Shown: piece by piece, positions 1-64,000 of the stretch
Position numbering within the stretch: the first letter of the stretch is position 1
Layout of the letters: each line of letters starts with the position of its first letter
IMG/VR virus record: IMGVR_UViG_3300045970_000382
Coordinates: 92,224 to 156,223 of that record
Direction: 5' to 3' (one strand)
Length of the DNA stretch: 64,000 nt
Origin: a virus
The notes under the pieces: model-generated
Databases searched by the model: none
What the model was told of the DNA's origin: nothing
Seen by the model: the letters and a program-made list of their open reading frames with translations, nothing else
Program-made: the position numbers and the translations under genes

Positions 1-397
1 CTCTAGCATTTTCTAAGTTACCAGATTTTAATGCGCCAGCCGCTTCTATTATGGCTGTTTTCAATAACTGGGAGTTGATAAATTCTGTAATTTGAGATAA
101 GACATAAGTCTCGTTAACCGAATCTTGATTCTCAAATAAGGAATTTAAAGTAGAACTATAAACTCGTTCTGTTTTTGGATCATCAAGATGAGATTGTAAC
201 AGATCAGCAATATGATCCTTAGCTGGTTCTTTAAATTTTATATAGAATTCAATAGCCTGAATAGCAATAGTTTTATAAATTGTGTTATCCAAAAGTCCCG
301 GATCTAAAACATTGACTAAATATGGGGCAGCTGTATCTGAGAAGCAAAGTAAAACAAGTAGATTTTCTTGCAGCGAACCTGTTAAATTTTCATTCAT
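1..397 (-). CDS. Replicative DnaB-like DNA helicase, N-terminal part (cut by window edge)
   Basis: The first 132 codons are visible; the gene runs off the left edge. The helical opening (MNENLTGSLQENLLVLLCF, then a run on helices rich in L, I and A) resembles the N-terminal domain of phage DnaB/gp41-type helicases, which contacts primase. The RecA-like ATPase core would lie outside the window. Start is the ATG at 395-397, 3 nt after the stop of the exonuclease gene, with a weak ribosome-binding site. Position at the end of a replication operon supports the call. The helicase identity is inferred from the N-domain only. Confidence 0.6.
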   Translation of the reverse strand, partial: MNENLTGSLQENLLVLLCFSDTAAPYLVNVLDPGLLDNTIYKTIAIQAIEFYIKFKEPAKDHIADLLQSHLDDPKTERVYSSTLNSLFENQDSVNETYVLSQITEFINSQLLKTAIIEAAGALKSGNLENAR

Positions 398-400
398 AAT

Positions 401-1255
401 CTATCTAAACCACGAAAATGCTTCAGACATCTTATCTGTTACATGTATCCCTTGTGAGATAAGTAAACGATCTATTTTTGATTGAGAAGATTTGTGTTTT
501 AATAAAATATCTGAATCTAATTTATTAAATTCCATATTTGGATATGGTAGGGTTATTACTTTGTAAGCTAAATCAAAATGATCTTTGTAATCTCTTTTTG
601 TTTTAAAACTTAAATCAATATTAGATAATATTTTCCTAGCCCCTACATCACCAATTCCTTTTATACCTGGGAAACCATTATGCGTACCTACTAGTGAAGT
701 ATAATCAATCCAGTCTTTGGGTGACAGTGGATGATAATCTTTTTTGAACTCTTGTTGCCCATAAAGATAAGTTTTTGCACCCTTTCTTTTATAAATGTAA
801 AAATTGTTTTGATCTAAAATCTGGTATAGATCTGAATCATTAGATATGCAAATGATCTTATCAAAAACTTTTTCATATTTCTTTGTTAGTAGAGAGATCC
901 AGTCATCAGCTTCATATCCACGTTCTTTAATAATGGGAATATTCATTAATTCTAAAAGTTGAATACACAAGTCTTTGTTATAAGTTAGAGCTTCAAAGAA
1001 GGAGTTGCCATCTTCGTTTTTTCTACGATCTTTTTTATACTTTGCGTAAAAAGATTCCCTTAAATATGGTTTTCTATCATCTGTTACTATGATGTTGGTA
1101 GGTAGGGTAAAATTAATAACTGATGTAAGCATACCAATAAATCCGTATATGCCACCTGTGAGCTGTCCGTTGTAGGACAAATTCTTGTTAGCAGCAAGTC
1201 CTCTTATTAAAACATTATTAAAATCAATAAGTACAAGCGTTTTTTCATCTGTCAT
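401..1255 (-). CDS. 5'-3' exonuclease / flap endonuclease (PIN-FEN family)
   Basis: A 284-residue protein of the size of phage and Pol I-type 5' nucleases. It opens with LVLIDFNNVLIRG, where the first metal-binding Asp lies. The acidic cluster GYEADDWIS (around residue 118) and ISNDSDLYQ (around 140) supply further metal ligands. A helix-hairpin-helix FPGIKGIGDVGARKIL (around 200) binds duplex DNA. The family removes RNA primers and flaps during lagging-strand synthesis. Here it is separate from the polymerase, which carries no such domain. Its ATG directly abuts the stop of the SbcD-like gene. Confidence 0.9.
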   Translation of the reverse strand: MTDEKTLVLIDFNNVLIRGLAANKNLSYNGQLTGGIYGFIGMLTSVINFTLPTNIIVTDDRKPYLRESFYAKYKKDRRKNEDGNSFFEALTYNKDLCIQLLELMNIPIIKERGYEADDWISLLTKKYEKVFDKIICISNDSDLYQILDQNNFYIYKRKGAKTYLYGQQEFKKDYHPLSPKDWIDYTSLVGTHNGFPGIKGIGDVGARKILSNIDLSFKTKRDYKDHFDLAYKVITLPYPNMEFNKLDSDILLKHKSSQSKIDRLLISQGIHVTDKMSEAFSWFR

Positions 1256-2293
1256 TTATTCACCTTTAAAAAGTTTTAAACCTATATCAAGTAAACTACC
1301 TGATATTTTTTCAGTCTGTGCAAATTTTAATAATACATCTTTTGATGATAAAGATTTTATATTTGATTTTATATAATCCTTTATTTCATCCGATGCTTTT
1401 GTTTCAACTATTTTTTCCATACGGATATCGTGGAGTTCAATAGCATTATCTTTACAGTAATTAATAGTCTGTGCTTTTAATTCTGCCCACTTATGAATAA
1501 GATTTCTATCTAACAATAATGTTATTTTAACCTGATCTTCTTTTTTTAATTTCTTTAAGTCAACTAACAAATCATCAAAAGAATTAACTTCCTTTTTTAT
1601 ATGAGGTCTTTTTATTGTTTTAATATCTATAAATCTTAATTTACCATCTTCAATAACAGACATTCGTGGCTGGTAATCATCCCCGAATGACACGGGGTGC
1701 TGGGTGCCAGGATAATTTACTTTTCGTAATGTTTGAGGAACGTGAATATCACCACTTACTATCTTAGCTGATACATTTTTAAAAAAGTTTGGATCAAGAC
1801 CACAGTTGAGTTCATGAAAATTAGATACTTTTGATCCAATAATAGATTGGTGTATGAACAAAAATTTTAAATTTGGATCATTTATTATTGGTAGCCACTC
1901 TTCCCATTCAATTTCAGCAACTCTACTATGTGGAAGAAATAAAAACTGATCTCTTTTCCAATATGTTGGTTTATCTATAAATGTTATGTTTTCGTACTTG
2001 GATACGAAACGTAAGAAACAGTGATTTCGGTCTACTGTATAGTCGTGGTTGCCTCCCAGTATGGATATAGGGCAGTACTTGTCTCTAATTTCAAGGAACG
2101 AGTTGACAGTTCTATTAACCAACTGGGACTTATGCTTATCCTTCCTATCTAAAACATCCCCAAGGTGTAGGAAAAGATCATATCCACCTTTATCTAATTC
2201 AGCCTTAGCGAAATCAAATACCTTCCAACGATACTCATTACTTGGATTATCGTCGAGGTGCGTATCATTGATAATAAGAATTTTTCTAGTCAT
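1256..2293 (-). CDS. SbcD/Mre11-like metallophosphoesterase (T4 gp47-like)
   Basis: 345 residues with the calcineurin-like phosphoesterase motifs in order: INDTHLDD near the N-terminus, LHLGDVLDRKD around 42, GGNHDY around 80, IHQS around 150 and SGDIHVPQ around 180. These are the two-metal active site of SbcD/Mre11/gp47 nucleases, which partner with SbcC/gp46 ATPases to process ends for recombination-dependent replication. No SbcC partner lies in the window. Its start overlaps the stop of HNH/AP2 copy 1 by 8 nt, so translation may be coupled. Confidence 0.9.
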   Translation of the reverse strand: MTRKILIINDTHLDDNPSNEYRWKVFDFAKAELDKGGYDLFLHLGDVLDRKDKHKSQLVNRTVNSFLEIRDKYCPISILGGNHDYTVDRNHCFLRFVSKYENITFIDKPTYWKRDQFLFLPHSRVAEIEWEEWLPIINDPNLKFLFIHQSIIGSKVSNFHELNCGLDPNFFKNVSAKIVSGDIHVPQTLRKVNYPGTQHPVSFGDDYQPRMSVIEDGKLRFIDIKTIKRPHIKKEVNSFDDLLVDLKKLKKEDQVKITLLLDRNLIHKWAELKAQTINYCKDNAIELHDIRMEKIVETKASDEIKDYIKSNIKSLSSKDVLLKFAQTEKISGSLLDIGLKLFKGE

Positions 2294-3029
2294 TAATATC
2301 CACCTTATAATTTATCATTGCTGATAGTATATCTGGATCTATTGTATCCTTAAATACATTTGCTAGTCTTTTAGCTTCAGCCTCTTTAGCGGCTTTATAA
2401 GCTAAATAAGCTTCTTGTTGTGTTTTAAAATAACCAAGATGTTCTTGTTTTCCTTTAATCCTGCAACTAGCCCTATATGGTGTTGATGTACCTTCATAAT
2501 AATTGACTCCAATACAACACTCACCTCTACTAGCATTACTTTTTTCTAAAAAATTATTCACTTCTTGTGGTACTAAACGACATGTTTCTGGTGAATAGAT
2601 TTTATTACCTTTAATAAGCCAATCTTTGTCCAGTTGGTAATTTAAATCAGAACCAAACATGAGTAAGTAATCATGAGCGAAGTTTTGAAAACACAACCAT
2701 CTTTCACAAACAGTACAATCTTTATAAGTAAGTTGTTTTTTCTGTGTAAATTCTGAATAACATCTTCGTAACATAGCAAGCCAACAATTATAAATTCTTA
2801 GATGCGACGTACAAGAATAATTTCCAATTCCAATAAATCCAATTCCATAAAATTTAAGACTTGGGTATTTAACATAACCATTTCTTAAAGCACCAGCTTC
2901 ACAAGTCGTTTCAGCCCCATCTTCAAATCTGACTCTTACATTGTGAGCATTTATATACTCTATAACAATGCAAGAGCCAGATTTGTTTGTTTTAAAGGCG
3001 TCACCAACTTTAATAGAAGGTAAAAGCAT
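2286..3029 (-). CDS. HNH/AP2 homing-endonuclease-like protein, copy 1
   Basis: Member of a nine-copy paralogous family. Architecture: a ~60-residue beta-rich N-domain (VGDAFKTNKSG..VRVRFEDG), an HNH-like core with CTVCERWLCFQNF and LDKDWLIKGNKIYSPETCRLVP, then an AP2 DNA-binding domain (ECCIGVNYYEGTS..LGYFKTQQEAYLAY). The LD-D..N..YSPE.C pattern is the HNH-type metal site seen in phage endonucleases associated with AP2 domains. It sits exactly between DUF932 (1 nt overlap) and SbcD (8 nt overlap), as expected of a selfish gene inserted at a cistron junction. Cleavage activity and target are unknown. Confidence 0.85.
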   Translation of the reverse strand: MLLPSIKVGDAFKTNKSGSCIVIEYINAHNVRVRFEDGAETTCEAGALRNGYVKYPSLKFYGIGFIGIGNYSCTSHLRIYNCWLAMLRRCYSEFTQKKQLTYKDCTVCERWLCFQNFAHDYLLMFGSDLNYQLDKDWLIKGNKIYSPETCRLVPQEVNNFLEKSNASRGECCIGVNYYEGTSTPYRASCRIKGKQEHLGYFKTQQEAYLAYKAAKEAEAKRLANVFKDTIDPDILSAMINYKVDIND

Positions 3030-3898
3030 TAGGCATCTTCTTCTAGTTCTACTTCTGAGTGTGTCAATTTCTCTTCTTGTATTATGTCAAAAGTATCTCT
3101 GTCGTAATCACGGATTAATGATCTCTTACCATAAAAGATACTAGATATGAGACTGTCAGTTGATAATAACGAAGATGCTGTTTTGGATTCGTGTGTGGAG
3201 TAAGCTGTCAATATATTGTACAACGTCCATAAGTCACAAGGGAACAGATTTGGATCCAATAACGTTTCAAGTGTTTTGTCTGAAAACTTTTTCTCAAAGA
3301 GTTGGAGTGCTTCGTCGTAAGTGATTATGATTTCCCTCCAAGACATCCAAAGGTCATAAAGATATTTACTATCTTCTATTATTCTAGCTACCTTACCCTG
3401 TAGTGATGTTGGATTGAACCCTTCGTCAAGAAGCTGGCGGGAATTGAATCCAGCCACAGCCTGGCCGACTACAGCACCATTACTGCAAACTTGTCTGAAC
3501 ACACCTAACTGCAATTTAAATCCACTAGCATGAGCATAACTATTGTTGAGAAGTAAGTGAATTTTATTAGTGTCACCATTTCCTAAATCCACTTCAGGGA
3601 ATTGGTCAAGTGATATTTTAGCCCGTATAATAGCTCCTGATTTTATAGACGTCACTTCAATCTGTGGTTCAGCTCCAAACATCAAGTTTACACAATCACT
3701 TACAGTCTGCAACGCAGACTCGTGCCTAATCAGGAAGGATTTTGAACTGTGTATACCAAATAATAAGTCATGTTCTGAACTCAGAATTACCTTTTTCTCA
3801 TCGTATTCGTGGTGTTGTGCTAGTTCGGGGAATGCTTGTATATAAGGCAAGAATTCAACTTCACGCCTCCACAAATTGTTATTTTCAAGAATATTCAT
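3029..3898 (-). CDS. DUF932 phage/plasmid protein
   Basis: 289 residues with the hallmark of DUF932: a conserved stretch around residue 125 (LLNNSYAHASGFKLQLGVFR) followed by QVCSNGAVVG. In related proteins the consensus is N-S-x-D-G-S, then R-x-V-C-x-N-G. The family is common in phages and plasmids; its biochemical role is not settled. It is first in an operon driven by a sigma-70-type promoter at 3942-3970 and is followed by an HNH/AP2 gene. Confidence 0.75.
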   Translation of the reverse strand: MNILENNNLWRREVEFLPYIQAFPELAQHHEYDEKKVILSSEHDLLFGIHSSKSFLIRHESALQTVSDCVNLMFGAEPQIEVTSIKSGAIIRAKISLDQFPEVDLGNGDTNKIHLLLNNSYAHASGFKLQLGVFRQVCSNGAVVGQAVAGFNSRQLLDEGFNPTSLQGKVARIIEDSKYLYDLWMSWREIIITYDEALQLFEKKFSDKTLETLLDPNLFPCDLWTLYNILTAYSTHESKTASSLLSTDSLISSIFYGKRSLIRDYDRDTFDIIQEEKLTHSEVELEEDA

Positions 3899-3941
3899 AA
3901 TAAAGATCTCTTTTTATTTTATTGGTTTTAAACGAGCTTGT

Positions 3942-3970
3942 ATTATACAAAATATTAACTAAATTAACAA
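3942..3970 (-). promoter_or_regulatory. Sigma-70-type promoter upstream of the DUF932 gene
   Basis: On the minus strand: TTGTTA (3965-3970), 17-nt spacer ending TTTTG, TATAAT (3942-3947). The start codon at 3898 lies about 44 nt downstream of the -10. The -35 lies within the last codons of the upstream nuclease gene. It belongs to a set of near-identical promoters in this window. Confidence 0.75.
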
Positions 3971-4530
3971 GATGCTCTTTGACGTTTTTTAAAAATATAT
4001 TCAGGTTGGTTCTGTACCTTTTTTACATTAGCTTTACTTAAAAAGGTAGTTAAAGGCAGAAGATACAGATCTAAATAAAGAATATGGATTTCAACATCGT
4101 GGTGTAATTCAAAAATATCTATTCCATTTTTAGATAAACCTACTAAAATAGGTTTATTATTTTGACGGGCTATATATAAAGGGAGTTTATTATAGAACTC
4201 ACATTCTTTTAAAAGTTTATTCCAGTGCTCAATTATTCCACTCTTGCTTGTTCTAAAAATTAAACTTTCTAAATTTAGATTTTGATAATGCTTCACTTCT
4301 ATGTAAAACATATTGGTGAACTTATTACCTTCAAATGCGGCTGAAACAATATCTCCAGCTTGGCTGACAAAATTTTTACCTGTGTAAGATAGAACAGTGG
4401 CTCTACCGCCTGAATTTTGAGAACGAATCAGCACATCTTCACGTTTACCATTGGTTATCCAAAGTGATAGTTTTCGTGCAATTAGATTTTCCATCTGATT
4501 GCCCTTTTGTTTACTACCCCCTGAGCGCAT
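3964..4530 (-). CDS. PD-(D/E)XK nuclease, Holliday-junction-resolvase-like
   Basis: 188 residues. Visible pattern: GNQMENLIARKL (helix with the first Glu), RSQNSGGRA, then GDIVSAAF and YIEVKHYQN. This E...GD...ExK order is the PD-(D/E)XK core of archaeal Hjc and phage resolvases that cut branched DNA during recombination or before packaging. It lies 6 nt downstream of the UvsX/RecA gene, which fits a recombination role. A different PD-(D/E)XK activity cannot be excluded. Confidence 0.6.
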   Translation of the reverse strand: MRSGGSKQKGNQMENLIARKLSLWITNGKREDVLIRSQNSGGRATVLSYTGKNFVSQAGDIVSAAFEGNKFTNMFYIEVKHYQNLNLESLIFRTSKSGIIEHWNKLLKECEFYNKLPLYIARQNNKPILVGLSKNGIDIFELHHDVEIHILYLDLYLLPLTTFLSKANVKKVQNQPEYIFKKRQRASC

Positions 4531-4536
4531 GGTTCT

Positions 4537-5595
4537 TTAATACTTAGATGATTTTGGAAGGAAAGATTTTTCAATGTCTTGCCACAGGGTTACTATAGCA
4601 GAATTTAAAACAGTTCTAAGTTTTTTTGCTTCTTCTTTATCTTCCATTATTTTTTTGATACTTTTCAATTGAGCTGGAGTCAGTTTATCAGTGTCATTAA
4701 TTCCAATACCTAATTTTGCTGATACAGTATGTAATTCTTTACATGTTTCTAGAAAAGTTATTCCAGCTTCTATATCGTCAACTCCATAGCCAAAATATAC
4801 GGGATATTCGCAGGTACGAAAGGGTAGACCTATTTTATTTTTTTTACAATTGGCTTTTACCATGATACCTATAACACGATCTATACCTTTTATGGTCTTT
4901 TTTAATTTTTTTATCTCGGCTAACCATAGAATGTGTGTAGCATAAAAATCCATAGCTTTACCACCTGAACGTGTATATTTTTCACCAAAAGTCACACCTA
5001 TGTTTTCTCTAACTTGAGATATTATCATTAAGTGAATAGTGCTTTTTTCAAGTGGTTTAATTAAACGTCTAAACATTTCAGACATTTTCTTTTGTTTACC
5101 CATAGCGTATGTACCTTTATCAATTTCACGTTCTTTTTCAGAACGATCTGATAGAGCATCAAGTGAATCTACAATAAAAAGAGTAGGCACTTTTACTTTT
5201 AAAGTAATATCCATCAGATATTCGTGTAGAAATTCTACAGTATTATCTCCTTCACAATCTATAAAAGTTATGGAATCTACGGGCATACCGATAGCCTCAG
5301 CATAACCAAGATCAAAAGCTGCTTCTGCTTCTAAATAATACACTTGTCCATTAGAGTATTTATTTAAAAAATTAACACAAGCTTCTATAGCCAACAGAGT
5401 TTTTGAGCTAGATTTATCTCCAACAATATTAGACATTCGTCCTAATACCCAACCACCACCTAGAACACAATCTAATAACTGACAACCACTAGAAAACATT
5501 TCAATGCCTTCTTTATTAACTGTTGCAAAGTAATTAGATTTTTCTGGTAGAGTTATTGCAATAGTTGGTCTTGTTTTTTTAATTTCCTCAGACAT
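4537..5595 (-). CDS. uvsX: UvsX/RecA-type strand-exchange recombinase
   Basis: 352 residues. Walker A is GDKSSSKT (59-66); Walker B is LFIVDSLDAL, followed by the RecA-like MSEMFRRLIKPLEKS helix and the IISQVREN L2-type region. GEKYTRSGGKAMDFYA is the conserved ATP-site/interface stretch. The protein forms filaments on ssDNA and drives homologous pairing, here beside a gp32-like SSB and a resolvase-like nuclease. A terminator hairpin (5613-5639) separates it from the SSB gene upstream, so SSB can be made in excess. Confidence 0.92.
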   Translation of the reverse strand: MSEEIKKTRPTIAITLPEKSNYFATVNKEGIEMFSSGCQLLDCVLGGGWVLGRMSNIVGDKSSSKTLLAIEACVNFLNKYSNGQVYYLEAEAAFDLGYAEAIGMPVDSITFIDCEGDNTVEFLHEYLMDITLKVKVPTLFIVDSLDALSDRSEKEREIDKGTYAMGKQKKMSEMFRRLIKPLEKSTIHLMIISQVRENIGVTFGEKYTRSGGKAMDFYATHILWLAEIKKLKKTIKGIDRVIGIMVKANCKKNKIGLPFRTCEYPVYFGYGVDDIEAGITFLETCKELHTVSAKLGIGINDTDKLTPAQLKSIKKIMEDKEEAKKLRTVLNSAIVTLWQDIEKSFLPKSSKY

Positions 5596-5612
5596 AAATA
5601 ATTCCTAAGATA

Positions 5613-5639
5613 GGAAAAAGGGGCCTTTATTAGACCCCT
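5613..5639 (-). terminator. Rho-independent terminator after the SSB gene
   Basis: On the minus strand a GGGGTC / GGCCCC hairpin with an A/T-rich loop (TAATAAA) is followed by five T. It lies between the SSB stop and the UvsX start, and could set SSB:UvsX stoichiometry. Confidence 0.75.
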
Positions 5640-5650
5640 TTGTGCGTATT

Positions 5651-6709
5651 TTATTTGTTGCGGTTACGGAGTCCTGCTAATCTGGAAGATGTTGATGGAG
5701 GTTTTGGTTTTTCTTCCTCTTCCTCTTCCTCTTCTTCTTGTTCTGGTTCAGGTTCCTTTATTACTGGTTTTTCAGGTTTAGCTCTTCCAGTTTTAGGTTT
5801 AAACATTTTTTTGAGTTCATCTGCAATATCAATAACCAAGTCATCCAGAGTTTCGTATTCACTGGGATCTATTTCAGAACCCATAGTTTCTATTACTTCT
5901 ATTAATTCATTTTCATCCATGTTTTGTAAATCTTTTTCAGTTAAAGATTCAAGATCAATTTTTTTAGCTTTCTTTTTCTCAGGAATTTCATTAGTTTTAA
6001 CTCCACTGGCAGGAGCTCCACTAAAAACAGCGGTCAGATAATCATAATCGTAGAAGATTAAATTTTCAGGTAATGAATTTTTACCGCTGATTTTGCTCCA
6101 TATTTCTTCTTCAAAATCTTCAATTGCAGAAGGTCGTCTAGCAACTTTAATTGCATATTTGGTAGTCAATGAAGTTCCTTCTCTGACAACATCCAAATCA
6201 TAACCTTCTTCAGGACAATCTACGGGTAATACTTCTCGTGTATCATCATCAACGGCTTGCATCATAATAGTTTTATCTAATGATGCGGGCATTGACCAAG
6301 CTTTTAAAACAGGTTTGGATTTGCCTTCCCGAACTAAAATATAGACCAGTACACGGCTAGCAGGTTTTAATGTTTTAGCATAATCAGGATCGTCAACAGC
6401 TACACGTTGTCTTTCCTCACAGATTGGGCAACGTAATTTGGTTTCTCCAGTATGAGGATTAACTGTATTGAAAGGACAGATGTAGGCATCATTATTTGGC
6501 CCTACTTGATAGTGGACGAAAATTCGGTAGCCATAATGATCTGCATTTTCCCAACCTGGAGGTAAAATTCTTACACGATTTGTTCCTTCCGCTGGTTTGA
6601 ATAAGGGTATGCTTGCAGTTAGATAACCGTCACGAATACCACTGTCTGCTTCACTGATCTGTGATTTGGTTTCTTCGTAGGTACGTTTTCTGTATGTAAA
6701 TTTAGCCAT
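5651..6709 (-). CDS. gp32-like single-stranded DNA-binding protein
   Basis: 352 residues. The N-terminal two thirds match phage gp32-type SSBs: a basic N-arm, FKPAEGTNRVRILPPGW, and a CPFN...CPICEER cysteine cluster that can bind zinc. The central OB-fold region includes KPASRVLVYILVREG. The C-terminus is very acidic (a run of glutamates, mirrored by GA-rich codons) as in SSB tails that recruit partners, ending in a short basic SRLAGLRNRNK. Neighbours are UvsX and the clamp loader. The acidic run also creates a long antisense open frame that is not a gene. Confidence 0.85.
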   Translation of the reverse strand: MAKFTYRKRTYEETKSQISEADSGIRDGYLTASIPLFKPAEGTNRVRILPPGWENADHYGYRIFVHYQVGPNNDAYICPFNTVNPHTGETKLRCPICEERQRVAVDDPDYAKTLKPASRVLVYILVREGKSKPVLKAWSMPASLDKTIMMQAVDDDTREVLPVDCPEEGYDLDVVREGTSLTTKYAIKVARRPSAIEDFEEEIWSKISGKNSLPENLIFYDYDYLTAVFSGAPASGVKTNEIPEKKKAKKIDLESLTEKDLQNMDENELIEVIETMGSEIDPSEYETLDDLVIDIADELKKMFKPKTGRAKPEKPVIKEPEPEQEEEEEEEEEKPKPPSTSSRLAGLRNRNK

Positions 6710-6822
6710 TGTAATTACCTTCTATTGTTTAGATTTAATTGATTATGTGTCGGTATGCGTTTTGGATTGCGTTTGACAGTTTATATACTATATTCTTTTT
6801 ATTTTCTCCTATTAGTTAAAAA

Positions 6823-7323
6823 TTATTCTGCTTTTCTACGGGTGCGGAGTTTGGATTTGTTTTTTTCATATTCTAGATCTGAAACTTTGTTTTCAGCAGT
6901 TTTTATGTTAGTAGATGTATAATATCCAGCTATAAAAAGATTACACAATTCTTTTAATAAAAAGCCTTTAGATTGAAACCCCTCTTTTAGTGCAGACCAT
7001 TCATCTGCTTCTTTTTTAGTATCAAGGTAGTATTTTTGGGCTAAAATATATTTCTCATCACTTTTGACCAATTGATCTATTAAAGCTTCAGTCATCTTAA
7101 TGGCTTTATCTTTTAAACATTCTTGTCTAATAGATAAAGATACTTCAGAATAAGATCGTTCAAGGTCATATTTTGCTGATTCCTTGTAATTTGATTTTAT
7201 AGCGGATATTTGAGCTACCTGAAAGAACAGCTCAGCTTGCTGAGATACCTCGGTATTGAGATCATTTTCATTAATAATTAATCTTTCTCTAAAAATTTCT
7301 AATTCTGCATTAGTTATCTTCAT
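6823..7323 (-). CDS. Helical protein of unknown function in the replication operon
   Basis: 166 residues, almost entirely predicted helix and charged, with a basic C-terminus (KNKSKLRTRRKAE). I recognise no catalytic motif. It overlaps the clamp-loader stop by 4 nt (ATGA arrangement) and precedes the SSB gene, a place where recombination mediators (UvsY-type) or loader accessory subunits occur in other phages. That functional guess rests on position and helical character only. Confidence 0.6.
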   Translation of the reverse strand: MKITNAELEIFRERLIINENDLNTEVSQQAELFFQVAQISAIKSNYKESAKYDLERSYSEVSLSIRQECLKDKAIKMTEALIDQLVKSDEKYILAQKYYLDTKKEADEWSALKEGFQSKGFLLKELCNLFIAGYYTSTNIKTAENKVSDLEYEKNKSKLRTRRKAE

Positions 7324-8252
7324 AATAATAATTTTCCTAAAGCGAGTAAAAGTGGAGCCATTTTTTCAGATTGTCTAAATGGTTCAGAAAAAGCTTCAAC
7401 TATTGCAAGGACTTCTTCAGCTTGTTTTTGAGTCTTAGTTGATAAAAGGACTTTACTCATGTATGCTAAGATTACTAAACGAATTGATTCTGGATTATTT
7501 TCTGTTAGTTTTTTTATTATTTGAAGTACATCAATGTAACTGATTCCTTTTAATAAAGCTCTACACAGCTCGATAGTCTCCCCTTCTTCTGTATCAGGTT
7601 CTTGTAATACTAATCTAATTTCACTTATTTCAGTAAGACCACGACATTTTGAAAGCATTGTTAATGCTCTACGAGGTGATCCATAACAGGAATTAGCAAT
7701 AACAGATAAACCTTTTTCAGGTATATCAAGTTTTTCTTCTGAGTTTACAAGATCTATTAAATCAAAAATATCGTCTGCACTTACATCTGCTAAAGCATAA
7801 ACATGACATCGTGTTTTAATATTATCAGGAACTTTATCTGATTCAGTTGTACAAAACATAAAGTAAACATGCTTTGGCGGTTCTTCAATTATCTTTAGTA
7901 ATGATGCCCATGCAGGTTTGCTACAGAAATGGACTTCATCAAGTATAATTACTTTTACGGGGCTTATGCCAAAGGCCGAATATTGAAGGTTCTCTTGTAA
8001 ACTTCGCATAAAGTCTATGCCATTGTTTGAAGCGGCATCAATTTCTAAGATATTAGCAGCATCCGCACCCAATTTATGAGCAACAATACGTGCAAGGCTG
8101 GTTTTGCCGACTCCAGTACCTCCAACAAAAAGTAGAGCATGAGGCCATGCTTTTTTTCTTTCCAATTCTTTGAGTGATTTTATAACATGATCCTGACCAA
8201 TCACTTCGTCAAGATCTTGTGGTCTATAAGCTACGTGAAAATCAAGATTCAT
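7320..8252 (-). CDS. Sliding-clamp loader ATPase (gp44 / DnaX-like, AAA+)
   Basis: 310 residues. YRPQDLDEVIGQDHVIKSL is the typical clamp-loader N-motif. Walker A GGTGVGKT is at 44-51, Walker B ILDEVH around 108, and the arginine-finger/sensor region is IKTRCHVYALADVS. It opens the beta-type clamp encoded at 11814-12911 and loads it on primed DNA. The cysteine zinc module of bacterial DnaX is absent. No separate small loader subunit (gp62-like) is recognised. Overlaps the 61-residue gene upstream by 11 nt. Confidence 0.9.
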   Translation of the reverse strand: MNLDFHVAYRPQDLDEVIGQDHVIKSLKELERKKAWPHALLFVGGTGVGKTSLARIVAHKLGADAANILEIDAASNNGIDFMRSLQENLQYSAFGISPVKVIILDEVHFCSKPAWASLLKIIEEPPKHVYFMFCTTESDKVPDNIKTRCHVYALADVSADDIFDLIDLVNSEEKLDIPEKGLSVIANSCYGSPRRALTMLSKCRGLTEISEIRLVLQEPDTEEGETIELCRALLKGISYIDVLQIIKKLTENNPESIRLVILAYMSKVLLSTKTQKQAEEVLAIVEAFSEPFRQSEKMAPLLLALGKLLL

Positions 8253-8427
8253 TTTTTCTCCTCTTTTTATTCTTTATACCCGCTTTAAATCCATTCACAA
8301 ATCCATGTAAATAATTTAGTAATTCTTCTTCATCTTTATTGAGATGATTTATTCCATCTCTTAGCGAGTCTTCAGTCTTTTCATGTAGAGCTTCAAGTGC
8401 TTTGATGACATTAAGTGTCTCATTCAT
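8242..8427 (-). CDS. Small helical protein, first gene of the clamp-loader operon
   Basis: 61 residues, acidic helix then a basic tail (FKAGIKNKKRRKNES). No family recognised. It is the first cistron after the promoter at 8460-8488 and overlaps the clamp-loader gene, so it is probably co-translated with it. Confidence 0.6.
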   Translation of the reverse strand: MNETLNVIKALEALHEKTEDSLRDGINHLNKDEEELLNYLHGFVNGFKAGIKNKKRRKNES

Positions 8428-8459
8428 AAAGATGGTATTATGGTTATTTTTGAAGCTAT

Positions 8460-8488
8460 ATTATACAAAATATAAAGTAATAATGCAA
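8460..8488 (-). promoter_or_regulatory. Sigma-70-type promoter for the clamp-loader/SSB operon
   Basis: Minus strand: TTGCAT (8483-8488), 17-nt spacer ending TTTTG, TATAAT (8460-8465). It sits between the polymerase stop and the 61-residue gene. Confidence 0.75.
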
Positions 8489-8498
8489 GGCTATTTTT

Positions 8499-11084
8499 TT
8501 ATAAATATTCACGATAAAAATCGTAATTTTCGTGTAATTTAGTAGGTACAGAACAAAACTCAGTAGAAGTAAAAACATCAATCTGCTCCTGTTCATACCA
8601 ATTTTTTCCATAACTCATTTCGCAAGTTAAAGGTATATTTAACCATGGGTAGGAAGAAGTATCTAGCATTAACTCTGCAACCAATAAACATGATTCTTCT
8701 AATTTAGAATCTTCAACATAGCATGTTAAATCATCATGGATCATCATAACTATTTCTAGTCCAGAATCACACAATTTATTCATAGCATTAACACAAAGTC
8801 TAGCAGCTAGACTTTGTATTGGAGTGTTAATTATTTCATTGAATGATAGAGGCCCATGTCTACGATGACCTAACATACTTTCAACATAACCATATTTTTT
8901 ATAAAATCCAACTAACCAGTTCTGCCATTTTTTTATACCATGAAAAACTTCCCAAAATTCTTCATTAATAGGTATTAAAATATCTATAGGTATATTTAAA
9001 CCTTTAGCAATATTATAAACAGATGCTCCATAAAATTGTGGGAAAGTCCATTGGTTTTTAATTTCGTTACGAAACTTCTTAATGGCTTTGGGATCATTTA
9101 AAAATTCTATACCTCCTACTGCTTGTGGATATGCTTTGGCAATTTTTTTGCACCATTCTAAATGCACATCATAATCTTCCCAAACCATTTTACAAAAGAC
9201 AGGATCTTGGGATGCTACAGCAATAAGACGTGCTTCAATTTGACCATAATCTGCACAGACCATCCAATGCTCTTCTGGTGCTTTTATGATACGTCTAATT
9301 TCTTTACCTTTACGATTTGGGAAGTTTTGGAGATTTGGGTTTTGAGAAGAAATCCGACCTGTACTAGTAAATAGATGACTAAATTGAGTATGAATCTTTT
9401 TATCTATAGTGTCACTGTGCTTAAAAATAGGATCAATATAAGTGCCTTTCTTTTTAGTTAATGTTCTATTTTCAAGTAACAGTTTTCCAATTGGATGTGT
9501 TATTCTTGCTAAGACGGATTCATCTGCTGACTCTTTTCCTATAAAGAATGATTTATCAAGATTACAGAAATTTTTAATAAAGACTAATACTTGGGCGGGA
9601 GAATCATAGTTAAATACTTTATATCTAGTTTCGTACTTCTTAACGTCAGGCAGTTCTTTTATTTGATTATGAATCTTATCTAATTTTTCACTAAGATCAT
9701 TAAAGATTTCTAAAGTGGCTTCTTCATCAGGAACAACTCCGTTAATTTGTGTAAGTACTAGAGTAGCACTTGATCTTTTTAGATCATTGTAAGGTTTTAA
9801 CATTCCTATTTCTTTTAGAATCTCAAGCTGTTTTTTATATAGCGAGTAAGTCCATTTAACATCTAGACCATTATAAGGAAGTATTTGTTTTAAAGAGTGT
9901 TTTTCTAAATCAGTTCTATCTAAATTTGATATAATCTTTAAATTGAATCCAAAGTATTGTCTTATCAAAAAATCTAATGAATGAGTCCGCATCAACTCAT
10001 TGATGCAGTAAGCCTGTGCCTGAGAACATTCCCATTTGTTCCAATCTTTTAATATCTCCTTACCGAAAATTACTCCAAGCCACTCTTGCTCGAACTTACT
10101 ATTATGGGCCACTAGTTTTTTAACATTTAAGAAAAACTCTTTAAGACGGTTATGTAAAGATTTAAATTGCTTGCTATTCCAAGTTCCTTCTCTGTACTGA
10201 TAAGGGAATGCAACGGTATGTTCAAATGTCCCAATAGATATGGAAAGTATTCTTGAATCCGGTTGGTAAGGACTCAATTGATTCGTTTCAATATCTAACG
10301 AAACTATATCTAGCTTTTCAAAATTATCTAGCCACTTAAACACGGTTTTAAGATTTTCATCTGTGGGAAGTTCAACCCATTCAATACCCAAAGTTAATTC
10401 TGATTTTTTAGGTATCCATGGAGGATTGTAAGAATTTAAAAAATTATCTAATTCATCAATATGACTTTGAAAATATCCATCCCATTCACTTGTTTGGGTG
10501 TATGAACTACCATCTTTCTTTCTTCTTTCCCTATGCTTGCTCATTATAAAAGCTGGATCATGGATTGGATATAGCCAACATCCATATGTGTCTATTTTTA
10601 CAGGAATAAACTTACCGGCATATAATCTTTCTCCACCTTCTAATCCAAACCAAACTAAGGCAGAAGTCCCTACAGCTATAATTATTTTAGGTCTGGATTC
10701 AAGAATATCTTTCTCTATTCGTAATCTACAACATGTTAGTTCTAATTCGTTTTCATCTTTCTTAGAATAGCAATTGAGTATAGAATTAAAACGCGATCTA
10801 TCAAAAACATCTTGTGTTAGTTTTTCTAGAAGAAACTCTATTGAATCTCCTTCTAAGTAGGATCCTATTTCATCTTGAATCCGTGTCATCTTAGGAAGTA
10901 AAAAATAAAAATCTGGATTTTTCACACCTTCAGCATCTAGTTTAGGAGACTTTAATTTAGCTCTATTCAGAGGACAAATTTTACATCCAAGTGCTCTAGC
11001 AGAATGGATCGGCATCTTTTTCGAGATGGTTTTGTTGTTTTTGGTATCATCAAAAAAAAAGGACACTTTAATCTCCGATATCAA
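8499..11084 (-). CDS. Family A DNA polymerase with N-terminal uracil-DNA-glycosylase-like domain
   Basis: 861 residues. Residues ~30-215 resemble a family 4/5 UDG: CKICPL (C34, C37) plus cysteines near 105 and 119 fit an Fe-S site, and IIAVGTSALVWFGLEG and YPIHDPAF match later family motifs, though the first catalytic motif is degenerate. A 3'-5' exonuclease follows (SLDIETN, D264/E266). The polymerase core has motif A ADYGQIEARL, motif B FRNEIKNQ...FYGAS and motif C MMIHDDL (about 783-785). UDG-like N-domains on family A polymerases are known in SPO1-type phages. The start overlaps HNH/AP2 copy 2 by 17 nt. Confidence 0.92.
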   Translation of the reverse strand: MISEIKVSFFFDDTKNNKTISKKMPIHSARALGCKICPLNRAKLKSPKLDAEGVKNPDFYFLLPKMTRIQDEIGSYLEGDSIEFLLEKLTQDVFDRSRFNSILNCYSKKDENELELTCCRLRIEKDILESRPKIIIAVGTSALVWFGLEGGERLYAGKFIPVKIDTYGCWLYPIHDPAFIMSKHRERRKKDGSSYTQTSEWDGYFQSHIDELDNFLNSYNPPWIPKKSELTLGIEWVELPTDENLKTVFKWLDNFEKLDIVSLDIETNQLSPYQPDSRILSISIGTFEHTVAFPYQYREGTWNSKQFKSLHNRLKEFFLNVKKLVAHNSKFEQEWLGVIFGKEILKDWNKWECSQAQAYCINELMRTHSLDFLIRQYFGFNLKIISNLDRTDLEKHSLKQILPYNGLDVKWTYSLYKKQLEILKEIGMLKPYNDLKRSSATLVLTQINGVVPDEEATLEIFNDLSEKLDKIHNQIKELPDVKKYETRYKVFNYDSPAQVLVFIKNFCNLDKSFFIGKESADESVLARITHPIGKLLLENRTLTKKKGTYIDPIFKHSDTIDKKIHTQFSHLFTSTGRISSQNPNLQNFPNRKGKEIRRIIKAPEEHWMVCADYGQIEARLIAVASQDPVFCKMVWEDYDVHLEWCKKIAKAYPQAVGGIEFLNDPKAIKKFRNEIKNQWTFPQFYGASVYNIAKGLNIPIDILIPINEEFWEVFHGIKKWQNWLVGFYKKYGYVESMLGHRRHGPLSFNEIINTPIQSLAARLCVNAMNKLCDSGLEIVMMIHDDLTCYVEDSKLEESCLLVAELMLDTSSYPWLNIPLTCEMSYGKNWYEQEQIDVFTSTEFCSVPTKLHENYDFYREYL

Positions 11085-11799
11085 CGGTGCGATTCATTAG
11101 AGCTATATAAGCTCTTGGATCTATAGTATCTTTATAAACATTGGCTAGTCTTTTAAATTCAGCCTCTTTAGCTACTTTATAAACTTGTCTAGCTTCTTTT
11201 TCTGTTTTATAAGATCCAAGACGTTTTAATCTTCCTTCAATATGACATCTAGCCACATACGGATTTGGCTTACCTTCAACATAAGTAACTCCGAGGATAC
11301 GTTCACCTCTACTAGAATCACCTTTTTCTAAAACATAATTTATTTGTGGTGGAACTAAACAACATGTTTCCGGTGAATATATCTTATTTCCTTTAATAAG
11401 CCAATCTTTGTCCAGTTGGTAATTTAAATCTGAACCCACCATTTGTAAATAATCATGGCAAAAGTTTTGAAAATTAAACCATCTTTCATCTACAGTACAA
11501 CCACGATAAGTAGGCCGTTTTAATTGAGCAGCTTCGTGATAACATCTTTTTAACATATAAATCCAACAATAATAAATTCTTGGATGTGATGTACAAGAAT
11601 ACTCCCCAATACCAATAAATCCAATACCAAAAAATTTAAGTTTTGGGTTTTTAACTCTACCATTTCTTAACTGACCCGCTTGACAAATTTTTTCAGTTCC
11701 ATCTTCAAATCTGACTCTTACGTTAATAGCAGAATTATACTTTATAACAGTACAAAAACCAGATGTATTCGTTTCAAACCTATCTCCAACTTTAATCAT
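11068..11799 (-). CDS. HNH/AP2 homing-endonuclease-like protein, copy 2
   Basis: 243 residues with the same three-part architecture as copy 1: N-domain starting MIKVGDRFETNTSG, HNH-like core (CTVDERWFNFQNF, LDKDWLIKGNKIYSPETCCLVP), AP2 domain (LGVTYVEGKPNPY..LGSYKTEKEARQVYK). Its 3' end overlaps the polymerase start by 17 nt, and it starts 14 nt after the clamp gene. It thus separates clamp and polymerase without breaking either. Confidence 0.85.
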   Translation of the reverse strand: MIKVGDRFETNTSGFCTVIKYNSAINVRVRFEDGTEKICQAGQLRNGRVKNPKLKFFGIGFIGIGEYSCTSHPRIYYCWIYMLKRCYHEAAQLKRPTYRGCTVDERWFNFQNFCHDYLQMVGSDLNYQLDKDWLIKGNKIYSPETCCLVPPQINYVLEKGDSSRGERILGVTYVEGKPNPYVARCHIEGRLKRLGSYKTEKEARQVYKVAKEAEFKRLANVYKDTIDPRAYIALMNRTVDIGD

Positions 11800-11813
11800 A
11801 TTTTATTCCTTAA

Positions 11814-12911
11814 TTAAAAAGCCTTGGTTGAGATCAAGTGCAAGAAATTACCATTGCAACTCTTGCAGGCTATAATGCCACTTGTGTAGCTGATACAGAT
11901 GTGGGTCATTTTAGGTAAAACTCTATTCAATATTTCTGGATCAACTTGGAAACGGCCTGATTCAAGTAGAGTTGCAACTTCAAAGCTATCATCACTCCTT
12001 CCTGATTTAGAAAGTGTGTCGAAGAATATGGTTTTATCTTTGCTTTCAATCTTGGTTATCATTTTGTCTTCAGGGGATACCAAAATACAAGCTCTGCTTA
12101 TGATATTTTCTAATTCTTTTGTTACTTCTATAAAAGAAGTAAACTTATTTTCTAAGGTACCTATCAAGTTTACAAAGTCTGTCTTAGTATCAACGTCTAT
12201 TAAACGGGTAAATATAGTCGTATTTTCATCTATTTCTGCTATTAAGAATAAATTATCTTCATCTTCTGACACATAAAGATCTATATATTCTATATCCTCA
12301 TTATCTGTTGGTTTAGCTTTTATCAATCTAATAAGTTGTTCACAAAAAGTGCTTGGAATAATTACATCTATAACAATGTTATCCATGATATTGGGAGATT
12401 CGTACTTATATCTGCTGACAGTAATTCCATCAATTGAATAAAACTCTAATTTTCCTTCGTCAATAATTAGCCTTACCCCGCTCTTTTCAGGAGAAGATAA
12501 ATCTTGAGAAATACTTACCAGACAACTAGCTAGACCATCTATAACATCTAGTGGTAAAGATATTTTTTGACATGATATTATGTCTGGCATAGTGAAAATG
12601 AAATCCTCTTTAGGTAAGGTAGGGAAACTCATTTTTGTTCTACCACTCTTAAAGATAATTTCATCCATCTTTTTAACTATTTCAACATCATTGCCTGAAA
12701 TAGAATTCAGCATCTTTATAAGCAGAGCAGCGGGTATAGCACATTCTATATTATTTTTGTATTTTACTTCTATAGCCTGTAAATCATTGTAGGCTGTCAC
12801 TTTAGTAGAATCAAAACAAAAATGGGTTAAGATCGGGGCAAATGATCTAGTCATGATAAAGGGATAAGCTTTATCTAAAAGATTTGATAATTCATTTTTA
12901 TTCACTAGCAT
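11814..12911 (-). CDS. Beta-type sliding clamp (DnaN-like)
   Basis: 365 residues, the length of bacterial beta clamps (~366). The N-terminus MLVNKNELSNLLDKAYPFI, the short FICxDS/TAYNDLQA stretch and the three-fold alternation of helix and strand fit the DnaN fold. No catalytic residues are expected. It would tether the family A polymerase and accept the AAA+ loader at 7320-8252. Divergent sequence; recognition rests on length, pattern and neighbourhood. Confidence 0.75.
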   Translation of the reverse strand: MLVNKNELSNLLDKAYPFIMTRSFAPILTHFCFDSTKVTAYNDLQAIEVKYKNNIECAIPAALLIKMLNSISGNDVEIVKKMDEIIFKSGRTKMSFPTLPKEDFIFTMPDIISCQKISLPLDVIDGLASCLVSISQDLSSPEKSGVRLIIDEGKLEFYSIDGITVSRYKYESPNIMDNIVIDVIIPSTFCEQLIRLIKAKPTDNEDIEYIDLYVSEDEDNLFLIAEIDENTTIFTRLIDVDTKTDFVNLIGTLENKFTSFIEVTKELENIISRACILVSPEDKMITKIESKDKTIFFDTLSKSGRSDDSFEVATLLESGRFQVDPEILNRVLPKMTHICISYTSGIIACKSCNGNFLHLISTKAF

Positions 12912-12913
12912 CT

Positions 12914-14437
12914 TTATTTTCCTTTAATTTTGGGTAAGATAATTTTATAATTTATTGAACCTAACAACTCTGTTATATTTTCGGTTACTAATAAATTAAT
13001 TTCATCTGTTGAAAGATTAATTGGGACTTTTAATTCCAAATCCAGTAATTTAATAATAGGTGAGACTTTTATTAATTTTGTTTCAGGTAATTGTTCAGTA
13101 GTTACTGTTATGGATAGTTCTTCTTCTGATTCCACTACAACAGTACTGGATTCATTAATGATTCTTGTTTGTTGTCTTTTTACCAGTTTGATTTCTTGTT
13201 TAACAGGAGTTATTTTTTCAACTTTAGTCTTTTTAAATATGGGATCTGAAGTAATTGATTGTTCTAGTTCCTTTAAAGTTAAATCTGTTAAATGAACTCT
13301 ATTTTTCAATACATGTTGGTAATTATTTTCAGAACTTTTTTGTATTATTATTAACTTTTTCTTAGCTAATACCATTTCAGGTAAAAAATCTTTATTAAAT
13401 TTGTCTTCAATAAAATAATCATTAATGGCTAAACAAGCAGAGGCATAATTATCGTAAGAATAAGATAAAAGAAATTTTAGATTGTCTTCTCTTTCAAAAA
13501 TTCTATCAATAACAGTATAGATTCCAGGAACAGTATTTGAAGATGACGAAGCAGTACCTGCTAAATAAATATTCCCACCTTGTTCATAATTAAAATTATC
13601 TTTATAGTGATTTTTTAATTCTTTTTCTGCATTAATGTAAAATAAGGCATTAACAGTATCGCGTTCTAAATATCCAACATTTTTTTCAGCAGACAATTTT
13701 TCTATAGATGAATTTAAAGATGAGATATATGAATCAATTATTTTTCTATTGGATGGAGTTAAACCATAATAATGACTTGGACTAATAACACGACCTGCTG
13801 TCACTGCTATGCTTTTTATTCTATGAGGAAAATAATCGTATTTAACGACTTCATTATTCTTAATTACAAAATTTGGTATTTGAATATGGCCTAGTCTAGC
13901 TCCAAATCCCCAAGTACTGGAATCACAACTATAAAATGGATATAGTTTTAATATATCAAGAGCAGTTGCAGCAAATCCATGAATCTTTACACGAGGTGAT
14001 CCATCAGGAAGTTGAATATACTGCTCAAATACTCTTTTAATCCATCCCTCATACGGAGCAGCGTAAGGTCCTTTATTGACACCCGCTACGCCTATGTATT
14101 CATAGGCATCTATCATTTTAGATAACCATTTGAAATCTTCAAATAAATGAAATGCAGGAATAGGATATAATCCATTTGATTCCATGTATTTAAGTATGTC
14201 CCAACTGTATCCAGGATGACCAATCACATCTAAAGTCACATAGAATGTAAGATTTTTAGATGCATGTAAGTATCCAATATACTTGTCAAGCATCGTTTTA
14301 AAAAATCTTGTTCTGATTATATTGTAATTTAGATTTGTATTACTTCTGAAGGATTTATCTTCGTAGTGCTGAATATAACGAGCAAAAACTGTATGTGCTC
14401 CACTATCGAGTGATAACCATAACTCTTTATCTTTCAT
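12914..14437 (-). CDS. DpdA-like DNA guanine transglycosylase (TGT superfamily)
   Basis: 507 residues. The first ~290 resemble phage DpdA/TGT TIM-barrel proteins: LWLSLDSGAHTVFAR, FYVTLDVIGHP, PIPAFHLFEDFKWL, YIGVAGVNKGPYAAP, VKIHGFAATALDIL and YPFYSCDSSTWGFGAR. DpdA enzymes replace guanine in phage DNA with 7-deazaguanine precursors, protecting it from restriction. The C-terminal ~200 residues are low-complexity and Ser/Thr/Val/Glu-rich. FolE and QueD nearby supply the early precursor steps, supporting a DNA rather than tRNA role. Confidence 0.72.
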   Translation of the reverse strand: MKDKELWLSLDSGAHTVFARYIQHYEDKSFRSNTNLNYNIIRTRFFKTMLDKYIGYLHASKNLTFYVTLDVIGHPGYSWDILKYMESNGLYPIPAFHLFEDFKWLSKMIDAYEYIGVAGVNKGPYAAPYEGWIKRVFEQYIQLPDGSPRVKIHGFAATALDILKLYPFYSCDSSTWGFGARLGHIQIPNFVIKNNEVVKYDYFPHRIKSIAVTAGRVISPSHYYGLTPSNRKIIDSYISSLNSSIEKLSAEKNVGYLERDTVNALFYINAEKELKNHYKDNFNYEQGGNIYLAGTASSSSNTVPGIYTVIDRIFEREDNLKFLLSYSYDNYASACLAINDYFIEDKFNKDFLPEMVLAKKKLIIIQKSSENNYQHVLKNRVHLTDLTLKELEQSITSDPIFKKTKVEKITPVKQEIKLVKRQQTRIINESSTVVVESEEELSITVTTEQLPETKLIKVSPIIKLLDLELKVPINLSTDEINLLVTENITELLGSINYKIILPKIKGK

Positions 14438-14519
14438 CTATTATCCATTTAAATTTTGCTGTTTAAGCCGTGTTTTTATACAGTGCTATGGTGGTATTAC
14501 CGCCACCATTTTCTAATCG
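14438..14519 (-). other. Short non-coding element 3' of HNH/AP2 copy 3
   Basis: Holds a GGTGGTA / TACCGCCACC hairpin (around 14490-14513) and a TGTTTAAGCCGTGTTTTTA segment resembling the elements at 21741-21839, 32283-32378 and 39288-39390. Likely part of the same recurrent intergenic element. Confidence 0.4.
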
Positions 14520-15119
14520 TCAGCACGTTGTTTTAGTTGAATTTTTACAGGTTTTATCGTGTACTTCATAATTCATTAAAACAATATAAACTCTTGAATC
14601 AAGATTCTTTTTATACATACGAGTTACTCTTTTTATTTCAGCTTCTTTAGCATTTTTATAAGCTAAAAATGCCAATTCAATTGTTGGAAAATGACCTAAT
14701 GATTTATTCTTTTTATTAATGTAACAAAGAGCCCTATAAGGGCTCTTTGTTCTATTTGACCAAGATACTCCAATTGGAAGATTATTATTTTTACTCTTAT
14801 AACATGTCATAATGCAGTTCAGTTCTTGGGGCAGTAATACACACGTATCTTTACTATAGATTTTATTATCTTTAATAAGAATATCTTTGTCAAGTTGCCA
14901 ATTTAAATTAGAACCATTCATAGCTAGATAATCATGACAAAAATTTTGAAAATTATGCCATCTTTCATCTACTGTACAACCAATGTAACTCTGTTGTTTA
15001 TCTTGAACCTTTTTAACATAACATCTAAAGAGCATTGTACTCCAAGTAAAATAGATTCGTCTATGAGACACCGACGAATATTGGCCTTCTCCAAGAATAC
15101 CTACACCATGTGCTGCCAT
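14520..15119 (-). CDS. HNH/AP2 homing-endonuclease-like protein, copy 3 (N-terminally short)
   Basis: 199 residues; the ~45-residue beta-rich N-domain of the other copies is missing. The protein starts at MAAHGVGILGEGQYSS. HNH-like core (CTVDERWHNFQNF, LDKDILIKDNKIYSKDTCVLLP) and AP2 domain remain. The C-terminus ends differently from its paralogues (KTCKNSTKTTC). It starts 2 nt after the ligase stop. It is the most divergent copy and may be losing function. Confidence 0.75.
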   Translation of the reverse strand: MAAHGVGILGEGQYSSVSHRRIYFTWSTMLFRCYVKKVQDKQQSYIGCTVDERWHNFQNFCHDYLAMNGSNLNWQLDKDILIKDNKIYSKDTCVLLPQELNCIMTCYKSKNNNLPIGVSWSNRTKSPYRALCYINKKNKSLGHFPTIELAFLAYKNAKEAEIKRVTRMYKKNLDSRVYIVLMNYEVHDKTCKNSTKTTC

Positions 15120-15121
15120 AT

Positions 15122-16249
15122 TTATTCGTAATTCCTTACACAGATTCCTCTTGCATGAAACGGCACTTTATACTCTGTTAGGTTCTGGTAACGGACTGTC
15201 AAATATTTACCTATTAAGTTCTCTTTGTCTTTAAACCATCTTGTTCTTGTAGCAGCATCGCCTTTTGGCCTCACATTAAATTCAGCACCTAACTTTGTGG
15301 CACACGTAAAAATGATTTGATTTTCTTCTTTACCTACACCACAGTATCCACCTGTGATAATAAATTCTTCTTCAAAGTAATCCTTTAATTTTAACAAATC
15401 ATAAGATCGATAATCTACTTTGTATAAACCATCTTTGTTGCGTAACATACTACCTTCATACCCTTGTTCTACTGCTTGGATATGAAATTCTTGAATTTCA
15501 TCATAGCTATTTACTTTTATAGTCTCAACTAGATGTATATTTTCAGTAGAGCTACCAAACCATTTATTTAGCTCCTCAAATCTTTCATAATAAGGAACAT
15601 CGAGTCTCACAAAATCATAGATATGAAATTGTATAGGATTATCTGATATGTTTTCACGAGATGTTAAAACTCTTTTAATCCTACTTACTATTTGATTCAG
15701 TGGTAAGTTTGGATTATATAATTCTCCATCAAGTATTGTTCCGACAGGGCATTTTTCAAGTATCTGTTTGCTAAAAATATCTAAGGTAGTAAAAGGTTTG
15801 TTTTTTCGTGAAGTAAATTTAACTGTGTTATTAGGCATAACTTCTGCTAAACATCTAACCCCATCCAGCTTTCGTTGTACGTATGCGGGGTATTTAAGTC
15901 TATCAGGGTGTTTAAGATATGACTGTGCCAGCATTGGTAGTATTATCTTATTTTCATTACAATCCTGTAAATCTTTTCGATAACCTTCATCTCGTTTTTT
16001 TTCAGCAGTCGAATCTAATTCAGACCATGCCTGCATAAGTGGAGAAGTTTCATTGCTCTTACCAATATTTTTACCTGATCTAATATGTTTGACAGCTTGT
16101 TGTTTCTTACCGTCAATATATCCATGTTCTACTACAATGTCAGCACTTTTATCATCTTGACTTTCAATCCATCCTGACCAGACTTTAATTTTGCCTGTTG
16201 ATGACTTCCCAAATAGAGTTATTTTATTGCTTATTGTAATCATTGCCAC
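15122..16249 (-). CDS. ATP-dependent DNA ligase with N-terminal WGR-like domain
   Basis: 375 residues. The adenylation motif is KLDGVR (YVQRKLDGVRCLAE, about residue 125), the lysine forming the AMP adduct. Motif III-like ILDGELY, and motifs IV/V EGSMLRN and LLKLKDY follow in order. The first ~80 residues (GKIKVWSGWIESQDD..VEHGYIDGKKQQ) resemble a WGR domain, seen in some phage ligases and PARPs. It seals Okazaki nicks and repair breaks. First gene after the promoter at 16275-16303. Confidence 0.9.
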   Translation of the reverse strand: MAMITISNKITLFGKSSTGKIKVWSGWIESQDDKSADIVVEHGYIDGKKQQAVKHIRSGKNIGKSNETSPLMQAWSELDSTAEKKRDEGYRKDLQDCNENKIILPMLAQSYLKHPDRLKYPAYVQRKLDGVRCLAEVMPNNTVKFTSRKNKPFTTLDIFSKQILEKCPVGTILDGELYNPNLPLNQIVSRIKRVLTSRENISDNPIQFHIYDFVRLDVPYYERFEELNKWFGSSTENIHLVETIKVNSYDEIQEFHIQAVEQGYEGSMLRNKDGLYKVDYRSYDLLKLKDYFEEEFIITGGYCGVGKEENQIIFTCATKLGAEFNVRPKGDAATRTRWFKDKENLIGKYLTVRYQNLTEYKVPFHARGICVRNYE

Positions 16250-16274
16250 TCCTTTTATATTGCTTTAAAAACAT

Positions 16275-16303
16275 ATTATACATAAACTATACAGTCAAGT
16301 CAA
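16275..16303 (-). promoter_or_regulatory. Strong sigma-70-type promoter upstream of DNA ligase
   Basis: Minus strand: TTGACT (16298-16303), 17-nt spacer TGACTGTATAGTTTATG, TATAAT (16275-16280). A near-perfect match to the motif seen at 46859, 54899 and 63082. Confidence 0.85.
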
Positions 16304-16320
16304 GAGTTATAACTTGTTAA

Positions 16321-17055
16321 TTAATCATTAAATTCTACTACACGATTCATTAAAGCAACATATACTCTTGATTCTAATAAATTTTTGTAAAAATTAGCCA
16401 GTCTTTTAAATTCAGTTTCTTTAGCTACTTTATAAGTTAGATATGCTTCTTGTTCTGTTTTGTAAGAACCAAGATATTTATATTTTCCTTTAATACTACA
16501 TTGAGCTATATATGGATTTATATAACGTTCATCATAAGTAACTCCAATACGAAATTCACCTCTATTAGCATTACATTTTTCTAAAACATTATTTATCTCT
16601 TGTGGTACTAAACAACATGTTTCTGGTGAATAGATTTTATTACCTTTAAATAATATATCTTTATCCAATTGCCAATTTAAATCTGAAATCATCATTAGTA
16701 AATAATCGTGACAAAAATTTTGAAAGTTCCACCATCTTTCACAAACAATACATCCAATATAAGATTGTTGTCTTGATTGAGTTTCTAAATCATAACACCT
16801 TCGTAACATTTGAAACCAAACCATATAAATTCTTGGATGTGATGTACGAGAATAATTTCCTACGCCAATATAACCAATTCCAGAAATACTAGGATGATTT
16901 GGATTTTTAACATGACCTCCTCTTAAATTACTTGCTTGACAAATTATTTCAAATCCATTTTCAAATCTAACTTTCACATTTCTTGAATCTATAAATTCTA
17001 TAACAGTACAAGATCCATAATTATCCGTTTTAAAAACATCTCCAATTTTAATCAT
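16321..17055 (-). CDS. HNH/AP2 homing-endonuclease-like protein, copy 4
   Basis: 244 residues, full-length: N-domain (VGDVFKTDNYGS-type opening, VKVRFENG), HNH-like core (CIVCERWWNFQNF, LDKDILFKGNKIYSPETCCLVP), AP2 domain (FRIGVTYDERYINPY..LGSYKTEQEAYLTYK). Its start overlaps the small gene upstream by 8 nt. It lies just above the ligase promoter, so its own transcript ends near the ligase unit. Confidence 0.85.
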   Translation of the reverse strand: MIKIGDVFKTDNYGSCTVIEFIDSRNVKVRFENGFEIICQASNLRGGHVKNPNHPSISGIGYIGVGNYSRTSHPRIYMVWFQMLRRCYDLETQSRQQSYIGCIVCERWWNFQNFCHDYLLMMISDLNWQLDKDILFKGNKIYSPETCCLVPQEINNVLEKCNANRGEFRIGVTYDERYINPYIAQCSIKGKYKYLGSYKTEQEAYLTYKVAKETEFKRLANFYKNLLESRVYVALMNRVVEFND

Positions 17056-17269
17056 TTTTTAGTTTCTCTGAAGTGTTGATTATATTAACCCATTCTTTTA
17101 TAACACGCATTTTACTGTGGGGTGTCAAAACTGAATCAAAATGTAGACGAAATCGATCTATCTCATATTTCGTTACTTCGTTTAGACGAAAAATTCTTAA
17201 GACAGTCTCTTTTAACTCGAAAGGAGACGAATTCTTATTTCCATAAATAGATAGATTGTAACGAGGCAT
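17048..17269 (-). CDS. Small protein of unknown function
   Basis: 73 residues (MPRYNLSIYGNKNSSPFE...), mixed charge, no recognised domain. It sits 3 nt downstream of QueD in the same direction and overlaps HNH/AP2 copy 4. Coding is supported by tight packing and phage-like start spacing. Confidence 0.55.
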   Translation of the reverse strand: MPRYNLSIYGNKNSSPFELKETVLRIFRLNEVTKYEIDRFRLHFDSVLTPHSKMRVIKEWVNIINTSEKLKND

Positions 17270-17272
17270 TTC

Positions 17273-17629
17273 TTATTTTAAAAAACCTTGTAGAACTATA
17301 GATCCATTTTCATTATCTTCTGAAACAGATACTTTATCTGCATTAAAGTGAGTTAAGATTAATTCAGCCAGTAATTCACAGCTTGTTGTACCCATATATG
17401 GTATGTTGTTTATTTTATTGGGGAAAATAGTAGTGAGAAAATCATTGACTCTATGTTTTAGTTCAATAAATTCAATATTACGATCTGAATGATAAACTGG
17501 AATTACTACTTCTATATGAAATATATGCCTGTGATAGTTTTTTAAATATTGGCATTCTTCTGTATCAAGTATATCTTTCCAACAATGAAGTCCCTCGAAT
17601 GTGGTTTTACAAAATATATATCTTTTCAT
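17273..17629 (-). CDS. queD: QueD-like 6-carboxytetrahydropterin synthase
   Basis: 118 residues, the usual QueD/PTPS length. Zinc ligands fit H15 (FEGLHCW) and H33/H35 in YHRHIFHIEV; a C-terminal TSCELLAELIL helix and SEDNENG carry conserved polar residues. The enzyme converts dihydroneopterin triphosphate to 6-carboxytetrahydropterin, the second step to preQ0. With FolE at 19030 and DpdA at 12914 it points to 7-deazaguanine synthesis for DNA. It abuts the glycosyltransferase gene (1 nt). Confidence 0.8.
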   Translation of the reverse strand: MKRYIFCKTTFEGLHCWKDILDTEECQYLKNYHRHIFHIEVVIPVYHSDRNIEFIELKHRVNDFLTTIFPNKINNIPYMGTTSCELLAELILTHFNADKVSVSEDNENGSIVLQGFLK

Positions 17630-18727
17630 TCAATTTAGCCTTGTCATAGAAGAAATAATATGATGGAACATATTGGGTATAGCAGCAGCACTTTTAGTTT
17701 CCACTTGTTCTCTATTAACGTTTATTAATTCAGATAAATAATTATTATCCATTTTTTGAAAAGTATCTAATAATTTTAGAGTGTATTGTGTAGAGTAATC
17801 AGTATTAGCAGGATATCTAAACAGGTCTAAGAATATTTCAGGATATGATAATGCATCAGGAACTATGGGGATGCAACCTGCAAAAAGTGATTCAATCATA
17901 CTGATTCCAAAAGTCTCTTGTTTGGCTAAAGATATACTGTATTTGCATTGGTTTAATAGAGTGTAAAACTCATCCTTAGTCTTAGTAAGATTTTGAGTAA
18001 TTTTTAATTCATAGCCACGATTCTTTAATTCTTTATTAAGGAAATCTAATGAACTTTTACTTTTTTCTTTACTAAGTCTATGTGGAAAAGCTACCCAATT
18101 TTTCTTATGTTCAAGTTTTGTATTGACTAAAGATATTGAATCATAAAACGGTAAAGATGTCACTTTGATTTTTTTATTAATAGATATATAATCTTTATCA
18201 TCTAATTGTGTTCTCACAAATTTAAGAATTAAATTTTTATGGAACTCCGTTGCTACGAAAATGGTATTTGAAATTAAAAGCCAACCTGTTTCAAAATTTT
18301 TTGACCAATTTTGGACACATTTTTGATAAGTTAAATCCCACTCGTCCCAAGTTCCAGCGTGCAATATGCCAAATATTTTTATTGATATTTCTAACATGGA
18401 TTCAATATATTTTAATTGCTCTATACCAGGATTCCACAAGTCGTGAAAAAACACTCCAAACTCAGTTTCACCCTCATAGTGGTGATGTTTAATAATTTTT
18501 ATTATTTCACACATCTGGGATGTTTTCCAAATGCCTGTATTTAATGGATTTAAAAAATGATGATTATCTATTGTATTTGAATCAAGTTTACTTCCATAAA
18601 CAGTTATATAAGTTATGCCATTTTTATCACCTGAAAGTATTTTATTTAGATAAGATCTAATCCATTCATCCCATTGTTTGCTATAACGGTTTTCTATCGG
18701 TTCGATTGGAGCATTGATTAAAAACAT
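17630..18727 (-). CDS. GT4-type glycosyltransferase
   Basis: 365 residues from the ATG at 18725-18727, which has AAGGA 8 nt upstream; an in-frame ATG 8 codons earlier lacks a ribosome-binding site. The C-terminal half has the GT-B nucleotide-sugar pattern: VAFPHRLSKEKS, then ISLAKQETFGISMIESLFAGCIPIVPD with the E-x7-E type helix. The N-half carries FHDLWNPGIEQLKYIE. Lying between QueD and FolE, it may decorate the 7-deazaguanine base, as glycosyltransferases do to other hypermodified phage DNA, but a cell-surface or protein target is possible. Confidence 0.75.
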   Translation of the reverse strand: MFLINAPIEPIENRYSKQWDEWIRSYLNKILSGDKNGITYITVYGSKLDSNTIDNHHFLNPLNTGIWKTSQMCEIIKIIKHHHYEGETEFGVFFHDLWNPGIEQLKYIESMLEISIKIFGILHAGTWDEWDLTYQKCVQNWSKNFETGWLLISNTIFVATEFHKNLILKFVRTQLDDKDYISINKKIKVTSLPFYDSISLVNTKLEHKKNWVAFPHRLSKEKSKSSLDFLNKELKNRGYELKITQNLTKTKDEFYTLLNQCKYSISLAKQETFGISMIESLFAGCIPIVPDALSYPEIFLDLFRYPANTDYSTQYTLKLLDTFQKMDNNYLSELINVNREQVETKSAAAIPNMFHHIISSMTRLN

Positions 18728-18731
18728 TGTT

Positions 18732-19019
18732 TTATTCCTTATTATAAACATTTAGTATTTGAGTAGGCCAGTTTTGTATCTCTTTTTTTAATGATTCTTT
18801 ACCCGTGTCCCCACTCATGTAGAAATCGAAAAGGCGACATTGTTCTGAAATAATTTTCATATTTTCAGCTAATAATTCTATACCTTTTATTATTTCAATG
18901 TCTTCGTGTGTAATATCATAATCTATTATTCCTTTTACTGAATTATGTATATCTGATAACATTTCATCTGCTAAATTGCTGATCTGATAATGCACGTAAT
19001 TGTAGTGTCCTCCACTCAT
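18732..19019 (-). CDS. Conserved small phage-type protein (MSGGHYNY family)
   Basis: 95 residues starting MSGGHYNYVHYQI; this opening is familiar from short hypothetical proteins of phages and their hosts, without assigned function. The rest is acidic and helical. Sits between FolE (10 nt) and the glycosyltransferase. Real by context; function unknown. Confidence 0.65.
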   Translation of the reverse strand: MSGGHYNYVHYQISNLADEMLSDIHNSVKGIIDYDITHEDIEIIKGIELLAENMKIISEQCRLFDFYMSGDTGKESLKKEIQNWPTQILNVYNKE

Positions 19020-19029
19020 TTTGTTTCTC

Positions 19030-19599
19030 CTATCTTATTGAGTCAAAAAATTCTGTTCGAGAAACTAGGTTCTCAAAACAACCAAGGTATGCAGTTGTAG
19101 ATATAGTGCTGTTATGAGTTTTTACTCCCCTAATTTTCATACAAAGATGCTGTCCTGTAATATGCACTATACAGCCTTTTGATTTAAGACTTCTATCAAG
19201 AGTTTTAACAATATCTGTTGTTAATTGCTCTTGAAGAATTGGTCTAGCTGCTAGTAATTCAATAACTCGTGGTATTTTACTTAATCCAATAACTACATTA
19301 TTTGGAATATACGCAAAATTTATTTTCATCTCAACTGGGAGAAAATGGTGTGGGCAAACACTCCAAACATCTAAATTCCTGAACGTTATCATTTCGTTAT
19401 AATCTGCTGGAAATGTTGTATTAAGAATCTTTTCCATTTCTTTTTCAGAATCGGGACTTAATCCTCTAAATATCTCTTTGTATGATCTTGCTACTCTAGC
19501 AGGGGTTTGTGCAAAATTAGGATCATTTAAATCTAATCCTAGAGTTTCTAATATGGATTTAAAGTGTTGTTCAATATCTAATAATTGATTAGGTGTCAT
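19030..19599 (-). CDS. folE: GTP cyclohydrolase I (FolE)
   Basis: 189 residues, family length. Zinc ligands are C82 and H85 in VCPHHFLP and the distal cysteine in GQHLCM. QTPARVARSYKEIF and SKIPRVIELLAARPILQEQLT are conserved FolE stretches. Makes dihydroneopterin triphosphate from GTP, the entry step to folate and to 7-deazaguanines. In phages it typically accompanies QueD/E/C and DpdA. A 14-bp hairpin sits just before its ribosome-binding site. Confidence 0.93.
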   Translation of the reverse strand: MTPNQLLDIEQHFKSILETLGLDLNDPNFAQTPARVARSYKEIFRGLSPDSEKEMEKILNTTFPADYNEMITFRNLDVWSVCPHHFLPVEMKINFAYIPNNVVIGLSKIPRVIELLAARPILQEQLTTDIVKTLDRSLKSKGCIVHITGQHLCMKIRGVKTHNSTISTTAYLGCFENLVSRTEFFDSIR

Positions 19600-19610
19600 A
19601 TTATTTCCTT

Positions 19611-19646
19611 AAAGTATATCCGATTATTTTACATCGGATATACTTT
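19611..19646 (-). promoter_or_regulatory. Perfect 14-bp hairpin just upstream of the FolE ribosome-binding site
   Basis: AAAGTATATCCGAT (19611-19624) and its reverse complement (19633-19646) enclose an 8-nt loop. The FolE Shine-Dalgarno AAGGA follows immediately. No T-run follows on the minus strand, so it is not a classical terminator for ParB. It could stabilise or regulate the folE message. Confidence 0.6.
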
Positions 19647-19655
19647 AGTTATTTA

Positions 19656-20612
19656 TTACTCTGTTACTTGTTCTTTTTCCTGTTCTTTTAACAGTTTAGC
19701 TGCCTTACGCTCTTCATTCAATTTTTGTAATGGAGAAGTAGCACGTTTTATTTCTGTTTTTATATCCTCATTAAAGAAACAATGAAAACCAGCAGTATCA
19801 ATGAACGCAGAAACTATTGTTTCCAATTCTTCTTCTGATTTGGAATCTATTTTTATTAGTATATAATCATCTGGTATGGGGTGTTTTGGTCCTTGTATTT
19901 TTTCTTGTTCTTCTATCTCTTTTTCTTCTTGCAAAACTTCGTTGTGGTCTTTAACATCGTTTTTTCCAGTAGCCTTGTCAACATGCTTTTTCAATTCAGC
20001 TACAGACCACTTTTTATCCACTGCTTTTTGAGCCATAGCAAGTTGTTCTTCTTTGGGTAATGATAAAATATTTAAACCATGCCAATATTCCAATTCTTTC
20101 TTAGTAATCATTGTTTGGATAGCACTTTCAAGCTTTATAAGTCTCAAAGCATTAGCCACATGGGGTCGTGACTTACCAATTTGTTTGGCGAGTGTTTCTT
20201 GAGTAAACTTGCCTTTTTCCATAAGACTTCTCAAGGCGTATGCTTCTTCTATGGGCGATAAATCAGTCCGTTGTAAGTTTTCAATCAAAGCTAGTAACGA
20301 AGATTCATTTTCAGTATGAACAGATATGATTGCTTTAATGCGTTTTTTATCCAATAAAATATGTGCCCGCCAGCGACGTTCACCAGCAATCAGTTCATAT
20401 TCTTCTCCATCTTCAGCCGGTTCTTCTAACAAACGAACTGCTATGGGTTGAATCATGCCATTAACATCAATGGATTCAGCCAGCTCTTCTAACTCTTTTT
20501 GGTTAAAATCCTTTCGGGGTTGGTTCCGATTAGGGACGATGTTTGAAACTTCTACGAATTTCAATTCGTCAGTCAGAGTTTCAGTGACGGTTTTTCTTTT
20601 TAAAGCACTCAT
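19656..20612 (-). CDS. ParB-like partition/nuclease-family protein 1
   Basis: 318 residues from the ATG at 20610-20612, chosen because GGAG lies just upstream. ParB domains in order: NIVPNRNQPRKDFN, LAESIDVNGMIQPIAV, the CTP-binding GERRWRA (box II), ENLQRTDLSPIEEA and the HTH TQETLAKQIGKSRPHVANALRL. No ParA is adjacent. In phages, orphan ParB-like proteins serve as DNA-binding regulators, nucleases or segregation factors. The C-terminus is charged and coiled-coil-like. Has its own promoter (20676-20704). Confidence 0.85.
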   Translation of the reverse strand: MSALKRKTVTETLTDELKFVEVSNIVPNRNQPRKDFNQKELEELAESIDVNGMIQPIAVRLLEEPAEDGEEYELIAGERRWRAHILLDKKRIKAIISVHTENESSLLALIENLQRTDLSPIEEAYALRSLMEKGKFTQETLAKQIGKSRPHVANALRLIKLESAIQTMITKKELEYWHGLNILSLPKEEQLAMAQKAVDKKWSVAELKKHVDKATGKNDVKDHNEVLQEEKEIEEQEKIQGPKHPIPDDYILIKIDSKSEEELETIVSAFIDTAGFHCFFNEDIKTEIKRATSPLQKLNEERKAAKLLKEQEKEQVTE

Positions 20613-20675
20613 AATATTCTCCAATTGATAAGATTAATATGTTTTATAAATTACAAATAAATAAAATCATGGCTT

Positions 20676-20704
20676 ATTATATACAAACTAAAACCGCTTG
20701 TAAA
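20676..20704 (-). promoter_or_regulatory. Sigma-70-type promoter for ParB 1 / FolE operon
   Basis: Minus strand: TTTACA (20699-20704), 17-nt spacer containing TTTTAGTTTGTA, TATAAT (20676-20681). Lies 64 nt upstream of the ParB start. Confidence 0.75.
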
Positions 20705-20732
20705 GTGTTTTATAAAACTTTTTTAGGGGAAC

Positions 20733-20757
20733 AAGACCCCGTTTTAAACGGAGTCTT
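20733..20757 (-). terminator. Terminator-like hairpin after the 201-residue gene
   Basis: AAGACTCCGTTT pairs with AAACGGGGTCTT (one mismatch) on the minus strand. A second small hairpin TGCACTCTAAAGTGCA (about 20767-20782) precedes it. The T-run is weak, so termination is probable but not certain. Confidence 0.5.
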
Positions 20758-20790
20758 ATCTTAAGATATGCACTTTAGAGTGCATTGAGA

Positions 20791-21396
20791 TTATTTTTTA
20801 GTAATAGAAAAGACTTCACCAGCTGCATTGACAATTTGGCCTTTTTTGACAGCAGCTTCAAGTATACGGAGACTGTTATACCAGATGATATGAGCAGAAG
20901 ATCTTTTTGCAACTACGTTAAGTTTTTCTAATTCATCCATTAGACAATCGAGAGTTAAATCAAAATGGTCAAGAATAATTTCCCGCATAATGCCACTGTT
21001 GCTGGGTGCTGAAACTTTAGGAGTTTTAGGAGTTTTAGGTTCTTTTGCAGTTTTAGGAACTTTAGGTTCTTTTGCAGCTTTAACAGGTTTTGGTTCTTTT
21101 TCAGTTTTTTCTTTGATTGAACGGATTCTGGCAGGTTTTGCAACAATTGGAGTGTAAGCAGCAATAACTTCATCTAGACCATCCAGTTCAGGTGGTACCC
21201 AATCATCATTATCAATATTATTCTCGAATCCATCTGCAAAAAGTATGTACCAATCTTGAGCTTCAGGATCTAACGCGTCCCAATCTTCTTCTGGAGCTTT
21301 TGACAGCAAGAGAGCAACTTCTTTTAAGTATTCAAGTTTATCTTCGCCTGCATAAGGCTTTTTTAAAAATTCTTCTATCTTATCATATACTGACAT
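20791..21396 (-). CDS. Protein with Lys/Pro-rich linker and possible winged-helix C-domain
   Basis: 201 residues: an acidic N-domain (MSVYDKIEEFLKKPYAGED..), a repetitive AKEPK/PKTPK linker at about 95-130, and a C-domain of ~65 residues (MREIILDHFDLTLDCLMDELEKLNVV..) with helix-helix-strand character. The linker resembles histone-tail-like or DNA-tethering segments. No known family. Slippage of the repeats creates a second open frame in the same region that I do not regard as a gene. Confidence 0.65.
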   Translation of the reverse strand: MSVYDKIEEFLKKPYAGEDKLEYLKEVALLLSKAPEEDWDALDPEAQDWYILFADGFENNIDNDDWVPPELDGLDEVIAAYTPIVAKPARIRSIKEKTEKEPKPVKAAKEPKVPKTAKEPKTPKTPKVSAPSNSGIMREIILDHFDLTLDCLMDELEKLNVVAKRSSAHIIWYNSLRILEAAVKKGQIVNAAGEVFSITKK

Positions 21397-21510
21397 AATT
21401 ATTTTCCTCTTATTAAAAGTTATTAGATTTTTAATTAAAAATCTTAATTAAAATGAGCGTGAATTGTAGTTCAAAAATCTTATAAAGTAAAGAGTTGATT
21501 TAAATTAATT

Positions 21511-21720
21511 TTACAGTTTAGTAAATGGATAATTCCCCTTAATTTCAGCATTTAAAAATTTGCCTTTTGAATCGGCATCTAAAAAGTCTTCAAAAATTTT
21601 TAATGGCACATGATTATACATATACTCGGAGCCATTTTTAAATTCAACAGTTAACTCCTTGCTTTCTTCATTGTAAGACAGACTTGCAATATTACTGGAT
21701 GATACCTCAATTTTTTTCAT
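21511..21720 (-). CDS. KTSC-domain protein
   Basis: 69 residues matching the KTSC pattern: S-N-I-A-S-L-S-Y, LTVEFKNGSEYMYNHVP, then F.DFLDADSKGKFLNAEIKGNYPF. KTSC domains are small beta-barrel-like modules common in phages, often next to or fused with nucleic-acid enzymes; the role is unknown. Single-gene unit bounded by non-coding DNA on both sides. Confidence 0.75.
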   Translation of the reverse strand: MKKIEVSSSNIASLSYNEESKELTVEFKNGSEYMYNHVPLKIFEDFLDADSKGKFLNAEIKGNYPFTKL

Positions 21721-21740
21721 ATATTACTCCTATGTTAATA

Positions 21741-21839
21741 ATGTGTTTTAAGCGTGTTTAAATTTCAACGGTTATCAGTGCATAGCTATGTTTAAAACTA
21801 AGCTTAAAACGCATTTTTAGTGGTTATTTAACGGGATTT
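21741..21839. repeat. Recurrent intergenic element, copy A
   Basis: About 100 nt between the KTSC gene and HNH/AP2 copy 5. Pattern GTGTTTTAAGC ... CTAAGCTTAAA.CGC.TTTTT.G.GG.TATTT.AAC.GG.TTT is shared with 32283-32378 and more loosely with 39288-39390 and 14438-14519. It is not coding in either strand. Confidence 0.5.
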
Positions 21840-22574
21840 TCAGTCATCAATATCGACTACGCGATTCATTAGTATTGTATATATTTCAGGATCTAAATCA
21901 TCTTTAAATAAATTACCTAACCTTTTAAATTCAGCTTCTTTAGCTGCTTTATAGGCTAGCCTAGCTTCTTCTTCTGTTTTGTAACTACCAAGGTACTTTA
22001 ATTTTCCTTCAACGTTACAAGCAGCTTTGTATGGATTTGTTTTACTACCAGAAGGAGAAACTCCAATACGAAATTCACCTCTACTAGCATCACTTTTTTC
22101 TAAAACAGTGTTTATCTGAGGTGGAACTAAGCAACAAGTTTCTGGTGAATATAGCTTGTTTCCTTTAATACGAAGATCTTTGTCTATTTGCCAAAATAAA
22201 GCAGATCCAAACATTGATAAGTAATCAGGAGCAAAATTCTGAAAATTCCACCAACGTTCACATACAGTACAAGCACTATAAGTAGGCCATACACCTCTAA
22301 TAGTTTCATTATAACATCTTCGTAACATCTGAATCCAACAATTATAAATTCTTGGATATAATTTACAAGAATAATTTCCAACTCCAATAAATGCAATACC
22401 ATAAATAATTGGATGATTTAGATTCTTAACCTGACCATTTCTTAAAGCGCCAGCATTACAAATTTTTTCAGTCCCATCTTTAAATCTAATTTTTACATTG
22501 TTATAATCTATATATTCCATAACAGTGCAATTACCAGATTTATTTGTTTTGAATACATCACCTATTTTAATCAT
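21840..22574 (-). CDS. HNH/AP2 homing-endonuclease-like protein, copy 5
   Basis: 244 residues, complete: N-domain VGDVFKTNKSG-type opening, HNH-like core (CTVCERWWNFQNF, IDKDLRIKGNKLYSPETCCLVP), AP2 domain (FRIGVSPSGSKTNPY..LGSYKTEEEARLAYK). Its ATG overlaps the stop of the helicase C-part by 4 nt (ATGA type). Another case of insertion precisely at the 3' end of an essential-looking gene. Confidence 0.85.
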   Translation of the reverse strand: MIKIGDVFKTNKSGNCTVMEYIDYNNVKIRFKDGTEKICNAGALRNGQVKNLNHPIIYGIAFIGVGNYSCKLYPRIYNCWIQMLRRCYNETIRGVWPTYSACTVCERWWNFQNFAPDYLSMFGSALFWQIDKDLRIKGNKLYSPETCCLVPPQINTVLEKSDASRGEFRIGVSPSGSKTNPYKAACNVEGKLKYLGSYKTEEEARLAYKAAKEAEFKRLGNLFKDDLDPEIYTILMNRVVDIDD

Positions 22575-23704
22575 GCTGTCTCCTTTATTAAAGCTTTTGC
22601 CTGTGTTACTACTTTTGGTGCAAGAGTTTTACCAAGGAGTTGTATAACTTTGTCTTTGTTTTCAACTATATCTTCTAAAGTTTTTATTCCAGCAGCATCC
22701 AACTTCTTGGCTTTCACTATTCCAATTCCATCTAACGAAACTAATTCGGCTAGACCGGCTCTGACACCATGTTTTACACGGAGTGCAATAATAGTTAGTT
22801 CTTTAGAACTCTCCCAACCAAATAATCCATTCATCCACGTTAATGCTCCAATTATTCTATCAATATCAGATCGTAATTGTCGTGAGTAAATATGGATTCC
22901 TTCTTGTTCAGTTAGAACATCATATAAATCTGCAGCAATAGTACTTTTAGTTATAGATTTTGATACTAGTTGAGGAATTGTATCTAAAACAGCTTCAGAA
23001 TAATTCTCAACGAATTCTATATCTTTAGCAGCTATATAACCAGCCTGCATACTTGGAGTTGTTCCAAGAGTATAGGAAATAGCCAAATCACTAGACCAGA
23101 GATTATGATTATAGATATTCATAAAATTCATATACCAATGAAAAACATCTCTTGGATAAAAATAAAGAGTAGCACTTATTTTACCTAACGAAGTAATCTT
23201 AAACACACCAGTATCTGTAAGTGTTAACATTCTTATTTTAATAAGATCAGCTAATACTTGATCTATAAACCCATCTTCTAATTTTAACTGAATAGCTGCC
23301 AATGATCTTAAAAACCAATGTCTTAGTGTTTCCCTATTCCAAACCTCACCATTGGATATTTCAGCCAGTACATGAAATCCTAAAATGTCACTGTTAATCA
23401 AAGTAGATATGATATTTCGTGGATTATTTATTTTATATTGCCATGAAGAAACATTATCACAGATAAAATAACAACGACCTATATCAGACCAACCTAAACG
23501 ACCACAACGTCCAGCAGCCTGCAATATATCTAATTCATCTATTTGACTAAGACCACGTGTGTTACCTACAATAATAACATTGGTAGCACAGGTGTTGCAG
23601 TTATGTGTTAAGATTTTATTAGCAAAAAAGTTATGGTTCTTTTCTACAGATAAGTCTATATGGATATTTTCTGATTTTCGCTTCACAATAGATGTTATTT
23701 TCAT
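22571..23704 (-). CDS. SF2 (Ski2/Hel308-like) helicase, C-terminal part preceded by C-intein half
   Basis: 377 residues. Residues 1-35 are a split-intein C-half ending NHNFFANKILTHN, directly followed by Cys36 as +1 residue. From there CNTCATNVIIVG and LDILQAAGRCGRLGW are helicase motifs V and VI, continuing the chain that stops at residue 947 of the N-part. The C-terminal region has a winged-helix/ratchet-like segment and a helix-hairpin-helix LVSLDGIGIVKAKKLDAAG. A full helicase would form only after protein trans-splicing with the 24580-27729 product. Starts inside the endonuclease gene (74-nt overlap). Confidence 0.85.
   Translation of the reverse strand: MKITSIVKRKSENIHIDLSVEKNHNFFANKILTHNCNTCATNVIIVGNTRGLSQIDELDILQAAGRCGRLGWSDIGRCYFICDNVSSWQYKINNPRNIISTLINSDILGFHVLAEISNGEVWNRETLRHWFLRSLAAIQLKLEDGFIDQVLADLIKIRMLTLTDTGVFKITSLGKISATLYFYPRDVFHWYMNFMNIYNHNLWSSDLAISYTLGTTPSMQAGYIAAKDIEFVENYSEAVLDTIPQLVSKSITKSTIAADLYDVLTEQEGIHIYSRQLRSDIDRIIGALTWMNGLFGWESSKELTIIALRVKHGVRAGLAELVSLDGIGIVKAKKLDAAGIKTLEDIVENKDKVIQLLGKTLAPKVVTQAKALIKETA
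23600..23704 (-). other. Split intein, C-terminal half
   Basis: 35 codons starting MKITSIVKRKSENIHIDL and ending in the conserved HN before Cys+1. Length and ending match known C-halves (about 35 residues) of phage-type split inteins. Its partner is at 24580-24888. Confidence 0.85.
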
Positions 23705-24548
23705 AATTTTTTAATATTTTTTTAATTTCAATTTGGAATTTATTAAGAACAGCTTGTGGAGAATCTTTCCTATAATTAAAAGGAATTCTTATAACATGCC
23801 ATCCTAATGATTGTAAAAATAAATCTTTTCTATTATCACTTTCTATTTTTTCAGGACTTGAGTGACATATATCTGAATCTATTTCAATAGCAATTTTAAA
23901 TTCAAGAATAGCAAAATCTATACAATATCCTCTATGACATTTACCATTATTATCAGGTTCAGGATAATTAAAATCTATTTTAAAAGGTAATTTAATAATG
24001 TTTATCCAAGAAATTATTTTCTTTTCAAATTTACTAGGCTCTTGATACATACCAAGATAATGCCAAGCTGTATGTTCACGTTGAAGTTTTTTTGATTCTT
24101 CAGTATGTTTTTTCCCATAAAAATGATTATCTTTACCTGATTCATTTTCATTTTTTACACGTCTTGGGAATGTTGGAGTATTTTGATAATGGGCTTTCAT
24201 TGTCTTGCTTATCTGTTGTTTTGTTTCATTTGTTTGTGCAGGTCTTAATGCAAAAGATGCTTTCATTTTTAATGAAAATTCTTCTGTTTTCCAAAGTTCT
24301 TTATTTTGTAAATTACGCTCTTTAACTTTGTCAGGATTAGCTTTGCAATAGGCTTTTGAAGTTTCTCTTTTATTATCTTTCCATTTTTGACTAACTAAAG
24401 GAGCGTTAGGATATTTAACTTTGTATTCAGTTAATTTATATCCATGCGTAAAAAATAAATGTCCATTAGTTATTTGTTTACATTGTTTACCACATTCTCT
24501 ACAAGAGATTGTTTCATATGTATCATTTTCAAACATTAGCTTCACCAT
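23631..24548 (-). CDS. Homing endonuclease with Vsr-like EDxHD domain, between the split-intein halves
   Basis: 305 residues. N-terminal C-x2-C-x3-C zinc-finger-like stretch (ISCRECGKQCKQ), a middle region of repeated lysine-rich NUMOD-like segments (HFYGKKHTEESKKLQ), and a C-terminal nuclease core: FKIAIEIDSDICH, DNRKDLFLQSLGWHVIRIP. The E-x-D...H...D pattern with GW.V.R is the Vsr/EDxHD family found free-standing inside fractured genes with split inteins. Its position between both intein halves matches that arrangement exactly. Confidence 0.85.
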   Translation of the reverse strand: MVKLMFENDTYETISCRECGKQCKQITNGHLFFTHGYKLTEYKVKYPNAPLVSQKWKDNKRETSKAYCKANPDKVKERNLQNKELWKTEEFSLKMKASFALRPAQTNETKQQISKTMKAHYQNTPTFPRRVKNENESGKDNHFYGKKHTEESKKLQREHTAWHYLGMYQEPSKFEKKIISWINIIKLPFKIDFNYPEPDNNGKCHRGYCIDFAILEFKIAIEIDSDICHSSPEKIESDNRKDLFLQSLGWHVIRIPFNYRKDSPQAVLNKFQIEIKKILKNYENNIYCEAKIRKYPYRLICRKEP

Positions 24549-24579
24549 TAGCTTACCTTAGGATTAGCTTACATTAACA

Positions 24580-24888
24580 TTAACTAAAATCAGTGTCAAG
24601 ATTAAACAAATCTTCTTCCCCTGTAAGATTTTGTGCTTCAATTATTGAAAAAGAATTATCTTTATTTTTACAATAAAAAGGATGTTTTCTATCTACAATT
24701 ATTGTTTTTCCATTTTCTAATGTAATAACAAACTCATTAATAGGTCCATATTCTAAGACATTAAGAATATTATCTTGTTCTAAATATCCTTGTTCATTCC
24801 AAGATAAAATTTCATCATTGATTTTAATATCTTTAGCTAATTTTTCTGTCCCATTAGACATAGTTACTAATGTATCTTTTGATACAGA
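24580..24888 (-). other. Split intein, N-terminal half
   Basis: Codons 948-1049: Ser1 start SVSKDTLVTMSNGTEKLAKD, block B-like DRKHPFYCKN, ending in a stop. About 102 residues, the usual N-half length. It interrupts helicase motif V between LAWG and CNTCATN. Confidence 0.85.
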
Positions 24889-27729
24889 ACCCCATGCCAA
24901 ACCGCTGGTGGAAATTAATACTTGTAAAGATTCTTTAGTATTTTCAGCAAAATCTTCTAAAAATTGTGTTCGGGAACTCATTTCTAAATCAGCATTATAA
25001 AATAAACAATCAATTTCTTGATCTTTAAATTTAGATTCAAGCATCCGTCCAGTATTTTTATCATGTACGAAGATTAGTGTTTTCTCATTTGGATTTTTAT
25101 AATAACATTCAAGAGCTAGATTCAATTTATCTTGCTGTTGGTCAGCATATCTTAAAGATGTGTCATATTCTAATAAATTCCATTGAATAACAGTGGGTCT
25201 CCAATTATTATTTATTACTTCTGTCGGTTTACCGTTTAGTGTTGTAAGCCAAGTCTTAAATTCAGATACATTTGGCATAGTAGCAGATAGCATCAATATC
25301 TTAGCTGATGGTACTAACTTTGAAAATCGCATGATTCCTACTTCAAGTGCATGTCCTCTATTTGTAGTAAGAAGTGATGATTCGTCGGTAATTATCAGCC
25401 CAATATCAAATAACCAATCTGATTTTTCAGATTTATAATTTCGTGAACGGGAGTTATGTAACATAATTCCACCTTGTCCGCCAATCCAATTTTGTATTGG
25501 GTATGAAACATTTTTAGGTTGTATTTCAAGATCATATACAATATCTTTTCTTAAAAATTCTATACTTTTAATTTTGACAAAATGTAAATGTGGATTGAGA
25601 TTGTTTCTTTGTCTTGGGTTATTTTCATTAATTCGTATATCCCATGTTAAATATTCTTTATCTTTGTATATTCTAGTATTTTTTATTACAAAACTAAATC
25701 TTCCAACTAATAGTGTTAAATTTTGAATATCTTTAGATAGTTGAAAAGATGCTGTTCTAAAAAGATGTCTATTTTTACTTGAGTTATCAAAAAACCCATC
25801 ACCGCAAAGCATTCCATTTAAAAAGGATTCTATTTTAGATGCTTCCCAAGTAAAAACAAAATCAGGAATAGATTTTTCACGAGATAATCCACCAAACAAA
25901 TGTCCTATGTATTGCCATAAAACTGAATTCACATGCAGTGTGTGTATTATTCCACCAATAGGTCTAATATCTGTTTTTGAAGTAATATTACCACCAAAAA
26001 CTTTTTGTGCCCGTTCTAAAAATTGTAAGTTGTCATTTTTTTGCTCTATGGTTAATCTTGGGCCACGAACACAGCATCCATCAGCAACAAAAAATCCCAA
26101 TGCCCATGCTAGATCATTGTCAACTTCAATTTTTGCTGGAAATTCTAATTTAGAATGATATGCTTTTACTTTTTTCATTTCATTTATATCTAATAAACCT
26201 AATCTAAATGAATTTTCAAGTAATATTAATGGGAGATAACCTCGTTTTCTCCAATCATTTATTCTTTGTGTTGTCTTACTTAGACGTTCGTTTTCATATT
26301 TTATTGATGGGACTGCGCTAATTAAATAAAAATCATTTGAAAAAAGATTTAGTATTTTATCACTTGTGAAAAATGTTCTAGTTTTATTTACTATAGGTAA
26401 ATCTAATAACAGTTCAGCAAACGGAATTATAGATTTAGTTGCTAAAGTTTCAAATCCAGTACTTATAGCAACTTGATCTTTTTCTATATCAATATCTTTT
26501 AATATTTTAGGTATTAGTTTCTTTGTAGTTTTATCTAAGATAAATAAATTATGGCATTCTGTCATTTCAACAGATCTTCCTCCAATTAAAGATACTTTAT
26601 AAATATCTTTTGGTTCTATTTTAATTCTTCCAGTTATTTCAGTCGGTAAGATTCCTTTTCCTTCATGGTAAGAAAATACTTCACAATCAATATTATCTTC
26701 AACTATGTTACCAATACAGTCTTTCCAAACATTGCCGTTTTTATAACAATAAAGCTCAGTTTCGTATGGATACGAGTCGGTCATTTCTGATGTACAACAA
26801 ATAATATCAGCTTCGTTTAGTTCTTTAGCTTTTGTTTCTGTTAGAACAAAGTCTCCAGTTAAAATACATATTTTATAATCTTGTCCAAATGATTTAGTCC
26901 AGTCGTTAAATTTTTCAAGAGTTAATGCTTTTAATGGTGAGACATAACAAATCTTCTTTTTGTGTACTTTTAATGTTTCCCAAACAAATAATTCAGCAGA
27001 TATAGTTTTTCCTGTTGATGTAGCTGTTCCTAATACTAAGTTACAATCTTGATGCCAATAACCGTGTTTTAAAATTGTGGATTGCACACGATTGAATTGC
27101 TTAAATCCATATTTAAAATGTGGAAAATAATTATTTAAATAACAATCTTCAATCTCAACTAAATCTGTCATCATTTCTTTTGATGCCAAGTCTTTTGTTG
27201 GTTTATAAACAGGTTCAATAGAACTTTGTACCGATTTAATTGTCGAATTTAAAGATCTTAAATGATGTTCTGTTTTTGTACCACAGTTAGGAAATGCAGC
27301 ACAACCCATGAATTTTACACCTGTAGCTTTAACAGTTCTTTCAACGGTATAAGAACCACATTTTTTACAGAATATAATCTCATTAGATATTTTAATCAGA
27401 TTATTTACTCGAAGAGTTATTCTTTCAAATACAGTAGTGTTACCCTCTGTTCGTAATACTTTAGGTTCCTGACATATAATTTTATTTGCAATAGTGTCGT
27501 ATAAAATGTTACGAATGGCGTCTTCACCAATATCTCTGGTTTTGCCAGTACCATCAACAGTGGTATAGATATGTATTTCAAGTGAAGGTTTAGATTTTAA
27601 AGTGGCACAGATGACTAACTCTGTTCCTCTCTTTGGAAGTTTAAATTCCCATTTTAAAAAATCGTGTTGAGGAGTAAAAAAAGTATCTGCCCAGTTTTCA
27701 AATTGATCTTTTGTTAGAGCAACAAACAT
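24580..27729 (-). CDS. SF2 (Ski2/Hel308-like) helicase, N-terminal part with cis intein and N-intein half
   Basis: 1049 residues. The N-terminal ~230 include a C-x2-C...C-x4-C zinc ribbon (CKKCGS..CAAFPNCG). Walker A is GTATSTGKT (234-242); YVSPLKALTLEK and ILTGDF follow. Residues 319-759 are a LAGLIDADG intein. The helicase resumes with SRSRNYKSEKSDW, DEAD-box-like IITDESS (~780) and motif III LSATMP, up to LISTSGLAWG (947). Residues 948-1049 are an N-intein half. The C-part is at 22571-23704. Probably an ATP-dependent 3'-5' repair/recombination helicase. Confidence 0.88.
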   Translation of the reverse strand: MFVALTKDQFENWADTFFTPQHDFLKWEFKLPKRGTELVICATLKSKPSLEIHIYTTVDGTGKTRDIGEDAIRNILYDTIANKIICQEPKVLRTEGNTTVFERITLRVNNLIKISNEIIFCKKCGSYTVERTVKATGVKFMGCAAFPNCGTKTEHHLRSLNSTIKSVQSSIEPVYKPTKDLASKEMMTDLVEIEDCYLNNYFPHFKYGFKQFNRVQSTILKHGYWHQDCNLVLGTATSTGKTISAELFVWETLKVHKKKICYVSPLKALTLEKFNDWTKSFGQDYKICILTGDFVLTETKAKELNEADIICCTSEMTDSYPYETELYCYKNGNVWKDCIGNIVEDNIDCEVFSYHEGKGILPTEITGRIKIEPKDIYKVSLIGGRSVEMTECHNLFILDKTTKKLIPKILKDIDIEKDQVAISTGFETLATKSIIPFAELLLDLPIVNKTRTFFTSDKILNLFSNDFYLISAVPSIKYENERLSKTTQRINDWRKRGYLPLILLENSFRLGLLDINEMKKVKAYHSKLEFPAKIEVDNDLAWALGFFVADGCCVRGPRLTIEQKNDNLQFLERAQKVFGGNITSKTDIRPIGGIIHTLHVNSVLWQYIGHLFGGLSREKSIPDFVFTWEASKIESFLNGMLCGDGFFDNSSKNRHLFRTASFQLSKDIQNLTLLVGRFSFVIKNTRIYKDKEYLTWDIRINENNPRQRNNLNPHLHFVKIKSIEFLRKDIVYDLEIQPKNVSYPIQNWIGGQGGIMLHNSRSRNYKSEKSDWLFDIGLIITDESSLLTTNRGHALEVGIMRFSKLVPSAKILMLSATMPNVSEFKTWLTTLNGKPTEVINNNWRPTVIQWNLLEYDTSLRYADQQQDKLNLALECYYKNPNEKTLIFVHDKNTGRMLESKFKDQEIDCLFYNADLEMSSRTQFLEDFAENTKESLQVLISTSGLAWGSVSKDTLVTMSNGTEKLAKDIKINDEILSWNEQGYLEQDNILNVLEYGPINEFVITLENGKTIIVDRKHPFYCKNKDNSFSIIEAQNLTGEEDLFNLDTDFS
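25453..26775 (-). mobile_element. Cis-splicing intein with LAGLIDADG endonuclease in the helicase
   Basis: Codons 319-759 (441 residues). Starts at Ser after TSEMTD, has block B-like MTECHNLF. Two LAGLIDADG helices are LAWALGFFVADG (540-551) and LNGMLCGDGFFD (638-649). It ends GGIMLHN followed by Ser+1. Removing it joins TSEMTD to SRSRNYK, restoring a continuous helicase. The exact first residue is inferred. Confidence 0.85.
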
Positions 27730-27801
27730 GCTTATGCCTTTTATGAATTAATTGGTATTTCATTATATAAAAACTATAATAAATAAGCTAGACTGTATTA
27801 A

Positions 27802-28803
27802 TCATTTATTTTGTTGGAATTCTAGATTATGGAGTCGTTCACGGATTAGAGTACAATATTCTGGATTTTTTTCTATAAGAACGTAATTTCTATTTGTGAA
27901 TAGACATGCTATTCCTGTTGAACCTGATCCAGCAAAAGGATCTAATACTGTGTCACCTTTTTTTGAAATCATTTTAACTAAATGCTCCATTAATTTTAAG
28001 GGTTTTACAGTAGGATGTTTATTACTTAAGATTGAATCTAGACCTAAATTTCTTTCACTCTTTACAGATTTTGTTGAGTAAAAATATCTAGATATTTCAA
28101 TATTTGGAAAAATAGATAAAACTTCATCTGATTCATCATGCATTACATTTGACGGATATCTTCCTAAATCATTGGGTATCCAAGTATCTTTAGGATTTAA
28201 ATAATAACTTGAAGCATGTTCTCTCCTTTTTTGTTTTGAATTATCTATTTTTACATTATCTACGTCTCCAAATCTAACATCATCTATATTAAGTGCTCCT
28301 GTTCCCCAACGAACGATGTTCTCTGTTATGGTATGATATAAAAGTGGCTTCCTAGCCAATGTTATAGGTTCAAGTGCTGGTTTTAAGCAAGAAGCAGAAC
28401 CTTCCCATTCACCTTTATCATCTAATATCTTATCTATACTTTTACCTAAATTGACTCCTTTTGGAAACCCACTACCATATAGCCAAATGAGCATATCTCT
28501 TATTTCAAAACCAGCATCTTCAATACGCACAGCCATTCTATGCTGAGTTTTAGTTCCTGAAAAAGATAATAGATGTCCTCCAGGTTTAAGTACCCGTAAA
28601 CATTCTTCCCATATATCTTGAGAAGGAACATCATAGTCCCATTTATTACACATAAATGAGATTCCATAAGGCGGATCTGTTATGATTGCATCAATAGAAT
28701 TTGAGGCAAAATTCTGCATTTCTAACAAACAATCTCCCTGATAGACTTTGTTAGTCTTAAATCTATTTTTGTAATTAGATTTTAATTCTTCAAACTTAGA
28801 CAT
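27802..28803 (-). CDS. DNA methyltransferase, N6-adenine/N4-cytosine type (beta class)
   Basis: 333 residues. Catalytic motif IV DPPYGISF is near residue 43, VLKPGGHLLSFSGT follows, and the SAM-binding motif I DPFAGSGSTG is near the C-terminus, which is the motif order of beta-class enzymes. HPTVKPLKLMEHL is the conserved stretch before motif I. No partner restriction endonuclease is visible, so it is an orphan likely to protect phage DNA or act on host sites. 1 nt overlap with the gene upstream. Confidence 0.9.
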   Translation of the reverse strand: MSKFEELKSNYKNRFKTNKVYQGDCLLEMQNFASNSIDAIITDPPYGISFMCNKWDYDVPSQDIWEECLRVLKPGGHLLSFSGTKTQHRMAVRIEDAGFEIRDMLIWLYGSGFPKGVNLGKSIDKILDDKGEWEGSASCLKPALEPITLARKPLLYHTITENIVRWGTGALNIDDVRFGDVDNVKIDNSKQKRREHASSYYLNPKDTWIPNDLGRYPSNVMHDESDEVLSIFPNIEISRYFYSTKSVKSERNLGLDSILSNKHPTVKPLKLMEHLVKMISKKGDTVLDPFAGSGSTGIACLFTNRNYVLIEKNPEYCTLIRERLHNLEFQQNK

Positions 28804-29021
28804 TATTTATCTAATAAAGAGGAATTATCAGTTCTACTTATATAACTCAAATCTGAGACATAATGTTGTATTTTGTTTTTTGAATCTAATTTAAATCTAG
28901 CTTCAAAATGATAATAACCTTCTCCTTCCTTAGTTAGTTTTTGTAAGGCTTTTATGATTTTTTGTTGAAGGTTATGTTCATCAAGATTAATTAAAGAATC
29001 ATCTGTTATAATTATTACCAT
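28803..29021 (-). CDS. Small acidic protein of unknown function
   Basis: 72 residues (MVIIITDDSLINLDEHN..). No recognised domain. Its start overlaps the DUF4326 stop by 7 nt and its stop overlaps the methyltransferase ATG by 1 nt, supporting co-translation. Confidence 0.55.
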   Translation of the reverse strand: MVIIITDDSLINLDEHNLQQKIIKALQKLTKEGEGYYHFEARFKLDSKNKIQHYVSDLSYISRTDNSSLLDK

Positions 29022-29296
29022 CTATTTTTAGGATTAAGATTTTCAATTAATTTTACTAAAATATCACCATGACAGGCTTTTGGTTTACAACAACACCCTA
29101 ATACTTTATCTTGTAAATTAGGTAACATTTCTCTAAGATGTTCAGCTTGTGGAGAATTAGTTATCCATTCTTCATATTTTTGAATAACTTCTTCTCTGTT
29201 ACCATCTTTACCTATGATAAATGGATTACCCCACTGACCTGGACGTCTTATATCTACATCATATTTACTATTATAGGCATTTACTACCTTAGTCAT
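29015..29296 (-). CDS. DUF4326 protein
   Basis: 93 residues with the DUF4326 signature: DIRRPGQWGNPFIIG near the start, REEVIQKYEEWI in the middle, LQDKVLGCCCKPKACHGDILVKL near the end. The family is widespread in phages and mobile elements and has conserved Cys and His that could bind metal; its function is unknown. Part of a tight operon of small genes after ParB 2. Confidence 0.8.
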   Translation of the reverse strand: MTKVVNAYNSKYDVDIRRPGQWGNPFIIGKDGNREEVIQKYEEWITNSPQAEHLREMLPNLQDKVLGCCCKPKACHGDILVKLIENLNPKNRW

Positions 29297-29302
29297 TTTA
29301 AT

Positions 29303-29644
29303 TTATTCCTTAAGAAAGATTTTCCAAGCGTTACGTTCATAAGAATCAGTTGTATAGCCATTTTTTAATAAATTTTTTAACAGATTTTTATCTAAAATAC
29401 TTTCTACATAAATTGTTTTTTTGAAAGATTCAAGATGTAGAATCATTCCTTTAAAATAACCTTGACCTTGATATTTTTCTGGTATAGAAACGTTAGCTAC
29501 ATCAATTGTGTTATAAATAACTCCACCCAAATTGTGATAACCATGCCGTAAATAGACCTTGATATGTTTAGTTTCAATCCAGGTATTTTTTACATGATTA
29601 TCTATAAAATAATCAATGAGTTTTAAAAGTGTCTTATCTTTCAT
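29303..29644 (-). CDS. GNAT-like N-acetyltransferase
   Basis: 113 residues. The acetyl-CoA-binding motif appears as YQGQGYFKGMILHLES, preceded by a beta strand IDVANVSIPEK and followed by IYVESILDKNLLKNLLKNGY, the usual motif A/B geometry of short phage GNAT proteins. Substrate unknown. Shares the stop/start position 29644 with the gene upstream. Confidence 0.65.
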   Translation of the reverse strand: MKDKTLLKLIDYFIDNHVKNTWIETKHIKVYLRHGYHNLGGVIYNTIDVANVSIPEKYQGQGYFKGMILHLESFKKTIYVESILDKNLLKNLLKNGYTTDSYERNAWKIFLKE

Positions 29645-30210
29645 TATGAAACCTCAGCGTATTTAAAATTCTCAATTACGAACGGAGTGTCATTTCCGTA
29701 TTTCTTTTTATACTGTAGGTACTCGTTTTTATTCACTAAAAAATAGACGGCATCGTTTAACATTAATCCATTAAGACTAGCCCTTATTTCATAAAAGTTT
29801 TTATATATCTCGCTTTCTTTTGGTTTTAGATCAATAAAAGTTTCGTGATATTTTCCTTTATGCTGATTACTAAAGTGAGACTTAAACTTTTTAAGAGAAA
29901 TATTTTTACTGGGTAACACTGTGACATCTAAAATATTTTCAATTATTTCAGGATAATTGTTGAGTAAGAACGATAATGAATCTTTATTTACGTATCTTGT
30001 GTATGTTAAATAAAACCATTTAAAAACATCAGAATGGTTTTTTAAGTTATATAATCCATTTCTTGTTTTTGAGAATGGTACTTTGTCATTAAGAACTTTT
30101 GCTATTTTAAACAAAAGAATAATTTCATTATTCTTTATGGCTACATGTACTTGGAATATTGCTCTTTCATTAGGGATTATTGTTATAGTCTTTCCGTATT
30201 TTGTTCTCAT
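29644..30210 (-). CDS. Protein of unknown function
   Basis: 188 residues, basic, no recognised motif. Mixed strand/helix pattern. Follows ParB 2 by 12 nt and abuts the GNAT gene. Coding is supported by length and operon packing. Confidence 0.6.
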   Translation of the reverse strand: MRTKYGKTITIIPNERAIFQVHVAIKNNEIILLFKIAKVLNDKVPFSKTRNGLYNLKNHSDVFKWFYLTYTRYVNKDSLSFLLNNYPEIIENILDVTVLPSKNISLKKFKSHFSNQHKGKYHETFIDLKPKESEIYKNFYEIRASLNGLMLNDAVYFLVNKNEYLQYKKKYGNDTPFVIENFKYAEVS

Positions 30211-30222
30211 AAATCCCCTTAA

Positions 30223-31077
30223 TCATCTTATTATTGAATTTTCACGTTCACCTTCGACTCTTCTTTTAACTTTTTCATAAAAGACTTTAATATCAGTAAA
30301 GGCTAAGTCAGCTATGCCTTGAAAACGACCTGCTATGAAAGCTGTTTGAATTGAATCATCGTCAGATATAACACATTCTTTAATACCATTACATGTAATT
30401 TCATAATTTTCTAAATCATTAAATACATTGTGAATTAATTCCCATTGAGATACATTAAAACGGCCTTTAAGTAGTTCTTTATCTACTAAATTAGTGTCAC
30501 CTGTTTTTATTTTGTTGATGATTTGTCTCTGCATAGCTTTATCGCCATTTGACTTGCGAATGATACCTAATGCGTCATTGGTCTTTAATTCACCACTTTT
30601 CATTGCTTCTTTTACAGAGTCATCAGCATTAAGAAGTGCTATGCGATTGCTTACGTGAGACAATGATTTACCAATTCTTTTAGCTATATCAGCTTGGCTC
30701 CAATTATAAGGATCATCACGGAGTCGTTGCAACATTTCAGCTTCTTCAAGCGGTAAAAAATGCTTACCATCATTAGATGTTATCATGTCGGCAAATATAT
30801 AGGCTTCTGATTCATTTTCATCTATTACTAGAGCAATAAAATCAGGAATAATTCCTTTTTCAACTAAACTCATACAGGCCATGTATCGTCTATGACCATC
30901 AATGAGTTGGTATTCACCATCTTTTAGTTGAACTCTACAAGGCTGTAACATGCCACGCTCTTTAATAGATTCAGCCAGTATCTTCAAGTCCCCAAAATCA
31001 AAGCGGGTGTTTCTTCCAGGAATTACTGTTACGTTTCGTGGATCTAATGTTTGAAAGTTATTATTTATAGGAGTCAT
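30223..31077 (-). CDS. ParB-like protein 2
   Basis: 284 residues from the ATG at 31075-31077, which overlaps the upstream stop by 17 nt; an earlier in-frame ATG would overlap that gene much more. ParB pattern: LDPRNVTVIPGRNTR, LAESIKERGMLQP, LIDGHRRYMACMS (box II-like), SNDGKHFLPLEEAEML, then HTH WSQADIAKRIGKSLSHVSNRI. It differs strongly from ParB 1. No ParA. Likely a sequence-specific DNA-binding regulator or partition-like factor. Confidence 0.8.
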   Translation of the reverse strand: MTPINNNFQTLDPRNVTVIPGRNTRFDFGDLKILAESIKERGMLQPCRVQLKDGEYQLIDGHRRYMACMSLVEKGIIPDFIALVIDENESEAYIFADMITSNDGKHFLPLEEAEMLQRLRDDPYNWSQADIAKRIGKSLSHVSNRIALLNADDSVKEAMKSGELKTNDALGIIRKSNGDKAMQRQIINKIKTGDTNLVDKELLKGRFNVSQWELIHNVFNDLENYEITCNGIKECVISDDDSIQTAFIAGRFQGIADLAFTDIKVFYEKVKRRVEGERENSIIR

Positions 31078-31375
31078 AAGAGCGTATTGCAGAGTAGTCG
31101 TTGGTTGTGATGTCTTTAATTGAATTAAAAAACTGTTTAAGAGTTTCAGAATCAAATCCTTTTTTCAATAATGCTTGTCTAATTAAAGGAGCATCACAAT
31201 CTTCCTCTAAATAAGCATTGTCATCTTTCATATAAGAATATGAAGATATTTTATTTTCAATACCTAATACCATTAAATGACCTTTATTAATACGGAGCCA
31301 ACTGTGTCCAGGATCAGAATAAAATGTTAATGCTTTAGAATTAAGAGTTACGTTTTTACCATTTGTGATAATCAT
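31061..31375 (-). CDS. Conserved phage protein (LEEDCDA family)
   Basis: 104 residues. The segment DPGHSWLRINKGHLMVLGI...SYSYMKDDNAYLEEDCDAPL is typical of a short hypothetical family common in phages. Function unknown. First gene after the promoter at 31408-31436, translationally coupled to ParB 2. Confidence 0.65.
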   Translation of the reverse strand: MIITNGKNVTLNSKALTFYSDPGHSWLRINKGHLMVLGIENKISSYSYMKDDNAYLEEDCDAPLIRQALLKKGFDSETLKQFFNSIKDITTNDYSAIRSYDSYK

Positions 31376-31407
31376 ACTTATAGCCTTTTGTTTTTGTTTG
31401 GTAATAT

Positions 31408-31436
31408 ATTATACAAAAACTACACTTGTATGTAAA
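31408..31436 (-). promoter_or_regulatory. Sigma-70-type promoter for the ParB 2 operon
   Basis: Minus strand: TTTACA (31431-31436), 17 nt, TATAAT (31408-31413). Located 33 nt before the ATG at 31375. Confidence 0.75.
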
Positions 31437-31445
31437 GATACAAAA

Positions 31446-31922
31446 TCAATATATTTTTATCAAACGGTTGGAATCATCACCCACTTGAGTAGAAAGACGG
31501 ATGTGATATTGATTTGGATTATTTGCTTTGTGAATAACTAGGCGTACACAGTCGTAGTGTAAATGATATTGTTCTAGAATAGGTGAAGTTTCGTGATCTA
31601 AACACCAGATTATCTCGAGTTCGTCATCTTTTTCGATAAGACTTAAAATGGTCAGCCATTCAATGGATAGTGTAGCTGGATTTAAAATTACAGAAGCTTT
31701 ATATTTTCTAGATTTGATAGGATACTTATCTATAATCTCAGATAAAATGTAAAACATATATTCTCTAGGAGCACCTTTCTCAGTAGTGTACCTTAAATTG
31801 ATTCTAGATTTGTTTTCATTTGTGAGAGTAAAAGCAACAAAATCAGATCTTTTTAGATTAAGGATATCTAATTCTGATAGCAGAATCCTAGTTCCGAAAG
31901 TAAAGGCTTTTTGTTTTATCAC
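31446..31922 (-). CDS. Protein of unknown function with 5' end in a tandem duplication
   Basis: 158 residues with a GTG start at 31920-31922 (MIKQKAFTFGTRILLSEL..). No clear Shine-Dalgarno precedes it. No family recognised. The start and first 29 codons lie in a 110-bp unit that is duplicated directly upstream; the upstream duplicate reads the same 29 codons plus one alanine, then hits a stop at the junction, so it is a remnant. The true start before duplication is uncertain. Confidence 0.5.
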   Translation of the reverse strand: MIKQKAFTFGTRILLSELDILNLKRSDFVAFTLTNENKSRINLRYTTEKGAPREYMFYILSEIIDKYPIKSRKYKASVILNPATLSIEWLTILSLIEKDDELEIIWCLDHETSPILEQYHLHYDCVRLVIHKANNPNQYHIRLSTQVGDDSNRLIKIY

Positions 31923-32051
31923 GGAACTAGAATTAAAGATTAAGCAACAAAATCAGATCTTTTTAGATTAAGGATATCTAATTCTGATAGCAGAATCCTA
32001 GTTCCGAAAGTAAAGGCTTTTTGTTTTATCACGGAACTAGAATTAAAGATT
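31832..32051. repeat. Perfect 110-bp direct tandem duplication
   Basis: Copy 1 is 31832-31941 and copy 2 is 31942-32051; the copies appear identical by eye, followed by the first 7 bases of a third. Unit length 110 is not a multiple of three. It duplicates the 5' end of one gene and abuts the 3' end of the 45-residue gene. Confidence 0.9.
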
Positions 32052-32187
32052 AAGCAACCTGTTCATAAGATTTTCTTACAGGTTGTTTTTTAGCAGGAAT
32101 CATTGTAAATAATTTCATATCTATGATATGTGGATTGGTTAAAGTTTTGGTCTTATTCACCAAGGCAACTATATTGGACTTTTTCAT
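32050..32187 (-). CDS. 45-residue protein upstream of the tandem duplication
   Basis: Small frame starting MKKSNIVALVNKTKTL with a good ribosome-binding site (GGAG, 9 nt upstream), ending KKQPVRKSYEQVA. The stop codon lies at the edge of the duplicated unit. No family recognised; basic, possibly a short regulatory peptide. The strong ribosome-binding site supports it being real. Confidence 0.5.
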   Translation of the reverse strand: MKKSNIVALVNKTKTLTNPHIIDMKLFTMIPAKKQPVRKSYEQVA

Positions 32188-32282
32188 TCTAAATCTCCTC
32201 TTGTTTAAGTTCCAAATTTGACTCTGGATATTCGTACAAGTTCAGATTAGCATATCTTGAATGAAAGTCAATATTTAATTTT

Positions 32283-32378
32283 GTGTTTTAAGCACTGTTT
32301 TATTAACTTATGTCAGTATATCAAGCCAGTTGCTTTCTAAGCTTAAACAGCGTTTTTGGCGGCTATTTTAACAGGGTT
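32283..32378. repeat. Recurrent intergenic element, copy B
   Basis: Resembles 21741-21839: opens GTGTTTTAAGC, contains CTAAGCTTAAACAGCGTTTTTGG and ends TTTTAACAGGGTTTTAG directly at the stop of HNH/AP2 copy 6. Non-coding. Confidence 0.5.
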
Positions 32379-33113
32379 TTAGTCGTTTGGTTCGACCACA
32401 TAATTTATTAAAGCTAAATACACTTTTAGATCTAACTGATCTTTATAAAAGTTTGCTAATCTTCTAATTTCAGCTTCTTTAGATACTTTATAAGCTAGAT
32501 ATGCTTCTTGTTCTGTTTTGTAATAACCAAGATATTTATTTTTTCCTTTAATACTACATCGAGCTTGATATGGATTTGGTTTACCTTCATAATAAGTAAC
32601 TCCAATACAACATTCACCTCTATTAGCATCACGTTTTATTAAAAGTTTATTTATTTCTTGTGGAAGTAAACAACATGTTTCTGGTGAATATATCTCATTA
32701 TGTTTAAAAAGTATATCTTTATCTAGTTGCCAATCTAAATCTGATCCAAACATTTGTAAATAATCATGAGCAAAGTTTTGAAAATTCCACCATCTTTCAC
32801 AAACAGCACAACCAATATAAGAAGGTTGTTTTAATTGAGTATCTTCGTTATAACATCTTCCTAGCATAGACTTCCAACACTTATAAATTCTTAAATGTGT
32901 TTTAGGAAAATAAATTCCAATTCCAATAAAACCTATATTACAAACACTAGGATGATTTGGATTTTTAACTAGACCATTTCTTAATTGGCTTGCTTGACAA
33001 GTTGTTTCAGTCCCATCATCAAATCTGACTCTTACATCATTACAATCTATATACTTTATAACAATACAAGAACCAGAACTATTCGTTTCAAATCTGTCAC
33101 CTACCTTAATCAT
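32379..33113 (-). CDS. HNH/AP2 homing-endonuclease-like protein, copy 6
   Basis: 244 residues: N-domain MIKVGDRFETNSSGS, HNH-like core (CAVCERWWNFQNF, LDKDILFKHNEIYSPETCCLLP; the usual GN is HN here), AP2 domain (CCIGVTYYEGKPNPY..LGYYKTEQEAYLAYK). Lies 7 nt below a small gene downstream of TROVE. Confidence 0.85.
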   Translation of the reverse strand: MIKVGDRFETNSSGSCIVIKYIDCNDVRVRFDDGTETTCQASQLRNGLVKNPNHPSVCNIGFIGIGIYFPKTHLRIYKCWKSMLGRCYNEDTQLKQPSYIGCAVCERWWNFQNFAHDYLQMFGSDLDWQLDKDILFKHNEIYSPETCCLLPQEINKLLIKRDANRGECCIGVTYYEGKPNPYQARCSIKGKNKYLGYYKTEQEAYLAYKVSKEAEIRRLANFYKDQLDLKVYLALINYVVEPND

Positions 33114-33120
33114 TTTTTAC

Positions 33121-33384
33121 CTATAAAACCTGAACAATGTTAAAATGAAAGCTTATTGTTTCTACAATAAACATTCTATGATTCATGAAAAGTTTAGTCT
33201 TAGGATCCCAAACAGAAGTCAAATTAAGAGTATCAGTTTTATTCTTTATATCACGAAGTATCTCATGGTAAGATACTTTATCAATGTATATGTAGAATTT
33301 TATATCTGTTTGGTTTGGATTGTTTTTTAATACTCTAGCTGTATCAGCACAAATCCTATTATAAAGATCATAAAATGTTATCAT
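33121..33384 (-). CDS. Small protein following TROVE
   Basis: 87 residues (MITFYDLYNRICADTARVLKNN..), no recognised motif. Its ATG overlaps the TROVE stop by 4 nt, so it is probably co-translated and may act with the Ro-like protein or its RNA. Confidence 0.6.
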   Translation of the reverse strand: MITFYDLYNRICADTARVLKNNPNQTDIKFYIYIDKVSYHEILRDIKNKTDTLNLTSVWDPKTKLFMNHRMFIVETISFHFNIVQVL

Positions 33385-35000
33385 AATAGTGAGAAAGAAG
33401 ATATTACAGCTGGAGTATTACTATCAAAACCAACAACATCTAACATATTGCTATCTAATGGGTCTGCTATTGTAAATCCATTTGATTCCATAGCAGTAAC
33501 AATTAATTTAGCATTAGGTTTATTCATAATTGTGCGGTATTTCTTAAGTAGCGTACTAGGATGTGATCCCTGATTTACTTCATTATCAGTATAACAAACA
33601 AATACATCCACATCCAGTTTATTGTCTATAGCGTATTCAAACATCAACCCTATATTGGTAGATCCAAAACTGGTATTATTTAATACATCAGTAACTTCTT
33701 TAAGACTCATAGTCTCATTTATAGCTAAAGGTTGTATCACGTTATGAAATCCAAGAATATAACATTTAGGTTCTGCTTTAATGGTAGTCATGGCAAGAAC
33801 AGCAGAAGCAACTCTTGGAGTAAATCCTGGAATACCACCAATATTGTTCCATGACATGGATGCCGACACATCTATACATAGTAAGTATTTTTTATTTGTG
33901 GGTTTAATATTTTCAAAGGCCATATAAAATGCTTTTTCAAGAGCAGTAACAATTCTATTTTCAGGATTCCAAATTAAGTTACCTTTTAAACCTCTACCTG
34001 ATTTATAGATATGGTAAGCCATTAAAATTTGTATAGGATGTTGACGAGAACGTTTAAGTTCTTCTTCATTGGTAATTCTACCAATAATATAATCCACATT
34101 ATCAGATAAAGGTTTTATATAACCATTAGCAGTAAGAACACCTAAATTACGCATCATGGCATCATACGGACTGTTTTTGATTAAAGAAGCCCAAATTTCT
34201 GGAATCTTCAACCAATCAGTAGGAATCATCTCCCTAGTTAAACCATAGCAATCAATAGCTTCTTTCTTTTCAGAAATAGTTGTTAGATGGTCATACTGAA
34301 ACGCTAGTTCATGTCCCACTAATATTCGTAATTCTTTATTAGCGCAATTTAGTTGGAAAGGTTTTTTAACAGCCCATGCAAAAAGGGTATTAATATCTTT
34401 GTTATCAGTCTTTGGTTTACAAAGACGAAGTACGTCTCGATGTGACCAACCATTTCTTGATTGGTATTTAACCAGTTGATAGGCTAATTTTGAAACATCT
34501 AAATCCAAATACCAGTTTTTAAGAGCATCAGAAAATAGTCTACCCCGACCACGGAAGTATTTAGAGTATTCAACAAAAGCAAACAAATGAGTTCCAATTC
34601 TACAAACCTCATTTAGTTTAGATAGTGCATATTTTCTTGTTTCTTTATTATCAACACTACCAGCATAAGCAAGAGCAAATATACAAGTTTCGTTTTTAAG
34701 ACAACGTCCTTCAGTTGAAATGTTGACAATAAGATCAATAGTTTCAATAGGATGTTTGAAGAGAGCTTTGTCTAAATCACTTACATTGTCTTTTGTAAGC
34801 TTTTTTTCTTTGACATAGTAGGTTCCGCCAGTTGTACCAAGAATAAGAAACCGTTCTACTTGTTTAAGTAATGGAGTTTCAAATATAAACCCACTTGTGT
34901 TATTTTCTACCATATCTGTACGACCAGCAATAGGTCTATCTACAGGTTGGTCGCCAACTATTTTTTTATGGGGGACGTGCTGCTCAAATTTGAAGGCCAT
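33381..35000 (-). CDS. Ro60/TROVE-domain RNA-binding protein (Rsr-like)
   Basis: 539 residues from the ATG at 34998-35000, which has AAGGA 9 nt upstream; an in-frame ATG 3 codons earlier touches the ribosome-binding site. The helical-repeat TROVE region covers about residues 40-370 (HPIETIDLIVNIST.., CIFALAYAGS.., YPIQILMAYHIYKSGRG-like HPIQILMAYHIYKSG). A vWA-like domain follows with MIDAS CIDVSASMSW. Bacterial Rsr proteins form rings that bind Y RNAs and present structured RNA to exonucleases. A promoter-driven structured RNA lies immediately upstream. Confidence 0.88.
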   Translation of the reverse strand: MAFKFEQHVPHKKIVGDQPVDRPIAGRTDMVENNTSGFIFETPLLKQVERFLILGTTGGTYYVKEKKLTKDNVSDLDKALFKHPIETIDLIVNISTEGRCLKNETCIFALAYAGSVDNKETRKYALSKLNEVCRIGTHLFAFVEYSKYFRGRGRLFSDALKNWYLDLDVSKLAYQLVKYQSRNGWSHRDVLRLCKPKTDNKDINTLFAWAVKKPFQLNCANKELRILVGHELAFQYDHLTTISEKKEAIDCYGLTREMIPTDWLKIPEIWASLIKNSPYDAMMRNLGVLTANGYIKPLSDNVDYIIGRITNEEELKRSRQHPIQILMAYHIYKSGRGLKGNLIWNPENRIVTALEKAFYMAFENIKPTNKKYLLCIDVSASMSWNNIGGIPGFTPRVASAVLAMTTIKAEPKCYILGFHNVIQPLAINETMSLKEVTDVLNNTSFGSTNIGLMFEYAIDNKLDVDVFVCYTDNEVNQGSHPSTLLKKYRTIMNKPNAKLIVTAMESNGFTIADPLDSNMLDVVGFDSNTPAVISSFSLL

Positions 35001-35027
35001 AATTTTCATTCCTTAATAGGATAAGAT

Positions 35028-35071
35028 AAAAAGACCGTCCTTCCTACATTCCCATAGTTCACGGATCGGAC
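35028..35071 (-). terminator. Terminator-like hairpin at the 3' end of the RNA locus, before TROVE
   Basis: Minus strand GTCCGATCC...GGAAGGAC (7 pairs with two unpaired positions and an 18-nt loop) followed by GGTCTTTTTATC. The TROVE ribosome-binding site follows within 20 nt, so TROVE expression from the upstream promoter would need readthrough. Confidence 0.6.
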
Positions 35072-35288
35072 TTATTTACTTAAGGTAATATTTTTTCCTT
35101 TGTAAGGTTTAAAGAATATGATACCTTCTCAGCCAGTCATGCCCGTCTACTCACACTTCAGTAGCAGAACACTGTTAGTAGAGCATATACCTCACCTTGA
35201 CAGTAACAAGGGCTACATTTGTTTTGCTGTAGCTTACATAGGTTTCTAAACCATTAGCCGTCTAACGCTCAGGCAGCGGGAATAGGGT

Positions 35289-35381
35289 GTTGCTGTTCCG
35301 AATCGAACGGAATAAGCAAAATATAAAAGGAAAGGTGGCAACCTGCCATATTTAAACTTTAGAGTCATTACTCACAGCAAC
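35289..35381 (-). ncRNA. tRNA-like module 1
   Basis: Perfect 7-bp acceptor-like stem GTTGCTG (35375-35381) with CAGCAAC (35289-35295). A T-arm-like hairpin TTCCG-TTCGATT-CGGAA abuts the 3' strand and a short GAGT/ACTC D-arm-like hairpin follows the 5' strand. The D loop is too short for a normal tRNA, and the anticodon region is replaced by ~50 nt including GGCAGGTTGCC and an AAATAT/ATATTT stem. No encoded CCA. A tRNA mimic, not a working tRNA. Confidence 0.6.
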
Positions 35382-35385
35382 AAAA

Positions 35386-35454
35386 GAGCAAGTTAAATAA
35401 GATTCGGAGGAGTCATTTTCAAAGAAGTGATAACCAAATCTAATTCAGCTCTAA
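35386..35454 (-). repeat. Structured RNA repeat R2
   Basis: Shares blocks GAGCAAGTTA, TCATT, GATAACCAA and TCAGCTCTAA (plus-strand reading) with R1 (35604-35669). Outer stem of GAGC with GCTC and inner stem GATTCGG/CCAAATC. Compared with R1 one stem pair changes from C-G to T-A, a compensatory change. Confidence 0.65.
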
Positions 35455-35603
35455 TCCAGTAACAGTTTAGAGTCAATACTGGGAGACTTAAAGTTGCCGT
35501 GTATTTGTCCACACACGGCGTGTGTTCAGGCCAGGTATTTATTTGCGTGAGTTATCGGCACTGACGGTTTCCATCTCACATCCACCAACCACGGAGGATT
35601 TAA

Positions 35604-35669
35604 TTAGAGCAAGTTATTCAAAACTTGGAAGGATCATTATGAGGGATAACCAAGTCTTTTCAGCTCTAA
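35604..35669 (-). repeat. Structured RNA repeat R1
   Basis: TTAGAGC (35604-35610) pairs with GCTCTAA (35663-35669); inner stem ACTTGG/CCAAGT. Same conserved blocks as R2, in mirror placement relative to the other tRNA-like module. Confidence 0.65.
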
Positions 35670-35676
35670 ATTGAGC

Positions 35677-35801
35677 GGTTACTGGTGGGACTCGAACCTA
35701 CGACAAACTGTGTTTTGATAATCTAATATCATCAGTTCAAAAGAACAAGATTGAATATTAGTATTTTATGACGGCTGTTCTACCGCTGAACTACAGTAAC
35801 C
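35677..35801 (-). ncRNA. tRNA-like module 2 with hairpin in place of the anticodon arm
   Basis: 8-bp acceptor GGTTACTG / CAGTAACC, canonical D-arm AGTTC-AGCGGTA-GAAC, and T-arm GTAGG-TTCGAGT-CCCAC (one mismatch). Between them the anticodon arm is replaced by ~70 nt dominated by CTAATAT/ATATTAG and GTTC/GAAC stems. No CCA follows. The resemblance to D/T/acceptor arms is too close to be chance; bacterial Y RNAs of the YrlA type carry such tRNA mimics. Confidence 0.7.
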
Positions 35802-36015
35802 ATGTTCTTTTAAATAATTTACTATGGCTTATTAATTAATTATTTATTTAAAAATTAGAACTGTTTTGATTCTTTTAAGCAAAGAACAAAGACAGCAAAC
35901 AAGAAGCTTGAATCACAGGGAAAAACGGTGAGAAATAACCTGTGATTACTTTATTTCAGTTTCAATCCGCAGCCACACAAGGCTGACTTGGTACTGTTTT
36001 TCAGCACCAAAACAT

Positions 36016-36044
36016 ATTATATATTAAGTGAATTGATAAAACAA
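36016..36044 (-). promoter_or_regulatory. Promoter of the structured RNA locus
   Basis: Minus strand: TTGTTT (36039-36044), 17 nt, TATAAT (36016-36021). The first hairpin of the RNA begins within ~10 nt of the expected start site. Confidence 0.75.
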
Positions 36045-36116
36045 GATGCTATTTAAATTATTAAGTAGACCATCCAATAATTGGATGGTCTACAATAAAG
36101 TCTGGATTGCTGAAGT

Positions 36117-36422
36117 TTAAATCGGAGCAGATTCATTTAAGGTTGCGGAAACAGCTAAAGAAACAGCTTGACCTGCAATAACTTGAACTTCAAGTAAGCC
36201 TGCAAGTAGAGCTTCGCCTCCGCCAATAAGGGAATCGGCAATAACGTTGATAGTGGCAGAACCTATGCCTACTGGAGTGATTAAGCCTGATGCATCAACG
36301 GTAACAACAGCTTCATCTGTACTTGAGAAGCTAACATTTTCAACTGAAGCTGGATGGCCGTGGGCATCTACTGAACTTATAAAAATTGTAGCGGTTCTAT
36401 CATCTGGAAGTAATAGTGACAT
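36117..36422 (-). CDS. BIG2-type Ig-like domain protein
   Basis: 101 residues from the ATG at 36420-36422 (AAAGG ribosome-binding site). Pattern DAHGHPASVENVSFSSTDEAVVTVDASGLITPVGIGSATINVIAD is a classic BIG2 (bacterial Ig-like 2) domain, common in phage head and tail decoration proteins that bind carbohydrate. An upstream in-frame extension to 36557 (MKILKPILIF...) exists and overlaps the neighbouring stop; I prefer the shorter form. Confidence 0.75.
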   Translation of the reverse strand: MSLLLPDDRTATIFISSVDAHGHPASVENVSFSSTDEAVVTVDASGLITPVGIGSATINVIADSLIGGGEALLAGLLEVQVIAGQAVSLAVSATLNESAPI

Positions 36423-36543
36423 AAAATTAATACCTTTAAAAGTTGCCCCCAAATAATTTATTGAAAGAATAAGCCGGGGGTGTAACTTTTTCTTTCTCTT
36501 TTTTTTACAACAAACTTGATCTTCAATAAAAATCAGGATCGGT

Positions 36544-36801
36544 TTAAGTATTTTCATTTTTATTCCTTTTATTCTCTAACGAGGATAGATTTATTTTTTG
36601 GTCTCCATCAAAAAAATGATCTAGACCTAAACGTTTACAATGAATCAGTGCATAAGAATATAAGCTATTAGAAGATAGTGGACTATTAGCTACAATCTTT
36701 GAGCTAGAATTAATTTCGTTTTTTGGAGCTAACAAATTAAAGACTATTACATCTCTTTTTTTGCTTTTACGGATTTCTTTAACTATTCTAACTTCTAACA
36801 T
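36544..36801 (-). CDS. Small protein of unknown function upstream of the BIG2 gene
   Basis: 85 residues (MLEVRIVKEIRKSKKRDVIVFNLLAPKNEINSS-type start), basic N-half, no family recognised. Preceded by a promoter at 36839-36867. Likely co-transcribed with the BIG2 protein. Confidence 0.55.
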   Translation of the reverse strand: MLEVRIVKEIRKSKKRDVIVFNLLAPKNEINSSSKIVANSPLSSNSLYSYALIHCKRLGLDHFFDGDQKINLSSLENKRNKNENT

Positions 36802-36838
36802 CTTTCTGAATTAAAAATTGAATATGAATATGAATATA

Positions 36839-36867
36839 AATTTAGCATAAAAATAGTGTCTGTACAA
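36839..36867 (-). promoter_or_regulatory. Leftward promoter of a divergent pair
   Basis: Minus strand: TTGTAC (36862-36867), 17 nt, TAAATT (36839-36844). Faces away from the rightward promoter at 36900. Confidence 0.55.
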
Positions 36868-36899
36868 TGATTCTTTAATATTATTTTTATAAAGATTTT

Positions 36900-36928
36900 T
36901 TGACTTTCTAATTGAGATATGGTCTAAT
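36900..36928 (+). promoter_or_regulatory. Rightward promoter of a divergent pair
   Basis: TTGACT (36900-36905), 17 nt, TCTAAT (36923-36928), 33 nt before the ATG at 36962. Drives the Ig-like protein genes. Confidence 0.6.
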
Positions 36929-36961
36929 CTCTTTTTATAATAAACTGGATTTAAAAAGAAA

Positions 36962-37219
36962 ATGAATCTACTTGATTTTAATACTTTTTCAATAGATAAG
37001 TTCACGGATACTGACTGGCAGTTATGTACTGATATTGATGGATTTATTGATTTAGAATGTTTTTTAATACTGGTGAATAAGAAACTTAATATCCAGTTAA
37101 CTGATAGTAATGCTTTTCAAAAATCTATTTTAATTATTTTACAATTAGAACGATTATTGGGTCCTTTTTCTAAAGATCAAGCAATTGCTGTAGCAATCCA
37201 CTATTGTTTGTCCAAATAG
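36962..37219 (+). CDS. Small protein upstream of the Ig-like genes
   Basis: 85 residues (MNLLDFNTFSIDKFTDTDWQLC..), helical C-half with an IILQLERLLGPF stretch. No recognised family. First gene of a short rightward operon otherwise encoding surface-type proteins. Confidence 0.55.
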   Translation: MNLLDFNTFSIDKFTDTDWQLCTDIDGFIDLECFLILVNKKLNIQLTDSNAFQKSILIILQLERLLGPFSKDQAIAVAIHYCLSK

Positions 37220-37270
37220 CTTTATATGCTATTATAAAAAATATTAATCTTTATTTAGAGGAAAATTGTT

Positions 37271-38170
37271 ATGTCTACGAAAATAATTTTAACATTTAAA
37301 TCACCTGATGCTGATACGTTTCTTGTAAATACAAGAATTAAGTTGAGAGATCAAATGCATGGTTTACGAGGTATCAGTTATACTGATAATTCAGGTCAGG
37401 TTTCTTTTAACATGCCACCTACTATCATTACAGATATTAATGACAGAGCTATTGATTATCGTCATGGTATGTCTTGCTTTGTTGAAGGTATTGGTGAAGT
37501 GGGAAATTTCAATGTTCCCTATTCTGGAACTATAATGGGAGATATTGTTTTTAACGGCAGACCTTCTGAAATGGCCTATTCAGCCGTTTTTAACTGTATT
37601 CCTGGGGGAACTGTCACTATTACGGGTACAGCAACTTCGGGTCAAGTTTTAACTGCACATAATACTCTTACAGATGCTGATGGTATTCCTGTAACTGTTG
37701 AAAGTGTACCTATTTTTGGGTATAATTGGAAAGCTAATGGAACTAATATTGTGGGTGCTACTTCTGACACGTATACTCTTACTGATACTGAAATAGGTAA
37801 AACTATTACAGTAACTATCAGTTATACTGATAATAAGGGTAATTCCGAAGTTGTTTCTTCTTTACCTACAATAGCTGTTACTAGAATTCCAAATGTAGGC
37901 CCGACAGGTAGTGTTACTATTACAGGTACTGCTCAAGTTAGTCAAGTTTTGACTGCTCTAAATACTCTAGCTGATGCTGATGGACTTGGAACTTTAAATT
38001 ACCAATGGAGTGCTGACGACCATGCTATAACTGGGGCAACAACTAATACATATACAGTATTGGTTGGAGACCTAGGTAAATTTATTACTGTAACAATCAG
38101 CTATACAGATCTTAAAGGTACTTTTGAATCTGTTTCATCTGCACATACAGCCCATGTTATTGCTGCTTAA
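37271..38170 (+). CDS. Ig-like repeat protein, probable virion decoration/fibre protein
   Basis: 299 residues. An N-terminal ~115-residue domain (MSTKIILTFKSPDAD..) is followed by two Ig-like repeats starting TVTITGTATSGQVLTA and SVTITGTAQVSQVLTA, each with DADG, a W core residue, TYTL/TYTV and GK.ITVTISYTD. Such repeats occur in bacterial adhesins and as phage capsid/tail decorations. The N-domain is duplicated in the next gene. Good ribosome-binding site (GAGGA). Confidence 0.75.
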   Translation: MSTKIILTFKSPDADTFLVNTRIKLRDQMHGLRGISYTDNSGQVSFNMPPTIITDINDRAIDYRHGMSCFVEGIGEVGNFNVPYSGTIMGDIVFNGRPSEMAYSAVFNCIPGGTVTITGTATSGQVLTAHNTLTDADGIPVTVESVPIFGYNWKANGTNIVGATSDTYTLTDTEIGKTITVTISYTDNKGNSEVVSSLPTIAVTRIPNVGPTGSVTITGTAQVSQVLTALNTLADADGLGTLNYQWSADDHAITGATTNTYTVLVGDLGKFITVTISYTDLKGTFESVSSAHTAHVIAA

Positions 38171-38197
38171 TTTTTACTTCAACTTTGAGAACTTATT

Positions 38198-38530
38198 ATG
38201 TCTACTAAAATTGTTTTAAATATCCATTCCCCTGACGCTAATACGCATAAGGTAGATGCCTTGGTAAAGCTTCGAGATTCTTTAGGAGCTATTCATGGCA
38301 TTTCTTATACAGATACAGCAGGTGTTGCTACTTTTAATATGCCAGGTGGAAGCACAACTGACATTAGAGGAAATGTTATTGATTTAAAGAAGCACATGTG
38401 GGCTACAATTGACGGTCTAGGTCAAATTCCTAATTTCGATGTAGCAGACTCCGGCACAACAACAGGTGTTGTTGTCTTTGACTCCAGAGTGAATCAGATG
38501 GCCGCTAGTGCAACCTTTGTTGATAGCTAG
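38198..38530 (+). CDS. Paralogue of the N-terminal domain of the Ig-like protein
   Basis: 110 residues, parallel to residues 1-110 of the preceding gene: MSTKIVLNIHSPDAN, VKLRDSLGAIHGISYTD, ATFNMPGG, FVEGIGEVGNF-like IDGLGQIPNF, VVFDSRVNQMA. Probably arose by duplication of the head/tail-binding domain. It ends 3 nt from the convergent stop of HNH/AP2 copy 7. Confidence 0.75.
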   Translation: MSTKIVLNIHSPDANTHKVDALVKLRDSLGAIHGISYTDTAGVATFNMPGGSTTDIRGNVIDLKKHMWATIDGLGQIPNFDVADSGTTTGVVVFDSRVNQMAASATFVDS

Positions 38531-38533
38531 AAG

Positions 38534-39268
38534 CTAATCATCAAAATCTACCTTGTAATCAACAAGAGCTTGGTACACCCGTGGATCAAGCTCTTCTTTA
38601 TATAAATTTGCCAATCTTTTAATTTCAGCTTCTTTAGCAGGTTTATATACTAGATATGCTTCTTGTTCTGTTTTGAAACTACCAAGATGTTTTGTTTTTC
38701 CTTCAATATTACAACGGGCTTGGTATGGTTTTGTTCTACCTTCACGGTACGTAACTCCAATACGAAGTTCACCTCTGCTAGCATCACTTTTTGTTAAAAG
38801 ATAATTTATTTTAGATGGAACCAAACAACATGTTTCTCTTGAATATATCTTATTTCTTTTAAATAATATATCTTTGTCTAAATGCCAATCCAAATCTGAA
38901 CCCACCATTAGTAAATAATCATGAGCGAAGTTTTGAAAACTATGCCATCTAATATCTACAGTACATCCAATATAAGTAGGATATTTTCTCTGAATATCTT
39001 CGTTATAACATCTTTGTAGCATACAAATCCAAACCATATAAATCCTTTTATGTGATGTATAAGAATAAATTCCAATTCCAATAAAACCAACACCACTAAA
39101 TTTAAGACTTGGATATTTAACATTTCCATTTCTTAAATTTTGGGCTGTACAAATTTTTTCAGCTCCATCTTCAAATCTAATTCTTACATTATTACAATCT
39201 ATATACTCTATTACAACACAAGAACCATAATTATTTGTTTCAAATCTATCACCAACTTTTATTTGCAT
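38534..39268 (-). CDS. HNH/AP2 homing-endonuclease-like protein, copy 7
   Basis: 244 residues: N-domain IKVGDRFETNNYGS, HNH-like core (CTVDIRWHSFQNF, LDKDILFKRNKIYSRETCCLVP; SRE replaces SPE), AP2 domain (LRIGVTYREGRTKPY..LGSFKTEQEAYLVYK). Convergent with the Ig-like operon; here it marks the border between the two transcription directions. Confidence 0.85.
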   Translation of the reverse strand: MQIKVGDRFETNNYGSCVVIEYIDCNNVRIRFEDGAEKICTAQNLRNGNVKYPSLKFSGVGFIGIGIYSYTSHKRIYMVWICMLQRCYNEDIQRKYPTYIGCTVDIRWHSFQNFAHDYLLMVGSDLDWHLDKDILFKRNKIYSRETCCLVPSKINYLLTKSDASRGELRIGVTYREGRTKPYQARCNIEGKTKHLGSFKTEQEAYLVYKPAKEAEIKRLANLYKEELDPRVYQALVDYKVDFDD

Positions 39269-39287
39269 TCGTCGATACCTATTTATT

Positions 39288-39390
39288 ATAATTGCGTTTA
39301 AACCGCGAAAATTTTATCAGCAATACACTGACACTAGTTTATTTGAAAACGAGCCACTAGCACGGGATTTGGCGGCTTAAATAGCAGGTT
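39288..39390. repeat. Recurrent intergenic element, copy C (diverged)
   Basis: Non-coding ~100 nt between the FkbM stop and HNH/AP2 copy 7. Contains GCGTTTAAACCGCG, TTTGGCGGCTTAAATAGCAGGTTTTAAGC, related to copies A and B. Confidence 0.4.
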
Positions 39391-40221
39391 TTAAGCTGTA
39401 CCATTAATGTTATTTTCGGTAAAAATACTAATACAAGGATCGTTTTCATGAATAGCTATCAGATTAATTCCTCTTTGCTCAATTTTATAGTCTAAATTAC
39501 TTAAAAATAATTTTAATTCATCTAAATCTGATTTGATCCATTCTATAATCAGAATAGGTTTGAATTTTTTTATGATCTCAATTCCGCTTCTTAAAGCGTC
39601 AATCTCCATACCTTCAATATCAAGTTTAATTAGATCTAATCTTTCTAAATTTAATTCTTCAACGAGAAAATGATCTAATGCTATGACACGTATTTTTTGT
39701 GAGTCTTTTCCATCTTCAATTGTATCTAGTAGGCTTAGATCTCCAAAGTTACAAGGTTGTGTATAATCAACTCTTCTTTGCACACTAAGAATAGGATATT
39801 CACCTATAGCTAAATTAAAGGCGATAGCATTGAAACAGTTGTTAATGCAAACATTACCCGCTAGTGCATAAAAGATCCTTACTTGTGGTTCAAAAGCGAA
39901 GACTTGACCCCAACCTGTCATGTGCTTTGCCCATTCAATTGTATGTGTACCTATATTTGCTCCACCATCAATAACGAATAGTCCACTTCCATAATGTTTT
40001 CTTCTAATATCCAATAATATTTTTACAAAATCAATCTCATTTTGTTCAAATGCCGATTCTTCAAGAATTTGATTACCTACTCCGTATCTATAATCATTAT
40101 TTGATCCGGGTGTGTACCACGGTTTAATATCTTCTGGTTTAGGAACCGAGTAATCATTTCTATTTACAATTAGAGTGCCATGATCTGTTGATGCCAGGAT
40201 AAAGGCAATGGGTCGTTTCAT
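39391..40221 (-). CDS. FkbM-family methyltransferase
   Basis: 276 residues. SAM site VIDGGANIGTHTIEWAK around residue 83, AFEPQVRIFYAL (acidic residue binding the ribose), then the FkbM signature LDLIKLDIEGMEIDALRSG and PILIIEW. FkbM enzymes O-methylate sugars or small molecules; in phages they often modify glycans. Downstream of a 127-residue gene it abuts directly. Substrate not inferable. Confidence 0.88.
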   Translation of the reverse strand: MKRPIAFILASTDHGTLIVNRNDYSVPKPEDIKPWYTPGSNNDYRYGVGNQILEESAFEQNEIDFVKILLDIRRKHYGSGLFVIDGGANIGTHTIEWAKHMTGWGQVFAFEPQVRIFYALAGNVCINNCFNAIAFNLAIGEYPILSVQRRVDYTQPCNFGDLSLLDTIEDGKDSQKIRVIALDHFLVEELNLERLDLIKLDIEGMEIDALRSGIEIIKKFKPILIIEWIKSDLDELKLFLSNLDYKIEQRGINLIAIHENDPCISIFTENNINGTA

Positions 40222-40605
40222 TTATACCTCCAATAGTGCTGTTTCAATTTCAAGATCCATTAATTTTGTTCTAATTTGTTGTAATGGATATTCAAATTGC
40301 TGATTATAAAAGTCTTTGTCATGTTCTTGAATATAGTGGTATCTATGATAATTTGATGCTGTGCATGTTAATCTGTAACTGACTAAGTTTTTAGATACAT
40401 AATAATTTAATGAGATCCAGCCGTCATAATAGCCATCTTGATTCATGCAGTGGAAGTTTATAGTACAAAGATAGCTGTTTTTTTGTTCTTCTACATACCA
40501 TTGCCCATCAAAGCCGCTGCCATGCAGATATTTTGTTAGCAGATCTTTTAGTTCAGCTTCTTTAATATTAGGTAATGGATTTGTTTTCCAATTAGGTACT
40601 TTCAT
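40222..40605 (-). CDS. Protein of unknown function
   Basis: 127 residues from the ATG at 40603-40605, preceded by GGTG in the recurrent ACGGTGAATATT leader; a GTG 3 codons upstream is the alternative. Aromatic-rich middle (GFDGQWYVEEQKN..YRLTCTASNYHRYHY). No family recognised. Confidence 0.6.
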   Translation of the reverse strand: MKVPNWKTNPLPNIKEAELKDLLTKYLHGSGFDGQWYVEEQKNSYLCTINFHCMNQDGYYDGWISLNYYVSKNLVSYRLTCTASNYHRYHYIQEHDKDFYNQQFEYPLQQIRTKLMDLEIETALLEV

Positions 40606-40618
40606 AATATTCACCGTT

Positions 40619-40927
40619 TTACAGTTTAGAGTTAAAGCGTTCTTTAATTAATTTGTTATTCTTTTCTATATGATCTTCAAGATTATACAGAGTCATTAAT
40701 TTCTTGACCCAAGCGTATGAAATATCCAATTTTTGGCTAATAAAGTGGGCACCAATCTTCTCCTGTATAACCCATCTATGCATTAAATCTTTTATAGATG
40801 AGCCTAATCGAAGTTCAGCACTTTTTAATCTATCTTTAGATAAAGAGTGCCTTTTTGAGAATAAAGATTTCCAATCAGGTTCTAATTCACTCATAATAAA
40901 TTTGTTAACTGTTTTAATTTCTTTCAA
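40619..40927 (-). CDS. Small helical protein, possible HTH
   Basis: 102 residues if the TTG at 40925-40927 (overlapping the upstream stop) is used; an ATG at 40892-40894 gives 91. The segment IGAHFISQKLDISYAWVKKLMTLYNL has helix-turn-helix spacing. A DNA-binding role is possible but unproven. Confidence 0.55.
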   Translation of the reverse strand: MKEIKTVNKFIMSELEPDWKSLFSKRHSLSKDRLKSAELRLGSSIKDLMHRWVIQEKIGAHFISQKLDISYAWVKKLMTLYNLEDHIEKNNKLIKERFNSKL

Positions 40928-41096
40928 CGTAGGTTTTCATCCAATAACTTAAAATATCTCTTCCTTCGTTTTTAGATACACCAAATTCTTCAATTAAATA
41001 GGGTGTAGCAGAAAACATATTGCAATCACCAGATTCACGCAATTCATCTAAATACTCAAGATGTTCGTCTGTTATGTAATCGGGTTTTTCTTTCAT
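40914..41096 (-). CDS. Small conserved phage-type protein
   Basis: 60 residues from the ATG at 41094-41096 (AAGG ribosome-binding site). MKEKPDYITDEHLEYLDELRESG...YLIEEFGVSKNEGRDILSYWM is a pattern seen in many phage hypothetical proteins. Function unknown. Confidence 0.65.
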   Translation of the reverse strand: MKEKPDYITDEHLEYLDELRESGDCNMFSATPYLIEEFGVSKNEGRDILSYWMKTYVERN

Positions 41097-41107
41097 AAAT
41101 TTTACCT

Positions 41108-41497
41108 TCAATATTCGCTTGGAAGTAATAACACATTGTTTGTGAGATAAAATTTCCACTCACCTTCAGGAGCGTCAGTGAATTCAATATTTTTAGTCCA
41201 AATAATTTTATCTTCACCATTTTTATTTTCAGACCGTACTGAAATAGTAGCCGTGTTCTTAGTTGAAACAGTTAATCTCAGTACAAAAAATTCATCGCCT
41301 TCATCAGCAGTCCATTTTTTGGCTTGGTTAATTATTTCTGTAAGAATAATAACTAAAAACCAGTAACATTCTGCTTTTTCTAAAAAGTATTTAAATCCAT
41401 CAGTGTATCGGATGTTTTTATTTAGAGCATTGTAATAATATTGTTCAGTGCCTGTAAATTGTTGCAATTCGCGTTCTAAATCTTGTGTTGCAATCAT
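41108..41497 (-). CDS. Protein of unknown function
   Basis: 129 residues (MIATQDLERELQQFTG..). A beta-rich core FFVLRLTVSTKNTATISVRSEN. Good ribosome-binding site (AGGA). No family recognised. Confidence 0.6.
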   Translation of the reverse strand: MIATQDLERELQQFTGTEQYYYNALNKNIRYTDGFKYFLEKAECYWFLVIILTEIINQAKKWTADEGDEFFVLRLTVSTKNTATISVRSENKNGEDKIIWTKNIEFTDAPEGEWKFYLTNNVLLLPSEY

Positions 41498-41507
41498 ATT
41501 AATAGTC

Positions 41508-41738
41508 CTATTTAAGATGTTGTTTGAGTTCGGCTTTCAAAGCAGGAGCTTTGCCACCACGAAATGAACCTGCATTACTCAGAAAGTACAAAATAATACC
41601 AGGAGCATCATCAGCTCCATATTTGGATTTTTTGTCTGTTAATGCGGTCATTGCGAGAAGATAAGGTCTGGCAGTGTAATGGACATCTTTCCACTCATTA
41701 GCTATGTCTCTTGCGATCTCAGATATTGGTCTTAACAT
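41508..41738 (-). CDS. Small conserved phage-type protein
   Basis: 76 residues: ISEIARDIANEWKDVHYTARPYLLAM, YGADDAPGIILYFLSNAGSFRGGKAPALKAELKQHL. This layout is recurrent among short phage proteins of unknown role. First gene after a weaker promoter at 41786-41814. Confidence 0.65.
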   Translation of the reverse strand: MLRPISEIARDIANEWKDVHYTARPYLLAMTALTDKKSKYGADDAPGIILYFLSNAGSFRGGKAPALKAELKQHLK

Positions 41739-41785
41739 ATTGACTCTCCTAAAATTTATAAATGGTTTAATTTATTGAGTTATCA

Positions 41786-41814
41786 TTATATACAAACTAA
41801 AAACAAAATTAAAG
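41786..41814 (-). promoter_or_regulatory. Probable sigma-70-type promoter
   Basis: Minus strand: TTTAAT (41809-41814), 17 nt containing TTTTTAGTTTGTA, TATAAT (41786-41791). The -35 is poor but the extended -10 matches the family. Confidence 0.55.
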
Positions 41815-41842
41815 ACTTATTTTAAAATTTATTTTAAAATAG

Positions 41843-42019
41843 TTAGACTATTTTAGATGTTGCGTAGTAAAATTCCCAACCTTCAATAGTTTGAAGAATT
41901 TCTAATAGTAGTTCAGCTTTCCATTTTTCTGAAGCCTTACAGGTAATTGTTATAGACATATTACCTTCATGGTGTTCAGGTTTAAATTCTACATAGGTAT
42001 TAATTTTAATAGGATCCAT
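41843..42019 (-). CDS. Small protein of unknown function
   Basis: 58 residues from the ATG at 42017-42019, chosen for GGGAG 8 nt upstream (an in-frame ATG 6 codons earlier lacks one). Sequence MDPIKINTYVEFKPEHHEGN..WKAELLLEILQTIEGWEF; no family recognised. Confidence 0.55.
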   Translation of the reverse strand: MDPIKINTYVEFKPEHHEGNMSITITCKASEKWKAELLLEILQTIEGWEFYYATSKIV

Positions 42020-42020
42020 T

Positions 42021-42326
42021 TTAATCTCCCGAATCAATCAGATACGAATCGTTACAAAATTTGCATGTATAGATATGGGTACATCGCCACTGACCCTTTT
42101 CATATCTATATTCATGAATGCATGGGCTGCCATCTTTGTTTAAAGGTACATAACCTAATGATTTTCCATACATTTTTTGACCCCCACAGTTAAGACAAGG
42201 AGTATTTATTTTGCCAATATTCCAGAGCCATTTTTTATCTTCTTCTTTGATAGGAACAACACCTGTACCGTTGCAAACTGGGCATTCACCTTGATTATCA
42301 GGGAGTTTTTCATAAATTTTATACAT
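42021..42326 (-). CDS. Zinc-finger protein with three Cys pairs
   Basis: 101 residues from the ATG at 42324-42326 (GGTGGA upstream). CPVCNGTG, CLNCGGQ and the C-terminal CTHIYTCKFC give DnaJ-type CxxC zinc sites. The first two CxxCxG motifs resemble DnaJ zinc repeats or phage gene-expression regulators. Function unknown. A TATAAT box at 42354-42359 lies upstream. Confidence 0.65.
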   Translation of the reverse strand: MYKIYEKLPDNQGECPVCNGTGVVPIKEEDKKWLWNIGKINTPCLNCGGQKMYGKSLGYVPLNKDGSPCIHEYRYEKGQWRCTHIYTCKFCNDSYLIDSGD

Positions 42327-42412
42327 ATTGTCCACCGTTTTGTTTAAAACAATATTATACATAATATCAAATTTAAAAAATAGAATAATTTGAAAATTTA
42401 TTTTAGGATAAC

Positions 42413-42931
42413 TTAATTTGGTACTCCTCTTAAACCATATAATTCTACTCTTTTACCCCAAACTTTTTTATTATTTTGTTTTTGTTCTTCAGTTCTTTTC
42501 TTTCCTTTATTAGCTTCAGATATTTTTTGTTTGTGTTCTGGAGTCTGTTTTTTACCTAAACAATATGTATTTCCTTTCTTTAATTCAGATATTTTTTTCT
42601 TAGTTTTTTCTGAACAGATGCATACTTCACCGCCTGTAGTAAGATTATATCCATTAGGAAATAAAGCATTGTAATATTCTATATAATATTGTTCTTTTAT
42701 TTGTGCTTCTTTTAAAGTAAGATTTTCTTCTAATATGTTATGTTCAAAAAGAATCCAACTATATTTTTTAATAGCGGATGCAAACCTGGTCTTACTCTTT
42801 GCCAATTTATGTTCATAACATCTTCGTTTATAACGCTTCGTAATTCCTATATAACATTTACCAGATGGTGATCTATGCATGTAAACTATATAATCTCTAA
42901 TAGTCTTTATCCTTTTTCTAAAAATTTCCAT
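42413..42931 (-). CDS. GIY-YIG homing endonuclease, copy 1
   Basis: 172 residues. GIY-YIG core: DYIVYMHRSPSGKCYIGITKRYKRRCYEH with the catalytic Arg in the following helix and Glu in LKEAQIKEQYYIEYYN. C-terminal NUMOD-type DNA-binding repeats (SEKTKKKISELKKGN, TPEHKQKISEANKGK, TEEQKQNNKKVWGKR). Paralogous to 61372-62076 and 63217-63825. Directly preceded by kissing-loop leader K1. Confidence 0.88.
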   Translation of the reverse strand: MEIFRKRIKTIRDYIVYMHRSPSGKCYIGITKRYKRRCYEHKLAKSKTRFASAIKKYSWILFEHNILEENLTLKEAQIKEQYYIEYYNALFPNGYNLTTGGEVCICSEKTKKKISELKKGNTYCLGKKQTPEHKQKISEANKGKKRTEEQKQNNKKVWGKRVELYGLRGVPN

Positions 42932-42951
42932 AATTAGATTCCTTCAAACAT

Positions 42952-43060
42952 AAAAAAGCCCAGCACCAGAATATAGTTGCGATATATTCTTAGAACTAGG
43001 CTTAGTAATAGCTGGATTACAGACTATTCAAATTAATATCGCAACTATAATTTGAATAAA
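42952..43060 (-). ncRNA. Kissing-loop leader RNA K1 (two hairpins, terminator)
   Basis: Minus strand: hairpin 1 has a perfect 10-bp stem TATTCAAATT/AATTTGAATA (43049-43058 with 43025-43034). A linker containing TATTACTAA follows, then hairpin 2, whose inner stem AGAATATA/TATATTCT holds a 7-nt loop TCGCAAC, an outer AGCC/GGCT stem and TTTTTT. The loops are complementary over up to 13 nt (43036-43048 with 42973-42985). It ends 20 nt before the GIY-YIG start. Confidence 0.8.
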
Positions 43061-43121
43061 CTATTCCAGTTTAAACTATTTTTAGTAATTGTAAAGAGTT
43101 TATTTTCAAGATATTTTAGAC

Positions 43122-43149
43122 AAAAAAAGCCCCAATACGTTTTTGGGGC
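43122..43149 (-). terminator. Rho-independent terminator after HNH/AP2 copy 8
   Basis: Minus strand GCCCCAA-AAACGTA-TTGGGGC hairpin followed by seven T. Separates the HNH/AP2 copy 8 operon from leader K1. Confidence 0.9.
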
Positions 43150-43219
43150 CGAAGAAGCCTAACATGGGAAGTAGGAATATGTTAATTATACCACCCATTT
43201 AATATGGGTGCAACATAAA

Positions 43220-43954
43220 TCAGTCATCAATTTCAACCTCATAATTCATTAAAGCTATATAAACTCTTGGATCTAATAAATCTTTGTAAAAATCAGCCAA
43301 TCGTTTTATTTCAGTCTCTTTAGCTATTTTGTAAGCTTGGTATGCTTCTTCTTGTGTTTTGAAATAACCAAGATTTTTATTTTTTCCTTTAATACTACAT
43401 TGAGACATATAAGGTTTTAATTTACCTTCAATATAAGTTACTCCAATCAATAATTCACCTCTACAAGATTCTTTTTTTATTAAAACCGAGTTTATTTGAG
43501 ATGGAACTAAACAACATTTTTCTGGTGAATAAACCTTATTATGTTTAAAAAGAATATCTTTATCCAGTTGCCAGCCTAAGTCTGAACCATACATTAATAA
43601 ATAATCGTGGACATAATTCTGAAAATTATACCATCTAATATCTACAGTACATCCAATATAGGTAGTATGTTTTAACTGGACATTTTCGTTATAACATCTT
43701 TTTAACATATTTCCCCAACAATTAGAAATTCTTGGATGTGATATTTTTGAATAAATTCCAATTCCAACAAAACCAACACCACAAACAATTGGATGATTTG
43801 GATTTTTAACATTTCCTCTTCTTAAATCACCCGCTCTGCAAGACATTTCATAACCATCTTCAAATCTAACTCTTATATTATTCCAACTAATATACTCTAT
43901 AACAGTACAAAAACCAGATTTAGTTGTTTCAAATCTATCTCCAACTTTTATCAT
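43220..43954 (-). CDS. HNH/AP2 homing-endonuclease-like protein, copy 8
   Basis: 244 residues: N-domain MIKVGDRFETTKSG, HNH-like core (CTVDIRWYNFQNY, LDKDILFKHNKVYSPEKCCLVP), AP2 domain (LLIGVTYIEGKLKPY..LGYFKTQEEAYQAYK). Start overlaps the upstream stop by 4 nt (ATGA); followed by a strong terminator. Confidence 0.85.
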   Translation of the reverse strand: MIKVGDRFETTKSGFCTVIEYISWNNIRVRFEDGYEMSCRAGDLRRGNVKNPNHPIVCGVGFVGIGIYSKISHPRISNCWGNMLKRCYNENVQLKHTTYIGCTVDIRWYNFQNYVHDYLLMYGSDLGWQLDKDILFKHNKVYSPEKCCLVPSQINSVLIKKESCRGELLIGVTYIEGKLKPYMSQCSIKGKNKNLGYFKTQEEAYQAYKIAKETEIKRLADFYKDLLDPRVYIALMNYEVEIDD

Positions 43955-44394
43955 AGTTGTGTACGTCCTGACATCTGATGTCTATTGAAGTTTGTTCCCT
44001 TTTTAGAATTAGGGTTCCATCTTAATTGGTTTCTAAAGTCTTCACTCTGAATTAGTAAAAATTTCTCACCAGTATACCCAATATAACCATTACCTTGTTC
44101 TATTACAGCATCACATCCCTCTATGTGGAATAAAATAAATAGCATCAAATCTTTTCTTAAGCTGTGAGGTAGAGCGATAGACCATTTTTGTCCATGACTC
44201 TGATTCCAGTTTGGCTGCATGTCAAGATTTTTGACACCGAAGAATTGTTCCAGTAACTCTTTTCCTTGATCTGTTACATCATAAAGCATACGAAGACAAT
44301 ATGGATCAATTTCTCCAGTAAGATAAATAAGGCCATAGTTTCTTAATTTTTCTGTTGAATCTAACATAATAGACTCAATTGTTTTCACTTTCAT
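43951..44394 (-). CDS. Protein of unknown function
   Basis: 147 residues. Contains LMLFILFHIEGCDAVIEQGNGYIGYTGEK, with no family I can name. First gene after a TATAAT box at 44430-44435 and a GGTG-type ribosome-binding site. Confidence 0.65.
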   Translation of the reverse strand: MKVKTIESIMLDSTEKLRNYGLIYLTGEIDPYCLRMLYDVTDQGKELLEQFFGVKNLDMQPNWNQSHGQKWSIALPHSLRKDLMLFILFHIEGCDAVIEQGNGYIGYTGEKFLLIQSEDFRNQLRWNPNSKKGTNFNRHQMSGRTQL

Positions 44395-44429
44395 GAGATT
44401 TCACCGTTTTGGTTTGTTTATAAAGTGTT

Positions 44430-44458
44430 ATTATATACAATGTAAACTTATAATGCGA
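44430..44458 (-). promoter_or_regulatory. Probable promoter (good -10, weak -35)
   Basis: Minus strand TCGCAT (44453-44458), 17 nt with AAGTTTACATTGTA, TATAAT (44430-44435). Confidence 0.5.
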
Positions 44459-44470
44459 GAGTTAATGTTA

Positions 44471-44905
44471 TTAATTTTTTAATGAATCTGAAATTCTTTT
44501 GTTATAGAGTTCTATCAGTTGATTTTTAGTAGGTAATAAAGACCTGTTTTTGTTTTGGAAAATCAAGCAAGAATAAAAGCAGCCATTTAGATCATTATCT
44601 GATTGTGACCTAGTATCTAAAGGGCATTTACAATTTTTTGTTCTATCTAAAGGTGCTATTCGGTCTTGTTTAAGGAATTGATCCGGCCATTTATGGTCTT
44701 GTGCGTCAGGCCATAATGCCACTGAATTATTGCATAGACCTATACTACAATCTATATATTTGTTACCAGGTTCAGTATTATCTACATAATTTAAAGGTCG
44801 GTCATTTTCAATAAGATTTAACATCCTTTGCATAGCTAAAATATATCTGTGCCTGGGTAAATAGGTTACTTTATTTCGTGTAAAAGGATGTTTGTAGTGA
44901 GTCAT
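44471..44905 (-). CDS. Cysteine-rich protein of unknown function
   Basis: 144 residues with eight or so Cys including CSIGLC, CKCPLD and CFYSC, which could coordinate zinc or an Fe-S cluster. Basic N-terminus (THYKHPFTRNKVTYLPRHRY). No family recognised. Confidence 0.6.
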   Translation of the reverse strand: MTHYKHPFTRNKVTYLPRHRYILAMQRMLNLIENDRPLNYVDNTEPGNKYIDCSIGLCNNSVALWPDAQDHKWPDQFLKQDRIAPLDRTKNCKCPLDTRSQSDNDLNGCFYSCLIFQNKNRSLLPTKNQLIELYNKRISDSLKN

Positions 44906-44913
44906 TGTTAATT

Positions 44914-45177
44914 TTAAACAGGTATTTTTAACATCCAGAAACCATCATTACCAAAACCTTTATAAAGAGTTTTAGTAATTGGACTTCTAGCTACGTCAAT
45001 GAGTGGAACTAACACGTTCAGTAATTTTAACAATTGGTCTACATCTATGCCAAATTCTTGATATAGAGCTTGTTCAATAACATAATCCACATCGTCATTG
45101 GTAAATTCATCTTCATCTATATTAAGAATATGCAACAGTAGTTCTTGTGCATCTAAAAAATCTATTTTCTTAGTCAT
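44914..45177 (-). CDS. Small acidic protein of unknown function
   Basis: 87 residues from the ATG at 45175-45177, which overlaps the end of a broken gene upstream (..AATGACTAA). Helical, acidic (INIDEDEFTNDDVDYVIEQ-like). No family recognised. Confidence 0.55.
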   Translation of the reverse strand: MTKKIDFLDAQELLLHILNIDEDEFTNDDVDYVIEQALYQEFGIDVDQLLKLLNVLVPLIDVARSPITKTLYKGFGNDGFWMLKIPV

Positions 45178-45399
45178 TGTATTTAGTAAGATCAAGTAAA
45201 ACTTCAGCTAGCCTACAACCTAGTTTATGGTCTTGGTTATCAGGAAGCTATCCTGATTCATCAGAGCCAGAGCCAGGTTTAATGCCTTTACATAAAGGAC
45301 AGCAAGGCAACCAGTGCAGTAGCTATATACTTCACTCCACTCTAAATCTTTCAGTAACTTATAAAGCTTGTACTGGGTAAAATTGGTAACTTCAGTCAT
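45170..45399 (-). pseudogene. Broken zinc-ribbon protein gene
   Basis: ATG at 45397-45399 reads MTEVTNFTQYKLYKLLKDLEW..., then the plausible continuation LPCCPLCKGIKPG lies in another frame, followed by an in-frame TAG and then LPDNQDHKLGCRLAEVLLDLTKYND to a stop at 45170. CxxC...H...C resembles short phage zinc-ribbon proteins. One frameshift (near 45318) plus one nonsense codon suggest decay. Confidence 0.45.
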
Positions 45400-45614
45400 T
45401 CTGCTAAAGAAAGAATAGTTCTATTAGAAATAGTACCTCTATAAATACGATCTTCTAAAGGAACTTCATCTAATTCATAGTAAAGAACATACCATTGGTT
45501 ATCAAGAGCGAAGCTGGCAGATATTCTAGCTTCAATATGATCCTCTCCTTCGCTAATAAAATAACCTGGATAATGAGGTTGTCCAACATCTAAAGTGACA
45601 TAGTATTTGTTCAT
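45396..45614 (-). CDS. Small conserved phage-type protein
   Basis: 72 residues (MNKYYVTLDVGQPHYPGYFISEGED..). The N-terminal NKYY-T...GQPH pattern recurs in short phage proteins; no function known. Preceded by a promoter at 45650-45678. Confidence 0.6.
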   Translation of the reverse strand: MNKYYVTLDVGQPHYPGYFISEGEDHIEARISASFALDNQWYVLYYELDEVPLEDRIYRGTISNRTILSLAE

Positions 45615-45649
45615 TTGGATCTCTTTTATGAAGTGTGATTAATATTTAC

Positions 45650-45678
45650 ATTATAACAAAACTACAAACGAAATGAAA
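45650..45678 (-). promoter_or_regulatory. Probable sigma-70-type promoter
   Basis: Minus strand TTTCAT (45673-45678), 17 nt containing TGTAGTTTTGT, TATAAT (45650-45655). Confidence 0.6.
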
Positions 45679-45765
45679 GACTCATTCAAATTTAAAATAC
45701 AAAAACAATAATAGGATAAGAATATTTAGATCTGTCCATATTGACATAATTAGATTCATCTTTGT

Positions 45766-46044
45766 TTATCTTTGTTCATAATGGTTTATTCTAATCTTGG
45801 GTTCCTTAAATTCAAGATAATTTTTAAAAACTTGTAAATCTAAATATAAAGCATCCAGAAATTCAAAATTGGTGTAGGCCGAAGCTTCAATTCCATGATT
45901 ACTTAAAATTTCTATAGATGTTCCACCTCCTAGCAATCCACCTTGATTATCTCCTTTAAGCAAACTTCCATATAGAACAAATCCATCATTAAGATCAACT
46001 AAATTCTTTCCTGAATTAGTGACAACCACTTTTTTAAAATCCAT
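45766..46044 (-). CDS. Small protein of unknown function
   Basis: 92 residues from the ATG at 46042-46044 with GGTG upstream; a GTG 3 codons earlier is possible. VNLDDGFVLYGSLLKGDNQGGLLGGGT-like glycine-rich middle. No family recognised. Last gene of an operon with the next two upstream. Confidence 0.55.
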   Translation of the reverse strand: MDFKKVVVTNSGKNLVDLNDGFVLYGSLLKGDNQGGLLGGGTSIEILSNHGIEASAYTNFEFLDALYLDLQVFKNYLEFKEPKIRINHYEQR

Positions 46045-46053
46045 AAATTTCAC

Positions 46054-46362
46054 CTATTTAATTAAAATTAATTTAGACAGTTTAATAATCAAATCCTCAA
46101 CACGATTTAAAGGAAGGTAACAAGAATAATCTTCTTCCAATTCATTAGAATAATTGTCTCCATCATCAAGATAGTCACAAATGATGCAGCCATTTTTATC
46201 TACTACTGTCACGAAATAAAGATGTTGTAGATCATCGTCCTCTTTATCTTTCTGAGTAATAGTCATAACTAGATCGTTGATGAAGGTAACTTCAGCAATC
46301 TTCGCAACATTAGAAGATTTATCTTTCCAACGTATAAGGACTTTTTTATATCTTCTTGCCAT
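46054..46362 (-). CDS. Small protein of unknown function
   Basis: 102 residues (MARRYKKVLIRWKDKSS..), basic N-terminus, acidic middle. No family recognised. Spaced 9 nt from both neighbours in the operon led by the promoter at 46859. Confidence 0.55.
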   Translation of the reverse strand: MARRYKKVLIRWKDKSSNVAKIAEVTFINDLVMTITQKDKEDDDLQHLYFVTVVDKNGCIICDYLDDGDNYSNELEEDYSCYLPLNRVEDLIIKLSKLILIK

Positions 46363-46371
46363 AAAAAGAGT

Positions 46372-46830
46372 TTAGAAAACAGCCTCGTAAGCATTTTTGA
46401 TGACACATACCAAATCTTGGTCACTTGCTGTTATGATTCCATCAAATTCACAATACCAGATTGGTGGTGTGTGACCTCTTTTAACGAAGTTGTAGTTATT
46501 TTCTAATAACTGACAATACTGGTCATAGATTCTCAATTTAGATTCAGCATTTAGATATTCATATACTGATCCATAAGCCATGTCTAAAAAGTTGTTGAAT
46601 TCCATAGTATCAATATCTACATCATCTTCTTCATCTTCTTCATCTTCCGAGACATCTTCGTAATAGAATCCATCATTGAGATTCACTACCAGACCTGTAT
46701 CATTATCATGAAGAAAGAGTTTTGGACTATCTTGTTCAAGATTTTCAATAATTATATCTTTTAACTCTTCACAAGATAAATTCCAATACGTAACATCACC
46801 TTTATAACTCACCCTTGTTTTAGTTTGCAT
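46372..46830 (-). CDS. Acidic protein of unknown function
   Basis: 152 residues with a DEEDEEDDVDIDTM run at about 60-75. Such acidic stretches occur in DNA-mimic phage proteins, but one short run is weak evidence. Paralogous wording with its neighbour (NLNDGF, also in the 45766 gene) hints at a shared fold. Led by a strong promoter. Confidence 0.6.
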   Translation of the reverse strand: MQTKTRVSYKGDVTYWNLSCEELKDIIIENLEQDSPKLFLHDNDTGLVVNLNDGFYYEDVSEDEEDEEDDVDIDTMEFNNFLDMAYGSVYEYLNAESKLRIYDQYCQLLENNYNFVKRGHTPPIWYCEFDGIITASDQDLVCVIKNAYEAVF

Positions 46831-46858
46831 GAAAAAAATCCTAAAAAGTAAAATTAAT

Positions 46859-46887
46859 ATTATACATTAACTAAAGTAGAAAGTCAA
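46859..46887 (-). promoter_or_regulatory. Strong sigma-70-type promoter
   Basis: Minus strand TTGACT (46882-46887), 17-nt spacer TTCTACTTTAGTTAATG, TATAAT (46859-46864), 29 nt before the ATG at 46830. Confidence 0.85.
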
Positions 46888-46908
46888 GACTGTAATTTTC
46901 AAAATCGG

Positions 46909-47134
46909 TCACGAAAATTTCATTTCTTGCCAATCTATTTTATCAGGATTAATTCTCAATTTTAATTTCGTATGCAGTAAAGGTAGACTTAGAGTCGAAG
47001 TAAATCCACAATTTGGATATTTTTTTACAGCCAAAGAATGACTGTCCAGAATAATTTCTTTTGACAATTTTACCTTTACAAAAAGGACAGTCACCATAAG
47101 TGAAAAAATTAGGTTGTTTTAGTGGATTTGGCAT
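46909..47134 (-). pseudogene. Topoisomerase-type zinc-ribbon protein split by a frameshift at A7
   Basis: Frame 1 starts MPNPLKQPNFFTYGDCPFCKGKIVKRNYSGQ-like and reaches FFGCKK; the natural continuation YPNCGFTSTLSLPLL...DWQEMKFS lies in the next frame. The switch falls exactly on a run of seven A in the coding strand. Joined, it gives one ~74-residue C4 zinc ribbon (CPFC...C..YPNC) like those in topoisomerase I. Could be a mutation, a homopolymer sequencing error, or programmed slippage. Confidence 0.6.
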
Positions 47135-47140
47135 AGTTTA

Positions 47141-47464
47141 TTACTCATATTCAGGACAGTGAATCCAAGTTTCTATAGTTTCAGTTGTAATAGTTTTAAC
47201 TCTTTTTATTAATCTCATTTGGGATTCTTTTTTACGAAAATCTGTCTCATCCCGATTACCTTGTTTACCAATATGGCAGTCTTCACAGAGAGGTTGAAGA
47301 TTATTAATATCAAGTGATAATTCTGGATATTTTTTTCTTGGTTTAATATGTGACACAATAATTTTTGTATCACTCCCACAACATAAACATCGTTTACTAT
47401 AGAGCGATAATACTTCTGAAGCAAGTTTTTTCCAAATATGGGTTTTAAAAAATTTGTGTTTCAT
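47141..47464 (-). CDS. HNH endonuclease (McrA-like, free-standing)
   Basis: 107 residues with the canonical HNH core: RCLCCGSDTKIIVSHIKPRKKYPELSLDINNLQPLCEDCHIGKQG, i.e. CxxC...H...N...CxxCH. Outside the AP2-fused family. May be homing or a defence/packaging nuclease. Last leftward gene before the divergent non-coding region. Confidence 0.88.
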   Translation of the reverse strand: MKHKFFKTHIWKKLASEVLSLYSKRCLCCGSDTKIIVSHIKPRKKYPELSLDINNLQPLCEDCHIGKQGNRDETDFRKKESQMRLIKRVKTITTETIETWIHCPEYE

Positions 47465-48781
47465 AATTTTATAGATTTTAAGTTAAGTGTGGTTATTAAT
47501 TTTAAATTTAGTTTATTTGTATTAGAAATACCAGATTTTATTTAAAATAAATATGTTGTAACTAGATTTATTACGAAACTTCATAACTTCTTGATTTTCT
47601 TAGATTTTTTTCCTATATTATATTATATTATATTATATTATAAGATATTATAAACATAAAAATATCTGAATGGCGTAATACAAGAGGCGTCCCCAGGACT
47701 CCACAGTTTCACTAACCAATTTCCGATTACACTAATAAAAATCTCAAAATTGAAATTTTTAAAATCCTGTCTAAACCTAATCTAAGAAACACAATTTCAC
47801 GAATTATCAGGAGGTTTATTACCCAGTCCCACATCTGGTAAAGTATCACAAGCCAAGCTTACACTTGAGATAGTCCTTCATTTATTTTATAAAACACCCA
47901 AAAGTTTCGTACTGAGTTGTAAATCATCCTTGGGTTTAGCTTTTAAAACTTATTAATTCTCAGTCTATGAAGGAAAAGTTTACATTTTAAAAATCTAAAT
48001 TACTTACCTTTGTTTTTGTAATACAGCTTTATTTGTTCTTGATCTTTTTACTCGGTCGTTATCGAGCCTCTCCGGATCAGGGCTAGTGGTTGCCACCCAC
48101 TCCTATTTCTATCTTCAACATTGGATATGTTAAAGATTCCTACGCCATTAACTCCCAGGTCTATCACTGACTTTCGGTTGGAATGCTTTTTAGGCTATGA
48201 AATCTTTAATAAACTAGACTTTAAATTGTCTGGGTTACATATAGAACCGCACGTAGGCCGTTAGGGCGTTTAGTTCCATAATTCCTGTAAAAGTTAAAGT
48301 TTTAAGACATAACTTATCTAGATTTACAATTCAGTTTTTTCATACTGGGTTGGTATAAGTCATCCTTCAGTAGTTCAATAAGATACTACGTGTAAGTTCC
48401 TTTTCCCCTTCGACGATGTCTACAAGGCTCTTCGTACCCAGATTCTATAGGTCACTACTTTATTCGTTTAAAAGATTATTTTTTTTCGACTTAGGATAAG
48501 TCAGGATGAGGTTTAAACTATTTGAGTAACCATGCTATTAGGTTAAAACGGTAAAACTATTTGAATAATGTGGGGCAGAATTCGGTAAAAAAGTTAAATC
48601 TTAGATACATAGCATGGTTACTCAAATAGTCTAACCTATTTGATTATCTAAAATTTAATTTAATTACCCAGCCCCTGCCCCCAAGAACTTATTTTGCCTT
48701 ACCAAGATTGATAAGACGAGTACAGCATATTACATTTTTCAACAAAAATCAAGGCCAAATTTTCAATTATTTTTAAAAGCC
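47465..48781. other. Divergent non-coding region, ~1.3 kb
   Basis: No plausible gene in either strand. Holds a TATTA microsatellite at 47615-47646, a 22-bp inverted repeat (48517-48630) and two related segments TACTGAGTTGTAAATCATCCTT (~47911, one base inserted relative) and TACTGGGTTG..TCATCCTT (~48341), each with a matching downstream complement (CTCAGT, ACCCAG). Small hairpins such as GTGG-TTG-CCAC (48091-48101). Could be a replication origin, a structured RNA, or both. Confidence 0.55.
48517..48630. repeat. 22-bp perfect inverted repeat with 70-nt spacer
   Basis: Arms 48517-48538 and 48609-48630 are exact reverse complements (ACTATTTGAGTAACCATGCT..). Partial complementarity extends further outward. 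The spacer contains a related direct repeat, AAAACTATTTGAATAA. Confidence 0.9.
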
Positions 48782-48810
48782 TTTACTGTCAAGTTTATAT
48801 CATGTATAAT
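48782..48810 (+). promoter_or_regulatory. Rightward sigma-70-type promoter
   Basis: TTTACT (48782-48787), 17-nt spacer GTCAAGTTTATATCATG, TATAAT (48805-48810), 30 nt before the ATG at 48841. Confidence 0.8.
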
Positions 48811-48840
48811 GCAATATAAACAAATAGTTACGAGGCAGTT

Positions 48841-49158
48841 ATGTTTAAATTTAATCCCAATGACATTAATTCATTACAAATAACAGTCACGCACTCATCT
48901 CAATCAGTAGAAGTTATTTACAATGACGGGTCAAAAAGAATTTACAATAACAAAGCAGCACCTGTTAATGAGACTAGAGACATGAGAATAAACCTTCTTG
49001 TTCTATTCAAGGATAAGGATAAAGCGAAAGCAAAAGGAGCTAAATGGGACCCAGGAAGGAAAACTTGGTATATAGAAAATGTAGAGGACTTAGAGCCATT
49101 TTTAGAGTGGGTTCCTAAGCACTTATTAAAGCCTTACCGTGCTTTAAACACTTTGTAG
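48841..49158 (+). CDS. DUF5710-domain protein with KTSC-like N-terminus
   Basis: 105 residues. C-terminal half matches DUF5710: INLLVLFKDKDKAKAKGAKWDPGRKTWYIEN. The N-terminal half (INSLQITVTHSSQSVEVIYNDGSKRIYNN) looks like a partial KTSC-type strand-rich segment. DUF5710 is often fused to polyvalent or topoisomerase-like proteins on mobile elements; role unknown. First gene of the rightward accessory operon. Confidence 0.7.
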   Translation: MFKFNPNDINSLQITVTHSSQSVEVIYNDGSKRIYNNKAAPVNETRDMRINLLVLFKDKDKAKAKGAKWDPGRKTWYIENVEDLEPFLEWVPKHLLKPYRALNTL

Positions 49159-49168
49159 GGAATTATTT

Positions 49169-49288
49169 ATGAGTTTTATAGGTGTATTAGTACTATCTGC
49201 ATTAGCCATTTTTGTGGTAGGCTACTTGTTCATCTATAGTAGCCCATTCATTAGATTTTTAAATCAAGATGAAAATGACAGGAATTAG
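49169..49288 (+). CDS. 39-residue single-span membrane protein
   Basis: MSFIGVLVLSALAIFVVGY starts a hydrophobic segment of ~22 residues, then a charged tail (FLNQDENDRN). Small phage membrane proteins of this type act as lysis, exclusion or takeover factors; no specific assignment. Starts 10 nt after the DUF5710 stop. Confidence 0.5.
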   Translation: MSFIGVLVLSALAIFVVGYLFIYSSPFIRFLNQDENDRN

Positions 49289-49290
49289 AT

Positions 49291-49377
49291 ATGGATTTTT
49301 TGGATGTAGTAGTAAGTATACTAACGATTCTAAGTATTGCTGGGCTTCTTGCTGTGGTTTGGTGGTTAGGTCGTTAA
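49291..49377 (+). CDS. 28-residue membrane peptide
   Basis: MDFLDVVVSILTILSIAGLL then AVVWWLGR: a nearly all-hydrophobic span. It begins 2 nt after the preceding stop and is followed by a GC-rich hairpin. Short, so confidence is limited. Confidence 0.4.
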   Translation: MDFLDVVVSILTILSIAGLLAVVWWLGR

Positions 49378-49401
49378 TTTAGTTGTCCTTTTTAAGGGTA
49401 T

Positions 49402-49423
49402 CTCCCGGCCTAACCGCCGGGAG
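49402..49423 (+). terminator. GC-rich hairpin, probable terminator
   Basis: CTCCCGGC (49402-49409) pairs with GCCGGGAG (49416-49423). A T-rich stretch (49436-49451) begins 12 nt later, rather far for a classic terminator. Confidence 0.5.
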
Positions 49424-49463
49424 CGGATTGAAACATTTTTATTATTTTTTTAGGATGTCAATT

Positions 49464-49733
49464 ATGAGTAAAATATACAAAGAGTCACCTTTCGGTTCTA
49501 TTTTCAATTCATTTGAGGTATCAGATGAAGGGGAACATAATCTAGAATTGTTTTTTAACGAGGGTGGGGAGTTGGAGTTATGCAGAAAGGCTGAAAAGGC
49601 AGAGGATGGGTCTGTTTATCAGAGTGTAGATCTTCATTTAGAGTTCGAGGAGGTTGTGCGATTGAAAAACTTTTTAATTTTCGCTCTTAAACCCTTCCGG
49701 GAAAACGAAGAAGATCTCTATTCAGAGGATTAG
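49464..49733 (+). CDS. Small acidic protein of unknown function
   Basis: 89 residues from the ATG at 49464-49466, chosen for TAGGA 8 nt upstream (MSKIYKESPFGSIFNSF..). Upstream in-frame extension reads through the hairpin and is not credible. Acidic throughout (DEGEHNLELFFNEGGELELC). No family recognised. Confidence 0.6.
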   Translation: MSKIYKESPFGSIFNSFEVSDEGEHNLELFFNEGGELELCRKAEKAEDGSVYQSVDLHLEFEEVVRLKNFLIFALKPFRENEEDLYSED

Positions 49734-49745
49734 AGATGGCTTTTC

Positions 49746-50078
49746 ATGTCCCCGAAGAATTTTATTGCCTCCGAGAGATTTTGTATGAAGAATGCGAGTA
49801 AAAATTGTGAGATAGATATATTAAAAAAAATCTTTCCTAATTGTAAACCACAAGGTAGCTCAAAAACAATAACTTGGACTCTGATAGAGGGTACAAGATT
49901 GGATGTTTGCTGCACTATTAAAAATGCGGGTTGGATCGAAACAAATGAATTACGGCACAGTGAGGCTGCATTTGTCCATAAAAAGTACCCTAATTTAAGA
50001 ATAGCTCTTGACTATTCTAGTCTGAAACCTGGATGGATGAATGTAATGGTAGTGACTCCTACGGAATCTAAAGTATGA
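49746..50078 (+). CDS. Protein of unknown function
   Basis: 110 residues (alternatively from an internal ATG at 49786). Beta-rich middle (SSKTITWTLIEGTRLDVCCTIKNAGWIET). A 21-codon frame starting at 49736 overlaps its start. No family recognised. Overlaps the next gene by 4 nt. Confidence 0.55.
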   Translation: MSPKNFIASERFCMKNASKNCEIDILKKIFPNCKPQGSSKTITWTLIEGTRLDVCCTIKNAGWIETNELRHSEAAFVHKKYPNLRIALDYSSLKPGWMNVMVVTPTESKV

Positions 50079-50266
50079 CAGGTTACGAGTTACAGTCTGT
50101 TTTAAAAGCCTATGTCACCTTACTTGAAGGAGAAAATCCGTTTGAACTAAATCTCTTTAAGCCGAGCATCACTGTGAAGGAAGCAACAGAGATGATGGAG
50201 TTACTACCTAAAGTACGGGAATATTTAGCAAAAAATAAAGTTAGGAAGCCTATGACTTCATCTTGA
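50075..50266 (+). CDS. Small helical protein of unknown function
   Basis: 63 residues (MTGYELQSVLKAYVTLLEGE..). ATGA overlap with the preceding stop. Ends in the -35 region of the next promoter. No family recognised. Confidence 0.55.
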   Translation: MTGYELQSVLKAYVTLLEGENPFELNLFKPSITVKEATEMMELLPKVREYLAKNKVRKPMTSS

Positions 50267-50291
50267 CATTGTATAAAATAGCGTATATAAT
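50263..50291 (+). promoter_or_regulatory. Strong promoter driving leader K2 and HNH/AP2 copy 9
   Basis: TTGACA (50263-50268), 17 nt, TATAAT (50286-50291): consensus at both boxes. Confidence 0.88.
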
Positions 50292-50293
50292 TA

Positions 50294-50402
50294 AGATGTT
50301 ATTGGCGTACTATGAGTAAGATATTAAGCCAATAACATCTGTGTTATTACTGAAACCCAGCTCTAGTGTACTTACTCTACATTATCTGGGTTTCTTTTAT
50401 TT
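50294..50402 (+). ncRNA. Kissing-loop leader RNA K2 (two hairpins, terminator)
   Basis: Hairpin 1: 13-bp stem AGATGTTATTGGC/GCCAATAACATCT with GAGTAAG (50314-50320) at its apex. Linker TGTGTTATTACT. Hairpin 2: GAAACCCAG/CTGGGTTTC with inner TAGTGTA/TACATTA stem and 7-nt loop CTTACTC (50371-50377), then TTTTATTT. The two loops are exact complements over 7 nt. Ends 12 nt before the start of HNH/AP2 copy 9. Confidence 0.85.
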
Positions 50403-50414
50403 AGGTTTAAAAAG

Positions 50415-51155
50415 ATGAAAACTATATCAAGAGGAGATGTTTTTGAAACGAACATATCTGGTTTTTGTACTGTTGTAGAGTATATAGATTCACGAAATGT
50501 GAAAGTTAGATTTGAAGATGGATTTGAAACAATTTGTCAATCTGGTCAATTAAGAAATGGTCAGGTTAAGAATCCAAATAATCCAATTATTTATGGTGTT
50601 GGTTTTATAGGAGTTGGAAATTATTCTCATAAATCACATCCAAGAATTTATTACTGTTGGAGGGACATGATAGGAAGATGTTATCACAAAGTTACTCAAT
50701 TAAAACATCGATCTTATATTGGTTGTACTGTATGTGAAAGATGGTGGAATTTTCAAAATTTTTGTTATGATTACTTGATAATGGTAGGTTCAGATTTAAA
50801 TTATCATTTAGATAAAGATTTATTATTTAAAGGAAATAAGATATATTCACCAGAAACATGTTGCTTAGTTCCACGTCAAGTAAATAACGTTTTAGAAAAA
50901 TGTGATGCTAATAGAGGTGAATGTTGTATTGGAGTTAATTACTATGAAGATAAAATAAATCCATACAAAGCTACTTGTAACGTTGAAGGAAAACAAAAAT
51001 ATCTTGGTATTTACAAAACAGAACAAGAAGCACGACAAGTCTATAAAGTAGCTAAAGAAGCTGAATTTAAAAGACTGGCTAATTTATACAAAGATACATT
51101 AGATTCAAGAGCTTATATAGCTTTAATGAATCGCACGGTTGATGAAGATGATTAG
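50415..51155 (+). CDS. HNH/AP2 homing-endonuclease-like protein, copy 9
   Basis: 246 residues, the only plus-strand copy: N-domain ISRGDVFETNISG, HNH-like core (CTVCERWWNFQNF, LDKDLLFKGNKIYSPETCCLVP), AP2 domain (CCIGVNYYEDKINPY..LGIYKTEQEARQVYK). Unlike the others it has its own strong promoter and a structured attenuator-like leader (K2). Confidence 0.87.
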   Translation: MKTISRGDVFETNISGFCTVVEYIDSRNVKVRFEDGFETICQSGQLRNGQVKNPNNPIIYGVGFIGVGNYSHKSHPRIYYCWRDMIGRCYHKVTQLKHRSYIGCTVCERWWNFQNFCYDYLIMVGSDLNYHLDKDLLFKGNKIYSPETCCLVPRQVNNVLEKCDANRGECCIGVNYYEDKINPYKATCNVEGKQKYLGIYKTEQEARQVYKVAKEAEFKRLANLYKDTLDSRAYIALMNRTVDEDD

Positions 51156-51164
51156 GGGTGACTT

Positions 51165-51428
51165 ATGAATGATTCTTACAATGCAGATTCAATAAAGATA
51201 TTAACACCAGAAGAAGTCTTAGATAAATTCAGATGGGTTGAGATAGAGTCCTTATCACATAAATACCATAAGCCTAAGAAATTTATAGAGAATGGCTTTG
51301 AGGCTTGTAGACGTGCTGGTGTAGATAAAGAGTATTTCGTTCAGTATTATTTAGAAAAAAATCCAGATTATGTAAGAAATCCTTTAGTAGAAGATGCTTA
51401 CAAAGATCTAATCAGAGAACAACTTTAA
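51165..51428 (+). CDS. Small protein of unknown function
   Basis: 87 residues (MNDSYNADSIKILTPEEVLDKFRWVE..). Charged, helical; no family recognised. Follows HNH/AP2 copy 9 by 9 nt with a GGGTGA ribosome-binding site. Confidence 0.55.
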   Translation: MNDSYNADSIKILTPEEVLDKFRWVEIESLSHKYHKPKKFIENGFEACRRAGVDKEYFVQYYLEKNPDYVRNPLVEDAYKDLIREQL

Positions 51429-51447
51429 TAAATTTAGGAGTATAAGA

Positions 51448-51639
51448 ATGAACAAAAAGATTGAAATTATTGAGAATGAAGGTTTAATAGAGCTTAGAGT
51501 ACAGACAACCAAGATCGAACACACTTTTCTTATTCTAGAAAAGGAAGTCGCTAAAGAATTAGCTGATTCATTGATAGAACATTTTAAAAATCCAAAGATA
51601 GTGGAGTCATTTATAATAGATGACGACGGGTTATGCTAA
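51448..51639 (+). CDS. Small protein of unknown function
   Basis: 63 residues (MNKKIEIIENEGLIELRVQTTK..), AGGAG ribosome-binding site. Alternating strand-helix; no family recognised. Confidence 0.55.
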   Translation: MNKKIEIIENEGLIELRVQTTKIEHTFLILEKEVAKELADSLIEHFKNPKIVESFIIDDDGLC

Positions 51640-51655
51640 AAATTGAACGGACTTA

Positions 51656-51684
51656 TTGTTTTTCATTTTCAGTTTGTATATAAT
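51656..51684 (+). promoter_or_regulatory. Sigma-70-type promoter
   Basis: TTGTTT (51656-51661), 17 nt ending CAGTTTGTA, TATAAT (51679-51684). Confidence 0.75.
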
Positions 51685-51722
51685 GATTACTCATTCAAAA
51701 CAAATTAAAAATGGTGAAAAAA

Positions 51723-52010
51723 ATGAAAACCAAAATAGCCGCCGCTCTATTGATGGCAGCAATATCAGCGTCAGCGTCAGCCGAGTGGAGCACCGGAGGC
51801 CCGTTTCAACTTAACGAATATCCGACTAAGGAAGAGGGACAAAGGCATACCTGTAGTAATTATGCTATTGCTATCAAGGACTTTGATACACGAACCAGAG
51901 CAGGAGATCACAGTCAAGACGAACTTCTTAAATTATATTTGGAAGCTTATTTTAAGGAGTGTAGATTACCAACTCACGCCCGTGACATAAATGAAGAGCA
52001 CATGAAATAG
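51723..52010 (+). CDS. Exported small protein with Sec signal peptide
   Basis: 95 residues from the ATG at 51723-51725 (GGTG upstream; an ATG 4 codons earlier is possible). Positive N-end MKTK, hydrophobic core IAAALLMAAI, then a small-residue ASASA cleavage site before EWSTGG. The mature ~75 residues contain two Cys. Likely periplasmic; superinfection exclusion or envelope modulation is a guess. GC content of the signal region is higher than its surroundings. Confidence 0.7.
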   Translation: MKTKIAAALLMAAISASASAEWSTGGPFQLNEYPTKEEGQRHTCSNYAIAIKDFDTRTRAGDHSQDELLKLYLEAYFKECRLPTHARDINEEHMK

Positions 52011-52020
52011 AGATGATTAA

Positions 52021-52287
52021 ATGATAAAAATTCCTAAGATGGAAGATTATTGGATCTATTTTGAAAAAGCAGCAATAGATTCAGATGTTTCTAAAGAACT
52101 TAAACTGGATTTCAAAAAGGCATTTTTTGCGGGCATTCAGGCGTTAATGTGTGGTCAGATAATTGTCGTGCAGAATTTTCCTTCAGAAGAGGATTATTTT
52201 AAAGCTATGAATAATTGGAGAGAAGAGTGTGAAGAGTTTTTTAATTCATTTAGGGAATTCCCTGCTGATTTTAACCGTATGCATTGA
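52021..52287 (+). CDS. Small protein, paralogue of the 54601-54891 gene
   Basis: 88 residues: W..FEKAAIDSD...LKLDFKKAFFAGIQALMCGQ. The same DF..AFFAG..ALM / D.KNAFYAGVKSLMMLE layout is in the 54601 gene, so the two are paralogues. Short phage proteins with this FYAG-LM pattern are common; function unknown. Confidence 0.65.
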   Translation: MIKIPKMEDYWIYFEKAAIDSDVSKELKLDFKKAFFAGIQALMCGQIIVVQNFPSEEDYFKAMNNWREECEEFFNSFREFPADFNRMH

Positions 52288-52298
52288 TTAGGTAATTT

Positions 52299-52616
52299 AT
52301 GACACGATCTAAAAACAATACTATTTCTCAATTTTTAGACAGATTAACTCTGGATTTATCAAAACCCTTAAAAGATTTACATTTTTATTATCTTCATGAA
52401 AGAGATGCAGGAACACATAGTAGATATTATGAACAAAAAATGGTTGAGATGTGTTTCTCTGTATTAGAAGATTTTACAATTTTAGGATTTAGAATAATCA
52501 GGCCAACATTTAGACCTTTTGGTTTTATCTTCACTATTGAATTTTCCAATTATGAGAATCAGATGTATCAAATTTATTTGACGTTAAAAGATTATGGTTG
52601 GAGAGAAATAAAGTGA
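52299..52616 (+). CDS. Small protein of unknown function
   Basis: 105 residues (MTRSKNNTISQFLDRLTLDLSKP..). C-terminal TFRPFGFIFTIEFSNYENQMY strand-rich. Its stop overlaps the GTG start of the next gene. No family recognised. Confidence 0.55.
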   Translation: MTRSKNNTISQFLDRLTLDLSKPLKDLHFYYLHERDAGTHSRYYEQKMVEMCFSVLEDFTILGFRIIRPTFRPFGFIFTIEFSNYENQMYQIYLTLKDYGWREIK

Positions 52617-52843
52617 CTAAAATTAGTATTAATGGCTTGGATTTTGAAATTCCTCAAGGTTTCATTCATGTTAAGTGGCAAGATGTTGAACTTTCCCAGA
52701 CTGTGTACATGATAGGTCAGCATAGAGGTAAACCTTTTGCTTATGGCCCTTATGTTGTTTTTGATAAAATTAATAGGTTATTAGTCAGTAACAATAATAG
52801 GCCTTTTCACGAATATGTAGAATCACTTCTTATTAGGGGATAG
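52613..52843 (+). CDS. Small protein of unknown function
   Basis: 76 residues from the GTG at 52613-52615 (GTGA overlap, GAGAG upstream). An upstream TTG is less likely. VTKISINGLDFEIPQGFIHVKWQD, strand-rich. No family recognised. Confidence 0.5.
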   Translation: MTKISINGLDFEIPQGFIHVKWQDVELSQTVYMIGQHRGKPFAYGPYVVFDKINRLLVSNNNRPFHEYVESLLIRG

Positions 52844-52845
52844 AT

Positions 52846-53115
52846 TTGAAGACAGATAAATTTGCCAGAGGAGTATACGTTTTTGAATCTGTTTTAGAAG
52901 GTAAATCTTATCAAGATATAGGTAATGAAATAGGACTGTCACTTAGCACTGTTAAGCAAATTTTAGTTGAAATAGAACAGGAAGTTTTAAAATTGATCCC
53001 TTATAGGGACAGACCTCATGACAATTATGGAAAAACTTCTCCAGATAGATTAAGAGAATTTCGCCCACTTTGGATTAATTATTTAGAAATATTTAAAAAT
53101 AAGAATAATATTTAA
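52846..53115 (+). CDS. Small HTH DNA-binding protein (sigma/LuxR-like HTH)
   Basis: 89 residues with a TTG start (GGGGA upstream). VFESVLEGKSYQDIGNEIGLSLSTVKQILVEIEQEVL is a helix-turn-helix of the sigma-70 region 4 / LuxR type. Likely a transcription regulator of the phage or host. No other domain. Confidence 0.65.
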   Translation: MKTDKFARGVYVFESVLEGKSYQDIGNEIGLSLSTVKQILVEIEQEVLKLIPYRDRPHDNYGKTSPDRLREFRPLWINYLEIFKNKNNI

Positions 53116-53116
53116 T

Positions 53117-53317
53117 ATGACTGATTTTGAATCTAGGTGTTTCTCATGCCGTTTTATGCGAAGAATAACAAGTTCTTCGCATATAAGATGTGCAAATCCA
53201 GATCTTACTTTGACTGGTGACGAAGATGCAATAGAGAAAGGTTATTTTCAATATCCATACAATTTCAATCCTATTTGGATTAAATCTATTTGTAAAAAAT
53301 TTAAGGAGAAAATCTGA
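53117..53317 (+). CDS. Small zinc-finger-like protein
   Basis: 66 residues: CFSCRFMRR...HIRCANPD...SICKKFKEKI gives a CxxC...C...C pattern for zinc. Short phage proteins of this layout are common; function unknown. Confidence 0.6.
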   Translation: MTDFESRCFSCRFMRRITSSSHIRCANPDLTLTGDEDAIEKGYFQYPYNFNPIWIKSICKKFKEKI

Positions 53318-53773
53318 ATGTTAGACACCCATTCGTTGGTGTTTTTACATCATAAGATATTTAAAGATACAATCGTTCGTTATCCATTTATAACAGATGC
53401 TAGATTATTGTTTCATGGCACTTTTTCAGAGGAAAGTATTCAGACTTTTATACGACCAGCTTGGGGTTTTTATGTGACTCCTTTGTATTCTTGGGCTAGA
53501 GAATATTATACGGGTTTAAATAGAGAATTTGGTGATGACTATGCGGGAAAAGGGTATGTGTATGCTCTATATGCAGATGTAAAAAATACATATCTTTGTT
53601 CAGATAAAGAGTCTGATATTTTTTATGCTAGGGATTATGATGAAATGGAAAATTTTATTGCTAGATTAGATAAATATGGATTTGACAGCATTAAGTATAG
53701 AGGTGAATCTGAGTCTATGGTTTTGTTTAAAGATGTCTTGATTATTAACGCTCTGACTGGACGACCTATGTGA
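53318..53773 (+). CDS. ADP-ribosyltransferase-like protein
   Basis: 151 residues. LLFHGTFSEESIQTF, then GFYVTPLYSWAREYYTG, YVYALYADVKNTYL, and DSIKYRGESESMVLFKDVLI follow the H/G..S/T..E layout of ART-fold proteins found in phage and polyvalent proteins. Such enzymes transfer ADP-ribose from NAD to host proteins or nucleic acids. Catalytic Glu would be in GESESM. Moderate confidence; no biochemical proof from sequence. Confidence 0.5.
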   Translation: MLDTHSLVFLHHKIFKDTIVRYPFITDARLLFHGTFSEESIQTFIRPAWGFYVTPLYSWAREYYTGLNREFGDDYAGKGYVYALYADVKNTYLCSDKESDIFYARDYDEMENFIARLDKYGFDSIKYRGESESMVLFKDVLIINALTGRPM

Positions 53774-53789
53774 TTGATTTTAATGAGTC

Positions 53790-53818
53790 TTAACTTTAAA
53801 ATACAGTTTGTATATAAT
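53790..53818 (+). promoter_or_regulatory. Sigma-70-type promoter
   Basis: TTAACT (53790-53795), 17 nt ending CAGTTTGTA, TATAAT (53813-53818). Confidence 0.75.
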
Positions 53819-53869
53819 GTATTTTTTAATAAGTAGTTTTAAGTTGTTTAAGAAAATAGGAATAAAGAT

Positions 53870-54172
53870 ATGAAAGATTATTATCCACAAGTTGAACTTG
53901 AAATAGGTCTTTTAAAGTATGGAATAAAAGTTCTTGATTTATGTGCTTATGTTGGATATAGTTTTGTTTTTGAAGGTGATGAAGATTCTTTTAAAGAATC
54001 TCTTAGTAATTTTATGCAGGAGTATGGTTGGGAAGTTCAAGATGAGGATTGGTTTCCTGGTGATCCTGGTTATTTTGGTGAACCTGCATATTTTATTATG
54101 AAGAAATTGGATGGTCAATGTTTTGAGGTCTCTTTAGATTTTCAAAATAAAATATTAACTAATGTTATATAA
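53870..54172 (+). CDS. Acidic protein of unknown function
   Basis: 100 residues, strongly acidic with many aromatic residues (VFEGDEDSFKESL, WEVQDEDWFPGDPGYFGEPAYF). Such composition is seen in DNA-mimic inhibitors, but there is no family match. Own promoter; precedes a gene with an in-frame stop. Confidence 0.55.
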   Translation: MKDYYPQVELEIGLLKYGIKVLDLCAYVGYSFVFEGDEDSFKESLSNFMQEYGWEVQDEDWFPGDPGYFGEPAYFIMKKLDGQCFEVSLDFQNKILTNVI

Positions 54173-54195
54173 TCAATAAGATAGGAATAAATAAA

Positions 54196-54585
54196 ATGGG
54201 AACAAGATCTTTAACGTACGTTTATCAAGGTAATAAATGTTTAGTGTGCATGTATCGATAAATGGATGGATATTCATCAGGACATGGATTACAGTTGGCT
54301 AATTTTTTAACTCCAATCGAGCTGGTTAATGGTCTATCTTTAGATGATGAAGGTAAAAGAGTGGCAAATGGTATGCCTTGTTTAGCGGATCAGTTAGTGG
54401 CACATTTTAAAACAGGAGTCGGAGGCATTTATTTGGAAGCCATTGGTCTTGAAAAAGATTACGGGCAAGAGTATGAATACTATATCTTCGACAACACTGT
54501 ACGAGTTTTTGAGATAGATCCTACAAGGAAAGTAATTTTTCAGGGAACATGGAAGGAGTTTTTAACTTTTTGTGAGACAGTCTGA
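54196..54585 (+). pseudogene. MGTR-type phage protein gene interrupted by an in-frame TAA
   Basis: Reads MGTRSLTYVYQGNKCLVCMYR, TAA (54259-54261), then MDGYSSGHGLQLANFLTPIELVN.. to 54585. A common phage family starts MGTR-L-V...G....QY-QWDGYP-GQG in one piece, so the TAA stands where Gln (CAA) is usual. It is one base from CAA. Either a nonsense mutation with re-initiation at 54262 (107 residues), or readthrough. The rest of the frame is intact. Confidence 0.7.
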
Positions 54586-54600
54586 AGCTAAGGAATTACC

Positions 54601-54891
54601 ATGCTACCGTCTATAGAATCAGAATGGCAGAGTTTTAAAGACCTTGTCATAGATCCTGAAGCCCCAGAATATCAGATCATTGACATGAAGAATGCTTTTT
54701 ATGCGGGTGTCAAAAGTTTAATGATGTTGGAGTCAGGTTTGGTTAAATCCAACTTATCTAAAGAAAAAAAGAGTAAGGTATTCGATTCATGGAATTTTGA
54801 GGTAGATCAATATTTTGTAGATCTTGTGAAATATTACCTGAAGGAACATCTTGAAGAGCAGCCTAAGGAACAAAGGTCTAAATTAAATTAG
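54601..54891 (+). CDS. Small protein, paralogue of the 52021-52287 gene
   Basis: 96 residues: EWQSFKDLVIDPEAPEYQIIDMKNAFYAGVKSLMMLESG, then a charged helical tail. Shares the AFYAG..LM core with the 52021 gene. Function unknown. Confidence 0.65.
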   Translation: MLPSIESEWQSFKDLVIDPEAPEYQIIDMKNAFYAGVKSLMMLESGLVKSNLSKEKKSKVFDSWNFEVDQYFVDLVKYYLKEHLEEQPKEQRSKLN

Positions 54892-54898
54892 TTGAGTC

Positions 54899-54927
54899 TT
54901 GACTTGAAGTTTTAGTTTATGTATAAT
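54899..54927 (+). promoter_or_regulatory. Strong sigma-70-type promoter upstream of radC
   Basis: TTGACT (54899-54904), 17-nt spacer ending TTTAGTTTATG, TATAAT (54922-54927), 31 nt before the ATG. Confidence 0.87.
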
Positions 54928-54958
54928 GTTACTTTAATAACAAAAATGCGAGCTAACT

Positions 54959-55435
54959 ATGAAGATTAAAGAAAAAATTGTAAATTATTCAATAACTTAT
55001 GAAGATGAGATTATCAATCAGGCGCTAGCTATTTTGAAAAAGCGGATTAGGAAGCCAGGGGTCTTTTTTACCGAACCAGCCATAGTAACGGACTATTTAA
55101 CTCTGACTTTAGCTGAACGAGATATTGAGGTGTTTATGGTTCTGTTACTGGATAACAAGCACGGTCTTATTCATGAAGAGATTTTATTCAGAGGAACAAT
55201 ATGCGAATGTACAGTTTATCCGAGAGAAGTAGCCCGATTGGTTCTTAAGTACAATGCCTCTACTTTGATCTTAGTTCATAATCACCCCTCCGGCAGTATT
55301 GAACCATCACCAGATGATCTTCTCATTACCAAGCGAATAAAGGAAGCACTAGAGTTAATAGATGTGCAGTTGCTGGATCATATACTGATAGCACAGACTA
55401 CCACTATATCAATGAGGAGTGAAGGTCTATTTTAA
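54959..55435 (+). CDS. radC: RadC-family JAB/MPN-domain protein
   Basis: 158 residues, a RadC JAB domain without the N-terminal HhH. VFMVLLLDNKHGLI, FRGTICECTVYPREVARLVLKYNASTL-like stretch, the JAMM zinc motif LVHNHPSGSIEPSPDD, then TKRIKEALELIDVQLLDHILIA. Common on phages, plasmids and ICEs; may antagonise defence, but its catalytic role is unsettled. Confidence 0.88.
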   Translation: MKIKEKIVNYSITYEDEIINQALAILKKRIRKPGVFFTEPAIVTDYLTLTLAERDIEVFMVLLLDNKHGLIHEEILFRGTICECTVYPREVARLVLKYNASTLILVHNHPSGSIEPSPDDLLITKRIKEALELIDVQLLDHILIAQTTTISMRSEGLF

Positions 55436-55453
55436 TATGATTAGGATAAGAAT

Positions 55454-55774
55454 ATGATATACAAAGAGAAGTGGCTGTATCCTAAAACTGGATTTATCAG
55501 TATTCCCAAATCATTATTATATAATCAGGCTAAACTAGAGCTAACATCATCAGATCTTGTAGTTTTATTATACTTAATTAGATTTTGGTCAGGAGATTTT
55601 TCTCAATATCCATCACTGCATGTTTTATCAGAAGAGACAGGTTTGTCATTGGAAAAGATATTCAAAATACTTTTAAAATTAGAAAAACATCAGTTAATGG
55701 ATGTTGAAGAACGAAATGGAAATATTTATTATAATCTATCCCCACTAGCCAATAAATTGAAGGATTTACTATGA
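55454..55774 (+). CDS. Winged-helix protein (HTH_36 / replication-initiator-like)
   Basis: 106 residues. ELTSSDLVVLLYLIRF...YPSLHVLSEETGLSLEKIFKILLKLEKHQLMDVEERNGNIYYNL fits a winged helix as in DnaD/RepA-type or HTH_36 proteins. Could bind an origin or regulate early genes. Overlaps the next start by 4 nt. Confidence 0.6.
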   Translation: MIYKEKWLYPKTGFISIPKSLLYNQAKLELTSSDLVVLLYLIRFWSGDFSQYPSLHVLSEETGLSLEKIFKILLKLEKHQLMDVEERNGNIYYNLSPLANKLKDLL

Positions 55775-56013
55775 AAGACCAGAAATGTCCCACATGCCAA
55801 GCACCTATGCAAGGATCTTTTGATGACGAAGGCAATGAAATAAAACCCAATCCTTATGCTTTTGGAGTATGCTTCACTTGCGGAGCACAGTTTAGGTATG
55901 ACGAGGATTTAGAGCCACAAGAAATGACAGTAGAAGACATCTTATCCATGCCAGATGAACTCCGGATGTTATTATCTATGATAAGCAAAAAGGTATTAAA
56001 GGCTAAGAAATGA
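55771..56013 (+). CDS. Zinc-ribbon protein
   Basis: 80 residues: KCPTCQAP then GVCFTCGAQFRYDEDLE, a two-pair C4 zinc ribbon, followed by a helical tail (MTVEDILSMPDELRMLLSMISKKVL). Possibly a transcription-machinery binder. ATGA overlaps on both sides support coupling. Confidence 0.65.
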   Translation: MKDQKCPTCQAPMQGSFDDEGNEIKPNPYAFGVCFTCGAQFRYDEDLEPQEMTVEDILSMPDELRMLLSMISKKVLKAKK

Positions 56014-56225
56014 AAGAGATAAATTTAAAGATATGGACTATTTTTTTCAGTCCATTAGATTTTCCCAACGAATACGTGGCTAGACAGTTTGATGTGGATC
56101 GACCCACTAATTTTCTTTTGAGAGGAGACAGTTTGGATGATTTACGAGTTAAGATTCAGAATAATTCGGAAAATCAATTAGTTAGGATAAACCGTTGCGA
56201 AGAAGACCATATTAGCGTTATTTAG
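56010..56225 (+). CDS. Small protein of unknown function
   Basis: 71 residues (MKEINLKIWTIFFSPLDFPNE..). ATGA overlap with the zinc-ribbon gene. No family recognised. A 17-nt stretch of its upstream neighbour's end (AAAAGGTATTAAAGGCT) is repeated just after its stop at 56238, a hint of local duplication. Confidence 0.55.
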   Translation: MKEINLKIWTIFFSPLDFPNEYVARQFDVDRPTNFLLRGDSLDDLRVKIQNNSENQLVRINRCEEDHISVI

Positions 56226-56284
56226 AGTTGGATATAAAAAGGTATTAAAGGCTAAGAAAGCTTAATTGAGAGAGGTAAATTCAT

Positions 56285-56809
56285 ATGAACTATGGCGATC
56301 TAACAATAATAGCCGAGATCCCTAGAATAAACAACCAAAGGAGAGTTTTGGTAAAATGCGTATGCGGTAATAGAACAGAAGTCTACCTACACCATTTAAA
56401 ATCAGGAAAGACGCGATCCTGTGGCAACCACAAATTACTACCTAATGGATCCTACCAAATTATAAATAAAAAGGAAAAAGAACCACATAGACAATCAAAA
56501 TCAAGGACTTACGCTTCGTATGCAGCCATGAAAGATCGTTGTCTCAATCCAAATTCCGACTCTTTTCAAGACTACGCAGGCAGAGGCATCACTTTAGATC
56601 CAAGATGGATAGAGTCATTCAGTTCTTTTGTAGAAGATATGGGAATAAGACCAGAAAACACTACACTAGATAGAATAGACAATAATGAAGGCTATACAAA
56701 GTCTAATTGCCGTTGGGCTACCGACATAGAACAAAACAATAACAAGAGAACCCAAGGACTAACAAAACTTCACAGGATTTTCGGCCAAATTAGAGAGGAA
56801 AAGAAATGA
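56285..56809 (+). CDS. HNH-type homing endonuclease with N-terminal zinc site
   Basis: 174 residues. N-terminal CVCGNRTEVYLHHLKSGKTRSCG forms a C-x-C...H...C site. HNH-like core: YAAMKDRCLNPNSDSFQDYAGRGITLDPRW, then LDRIDNNEGYTKSNCRWAT, the canonical D-N-N metal site of phage HNH proteins, followed by QNNNKR. Distinct from the AP2-fused family. Overlaps the 40-residue gene by 4 nt. Confidence 0.85.
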   Translation: MNYGDLTIIAEIPRINNQRRVLVKCVCGNRTEVYLHHLKSGKTRSCGNHKLLPNGSYQIINKKEKEPHRQSKSRTYASYAAMKDRCLNPNSDSFQDYAGRGITLDPRWIESFSSFVEDMGIRPENTTLDRIDNNEGYTKSNCRWATDIEQNNNKRTQGLTKLHRIFGQIREEKK

Positions 56810-56928
56810 CATACTACGATTATTTAAAAAGTATTATAAACCAATGGAATTTTTTAGATATTTTTCTAATTATTCTATTTTGTGGACTGACACTTGGATT
56901 ATTAATCCACCACGATAACAAGGACTAA
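56806..56928 (+). CDS. 40-residue single-span membrane protein
   Basis: MTYYDYLKSIINQWNF then a hydrophobic span FLDIFLIILFCGLTLGLLI and HHDNKD tail. ATGA overlap with the HNH gene. Function unknown. Confidence 0.55.
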   Translation: MTYYDYLKSIINQWNFLDIFLIILFCGLTLGLLIHHDNKD

Positions 56929-56933
56929 GATTT

Positions 56934-57164
56934 ATGATATTCACTAACGAAAGAAAACTTCAGTACACAAGCTACTGGCTAGCCCAATCTCAGGCTGGTA
57001 TCGCTGAAGAATTACTTGAAAAAGAACTGGATTCAATTCACACTACGAATTTAGATGCAGTAGCCCAAGGTCTGTTAATCGGTTTAGCCTCATTTTTAAA
57101 TTATGTAGAAGATCATGACTTGGACAGCCACCACATATCAGAATTAAAGAAAATGAGAAAGTAA
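56934..57164 (+). CDS. Small protein of unknown function
   Basis: 76 residues (MIFTNERKLQYTSYWLAQSQ..); helical, acidic. Follows the membrane peptide by 5 nt. No family recognised. Confidence 0.6.
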   Translation: MIFTNERKLQYTSYWLAQSQAGIAEELLEKELDSIHTTNLDAVAQGLLIGLASFLNYVEDHDLDSHHISELKKMRK

Positions 57165-57168
57165 ACAC

Positions 57169-57197
57169 TTGACAGATATAAGAGAAGTTTATATAAT
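57169..57197 (+). promoter_or_regulatory. Strong promoter driving leader K3
   Basis: TTGACA (57169-57174), 17 nt, TATAAT (57192-57197). Confidence 0.87.
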
Positions 57198-57205
57198 GAC
57201 AGACA

Positions 57206-57320
57206 GTTATTGAAATAGGAGAAAGTTGGAGCTCCAATAATTTCAATAACTTAAAAAGTTATTACTGAACCCTTGCTTTTAGATCGTACTCCAACACGAT
57301 CTATTTCAAGGGTTCTTTTA
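57206..57320 (+). ncRNA. Kissing-loop leader RNA K3 (two hairpins, terminator)
   Basis: Hairpin 1: 11-bp stem GTTATTGAAAT/ATTTCAATAAC with GTTGGAG (57225-57231) in its apical part. Linker AAAAAGTTATTACT. Hairpin 2: GAACCCTTG/CAAGGGTTC with inner AGATCGT/ACGATCT stem and loop ACTCCAAC; CTCCAAC (57289-57295) is the exact complement of GTTGGAG. TTTTAC follows. Ends 13 nt before the ATG at 57334. Confidence 0.85.
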
Positions 57321-57333
57321 CGAGGAAAAGAAG

Positions 57334-57531
57334 ATGAATTTAACAAAAAGAACAAGAACAGAATTCTTAGTCAAAATAGAAGAACGAAGAATTGATAAGA
57401 AATTAATCCCTACCATCAATGCTAGAGACTTGTGGAGCAAATTAAGAAGTAAACAACATTTTTCAGATTGGATTAAAAACAGAATAGACAAGTATGATTT
57501 CGTAAAAGGAGTTGATTATGGAATTAATTAA
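57334..57531 (+). CDS. AntA/AntB-type antirepressor N-domain, short
   Basis: 65 residues. PTINARDLWSKLRSKQHFSDWIKNRIDKYDFVKGVDY is the AntA/AntB antirepressor motif (ARDL..L..kq.FsdWI..RI..y.F..G.Dy). Full antirepressors carry a further C-terminal domain; here the frame ends right after the motif, inside the next gene's start. May be a natural small regulator or a truncated antirepressor. Confidence 0.75.
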   Translation: MNLTKRTRTEFLVKIEERRIDKKLIPTINARDLWSKLRSKQHFSDWIKNRIDKYDFVKGVDYGIN

Positions 57532-58252
57532 GAGAACCAAAACTGATAAGAGGACATTTGAGTCCTTAAATTATAAGAAGTATGATGGATATGGGTATAT
57601 TTACATTATTGAGTTTGAATCAGGAGCTATAAAGGTAGGAATGACAACAAATTTTAACCAGAGATTAAAAACACATAGAACTACATTGGGAAGAGTATCT
57701 CCTGTTTTACGTTTTTGGGTATCAGTTTTACATAGTAATTATTTGGAAAATGAGAAAGAGTTAATAGAGTTTATTTCTTATGACGAAAGATCAGAAGTGA
57801 CTTTCAAATCTTCTTTTGACGTTGTTAGACGTGAAGCTGAATTACTTGATTTTGAACAGGAAAGTAGATTACAATATTTAATGAGAGTAGATACAGCGAT
57901 AGAATCAAAACCAAAAGATATTATAAGTTACTTAGATTACATTAGTTCTGATTTCAGTAATCATGTAGCAATTTCAGAATGGTTAGTGGAGGAATCTAAT
58001 TCTAAAGATTTGAAACAATTAAAAATGGATTTATTTTTAGTAATGGATAATGATCTATATTCATATTTAGATAATTACTTTTTGGATCTTTGTTCTGATA
58101 ACGGAGGAGGTATAAATTTAGTAGGTAAAGGATGGAATAAAGAAGATAAAGATCCTGTAATTTTTAATATGTACCCAAAAGATTTATTAGATGATATTAT
58201 TCCAGAAATAAGACCTATTGTAAATTATAGGTTGAGACAGGTAACTTCGTAA
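57518..58252 (+). CDS. T5orf172/GIY-YIG-like domain protein
   Basis: 244 residues from the ATG at 57518-57520, with AAAGGA 7 nt upstream; a TTG two codons earlier is less likely. The N-terminal MELIKR matches the start of the two GIY-YIG genes at 61372 and 63217. GYIYIIEFESGAIKVGMTTNFNQRLKTH is a T5orf172 (GIY-YIG-related) domain often fused to antirepressors. The C-terminal ~130 residues are acidic and unassigned. Overlaps the AntA gene by 14 nt. Confidence 0.75.
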   Translation: MELIKRTKTDKRTFESLNYKKYDGYGYIYIIEFESGAIKVGMTTNFNQRLKTHRTTLGRVSPVLRFWVSVLHSNYLENEKELIEFISYDERSEVTFKSSFDVVRREAELLDFEQESRLQYLMRVDTAIESKPKDIISYLDYISSDFSNHVAISEWLVEESNSKDLKQLKMDLFLVMDNDLYSYLDNYFLDLCSDNGGGINLVGKGWNKEDKDPVIFNMYPKDLLDDIIPEIRPIVNYRLRQVTS

Positions 58253-59353
58253 GAGTTACTCATACAAATAATCTTATAACTCCAGAGTTTCGATTAAGAA
58301 GAAACAAATAGTACATTGGATCCAGGTAGCACTTTTAATTTTTGTGTTATCGGGATACTGGGAGTTCGGAGAGAGAGATCCAAATCCAAGTGTTTTTGAA
58401 CTTTCCTGGGAAGTGTTTTTTAAGAGATCCAAATCTATCTTTATTGTTAAGAAGAAAATCCAAATCCATTTAAGAATTACATGTTTGTAAGAAGATGGGA
58501 TTTATCAAGAAATAAATCCATTTTAAGCTAGATTACTTCCCAGAACTGGCCTTCTAGACATAATATGCCTCGAAATCCCAGTCTGAGTTTGCCCAGGACT
58601 ATCCTTGCACCTTGATCTATCCAAACCTTATCAATTAATCACTGTCAAGAATCTTTGATTTAAGCAACGATAATTTTTTACTGCTACCATTGCATTGCTA
58701 GTAAAGGACTCTAGTCACTATCAGCTTATTTGGTGGCTTAAATTGCGTATTTTTGGCTAGTTGTTAGTTACATGGTAGCAATAATGAAAGCATATTGCAA
58801 GACGCGATTGAAAATAAATTGTCAGACCAAAATCTAGCATAAAACAATAAGCTGAAATGATGTTCTAAAAATAAGACATAGTGGTGTATATCACTTGACT
58901 CTGTTTAGTGCCAAAAATAAGCATAAATCCATCTAATTAAAGATAGAAGCACGACATATCGATCTAGATCATACTTATGAACAATCCAGAATAAATCTAG
59001 ATTTAATTGAGAAGAAACCTAGGCAAAAGGCCGTTAGAGACGTTAGGGTTTTAGCAACTTCGTAAGCCTTTATTTATAAAAGGATGGATTAAATCCAATA
59101 AAACAGGACAAAAAGTTATTTTCGCCACTGGTGGGAATTTTGAAATTACAAAACTCTATCATTTTTTATGGATTTGGAAGCCACTGAGTTAGTCTAGATT
59201 GAGTGGCTTCTAGAATTGAAAAACAGATATGGATATACTGGGTGTGCCAAAATATATGAATCTAGATTTGCTAGCCCCTTGCTCTGACCTGCTGAAAATA
59301 TTGTTAATCTAGATAATACTTGCCCAGAGCTTATCTAGGTTTAGTATTAAGCC
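58253..59353. other. Non-coding region with interlaced complementary segments (~1.1 kb)
   Basis: No plausible gene. Three 9-10 nt segments (58682-58690, 58722-58730, 58748-58757) are exact reverse complements of three later ones in the same order (58772-58780, 58846-58854, 58910-58919), giving interlaced pairs. A GAAGCCACT/AGTGGCTTC hairpin lies at 59177-59210. CTAG occurs about 15 times between 58,527 and 59,340. Probably a structured RNA or a DNA site; no tRNA found. Confidence 0.55.
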
Positions 59354-59385
59354 AAAAAGAGAGTCAGATAATAAATATCTGACTC
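59354..59385 (-). terminator. Strong minus-strand terminator
   Basis: Minus strand GAGTCAGATA-TTTAT-TATCTGACTC (59361-59385) followed by TCTTTTT. Ends the operon of genes 59491-61080. Confidence 0.88.
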
Positions 59386-59428
59386 TTGAGTTGAGCCATT
59401 ACAGCCCATCGGTGTACAACATGACATT

Positions 59429-59463
59429 GTGGAATAAAATCTTTTATTAAAATCTTATTCCAC
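59429..59463 (-). repeat. Perfect 9-bp hairpin upstream of the terminator
   Basis: GTGGAATAA (59429-59437) and TTATTCCAC (59455-59463) with internal AAAATCTTTTATTAAAATC. Together with the palindrome at 59469 it gives a structured 3' UTR. Confidence 0.6.
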
Positions 59464-59468
59464 AACCA

Positions 59469-59483
59469 GCACGTCCATGTGCT
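59469..59483. repeat. AGCACRTCCATGTGCT palindromic repeat, copy 1 of 3
   Basis: Also at 60131-60146 and, with one change and partial arm, 62859-62873. Each lies in a short gap between minus-strand genes. Confidence 0.6.
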
Positions 59484-59490
59484 GTAGCCA

Positions 59491-59784
59491 TTAAATACTG
59501 ATTAGATATATGAAGTAATGCTCTTCATTGTATTTTGCCACGGTATGACCTGAACTTTTAAACGTATCATATACTTCAGGCATATACAGTCTTAAGTTAT
59601 CAGCACCTTCTGACGAATCATATCTACCAATGCCAATTCTACTTTTGCCATTTTCAGCAATCTTGTCAGTAATAAGTGCAGTGAGTGACTCTACAATAAA
59701 CTTTCGTTTTACTTGTGGAGTCGGTTCAGTTTCACTTTGTTCGAGCCGTATACCGTATTGAAGATCGTATTTCATGTTGTTCAC
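59491..59784 (-). CDS. Small protein of unknown function
   Basis: 97 residues (MNNMKYDLQYGIRLEQSETEPTPQ..). Overlaps the 59781 gene by 4 nt. No family recognised. First ATG may be MKYDLQ, three codons in. Confidence 0.6.
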   Translation of the reverse strand: MNNMKYDLQYGIRLEQSETEPTPQVKRKFIVESLTALITDKIAENGKSRIGIGRYDSSEGADNLRLYMPEVYDTFKSSGHTVAKYNEEHYFIYLISI

Positions 59785-60110
59785 CAGTCAATTGATCTAG
59801 TTATATTCTCTTCGTAGTTCCAAGGGTTGCCTTGAACTTCTAAGTCATCAAAGTCTTCACCAATTCTTATGAAGCCATATTTTTCATCATCCATATCTTC
59901 AAGCATTTTCATGATTGAATCTACTTCAGCAAAGCCTGGTGTGTTCATGTACCACTTGATACCTGATACGTAAAAAAGTATACCTTCATGGCTGCACTCA
60001 CGAGGTGTCGGTTCAGTAAACACTTCGTTAATCATGTTCTTTTGTTCGGCATCCAATTCGTCATAAATTGATTCATCTAAAACCAGTGCCACATCACTTC
60101 TGTAACCCAT
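59781..60110 (-). CDS. Conserved phage-type protein (MGYRSDV family)
   Basis: 109 residues. MGYRSDVALVLDESIYDEL and GILFYVSGIKWYMNTPGFAEVDSIM, GFIRIGEDFDD resemble a widespread small phage family with no known function. Confidence 0.65.
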   Translation of the reverse strand: MGYRSDVALVLDESIYDELDAEQKNMINEVFTEPTPRECSHEGILFYVSGIKWYMNTPGFAEVDSIMKMLEDMDDEKYGFIRIGEDFDDLEVQGNPWNYEENITRSIDW

Positions 60111-60159
60111 GTTATGTACTCCCGATAGTAAGCACGTCCATGTGCTTGATTGTTATGGT

Positions 60160-61080
60160 TTAAGCCGCAGCTTGTTCTTGGTTTTTGCGTACACCACGTT
60201 TGGCTTTAGCCACCACTTCTACCAGTTCAGCAGCGATGGTCTCAACTGTTTCAACATCTCGTTGTAACGATGTTTCAACGGCTGGTTCTACTACTGGCTC
60301 TGGTACAGCCGTGATTTCAGTCTTCACTGTGTTGAATAGTGCATTGTTATGAAACCACTCAGTCCATGCAGCTTGTTGATGCTTTTTAAAGCTGGGGCCG
60401 ATGTTTGAATACACTCCGGTACTCATGGCTGGTTCTCTTTCAGTCATCACCGCCATGCCTAATAAAGCGTATGACAACTTGTTGGGGAATGGTTGCCATA
60501 CACGTTTCGTGACTTCACTCACAGTCTGCTTGCTGACATGGTATGACAAGCCGATCTCAATGAAAGTTCTCAATGAAATCAATGGTGCCCAGTTACGTAA
60601 ATGTTTCTTACCAGCACGTTCGCCGTACGATCTTTCAAAAAAGTTAGTGCCTGGTTTTAACCATTGTGCCGCAATCAATCCAGCTTTTGCCGATGCTGTG
60701 TATACTTGGTACGAAGTGGTAACTCCGAGTTTGTTCACAAACTCTTCAACTTCATTAACATCTGGCATAACAATAACCAGTGCTGGAGGTGCTGGTAATT
60801 GTGCCGGTAATACTTCACCTTTTAATTCAGCATCTGATTTTTCAATCATTTTGTCAATTTTAGCAACGACACCCTCAATGGTTGGCTGTGCGACTGGTTC
60901 TTCAACCACTTCGACAGCCACTTCTACAGCTGGTACATCTTCAATCACTTCAACCACTGGTTCTTCAAAATGCAATTCGGTAGCCAATGTGGTCTCAGCT
61001 TCAATTGTTTCAGCCACGTCTACGATAGTTTCAACTACAACTACTGGTTCTTGTTTGGTTTGTTTTGTATTCTTTTTCAT
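60160..61080 (-). CDS. Protein with Val/Glu/Pro-rich arms and a central basic domain
   Basis: 306 residues: an N-terminal ~95-residue low-complexity Val/Glu arm, a central domain ~105-235 (VEEFVNKLGVTTSYQVYTASAKAGLIAAQWL..KKHLRNWAPLISLRTFIEIGLSYHVSKQTVSEVTKRVWQPF), and a C-terminal Val/Glu/Ala arm with a basic end. GC content and codon use are richer than neighbours. The reverse strand is open too but is only a shadow. Function unknown; the core may bind nucleic acid. Confidence 0.65.
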   Translation of the reverse strand: MKKNTKQTKQEPVVVVETIVDVAETIEAETTLATELHFEEPVVEVIEDVPAVEVAVEVVEEPVAQPTIEGVVAKIDKMIEKSDAELKGEVLPAQLPAPPALVIVMPDVNEVEEFVNKLGVTTSYQVYTASAKAGLIAAQWLKPGTNFFERSYGERAGKKHLRNWAPLISLRTFIEIGLSYHVSKQTVSEVTKRVWQPFPNKLSYALLGMAVMTEREPAMSTGVYSNIGPSFKKHQQAAWTEWFHNNALFNTVKTEITAVPEPVVEPAVETSLQRDVETVETIAAELVEVVAKAKRGVRKNQEQAAA

Positions 61081-61135
61081 TTCAGTTCACCGTTTAAGTT
61101 AAAAAATTGTTTTACTGTTTTGATACAGTGAAGCT

Positions 61136-61164
61136 AGTATACATTTTATAAAAGTTAAACGCAA
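61136..61164 (-). promoter_or_regulatory. Sigma-70-type promoter
   Basis: Minus strand TTGCGT (61159-61164), 17 nt, TATACT (61136-61141), upstream of the 306-residue gene. Confidence 0.65.
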
Positions 61165-61371
61165 TAGCAAATTGAAGATATTTTTAATTTATTTTTATAT
61201 CATTATATACAGCCACAAAACGAATTTTCTAGTAGAAATAAGAAGTTATCTACGAATGATTTAGGTTGAATTTAGATTGAATCTAGATTATTTGTGGGTT
61301 TTATTTACGTTACTATCTTGATTTGTCAGTAGTGATATGATAGACTGGTTTTAATTTATATACAATATAAG

Positions 61372-62076
61372 ATGGAACTAATTAAGAGAAAGAAGACTGT
61401 TTATAGGAAGAGGAAAAAGACTGTTTATAGGAAGAGGAAAAAGACTGTTAGAGATTATATAGTCTACTTACATAGATCACCATCTGGTAAGTGTTATGTG
61501 GGATTAACTAAAGATTATGATAGAAGATGTCTAGAGCATAAAAAGGATAATAGGTGTAGATTATTTGCTAGAGCTATTGAGAAGTATGGGTGGGATAATT
61601 TAGAACATACCATACTTGAATCTGGATTGACTTTAAAAGAAGCTAAAGATAAAGAATCATATTATATAGAGAAGTACAACACATTCGTACCAAATGGGTA
61701 TAATTTAACTACGGGAGGCGAAGGTTACATAGTTTCGGATGAAACAAGGAAGAATATGTCTCAAGCTCATAAAGGAGAAGTAAGGGAATATTTAAGGGGA
61801 AAAAATCTATCTGAAGAGCATAAAAGAAAGATATCTGAAGCTATGAAGAATATAACTAAGGAGACACGAGAAAAACTTTCTTATCGTGCTAAAAATAAGA
61901 CTGAGGAACATCAGAGGAAGATAACTGAAGCGTTAACAGGTCAGAAAAGATCTGACGAAACTCGTCAGAGGCAAGCAGCTTCAGCTAAGAGGCGTAAGAA
62001 AAGAGAAAGAGATAAAAGATTGTTAGAAGCAATTCAACAGTGTAAGCACCTAAAGTCTAGATCAATTCTAGAGTGA
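61372..62076 (+). CDS. GIY-YIG homing endonuclease, copy 2 (leaderless?)
   Basis: 234 residues. N-terminal lysine/arginine-rich repeats (VYRKRKKT twice, from a 24-bp DNA repeat). GIY-YIG core RDYIVYLHRSPSGKCYVGLTKDYDRRCLEH, then LFARAIEKYGWDNLEH and LKEAKDKESYYIEKYN with the catalytic Glu. NUMOD repeats (SDETRKNMSQAHKG, SEEHKRKISEAMKN..) and a basic tail. Five bases separate TATACAAT from the ATG and there is no Shine-Dalgarno, so a leaderless message is plausible. Confidence 0.85.
   Translation: MELIKRKKTVYRKRKKTVYRKRKKTVRDYIVYLHRSPSGKCYVGLTKDYDRRCLEHKKDNRCRLFARAIEKYGWDNLEHTILESGLTLKEAKDKESYYIEKYNTFVPNGYNLTTGGEGYIVSDETRKNMSQAHKGEVREYLRGKNLSEEHKRKISEAMKNITKETREKLSYRAKNKTEEHQRKITEALTGQKRSDETRQRQAASAKRRKKRERDKRLLEAIQQCKHLKSRSILE
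61393..61450 (+). repeat. 24-bp in-frame tandem repeat at the 5' end of the GIY-YIG gene
   Basis: AAGACTGTTTATAGGAAGAG plus GAAA, units at 61393 and 61417, with a partial third at 61441. It adds a Lys/Arg repeat absent from the paralogue at 63217. Confidence 0.85.
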
Positions 62077-62203
62077 TAAAGACAGAAGATGTCAATTTGG
62101 ATCGATAATAACGCAATCTAAATCTATAATCATTCGTGGTGGAATGAATGTAAATAAGAGTGACTCCATTCACTCCATTTACTATGTGGTAGTGAATCAA
62201 CTT

Positions 62204-62494
62204 TTAGAGTGGTCGTAATTGCAAAACAGATACATTTCGTTCATCTTTAATGACTCTAATGCATCTGTATCTCAGTTTAATGACACGAAAAAACGAATTA
62301 ATATCTTCGGCATCGCTGTGATCTACTGATAACCAAATATCGAATATATCCATCAGTTCTGGTGCGTAGCAGATTGTTGAAATACTACCTGCTTCTATTT
62401 CCCAAATGCCATTGTCATCGACATCTAAGCATTCTTCTATCATTGTTCTTACTTGTTTTATTTCTACAGCATTATAGCTTGCGATATTACTCAT
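62204..62494 (-). CDS. Small protein of unknown function
   Basis: 96 residues from the ATG at 62492-62494 with GAGGA upstream (MSNIASYNAVEIKQVRTM..). Acidic; strand-rich C-half. No family recognised. Confidence 0.6.
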   Translation of the reverse strand: MSNIASYNAVEIKQVRTMIEECLDVDDNGIWEIEAGSISTICYAPELMDIFDIWLSVDHSDAEDINSFFRVIKLRYRCIRVIKDERNVSVLQLRPL

Positions 62495-62564
62495 CTTATT
62501 TTCCTCAGTGTGTGCTACCGCCGTTCTATAAACGAAGTGTAACACACTCTTGTTAAGTTGTCAA

Positions 62565-62828
62565 TTAACTCCAACGATTCAAATACTTACACACTCTTGC
62601 AGCTTCAGCTCTAGTCAAGTATGGGTCTTTGTCTTGTTCGTTACTTAGATTTCCGTAGTAATCTCTTTGGCTGTCCCATATTTTGAAAGCTGGAATAACC
62701 AAATTGGGTTCAATCAACGTGGTTGACATTTCTACTGTGTATCTTTTCTTCATTGTCTTTACTCCGTAAAGTGCTAATGATTGATCCATTTCTTGTTCTG
62801 CAACATTCATTTCTTCTTGAGTCATCAT
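62565..62828 (-). CDS. Small protein of unknown function
   Basis: 87 residues (MMTQEEMNVAEQEMDQSLALYG..). GGTG ribosome-binding site. C-terminal DPYLTRAEAARVCKYLNRW. No family recognised. Confidence 0.6.
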   Translation of the reverse strand: MMTQEEMNVAEQEMDQSLALYGVKTMKKRYTVEMSTTLIEPNLVIPAFKIWDSQRDYYGNLSNEQDKDPYLTRAEAARVCKYLNRWS

Positions 62829-62858
62829 GATTTTTACACCGTGGTTGGTTGGGGTTAA

Positions 62859-62873
62859 AGCACATCCATGTGC
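62859..62873. repeat. AGCACRTCCATGTGCT palindromic repeat, copy 3 of 3
   Basis: AGCACATCCATGTGC, in the gap between two minus-strand genes, as copies 1 and 2. Confidence 0.55.
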
Positions 62874-62882
62874 GGTGGTTGG

Positions 62883-63032
62883 TTAGTGTTGTGGAGTAGC
62901 TTCAATCAGTATCATGTAGACTTGACGAAGTTTATCATTCAGTTCAAGCCATGTTTTACAACCACGTCGTGTGGCTTGCATTAAACCGCGTATTTTGTGG
63001 ATTTCACGACTTTTGTTATCAATTTTTTTCAT
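62883..63032 (-). CDS. 49-residue protein of unknown function
   Basis: MKKIDNKSREIHKIRGLMQA..KTWLELNDKLRQVYMILIEATPQH; basic helical N-half. Led by the strong promoter at 63082-63110 and a GGTG ribosome-binding site. Short but well supported by its signals. Confidence 0.55.
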   Translation of the reverse strand: MKKIDNKSREIHKIRGLMQATRRGCKTWLELNDKLRQVYMILIEATPQH

Positions 63033-63081
63033 TTTATACACCGTTAGATTATTGTTGCTGGCGTTATTACCAACAAATTAT

Positions 63082-63110
63082 ATTATATATAAACTAAACT
63101 TGTAAGTCAA
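63082..63110 (-). promoter_or_regulatory. Strong sigma-70-type promoter
   Basis: Minus strand TTGACT (63105-63110), 17 nt containing AGTTTAGTTTATA, TATAAT (63082-63087). Confidence 0.85.
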
Positions 63111-63216
63111 AGACTATTTTCAGTAGAAACAAGAGGTTACTGAGAATTATTTCAGATGTGATCTAGACAAGTTGGCGGGGATATGTTACAATTTTTAATT
63201 TATATACAATGTTAAG

Positions 63217-63825
63217 ATGGAACTAATTAAGAGACAGAAGACTGTTAGAGATTATGTAGTCTATGTACATAGATCACCTTCTGGAAAGTGTTATGTTGGA
63301 ATAACTAAACACTATGCTAGGCGATGTTTAGCACATCAGCATGAAAGTAATAGATGTAGATTATTTGCTAGAGTTGTTAAGAAATATGGATGGGAGAATA
63401 TAGAACATATCATACTTGAATCTGGACTAACTTTAAAAGAAGCTAAAGAGAAAGAACAATATTACATAGAGTATTATAATTCATTTGCACCACATGGCTA
63501 TAATCTAACTACGGGAGGTGAAGGTTACACAGTTTCGGATGAAACTAGGCAAAAACAATCTAATTCATTGAAAGGACATAAACATACAGATGAAACTAGA
63601 CAAATAATGACTCAATCTAATAAGAATAAAGGTTCTAAAAGATCAGAAGAATTTAAGAAGATGATCTCTCAAATTAATAAAGGTAGAAATCCTTCTAGAG
63701 AGCAAAAAGTAAAAGCATCTGAATCTAATAAAGGTAAGAAAAGAACTGAAGAACAAAAACAAAATCATAAAGCAGCATGGATTAAAAGAGTAGAGTTGTA
63801 TGGTTTAAGGGGTGTCAAACAGTAG
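63217..63825 (+). CDS. GIY-YIG homing endonuclease, copy 3 (leaderless?)
   Basis: 202 residues. GIY-YIG core RDYVVYVHRSPSGKCYVGITKHYARRCLAH, LFARVVKKYGWENIEH, and LKEAKEKEQYYIEYYN with the catalytic Glu. NUMOD repeats (SDETRQKQSNSLKG, SEEFKKMISQINKG, TEEQKQNHKAAWIKR). Ends YGLRGVKQ like copy 1 (YGLRGVPN). The same TTTTAATTTATATACAAT stands 6 bases before the ATG as in copy 2, without a ribosome-binding site. Confidence 0.87.
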   Translation: MELIKRQKTVRDYVVYVHRSPSGKCYVGITKHYARRCLAHQHESNRCRLFARVVKKYGWENIEHIILESGLTLKEAKEKEQYYIEYYNSFAPHGYNLTTGGEGYTVSDETRQKQSNSLKGHKHTDETRQIMTQSNKNKGSKRSEEFKKMISQINKGRNPSREQKVKASESNKGKKRTEEQKQNHKAAWIKRVELYGLRGVKQ

Positions 63826-64000
63826 GTATTTTTGTGAGCTATACTAGCACACCAAGGCATTGTGGAGCGTGTTACCAAGACGATTTTTTGGGGCTTAAAG
63901 ATGGTGTTTTGATGGTTTGCCAAGATGGTATTTAGGCGCTGTCTAGACAAGCAATTTTGTAACTAGATTTGATCTAGGTTTGAGAATCGAGATTGCTTGT

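What the first reader, a model, noticed from the sequence alone, without database searches (positions are those of the whole stretch)
50294..50402. Loop-loop covariation across three leaders: K2 (GAGTAAG/CTTACTC) versus K1 and K3
The three elements keep architecture and linker (GTTATTACTGAA.CCC in K2 and K3) but change loop sequence: GTTGCGA/TCGCAAC, GAGTAAG/CTTACTC, GTTGGAG/CTCCAAC. Every pair is an exact 7-nt complement. Three independent loop sequences all preserving complementarity is strong evidence for a kissing interaction, and the differing loop pairs would prevent cross-talk between copies. Placement 12-20 nt before ORFs of three different mobile or regulatory families suggests a portable control element that tunes expression of selfish genes.
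Basis: partly seen in the sequence, partly recalled or inferred. Interest (0 to 1): 0.9.

Follow-up and report, generated by a model that had tools for sequence, protein, structure and literature searches.

The report
Kissing-loop terminator leaders in phages
Three short RNA leaders in this phage, and two relatives in unrelated phage contigs, each fold into two hairpins whose loops match each other exactly and sit between a promoter and an inserted gene (a homing nuclease or a DNA-modifying enzyme), which points to an uncatalogued kind of RNA control element carried by phage accessory genes.

Summary
K1, K2 and K3 are real paralogous elements: sigma70-type promoter, hairpin 1, conserved linker GYTATTACTRA, bipartite hairpin 2 with a 7-8-nt apical loop and a T-run, then an ORF 12-20 nt on. 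The loop of hairpin 2 is complementary to the loop of hairpin 1 in all three. Of 283 terminator-like hairpins in the 156-kb genome, only these three show a full 7-nt loop match about 40 nt upstream; none of 1,230 in other sequences do.
A relaxed pattern scan of IMG/VR found two true homologues in unrelated contigs, with new loop pairs (GTTCAG/CTGAAC; GCGGCAAC/GTTGCCGC). Across the five, 98% of proposed pairs form and all seven kissing pairs change on both sides. No Rfam family matches. All five also allow a second, mutually exclusive hairpin (hairpin 1's 3' arm with the linker), so the leader may be a switch.
Downstream genes: GIY-YIG and HNH homing endonucleases, a truncated antirepressor plus GIY-YIG gene, a helicase/methyltransferase cassette that splits a portal gene, and a Dam methyltransferase.
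Best reading: a portable transcription-attenuation leader whose terminator is coupled to an upstream hairpin by a kissing interaction. Structure is well supported; function, direction and trigger are inferred.

The parts
50263..50291 (+). K2 promoter TTGACA-17-TATAAT (12/12), ending 2 nt before hairpin 1
50294..50340 (+). K2 hairpin 1: 13-bp stem AGATGTTATTGGC/GCCAATAACATCT; kissing 7-mer GAGTAAG at 50314-50320
50341..50351 (+). K2 linker GTGTTATTACT; its GTTATT can pair with AATAAC of hairpin 1's 3' arm (alternative 7-bp hairpin)
50352..50394 (+). K2 hairpin 2: outer 9-bp stem GAAACCCAG/CTGGGTTTC, internal loop, inner 7-bp stem, apical loop CTTACTC (50371-50377)
50395..50402 (+). K2 T-rich tail TTTTATTT of the terminator-like hairpin
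50415..51155 (+). HNH homing endonuclease family protein (246 aa, phrog_953) behind K2
57169..57197 (+). K3 promoter TTGACA-17-TATAAT (12/12)
57205..57251 (+). K3 hairpin 1: AGTTATTGAAAT/ATTTCAATAACT; kissing 7-mer GTTGGAG at 57225-57231
57252..57266 (+). K3 linker TAAAAAGTTATTACT (alternative 8-bp hairpin with hairpin 1's 3' arm)
57267..57320 (+). K3 hairpin 2 (57267-57315), apical loop ACTCCAAC (57288-57295), then TTTTA
57334..57531 (+). Truncated AntA antirepressor ORF (65 aa; only the first part of the 68-position Pfam domain)
57512..58252 (+). T5orf172/GIY-YIG protein overlapping the AntA fragment
43068..43095 (-). K1 promoter-like TTTACA-16-TAAACT (9/12, weak)
   Evidence: read
43024..43059 (-). 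K1 hairpin 1: TTATTCAAATTA/TAATTTGAATAG; kissing 7-mer GTTGCGA at 43045-43039
43004..43012 (-). K1 linker GCTATTACT (alternative hairpin with AATAG of hairpin 1)
42950..43003 (-). K1 hairpin 2 (43003-42956), 7-nt apical loop TCGCAAC (42982-42976), then T-run
42413..42931 (-). GIY-YIG + NUMOD3 homing endonuclease (172 aa) behind K1
43128..43150 (-). Intrinsic terminator just upstream of K1, closing the preceding HNH gene (43220-43954)

Best explanation
The K elements are members of one family of cis-acting RNA leaders in phages: a promoter followed by a roughly 105-120-nt leader that ends in an intrinsic terminator a few nucleotides before the ribosome-binding site of an accessory gene. Shown by sequence and covariation: hairpin 1 begins 2-8 nt after the -10 box; hairpin 2 is a bipartite terminator-type hairpin (GC-rich outer stem, internal loop, AU-rich inner stem) with a T-run; the apical loop of hairpin 2 can pair with the loop of hairpin 1 (6-8 bp); and hairpin 1's 3' arm can pair instead with the linker. 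Inferred: most transcripts stop at hairpin 2, because the kissing contact nucleates and holds the weak inner stem and so favours the terminator; when hairpin 1 is dismantled through the alternative 3'-arm/linker hairpin, loop 1 is no longer presented, the kissing is lost and read-through into the nuclease or methyltransferase gene rises. The signal that flips it, and the direction (kissing promotes rather than delays termination), are not known.
For: Promoter and terminator-like hairpin flank the leader, with no room for another promoter before the ATG 12-20 nt on. Kissing helix: 5 members, 7 of 7 pairs with changes on both sides, 97% of cells paired; slid controls over all helices give 31-45%. 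Genome-wide uniqueness. Homologues L117 and L114 in unrelated contigs keep promoter-type sequence, hairpin 1, linker, terminator-type hairpin 2, T-run and ORF spacing with new loop pairs. Alternative hairpin possible in all five, one pair A-U in three and G-C in two. In L117 the leader opens a cassette with its own terminator that splits the portal gene's InPase domain (profile 14-67 before, 75-134 after), so the leader appears to travel with an inserted unit. Precedent: in corrinoid riboswitches a kissing loop stabilises stem P13, which contains an internal loop, and so controls a terminator (PMC10653944).
Against: No expression data. Hairpin 1 is much more stable than the alternative hairpin in K2, K3 and L117 (for example -12.9 against -2.6 kcal/mol in L117), so a spontaneous switch is unlikely without a factor. 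The single covarying pair of the alternative hairpin is weak evidence (55 of 500 shuffles reach it), and the alternative hairpin of L117 is not unusual against shuffles. The two hairpins with full kissing are nearly rod-like, and an 11-15-nt linker needs a sharp bend, so intramolecular kissing is not guaranteed (geometry estimate, not modelled). The promoter is weak in K1 and has only a -10 box in L114.
Confidence: 0.58

Rival explanations
1. The leader is mainly a free small RNA made in large amounts from a strong promoter and a strong terminator (layout as in AbiF/type III toxin-antitoxin loci); the downstream gene is expressed only by leaky read-through, and the RNA acts in trans, for example by binding the downstream protein.
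For: Identical gene order (promoter, about 100-nt structured RNA, terminator, RBS, gene) to C. difficile RCd22-abiF (PMC12373285). Perfect promoters in K2 and K3.
Against: Downstream proteins are of unrelated families, so one RNA fold binding them all is unlikely; no abiF motif or repeats; no AbiF/ToxN-type protein.
Confidence: 0.2
2. The loops kiss between two molecules rather than within one: released leader RNAs pair with nascent leaders (or dimerise) and so feed back on termination, with the different loop pairs keeping the three copies apart.
For: Loops are exact 6-8-nt complements, as in plasmid antisense systems; loop sequences differ among the three copies of one genome, as orthogonality would require. 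Geometry disfavours the intramolecular form.
Against: The intramolecular partner is at very high local concentration; spacing between the partner loops is nearly constant within this genome (7-mer 38-42 nt upstream of hairpin 2), as expected for a cis contact. L117 and L114 show a single copy in the sequence searched, so cross-talk between copies cannot be the only reason for loop change.
Confidence: 0.12
3. The leader is a fixed part of a DNA-level mobile unit (a recombination or insertion end of moron or homing-endonuclease cassettes), and the hairpins are recognised as DNA.
For: The leader lies at the 5' edge of an inserted cassette in L117 and ahead of homing endonucleases here.
Against: Fixed orientation relative to promoter, T-run and RBS fits RNA; loop-loop covariation has no obvious DNA role; no matching 3' copy was found in the genome; relatives of the L117 helicase gene lack the leader.
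Confidence: 0.05
4. Ordinary terminators next to unrelated hairpins; the loop matches are chance.
For: Terminators and hairpins are common in an AT-rich genome (283 candidates).
Against: 3 of 283 here and 0 of 1,230 elsewhere with full-loop complementarity in an upstream loop, plus two independent homologues.
Confidence: 0.02

Closest known systems
Corrinoid (cobalamin) riboswitch L5-L13 kissing loop with terminator (P. megaterium metE; PMC10653944)
   Same: Upstream loop kisses the loop of a regulatory hairpin that contains a destabilising internal loop; the contact decides termination.
   Different: No aptamer or ligand-binding core in the K leaders; the kissing hairpin is itself the terminator; 6-8 full pairs; about 110 nt in all; Rfam models do not match.
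AbiF / type III toxin-antitoxin RNA loci (RCd22, Rfam RF03085; PMC12373285)
   Same: Promoter, structured about 100-nt RNA, intrinsic terminator, then RBS and gene with no second promoter.
   Different: No abiF motif or repeats; the downstream genes are not Abi/ToxN toxins and differ from copy to copy.
RNA control of T4-type homing endonucleases (I-TevI, segB, Aeh1 mobE hairpins; mobE/segF terminators; PMC2988022)
   Same: Homing-endonuclease expression limited by RNA hairpins or by terminators near the start of the gene.
   Different: Those hairpins hide the RBS or lie in the coding region, and T4 endonuclease promoters are middle or late; here a consensus sigma70 promoter and a kissing double hairpin with terminator precede the RBS.
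Guanidine-II riboswitch (two hairpins joined by loop-loop contact)
   Same: Two adjacent hairpins that kiss (found).
   Different: Its loops are short and conserved (from own knowledge); K loops are long and freely variable. No Rfam match.
P1/P22 C4 antisense RNA upstream of ant
   Same: Double-hairpin RNA co-transcribed ahead of an antirepressor gene (from own knowledge; K3 precedes an AntA fragment).
   Different: C4 loops pair with the ant leader (own knowledge); K loops pair with each other; no match to the C4 Rfam model.

Membership tests
Any Rfam 15 family | Score at or above the family's gathering threshold | tested here: not met
   best scores far below threshold (for example RAGATH-34 19.6 against 60.7; trpB 21.5 against 59).
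Corrinoid riboswitch | Cobalamin aptamer core | tested here: not met
   No match to any Rfam model; the leader holds only two hairpins.
Corrinoid riboswitch | Kissing loop between an upstream loop and a regulatory hairpin | tested here: met
   Covariation of all 7 kissing pairs across five members; works alike, not a member.
Type III TA / AbiF | Promoter, structured RNA, terminator, gene without its own promoter | tested here: met
   promoter weak in K1 and only a -10 box in L114.
Type III TA / AbiF | Abi/ToxN-family protein downstream and abiF motif or repeats | tested here: not met
   Rfam.
Intrinsic transcription attenuator leader | Terminator hairpin with T-run between promoter and RBS | tested here: met
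Intrinsic transcription attenuator leader | Mutually exclusive alternative structure | tested here: inconclusive
   Hairpin 1 3' arm/linker hairpin possible in all five, one covarying pair; it excludes hairpin 1, not the terminator.
Intrinsic transcription attenuator leader | Regulated read-through | not testable with these tools
   Needs expression experiments.
T4-type RBS-sequestering HEG hairpin | RBS within the hairpin | tested here: not met
   RBS lies downstream of the hairpin 2 T-run in K1-K3.

The most novel reading that the evidence does not exclude
A previously undescribed class of conditional RNA switch, spread among unrelated phages on accessory-gene cassettes: a three-strand switch (two GYTATT copies competing for one AATARC) decides whether hairpin 1 can kiss and lock a bipartite terminator, with loop pairs that diverge so that each copy works privately.
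Probability: 0.3. Interest if true: 0.78.

Novelty: new variant of a known kind. Interest (0 to 1): 0.64.

Why it matters
How phage homing endonucleases and 'moron' genes keep their cost low while moving between genomes is an open question; most known controls are host- or phage-specific. A compact leader that brings its own promoter and a terminator tied to an upstream hairpin, and that sits ahead of unrelated genes in unrelated phages, would be a general solution. The covariation makes it directly testable with loop swaps in a reporter. It would also add an RNA family to the catalogues and, with freely replaceable 7-nt loops, offer a set of separate attenuators for gene-circuit work.

Tried and rejected
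Exact linker patterns (GTTATTACTGAANCC..GGGTT; CAATAAC..TTATTACTGAA) in viral contigs gave only the same genome (IMGVR_UViG_3300045971_000438, 100% identical to this record over the roughly 60 kb compared) plus chance hits, nearly all apparently in coding sequence; the first pattern in 84,980 bacterial/archaeal species genomes gave 24 hits, none with the full architecture. Only the relaxed pattern found the homologues; its other four new hits are chance. Relatives of the K1, K2 and K3 proteins in IMG/VR, other than copies in this same genome, were few and distant. blastn of K1-K3 against phages, and of K2 against plasmids, found no homologue; the Staphylococcus phage hit to K2 was inspected and has no kissing hairpins. 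CM searches of 28 genomes and phage records, then of 369 gammaproteobacterial genomes, gave only terminators or hairpins without kissing loops among the best hits inspected; a pattern for the CTATT-type linker had no match in those 369 genomes. Rfam low-score matches rejected as chance. Phi29 pRNA considered (kissing loops, covarying; own knowledge) but dropped: no three-way junction and a different terminase. Leader-peptide attenuation considered: no conserved short ORF with an SD. The idea that the leader belongs to the HNH gene was rejected: 10 of 11 full-length HNH copies lack it.

Full report
WHAT IS THERE. The window is part (92,224-156,223) of a 156,223-bp virus record. K2, K3 and K1 were read directly. 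Each has the same order: a sigma70-type promoter; hairpin 1 starting within about 8 nt of the -10 box; a linker GTTATTACTGAA (K2, K3) or GCTATTACTAAG (K1); hairpin 2, built of an outer GC-rich 9-bp stem, an internal loop, an inner AU-rich stem and a 7-8-nt apical loop; a T-run; an ATG 12-20 nt further on. In all three the apical loop of hairpin 2 contains (in K1 and K2 is exactly) the reverse complement of a 7-mer in the loop of hairpin 1. RNA folds give -38 to -39 kcal/mol, z -4.9 to -6.9. K2 and K3 have 12/12 promoters, two of three such sites in the whole record; K1's is weak.

IS IT MORE THAN CHANCE. Shuffling loop 1 reproduces the complement with frequency 2e-4 to 2e-3 per element. A scan of the entire record for terminator-like hairpins gave 283; only K1, K2 and K3 have a 7-8-nt apical loop with a full 7-nt complement, and in all three it lies 38-42 nt upstream. 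The same scan of 1.3 Mb of other sequence (both strands) gave 1,230 hairpins and no comparable case. A stricter double-hairpin scan also singles out the three.

HOMOLOGUES ELSEWHERE. Patterns based on the K2/K3 linker found only a second IMG/VR record that is 100% identical over about 60 kb and so is the same genome. A relaxed pattern built on what all three share found two more members in contigs with different phage genes. L117 (IMGVR_UViG_3300020045_009774): TTGACA-16-TATTAT with extended -10 (11/12), hairpin 1 GCGTTATTGAA.., linker GTTATTACTAA, hairpin 2 CCCCG..CGGGG + T7, loop pair GTTCAG/CTGAAC. L114 (IMGVR_UViG_3300035701_001789): -10 TATAAT but no clear -35, linker GCTATTACTAA, hairpin 2 CCCATA..TATGGGT + T7, loop pair GCGGCAAC/GTTGCCGC (8 nt). 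On a hand-cut core alignment of the five (A7), 98.1% of cells pair; 24 of 31 pairs, and 7 of 7 kissing pairs, change on both sides; slid controls give 31-45% paired. The cores were cut by me to fit the structure, which favours it; the double-sided changes in the loops are visible in the raw sequences as well. Two earlier core alignments (A5, A6) had the L114 loop off register and give lower figures. The family is not in Rfam.

A SECOND FOLD. In all five members the 3' arm of hairpin 1 (AATAR) can also pair with the linker (YTATT), a few nt away: 7 bp, 8 bp, 5+3 bp, 6 bp and 6 bp. Column 23/25 is A-U in K2, K3 and L117 and G-C in K1 and L114. In K1 the hairpin-1 pair at that column is only U-G while the linker pair is C-G. 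This suggests, but does not prove, a three-strand switch: two GYTATT copies competing for one AATARC. Hairpin 1 wins on paper (K2, K3, L117), so a factor or kinetic control would be needed. In K1 the 14-nt complement can also form a long helix during transcription that breaks hairpin 1 and delays hairpin 2 (prefix folds).

WHAT FOLLOWS IT. K1: GIY-YIG + NUMOD3 homing endonuclease. K2: HNH endonuclease of phrog_953, one of 11 full-length copies in this genome and the only one with the leader. K3: a truncated AntA antirepressor ORF overlapping a T5orf172/GIY-YIG gene. L117: helicase, N6/N4 methyltransferase and a small membrane-type ORF closed by a terminator; this cassette splits the InPase domain of the portal gene (profile 14-67 before, 75-134 after), and relatives of the helicase at 67-75% identity lack the leader. 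L114: Dam methyltransferase and a nuclease-like ORF (own reading, no Pfam match), after a 68-aa ORF that resembles the start of a ParB-like gene (own reading; no Pfam match). So the leader is modular: one RNA ahead of unrelated DNA-acting accessory genes in unrelated phages.

MECHANISM. A terminator between a promoter and an ATG only 12-20 nt on should limit that gene. The kissing ties the terminator to hairpin 1. By analogy with corrinoid riboswitches, where a kissing loop stabilises a stem that contains an internal loop and so sets termination (PMC10653944), I take kissing to favour hairpin 2 and termination; disassembly of hairpin 1 would raise read-through. The opposite sign (kissing on the nascent loop delays closure of hairpin 2) is not excluded. 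A trans-acting RNA, as in AbiF loci with the same gene order (PMC12373285), and intermolecular kissing remain rivals. Known control of homing endonucleases uses RBS-hiding hairpins and terminators, with middle or late promoters in T4 (PMC2988022); this differs.

LIMITS. The literature library holds open-licence papers only; no paper describing this element was found.

Noticed in passing
window 16321-17055, 21840-22574, 32379-33113, 38534-39268, 43220-43954, 50415-51155 and other sites in the 156-kb record: Eleven full-length HNH endonuclease genes (phrog_953; the four compared are 61-66% identical to the K2 protein) plus fragments: a strong expansion of one homing-endonuclease family in one phage.
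   Followed up: partly
window 57334-57531 / 57512-58252: AntA domain truncated by a stop (profile 1-42 of 68) and overlapping a T5orf172/GIY-YIG ORF in another frame; possibly an antirepressor broken by a nuclease gene or a frameshifted fusion.
   Followed up: partly
L117:2161-7088: A 2.8-kb cassette (K-type leader, helicase, methyltransferase, small ORF, terminator) splits the InPase domain of a portal gene; the 3' part has acquired its own start.
   Followed up: partly
L114:1570-1776: A 68-aa ORF resembling the start of a ParB-like gene ends inside the K-type leader, which suggests insertion into that gene.
   Followed up: no
window 35677-35800 (-): tRNA match 124 nt long for a 71-position model, suggesting a large insert in a tRNA gene.
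   Followed up: no
L012:3730, L014:2026, L083:4010: A shared sequence with a hairpin immediately after GTTATTACTGAACCC that, read on the other strand, sits just before an SD and ATG; no kissing partner, taken as coincidence.
   Followed up: partly
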